Shown here one piece after another: positions 1-7,612 of a stretch of DNA of 7,612 bases. The position numbers and the translations under genes were made by a program. The notes under the pieces are model-generated. The model was not told the DNA's origin, did not search any database, and saw only the letters and a program-made list of their open reading frames with translations. Each line of letters starts with the position of its first letter. Position 1 is the stretch's first letter. The DNA is taken from assembly GCA_028819955.1 (NCBI GenBank), contig JAPPKP010000157.1, forward strand, positions 1-7,612, given 5' to 3'. Source of the DNA: Rhodospirillaceae bacterium. GTDB lineage: Bacteria; Pseudomonadota; Alphaproteobacteria; UBA828.

Positions 1-761
1 GTCTTGTGTCGCGCGCCCAGCTGGATGACAGCCTTCCTGGGTGATAGCCACCAGGCCGCTCCACTGAGCGCCGTCTTTGGCAATGGTTGCACCAACGTCA
101 GCGCCACGCCTGCCTCATTGCATAGCCTTGCCGTCTGGTCCAAAGCCTCAATGACTGGCTCACGTGTCAGGCAGCGGATGTTCCGAACCGCGTGCCTGAA
201 CCGGCTATCGTTGTATTCCGCGCATTCCTGGCCTTCGGCTTCGATCTCGCCCAGCCGGAGCCAGGTGGCCAGTGCAGCCTCGTTGCTCTTGAATCTCGGA
301 GAGTGGCGGTACGCCACATTGGCGAGGCCATAGCGAGCGGTCCAGGCATCGACTGAACCCACTCGAAAGAACGCCAGCAACTTCGCCACAGCATCGATAT
401 CCGATTTCGGGCGCTGGAAGCAGCCACGCTTTACCAAGTCCGAGACGGGGAAGGCCTTGACCCATTCTGCGGAAGCAGCGGCATTCCGGGCCTCGACCTC
501 CCGAGCTCGGTGAAGCCGAAATTCGGACTCGATTCCGAGCCAGATGCTGGCATCGACGCCAAGCACCTTCTCGAACTGCAATGCGGTTCCCGGCTCGAGC
601 GGTGCCTTGCCCGAGATGATCTCGCTGATCAGCTTGGCAGAGCGACCGCACCTGCGCGCGAACTCGGCGTGCGAAATTCCCTCGACCTCGAGGCGCTCCT
701 CAAGGATCCAACCTGGCGGGACCGCATAGTCCGGGCTGAATCGGTTGATTTCTGTCGCCAT
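1..761 (-). CDS. higA: HigA-family antitoxin with C-terminal ImmA/IrrE-like extension (3' end cut by window edge)
   Basis: Seen: an uninterrupted reading frame from ATG at 761 to the left edge, 253 residues with no stop. An SD-like GGAGGAGGGAG lies just before the ATG. Residues 8-90 read as a HigA/VapI-type XRE helix-turn-helix: FSPDYAVPPGWILEERLE, then an HTH core around SHAEFARRCGRSAKLISEII (30-49), then SGKAPLEPGTALQFEKVLG. Family knowledge: plain HigA antitoxins are about 90-130 residues. Longer versions carry an ImmA/IrrE metallopeptidase-like domain, and the visible C-terminus (SGAAWWLSPRKAVIQLGARHK, about 233-253) resembles the strand just before the HExxH helix. That helix would lie past the edge, so zinc-site integrity is unknown. 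Role inferred: neutralises HigB and represses the operon. It starts 14 nt after the higB stop, in the toxin-first order usual for higBA. The HTH call is firm; the peptidase extension is moderately sure. Confidence 0.85.
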   Translation of the reverse strand, partial: MATEINRFSPDYAVPPGWILEERLEVEGISHAEFARRCGRSAKLISEIISGKAPLEPGTALQFEKVLGVDASIWLGIESEFRLHRAREVEARNAAASAEWVKAFPVSDLVKRGCFQRPKSDIDAVAKLLAFFRVGSVDAWTARYGLANVAYRHSPRFKSNEAALATWLRLGEIEAEGQECAEYNDSRFRHAVRNIRCLTREPVIEALDQTARLCNEAGVALTLVQPLPKTALSGAAWWLSPRKAVIQLGARHK

Positions 762-775
762 CTCTCCCTCCTCCG

Positions 776-1111
776 TCAGTGATAGTCGACCACGTCGAGG
801 ATCGTGATCGCCGTCACCTGCTTCGTATCGATTCCTCCATCGTCCTTACGCGGGACCGGCTCGTGATTGGCTACGAAGACGAGCCGGTAGGGGTGAACGA
901 GATCGACAGCGAACTGTTCGTCTCGATCCCCGACGAGCTGATGCCGCCTTTCCGGTGGCGTGGTCGGTACCAGTCCAAGGTTGCGTGCCGCTCGAAGAAC
1001 CGCCAACCGCATCATGATGACCCTCGCCATCCTCGCTCCATGCGCCCTGTGAAGAGCGCCCGCCCCGTTGAAGGTCTTCTGGAGCTTGCGGGTCCTGAAG
1101 GCGATATCCAT
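776..1111 (-). CDS. higB: HigB-type RelE/ParE-superfamily toxin
   Basis: A 111-residue protein with the size and pattern of HigB (plasmid maintenance killer) toxins. It has a basic N-terminus (MDIAFRTRKLQKTFNGAGA), a helix containing LAVLRAARNLGLV (36-48), the core RRHQLVGDRDEQFAVDL (55-71) followed by HPYRLVF (73-79), and a terminal ILDVVDYH, matching the family's closing DYH. Known for the family: ribosome-dependent mRNA endonuclease that slows translation when the antitoxin is lost. Seen: ATG at 1111 with a modest AAGG at 1121-1124 (9-nt spacing), and a stop at 776-778 only 14 nt before the antitoxin ATG, so the two are cotranscribed. The loop after HPYRLVF is longer than in short HigBs, with NHEPVPRKDDGG at 82-93. 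This may be a subgroup that pairs with long HigA partners (inference). Confidence 0.88.
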   Translation of the reverse strand: MDIAFRTRKLQKTFNGAGALHRAHGARMARVIMMRLAVLRAARNLGLVPTTPPERRHQLVGDRDEQFAVDLVHPYRLVFVANHEPVPRKDDGGIDTKQVTAITILDVVDYH

Positions 1112-1125
1112 TGTAATGGGCCTTG

Positions 1126-1148
1126 ATCGTTACCTATTGAGTAACGAT
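1126..1148 (-). promoter_or_regulatory. Putative HigA operator upstream of higB
   Basis: Perfect inverted repeat: ATCGTTAC (1126-1133), 7-nt spacer, GTAACGAT (1141-1148). It lies 15 nt upstream of the higB ATG inside an AT-rich patch (about 1134-1175) that stands out from the GC-rich surroundings. A TAATAT at 1152-1147 on the minus strand could be a -10 box, but I see no convincing -35. HigBA-type operons are normally repressed by HigA binding such palindromes over the promoter, so this is the natural autoregulatory site. The binding role is inferred; the repeat is seen. Confidence 0.6.
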
Positions 1149-1270
1149 ATTAATGAATTAATCAACCTCAAATTGTGACTCCCCGGCACAAGAGCCATGC
1201 GCTGCCCCTGAGGTGCGGCGAGGAGACGCGAATGCGCTTACCGCTCCAAACGGGGTCCACCGTCATCACA

Positions 1271-1294
1271 AGCCACTGGGAGCCTGGAGTGGCT
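1271..1294 (-). terminator. Stem-loop directly after the ubiquinone hydroxylase stop codon (possible terminator)
   Basis: AGCCACT (1271-1277) and AGTGGCT (1288-1294) form a perfect 7-bp stem around a 10-nt loop. It abuts the TAG stop at 1295-1297 on the minus strand. No T-run follows on the minus strand, so it is at best a weak intrinsic terminator or an mRNA 3'-end stabiliser. The rest of the 1112-1294 gap holds the higB promoter region and nothing else I recognise. Confidence 0.3.
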
Positions 1295-2563
1295 CTAGAG
1301 AGGTTCGCCGCGGGCGAGGCGTGGCAGGTCGCCCGCAAGACCCATGGCGTGGCGCATGAAGAAGCGCTTGACCGGCGGCATTTCGTTGACCGCCGCCAGC
1401 CCGACGTCGCGGACCAGACGCAGCCCTTGATTGTCGTTCGAGAAGAGGCGGTTGAGACCGTCGGTCACGCCGATCAGCACCACTGAGTCGAAGCGCCGCC
1501 GACGCTGGTAGTGCGTGAGCACGTCGTCGCCACCGATGTCCAGACCGAGGCGTGCGCGGTCCACCACCAGCTCGGCCAGCACCGCGGCGTCGCGGATGCC
1601 GAGGTTGAAGCCCTGGCCCGCGAGCGGATGGATCGCGTGGGCCGCATCGCCCGCGAGCGCGAGGCGGGGCGCGACATAGCGCTTCGCATGGGTGAGCCGC
1701 AGGGGATAGCTCCAGCGCGGGCCGGTCGGCTCCAGCGCGCCCAGAAAATCGCCGAAGCGCGCGCCAAGCTCTCTGGCAAACACCTCGGCCGACGCCTCCA
1801 TCAGGGCGGGCGCCAGCCCCGCCTTCTCGGTCCAGACCAGGGAGGAACGCTCGCCGGTCATCGGCAGGATCGCGAAGGGCCCGGCCGGCAGAAAGCGCTC
1901 GTGCGCAATGCCCCGGTGCGGACGCTCGTGCTTCACCGTGCAGACGATGCCGGTCTGTTCGTAAGACCAGCACACGGTCTCGATCCCGGCGGCCGCCCGC
2001 AGCCCCGAGTTGGCGCCGTCGGCGGCGACTGCAAGCCGCGCACGCACGCACCGCCCGTCCGCAAGCCGGGCCTCGACCCCGCCGGCGGCAGGCTCCAGCG
2101 CCTCGACCGAAGCCGGCGCCAGGTGGCGAAGCGCAGTCAGCGCCGTCGCCCGCTCCAGCAAGGCGGCACGGATGCTCCGGTTCTCGACGATGTAACCCAG
2201 TGGGTCGCTGCCCACGGTCTTGTGGTCGTAGTGCAGGAAGAGCGGCACATCGCCGTCGGAGACGCGGATCTCCAGGATCGGCTGCGCATCTGCCGCGAGC
2301 GCGGGCCAGAGGCCGATACCGTCCAACACCCGCCTGGAGCCGAGAGCGATCGACGAGACCCTGCCGTCGAACGCGGTATCCTTCATCGCCGCCGGAGGCG
2401 TGCCGTCGACCACCGCCGTCTCGATCCCGGCGCCAGAGAGCGCAACGCCGAGCGTGAGCCCGACGAGGCCGCCGCCGACGATGACGACATCGACCTCAAT
2501 ACGCTCCCTCGCTTCCGCCGCCATGCCTTGTTCCGCTCCCCAAGCATCCGCGAACGCAAGCAT
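1295..2563 (-). CDS. UbiH/UbiF/VisC/COQ6-family FAD-dependent ubiquinone-biosynthesis hydroxylase
   Basis: Aromatic flavin monooxygenase expected to hydroxylate the prenylated ring in ubiquinone biosynthesis, in the cytoplasm or at the inner membrane. It has all three fingerprints of class A flavin hydroxylases: the dinucleotide motif VVIVGGGLVGLTL (26-38, GxGxxG at 30-35), the DG motif AADGANSGLR (180-189), and the GD motif LAGDAAHAIHPLAGQGFNLG (303-322). The last is the UbiH/COQ6 signature. Full length for the family at 422 residues. Two starts are possible. ATG 2563 has a weak GGGATAGG. ATG 2524 (residue 14) has GGGGAG about 11 nt upstream and leaves only 10 residues before the first beta strand, which is more typical, so the shorter form may be correct. 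Alphaproteobacterial members (UbiL type) can act on more than one ring carbon, and sequence alone does not tell which. It is divergent from the transporter operon. Confidence 0.93.
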   Translation of the reverse strand: MLAFADAWGAEQGMAAEARERIEVDVVIVGGGLVGLTLGVALSGAGIETAVVDGTPPAAMKDTAFDGRVSSIALGSRRVLDGIGLWPALAADAQPILEIRVSDGDVPLFLHYDHKTVGSDPLGYIVENRSIRAALLERATALTALRHLAPASVEALEPAAGGVEARLADGRCVRARLAVAADGANSGLRAAAGIETVCWSYEQTGIVCTVKHERPHRGIAHERFLPAGPFAILPMTGERSSLVWTEKAGLAPALMEASAEVFARELGARFGDFLGALEPTGPRWSYPLRLTHAKRYVAPRLALAGDAAHAIHPLAGQGFNLGIRDAAVLAELVVDRARLGLDIGGDDVLTHYQRRRRFDSVVLIGVTDGLNRLFSNDNQGLRLVRDVGLAAVNEMPPVKRFFMRHAMGLAGDLPRLARGEPL

Positions 2564-2619
2564 CCTATCCCGGATTGCCGCATGGCGGGGCGGTCCTCAG
2601 GCCGTGCAGCCTGCGTTGT

Positions 2620-2650
2620 TTGACAGAGACAGGCCGCGCCGGGCTATCCT
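2620..2650 (+). promoter_or_regulatory. Candidate sigma70-type promoter for the transporter operon
   Basis: A perfect TTGACA (2620-2625) is followed by GCTATCCT (2643-2650). That box resembles the alphaproteobacterial -10 pattern GCTAnAwC, with 17 nt between TTGACA and GCTATC. It points towards the binding-protein gene and leaves a leader of about 70 nt. The 162-nt divergent gap (2564-2725) also has a short inverted repeat CAGGC-6-GCCTG (2598-2613) just upstream, which might be a regulator site. No regulator gene is present in the window. The promoter is inferred from sequence match alone. Confidence 0.45.
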
Positions 2651-2725
2651 GTCCCCGCGGTCCCCCAATCACATCAGGCAAACGAAACCGGGGCAGCCGC
2701 CGGGAGACACAAGGGAGAGGAAGTC

Positions 2726-3787
2726 ATGCAGGCGGGGAAAATTCTGAGACACGCGGCGATCGCCGCAGTCCTTGCGCTCGGCATCGCGGTCGGCGGCCAG
2801 AGCGCGAATGCGGATGGCTACAAGGTCATCTACATCGCACCACAGCTCAACAACGCCGCCGATATCGTCATCGCCAGGAACTGGCAGGACGTCGCCGAGA
2901 GTCTCGGCATGGACGCGGTCATCAAGAACGCTGAGATTTCGGCCAAGCGGGAGGCCGACGAATGGGCGACGGCGATCGCGCTCGGCTATGACGCGATCGT
3001 CGGCGGGCCCGTGGACAGCCTGGCGGCCACCATATCGGTCAAGAAGGCCAACGAGGCCGGCATCCCGGTCTTCATGCTCGGCCGCACCTCGGCGGGCGGC
3101 AAGGTCGAGCTGATCGCGCGGGCCGACAACATCTCGCTCGGCACGATCGCTGCCGAGGAGCTGGTCAAGCGCATCGAGGAGCAGCGCGGCGAGGTCGCCG
3201 GCAAGGTGCTCGAGCTGCACGGCCCCATGGACCAGGTCAACGCACGCCAGCGGTCGGAGGCGATCCAGGCGGTGCTGGCGAAGCACCCGAAGATCGAGCT
3301 GATCCGCAAGCTGCAACACTGGACGCCGGAGGAGTTCTTCGACATCACCAAGTCGGTCGCCAGCGCCAACGAGCTGGTCGGCATCACCATGGGCAGCGAC
3401 GTGATTCCGGGCGTCGATGCGGCGCTCGACTCGCTCGGCCAGCTCAAGAAGATCGGCGAGCCCGGCCACATCGTGGTGACCGGAATCGACGCCGATCCCC
3501 GCATCCTCGATCTGATCGGCAACGACCTGTGGGATGCGTCCGCACTGCAGGACATGGTGGGCTACGGCACGATCCTCGCCCATTACATCAAGCATTACCT
3601 CGACGGCAGCTTCAAAATTACTGCCGCCGGTCCCATCGACAATCCGGGCGCGCCCTATCACGGGATCGAGGCGCGCTGGTCCGAGGCCACCGAGGGTTGG
3701 CAAATCGAGACGCCGAGCCGCCCGGTGGACAAGTCGAACTACACCGACCCCACCCTCTGGGGTAACGCGATCAAGAAGTACCAGTAG
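2726..3787 (+). CDS. Periplasmic sugar-type ABC transporter substrate-binding protein (RbsB/FrcB-like, Peripla_BP_4)
   Basis: Soluble receptor of a ribose-type importer. The first ~29 residues are a Sec signal peptide: Lys/Arg/His near the N-terminus, hydrophobic AAIAAVLALGIAVGG (10-24), and an ANA-D cleavage site after residue 29. The mature part is a two-lobe type I binding protein: a first beta strand YKVIYIAP (32-39), alternating alpha/beta units, a VGGPVDSL turn, and the hinge-side motif VVTGIDADPRILDLI typical of RbsB-like proteins. At 353 residues it is slightly longer than RbsB, mostly from the C-terminal tail after about residue 320. The start has a strong GGGAGAGGA 4 nt upstream (2713-2721). 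The first strand is followed by QLNNAADIVIARNW rather than the common NPFF-type aromatic segment, so the ligand may not be a simple hexose or ribose (inference). First gene of the operon. Confidence 0.92.
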   Translation: MQAGKILRHAAIAAVLALGIAVGGQSANADGYKVIYIAPQLNNAADIVIARNWQDVAESLGMDAVIKNAEISAKREADEWATAIALGYDAIVGGPVDSLAATISVKKANEAGIPVFMLGRTSAGGKVELIARADNISLGTIAAEELVKRIEEQRGEVAGKVLELHGPMDQVNARQRSEAIQAVLAKHPKIELIRKLQHWTPEEFFDITKSVASANELVGITMGSDVIPGVDAALDSLGQLKKIGEPGHIVVTGIDADPRILDLIGNDLWDASALQDMVGYGTILAHYIKHYLDGSFKITAAGPIDNPGAPYHGIEARWSEATEGWQIETPSRPVDKSNYTDPTLWGNAIKKYQ

Positions 3788-3804
3788 ACCCGCGCCAAGG
3801 GCAT

Positions 3805-3836
3805 GCAGGAATCGGGCGGGCCCGCCCGATTCCTGC
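3805..3836. repeat. Perfect 32-bp palindrome (intercistronic hairpin)
   Basis: Left arm GCAGGAATCGGGCGGG (3805-3820) is followed at once by its exact reverse complement (3821-3836), giving a 16-bp arm with no spacer (effective loop GGCC). It starts 17 nt after the binding-protein stop. There is no T-run on either strand, so it is more likely an mRNA 3'-end stabiliser or partial terminator that keeps the binding protein more abundant than the membrane components, as known for REP elements in malE-malF. That role is inferred. Confidence 0.8.
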
Positions 3837-3849
3837 GGCCGGGCGATGA

Positions 3850-3881
3850 GCCGCGGCGGCGCGACGGCGAGTTGCCGCGGC
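3850..3881. repeat. Second short inverted repeat in the binding protein-permease gap
   Basis: GCCGCGGC occurs at 3850-3857 and again at 3874-3881. The octamer is itself palindromic, so the copies can pair with each other around a 16-nt loop. It follows the 32-bp palindrome and precedes the weak permease start, and could hide or expose it in the mRNA (inference). Confidence 0.4.
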
Positions 3882-3924
3882 CTCGCATGATCCTTATCGG
3901 CTGCACACGGCGAGGCGACCGGGA

Positions 3925-4902
3925 TTGACCAGGTTCCTCCTCAGGAACGCGGTCTGGATCGTGCTCCTGTTCACGACGATCGCGTTCGTCGCCGTCGAGC
4001 CGCGCCTTCTCTCGGTGCGGATATTCATCAACGTTCTGGAGCACTCGTCGATCCTCGGCATTCTGGTGATCGGCATGATCTTCTGCCTGCTCGCCGGCCG
4101 CTTCGACCTGTCCTCGGAATCGACGCTGGGTTTCACCGCGCTCGTCGGCGCGTGGATGGTGTCGACCAACCCGTTCTTCGGCTCGGGCTGGCAGCTGCCA
4201 CCGGCTTTGGTCATCGTCCTCATGCTGGGGATGGGGGCGGGGGTCGGGTGCCTCAACAGCTTCTTCATCATCAAGCTCCGCGTGAACGCCTTCATCGTGA
4301 CGCTCGCCATGCTGCTGGCGCTCCGGGGCTTCACCTATGTCTTCACCAACGCCAACACGATGTACGACCTGCCGCCTTCGTTCGCCGCGCTCGGCGGCTA
4401 CAGCATCGGCGGTCTGCTGCCGGTGTCGGTGATCCTGTTCCTGGGTCTGTTCGTCCTGAGCCAGTTCGTTCTCAGCTACACCGCTTTCGGCCGCGACCTC
4501 TATGCGATCGGCGGCAACCGCGAGGCGGCGTTCGCCGCAGGCATCCGGGTCGATCGGCGGACGCTCACCGCCTTCGTCCTTTCAGGTATGCTGGGCGCGC
4601 TGGCGGCCTGGGTGCTGGCAGGCCGGCTGCAGGCGGTGACCATCAACCTCGGGCAGGGCATGGTGTTCGAGGTCTTCGCCGCCGCGGTGATCGGCGGGGT
4701 GAGCCTCGCCGGCGGCAAGGGCACCATGATGGGGCCGCTCGGCGGGGTGCTGCTCCTGGGCGTGATCACGACGGGGCTCAGCGTCATGCCGATCTCCAGC
4801 TTCTGGGTCGACGCCGTACGTGGGGTCCTGATCCTGGCCGCCGTCGTGCTGTGGCGCGTGTCGGAGATATTCGAAGAGCGATGGCGCACGGGGACAGCCT
4901 GA
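3925..4902 (+). CDS. Sugar-type ABC transporter permease (BPD_transp_2, RbsC/FrcC-like)
   Basis: Inner-membrane channel subunit of 325 residues, mostly hydrophobic, with about 8-10 membrane helices starting at WIVLLFTTIAFVAV (11-24). The family pattern is clear: an N-terminal helix then LLSVRIFINVLEHSSILGILVIGM, a DLS motif (here GRFDLSSEST, where many relatives have DLSVGS), LRVNAFIVTLAMLLALRGFTY, then AFGRDLYAIGGNREAAFAAGI, the cytoplasmic loop that likely contacts the ATPase. It ends with VIGGVSLAGGKGTMMGPLGG and a closing SSFWVDAVRGVLIL segment. The start is TTG at 3925. The frame is open back to a TGA at 3847 with no ATG or GTG, and the next Met is about 50 residues in, so TTG is the credible start. 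GAGG lies at 3912-3915. The stop overlaps the ATPase ATG (TGATG), implying translational coupling. Likely a homodimer, as only one permease is encoded. Confidence 0.92.
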   Translation: MTRFLLRNAVWIVLLFTTIAFVAVEPRLLSVRIFINVLEHSSILGILVIGMIFCLLAGRFDLSSESTLGFTALVGAWMVSTNPFFGSGWQLPPALVIVLMLGMGAGVGCLNSFFIIKLRVNAFIVTLAMLLALRGFTYVFTNANTMYDLPPSFAALGGYSIGGLLPVSVILFLGLFVLSQFVLSYTAFGRDLYAIGGNREAAFAAGIRVDRRTLTAFVLSGMLGALAAWVLAGRLQAVTINLGQGMVFEVFAAAVIGGVSLAGGKGTMMGPLGGVLLLGVITTGLSVMPISSFWVDAVRGVLILAAVVLWRVSEIFEERWRTGTA

Positions 4903-5645
4903 TGAGCGGGGCGGAACGCAAAGCGCTGCTGCGCGTGCGCGGGCTCTCCAAGCGCTTCGATCACGTCGTGGCGCTCGATGGCGTGAGCTTCGAGGCGCAT
5001 GGCAACGAGGTGCTGGGTCTCGTCGGCGACAACGGGGCGGGCAAGTCGACGCTGATCAAGCTGGTCTCGGGTGTCCATCGCCCCAACGCGGGCGAGATCG
5101 TCTTCGCCGACGAAGAGGTGGCCTTCGCGACGCCGCGGGACTCGCGCGAGCGCGGCATCGAGGTGATCTACCAGGACATGGCGCTGGTGGACGAGCTTGA
5201 AGTCTGGGAGAACGTCTTCCTCGGCCGTCTGCTGCGCACGCAGATCAAGACCATCGACCGGCGGCGCATGATCGCCGAGGCGGCGGAGCTGCTGGAGAGC
5301 TTGGGCCTCGGCTCGCTGTCGCCCACCTCTCAGGTGGGCTATCTCTCGGGCGGGCAGAAGAAGGCGGTGGCCATCAGCCGCGCGCTCTATTGGGACGCGC
5401 GGCTGATCTTCATGGACGAGCCGACCGCCGCGCTCGCGGTGGTCGAGATCGGCAAGGTGCTCGAGCTGATCGGCCGCCTGCGCGAGACCGGCGTGGCCGT
5501 GGTATTCGTGAGTCATAATCTGCAGGAGATATTCTCGACGGCAGACCGCATCATGGTGCTGCACCGGGGTCAGCTCGCCGGCATCAGGCCAACCGGAGAG
5601 ACCGACCAGGACGAGATCATCAAGCTCATGATGGGCGTGCGTTGA
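4902..5645 (+). CDS. Single-domain ABC transporter ATPase (FrcA-like)
   Basis: Cytoplasmic ATPase driving the importer, 247 residues with one nucleotide-binding domain. Walker A GDNGAGKST (42-50), Q-loop VIYQDM (Gln 91), signature LSGGQKKAVAISRAL (148-162), Walker B LIFMDEP (168-174), switch His 205 in VFVSHNL. RbsA, XylG and MglA carry two fused domains in about 500 residues. This half-size form matches the FrcA type and should work as a homodimer. The D-loop reads AALAVVE where close relatives commonly have a Gly after AAL; this should be tolerated. The ATG at 4902 is chosen because it overlaps the permease stop in TGATG and gives a normal N-terminus. The same frame is open far upstream but only as a shadow of the permease gene. 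Confidence 0.93.
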   Translation: MSGAERKALLRVRGLSKRFDHVVALDGVSFEAHGNEVLGLVGDNGAGKSTLIKLVSGVHRPNAGEIVFADEEVAFATPRDSRERGIEVIYQDMALVDELEVWENVFLGRLLRTQIKTIDRRRMIAEAAELLESLGLGSLSPTSQVGYLSGGQKKAVAISRALYWDARLIFMDEPTAALAVVEIGKVLELIGRLRETGVAVVFVSHNLQEIFSTADRIMVLHRGQLAGIRPTGETDQDEIIKLMMGVR

Positions 5646-5679
5646 AGACGGCGCCCGTCGCCGAGCGGGAGGGAGCGCA

Positions 5680-6660
5680 GTGACGATCAGTGCGGAGCAG
5701 TTGGCGCAATACGAGCGCGATGGATTCCTCATCGTCGAGGGAATGTTCTCGGACGACGACCTCCAGCCGGTGATCGACGAGTTCGAGGCGGCCGTCGACT
5801 CGCTCGCCGGGCGCCTGTTCGAGGCGGGCCGAATCACCAGCGCGTACGCGGATGAGGGCTTCTACACCCGCATGGCCAAGGTCGCCGCCGAGTACGACGA
5901 AGCACCCGGCCTCATGCAAATCTCCACGCCCATGGGGCCGGAGCTCGCGGCGCTCTGGTCGTCGGATCGCCTGCTCGGCATCGTGGCCGCGATCATCGGC
6001 CCCGATATCGAGGGCGGTGCGATCTGGAACGTGCGCCCCAAGGTGCCGGAAAACGTATTGATGACGGTGCCGTGGCACCAGGATTCCGGCTACCTCGCGC
6101 CGGGCGGCCAGGGTACTGCGCAGCCCGCCTGCTGGATCCCCCTGCTCGACGTGGGCGAGGAGAATGGCTGCCTGCAGGTCGTGCGCGGCGGTCACCGGCC
6201 CAGCGGCAACGCCCGCCACAAGGTCGAGAAGGTGATCGGCGATCCGCGCTCGTGGTATCTCTACATCGACGAAGACGACCTGCCCCCCGGCGACGTGGTG
6301 ACCTGCGCGATGCGCAAGGGCTCGGTGCTCTTCATCCATGAGAACATGCCGCACCGGGGGCTCTGGAACCGCTCCGACCACGTGCGCTGGGCGATCGACG
6401 TGCGCTGGCAGCGGCCGAGCGACCCGACAGGGCTGGAGGGTGTGCTGATCCGCGGACCCCGGATGCGCAGAGGCGACGACCCCGGCTTCCGCCCCGACAT
6501 GATGGCGTGGGCACGGGAGGAGCGGGAGAAGTACGACGCATGGGTCAACAGAGGCGACGGCGACCCGCTGAACCCGGCGATCGACGGCTCCTGGTATTTC
6601 GCCCGCTGGGACCCCGCGTTCAGCGCGGACGACCCGGCGCAGGCGGAAGAGAGACCCTAG
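5680..6660 (+). CDS. Phytanoyl-CoA dioxygenase (PhyH) family Fe(II)/2-oxoglutarate oxygenase
   Basis: Predicted non-haem iron, 2-oxoglutarate-dependent hydroxylase, 326 residues, cytoplasmic (no signal peptide). The N-terminus ISAEQLAQYERDGFLIVEGM is the usual PhyH opening. The iron triad is visible as WHQD (His133, Asp135) and His225 in MPHRG. Arg236 in HVRW lies 11 residues after the distal His, the spacing of the 2-oxoglutarate-binding Arg in PhyH. CWIPLLDVGEENGCLQVVRGGH (151-172) is the family's strand-rich core with the ENGCL turn. The GTG start at 5680 is set by GGGAGGGAG just upstream. It sits 34 nt after the ATPase in the same direction, so it is probably the last operon gene. Its substrate is likely the imported compound or a derivative (inference); family members also act on ectoine, phosphonates and secondary metabolites. 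Its TAG stop shares its G with the inserted element that follows. Confidence 0.92.
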   Translation: MTISAEQLAQYERDGFLIVEGMFSDDDLQPVIDEFEAAVDSLAGRLFEAGRITSAYADEGFYTRMAKVAAEYDEAPGLMQISTPMGPELAALWSSDRLLGIVAAIIGPDIEGGAIWNVRPKVPENVLMTVPWHQDSGYLAPGGQGTAQPACWIPLLDVGEENGCLQVVRGGHRPSGNARHKVEKVIGDPRSWYLYIDEDDLPPGDVVTCAMRKGSVLFIHENMPHRGLWNRSDHVRWAIDVRWQRPSDPTGLEGVLIRGPRMRRGDDPGFRPDMMAWAREEREKYDAWVNRGDGDPLNPAIDGSWYFARWDPAFSADDPAQAEERP

Positions 6661-6704
6661 TGTCCCGATCGAGAAGCTCGTACGCTTTGCCGAGAACCCC
6701 AATA

Positions 6705-6736
6705 CGTCATGGCCGGGCTTGACCCGGCCATCCACG
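6705..6736. repeat. REP-like palindrome, copy 1
   Basis: ATGGCCGGG (6709-6717), loop CTTGA, CCCGGCCAT (6723-6731): a perfect 9-bp stem. Mismatched outer CGT (6705-6707) and ACG (6734-6736) extend it. Read on the minus strand it encodes the start of MDGRVKPGHD, a peptide that appears as a false N-terminus in many alphaproteobacterial annotations because this repeat is dispersed in those genomes (established knowledge). Lying between convergent genes, it can also serve as a bidirectional terminator or mRNA stabiliser. Confidence 0.75.
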
Positions 6737-6771
6737 TGTTGGCTCGAGACTCAACGGATCTGGCAGAGAGA

Positions 6772-6817
6772 GATGCCCGGATCACCCCCGGACTTGATCC
6801 GGGGGCCGGGCATGACG
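6772..6817. repeat. REP-like palindrome, copy 2 (inverted relative to copy 1, with an extra nested stem)
   Basis: Outer stem ATGCCCGG (6773-6780) with CCGGGCAT (6806-6813). Inner stem CCCCCGGA (6785-6792), loop CTTGA, TCCGGGGG (6798-6805). A 4-nt bulge ATCA separates them on the left. It shares the CTTGA loop and the GTCATG flank with copy 1, but the flank is inverted (CATGACG at 6811-6817), so the pair is arranged head to head. Copy 2 is longer than copy 1 because of the added inner stem. Confidence 0.7.
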
Positions 6818-6885
6818 AGAAGAAGTGGAGAGTCGGGGAGACTGCACGGCCAACCCGAAATTATGCGAACTTCAGAAACTGGACA

Positions 6886-7386
6886 CTAGCGCTTGAGGCC
6901 GGCCAGGTCCCAGCCCACCTGGTTGTACATGTCGGGCGCGTTCCAGAGGCCGCGCAGGTACTTGATCTTGCCGTCCTCGACGAAGCAGATCTGCGAGAAT
7001 TGGCAGTCGAAGCGCTGGCCGGTGCCCGCAAGGCCGAAGTAGTCCTTCGTGATGGTGCCGCTCATCCAGCCCATGTCGCAGACGACGTTGCCCTGGACGC
7101 AGAACGCCTCGATGTAGAGCGAGAGGTCGGGCACGGCGTCGAGCCAGCCCGCACCGAACTTGCGGATTGCGTCATGGCCCACCGCCGACGGCAGGGTGAT
7201 GTCGTGATAGACCCCGTCTTCGGCCATGACCGCCACCACCTCGTCGATGTTCTGGCTCGACCAGCCCCGGCACTGACGGACGAGGAGCGCGAGATTGTCC
7301 CGCTCGCTCTCGCTCATGTCGCCGAGGCTGTCCACCGGCTCGTCGGCCAGGTTGCGCTCGCTCATCAGCCACTCGCGTGTGCCCAT
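6886..7386 (-). CDS. SnoaL-like / NTF2-fold protein
   Basis: Small cytoplasmic protein of 166 residues with the SnoaL-like polyketide-cyclase/NTF2 pattern. It has an N-terminal helix SERDNLALLVRQCRGW, then IDEVVAVMAEDGVYHDI (47-63), GHDAIRKFGAGWLDAVPDLS (70-89), the central SGTITKDYFGLAGTGQRF (109-126) corresponding to the family's sGT.h.G...TGr segment, and FVEDGKIKYLRGLWNAPDMY at the C-terminus. The family includes cyclases, isomerases, hydratases and many non-enzymatic binding proteins, so no reaction can be assigned. The first ~25 residues are an extra tail. ATG 7386 is preferred because of AAGGAGGGGAG at 7393-7403; Met8 (7365) is a weaker alternative. It is convergent with the dioxygenase gene, so a functional link to the operon is uncertain. 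Its TAG stop uses the G at the inner end of the inserted element. Confidence 0.82.
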   Translation of the reverse strand: MGTREWLMSERNLADEPVDSLGDMSESERDNLALLVRQCRGWSSQNIDEVVAVMAEDGVYHDITLPSAVGHDAIRKFGAGWLDAVPDLSLYIEAFCVQGNVVCDMGWMSGTITKDYFGLAGTGQRFDCQFSQICFVEDGKIKYLRGLWNAPDMYNQVGWDLAGLKR

Positions 7387-7508
7387 GCGTTGCTCCCCTC
7401 CTTGGCGCTGGTTCGGTACTCGTCCGCCGCATCATCCCACCAACCCGGAGTTCTCACCACGGTTGGGGACTGAGCATCCGGCGACGGACCGGGTGCAGGA
7501 AATTTGGA

Positions 7509-7612
7509 GGGCCGGGGCGCCAAACCGCCCCGCGCCCGGGGCGGCGCGCCCCCCCCCAATGGGCGGAACACAAACCAGCGGGGGGCGCCCCCCCCGCCGG
7601 GGGGGAATTAAA
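7509..7612. other. Low-complexity G/C homopolymer tract at the window end, probably poor sequence
   Basis: Runs of 9 C (7549-7557), 6 G (7580-7585), 8 C (7588-7595) and 7 G (7599-7605) occur in the last ~65 bases, with a GC hairpin CCGCCCC/GGGGCGG at 7525-7544. Nothing similar occurs elsewhere in the window. The whole stretch 7387-7612 shows no convincing gene beyond the SD of the SnoaL gene. It probably carries that gene's promoter, but I see no clear boxes. Confidence 0.55.

Follow-up and report, generated by a model that had tools for sequence, protein, structure and literature searches.

RUP, a 107-bp repeat of Streptococcus pneumoniae linked to IS630-Spn1, is over-represented between convergent genes according to passages of two papers (PMC2229807, PMC3049150). 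For BOX, another repeat of S. pneumoniae, passages of one of them report that in 36 of the 58 CDSs it overlaps the stop codon comes from the repeat, with no strong sign that these genes are truncated; the same passages do not set occupied and empty sites side by side for two stops that share a tail-to-tail overlap (PMC3049150). The CcrM-associated intergenic repeats (CIR) of Caulobacter and Brucella are intergenic with TA termini, and the excerpted source calls their mobility unresolved (PMC2229807). MITEPsy1 of Pseudomonas syringae is reported in an excerpt to be a 100-bp MITE that inserts at CTAG or YTAA and is possibly related to IS5 (PMC3189936). In the accessible sections of the ISY100 paper, this element moves by cut and paste into TA with duplication of the TA, and a title in the reference list (Tenzen and Ohtsubo 1991) states that IS630 prefers TA in CTAG (PMC2170065). 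A prokaryotic MITE review, in the text available, makes no mention of the term "stop codon".

We analyzed a 7,612-nt stretch of a Rhodospirillaceae contig (hereafter the window), in which a first-pass annotation had pointed to a possible MITE between two convergent genes. This element is very probably a non-autonomous DNA transposon (MITE) of the IS630/Tc1-mariner type, inserted by an IS630-family transposase at a CTAG where two stop codons overlapped. It occupies 6660–6886 (227 bp with TA as the target duplication, no strand assigned), an assignment based on its ends, its length, five other copies, and its absence in three relatives. CTAGTGTCC starts at 6657 and its reverse complement ends at 6889, the two ends matching at 9/9, 18/24, and 22/32 positions; the last figure and the coordinates are exactly those of the annotation. 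The end pair is the sole inverted repeat reported within 6500–7050, and when the 550-bp stretch 6501–7050 was dinucleotide-shuffled 3000 times, a pair as good (a 9-bp exact seed plus at least 18/24) arose in 13 cases, a chance of about 0.4%. The terminal inverted repeats lie at 6660–6680 (left, plus strand) and 6866–6886 (right, minus strand), the 18/24 agreement being counted with the CTAG. The duplicated TA is found at 6658–6659 within CTAG 6657–6660 on the left, and at 6887–6888 within CTAG 6886–6889 on the right. The window copy may be old, since its ends are imperfect (18/24).

The convergent placement was borne out by Pfam, with a PhyH-like dioxygenase gene on the left (5680–6660, plus strand, also supported by orthologues) and a SnoaL-like gene on the right (6886–7386, minus strand). 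The TAG stop of the former (6658–6660) coincides with the element's left end and that of the latter (6888–6886) with its right end, so that both stops lie within the CTAG ends, a feature absent from the earlier annotation. Two long frames, 6709–7473 on the plus strand and 6735–5626 on the minus strand, are shadow frames that lie across from the SnoaL-like gene and the PhyH-like gene, respectively. The open reading frames of the window included no credible coding sequence inside the element and no transposase gene anywhere, in keeping with the proposal of about 227 bp without coding capacity between TA or CTAG flanks. Elsewhere in the window, positions 3–1111 of the minus strand hold an HTH-domain gene (HTH by Pfam) with a short gene adjoining it, which we take to resemble a HigA/HigB-type toxin-antitoxin pair. 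At 7541–7612 the final bases are rich in G/C homopolymers, which suggests a contig end of poor quality.

We next compared the locus across relatives. Searching the 22 genomes listed for the order (that of G001, a Rhodospirillales MAG) for a PhyH-like match at E ≤ 1e-40 gave five positives: orthologues at 90–93% protein identity in G025, G024, G001, and G022, and a match of only 49% in G026. The SnoaL-like gene is kept beside PhyH in all four orthologous loci. In three of these four relatives (G025, G022, and G001) the element is absent and the genes abut. G022 has one CTAG precisely at the insertion point, and the two stops overlap there by 4 bases; in G025 the stops likewise overlap by 4 bases, as TTAA; and the G001 junction is CTAA, with a TAG already in frame nine bases earlier in its PhyH frame. 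The fourth junction (G024, locus L060) is occupied by another insert, about 230 bp long, that is unrelated in sequence and has palindromes of its own; this gene boundary has thus been invaded twice. Three relatives without the element and one with an unrelated insert identify the element as an insertion and the G022 form as its exact empty site. Ancient conserved intergenic DNA without empty sites, which the annotation had named as an outcome that would speak against a transposon, is thus not what the homologous loci show. The CTAG that is single in G022 is doubled in the window, as expected for a TA target with a 2-bp duplication. By itself the window fits duplication of either TA or CTAG; a copy in G021 with GTAG on its left and CTAG on its right makes TA the more likely unit.

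The proposal also predicted copies elsewhere, and copies with the same ends are dispersed in related genomes. An end-pattern scan of genome contigs returned 36 loci, mostly in records titled Alphaproteobacteria and including MAGs titled Planctomycetota, Myxococcales, Deltaproteobacteria, Chloroflexi, Actinobacteria, and Gammaproteobacteria; viral contigs scanned with two end patterns gave no matches. One of these loci, L021 in G001, holds an element similar to that of the window. BLAST with the element gave 6 matches in G001 and 12 in G002, and at E ≤ 1e-6 there were matches in at least 13 of 24 genomes, many of them spanning the hairpins only. The end pattern with up to three mismatches matched 52 times in 10 of the 24 genomes, versus once for a reversed control pattern. 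Five further copies could be aligned to the window: two in G025 (82% and 84%), two in G021 (72% and 76%), and one in G001 (69%). They have ends and interior in common with the window and unrelated flanks, the similarity stopping at the ends. One G025 copy (L090) is absent from the matching place in G022, the only informative genome there as the three other relatives are rearranged, giving a second empty site; at a third site, that of the G025 copy L095, the flanks were not cleanly alignable and gave no clean empty site. The element is short, lacks a transposase, has terminal inverted repeats and a target duplication, and occurs in related genomes as dispersed copies with common ends.

We then examined whole elements that carry a transposase. 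Searching plasmids with the left end gave three weak matches (E 4), one of which proved to be a terminus of an intact member of the IS630 family, carried by a Komagataeibacter plasmid (L001, NZ_CP041350.1) and with CTAGTGTCC ends at CTAG/TA sites; the right end gave one weak match (E 0.9). Elements with CTAGTGTCC ends, about 1.15–1.2 kb long with a transposase gene, occur in Komagataeibacter, Bradyrhizobium, Sabulicella, and the order-mate G026, and their transposases are 67–72% identical to one another. The transposase of the intact G026 element scores 275 bits with the IS630 model NF033545 (cut-off 100). Over 24 positions with CTAG counted in, the left end of the window element agrees at 20/24 with both Komagataeibacter ends and the right end at 22/24 with one Bradyrhizobium end, as expected of an IS630-derived element; agreement with the G026 IS ends is only 15 to 19 of 24. 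Two observations speak against this link: the IS630 family model found nothing in G021, a genome with several copies, and the ends of the intact IS630 in G025 are of another kind (TAGAGC...). Solo IS630 fragments are present in these related genomes. Locus L004, a candidate full IS by its end spacing, was not confirmed as one: its longest frame weakly matched other transposases and is probably a shadow frame. The IS630-type transposase genes of L001, L020, and L166 have ...GH or ...RH as their last residues before TAG, which means that the IS, like the window's genes, draws a stop codon from its own terminal CTAG. Taken together, copies, empty sites, and IS630-like ends support the non-autonomous architecture that had been suggested.

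As the stops of the PhyH-like and SnoaL-like genes overlap by four bases tail to tail (CTAG in G022, TTAA in G025), insertion at this TA regenerates both. More generally, because CTAG is palindromic, can form a 4-base tail-to-tail overlap, and the ends start with TAG, an insertion would replace one stop codon with another, on a single side or on both. A G021 copy (L106) sits on the native stop of another gene: homologues in G027, G024, G026, and G023 end at the same codon, G024 is without the element there, and a fifth homologue (G001) is cut by a contig end. From the contig scan, 36 ends were available, of which the 33 with at least 330 nt upstream were scored using frames of at least 100 codons. 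Element ends were frame stops in 19/33 cases versus 56/208 other CTAG sites, counting each strand (one-sided Fisher test, P 0.0006); in this count and in those that follow, the frame was chosen by a crude length-times-GC3 rule and the loci are not phylogenetically independent. They fell inside another frame of at least 100 codons in 4/33 cases versus 57/208. In the related genomes 47 ends were found, and of the 43 counted 15 form stops and 12 fall within other frames, a count without a CTAG control and with sites partly shared with the 36-locus scan. Eight of 28 elements scored at both ends were scored as having stops on both sides (at least 60 codons), clearly so in the window, L037, and L038; the call for L135 fails because its right end has no TAG. 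The tendency of the ends to be gene stops is real but moderate, and CTAG availability at gene ends explains part of it.

The interior of the element is highly structured. The fold of this stretch is much stronger than that of shuffled versions (z -6.3), owing mostly to two G+C-rich hairpins assigned from sequence and fold, neither with a strand. Hairpin 1 (ATGGCCGGG..CCCGGCCAT, 6709–6731) is the sole source of the plasmid matches to the whole element. Hairpin 2 (ATGCCCGG..CCGGGCAT, 6773–6813), with a CCCCCGG..CCGGGGG stem, is kept in four of the five other aligned copies and is missing in the G001 copy (L040). A plasmid search with the whole element matched internal hairpins only (17 records, none covering 80%). 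The hairpin module 6709–6813 (ATGGCCGGGCTTGACCCGGCCAT with its inverted counterpart) also occurs in large numbers apart from these ends, both in related genomes and on alphaproteobacterial plasmids, and it may thus be a separate repeat captured by the MITE. At L033 and L018, the loop of an internal hairpin is split by one common sequence starting ACTGCTGTCCGG, which suggests another element that inserts into such hairpins.

Since hairpins without these ends are so common in related genomes and on alphaproteobacterial plasmids, the locus might be read as a palindromic repeat of the REP/BIME or rhizobial mosaic kind with its own spreading route, its inverted ends being incidental. This is extremely unlikely: homology among full-length copies stops at the TA-flanked ends rather than at the hairpins, and the empty sites delete precisely from end to end. 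The strong folding (z -6.3) and the position between convergent genes would also suit a host-owned bidirectional transcription terminator or 3' stabilizer. Consensus searches found neither a terminator-like site with a T run nor a promoter-like site, Rfam gave sub-threshold, implausible matches only, and three relatives do without the element; the probability of such an origin is close to negligible, given the missing T-run site and those three relatives, although the element may still act as a terminator or stabilizer after insertion.

The IS630-like ends, along with the solo IS630 fragments in these genomes, could instead mark the decayed remnant of one full-length IS630 element that suffered an internal deletion in place and never belonged to a small mobile family. 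Copies of about 180–236 bp at different sites in several genomes, with the same interior and with hairpins unrelated to the transposase gene, make this very unlikely. For the IS630-type MITE, the element with its ends and the stops within them, the other copies, and the empty sites can be read from the genome sequences compared. Its arrival would have required an IS630-family transposase encoded elsewhere that recognizes CTAGTGTCC-type ends. The 227-bp element would then have entered the TA of CTAG, the shared 4-base stop overlap of the tail-to-tail genes. The TA would have been duplicated and each end would then read TAG, so both genes would keep their stop codon and C-terminus, and the insertion would survive by being harmless. 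Cut and paste is the known mechanism of the family; we infer that it acted here in trans, what its exact partner IS was, and that harmlessness explains survival.

A second repeat has related ends. It measures about 165 bp and consists of two hairpins with a short linker, an outer left end CTAGTGTCCCGATTC(T/A)GAAGTTCG, and GANTC sites in the first arm. Thirteen of 20 loci judged by eye hold it (L005, L006, L013, L016, L024, L026, L027, L028, L030, L031, L032, L036, and L037), and Hyphomicrobium G031 has about 40 or more sites. Some copies have a left end identical over 24 bases to that of a Bradyrhizobium IS630 element (L007). In G031, 40 sites were fetched and 29 resolved, giving 49 ends with TAG; 17/49 were stops versus 9/51 other CTAG sites (P 0.043, marginal), and frames were crossed at 12/49 versus 12/51, no difference. 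This repeat has the CTAGTGTCC outer end of the window element. It resembles the CIR as described in the excerpted source, a comparison of descriptions only. We tentatively suggest, as a reading somewhat less probable than its negation, that one IS630-type group, autonomous and miniature, is widespread and uses CTAG stops as safe landing sites, and that this same IS group would move the CIR-resembling GANTC repeat, which occurs in many Alphaproteobacteria.

The window thus offers a comparative, base-exact case of a MITE in a shared stop overlap with neither protein altered. It points to a possible explanation, open to testing, for the accumulation of such elements between convergent genes, namely that the target is the commonest harmless site and that the bases with which the element begins re-create the stop. 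The case also ties an alphaproteobacterial intergenic repeat family to a defined IS630 group.

The annotation had called the element undescribed, and no description of it was found among the matches listed in the literature searched. The window element is new, its kind is already known, and its landing site is unusually neat. The full-length IS630-family elements have the same CTAGTGTCC ends at CTAG/TA sites, but at about 1.15–1.2 kb they carry a transposase gene that the window element lacks. As far as the excerpted descriptions go, MITEPsy1 is likewise a MITE at CTAG, with a 4-bp duplication and other ends, and CIR are likewise alphaproteobacterial intergenic repeats with TA termini, whereas the window hairpins are of other sequence and the window ends, GATCG and GTTTC, contain no GANTC. 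BOX, in the part of its description at hand, similarly provides the stop codon of genes, but it is modular and tied to ISSpn2 ends. RUP, compared by partial description, differs in sequence and length, the window element being hairpin-rich and from an alphaproteobacterial host; both are small and non-coding, with TA termini, ends resembling an IS630-family element (a resident one for RUP), and placement between convergent genes. RUP and BOX are close precedents for the window element.
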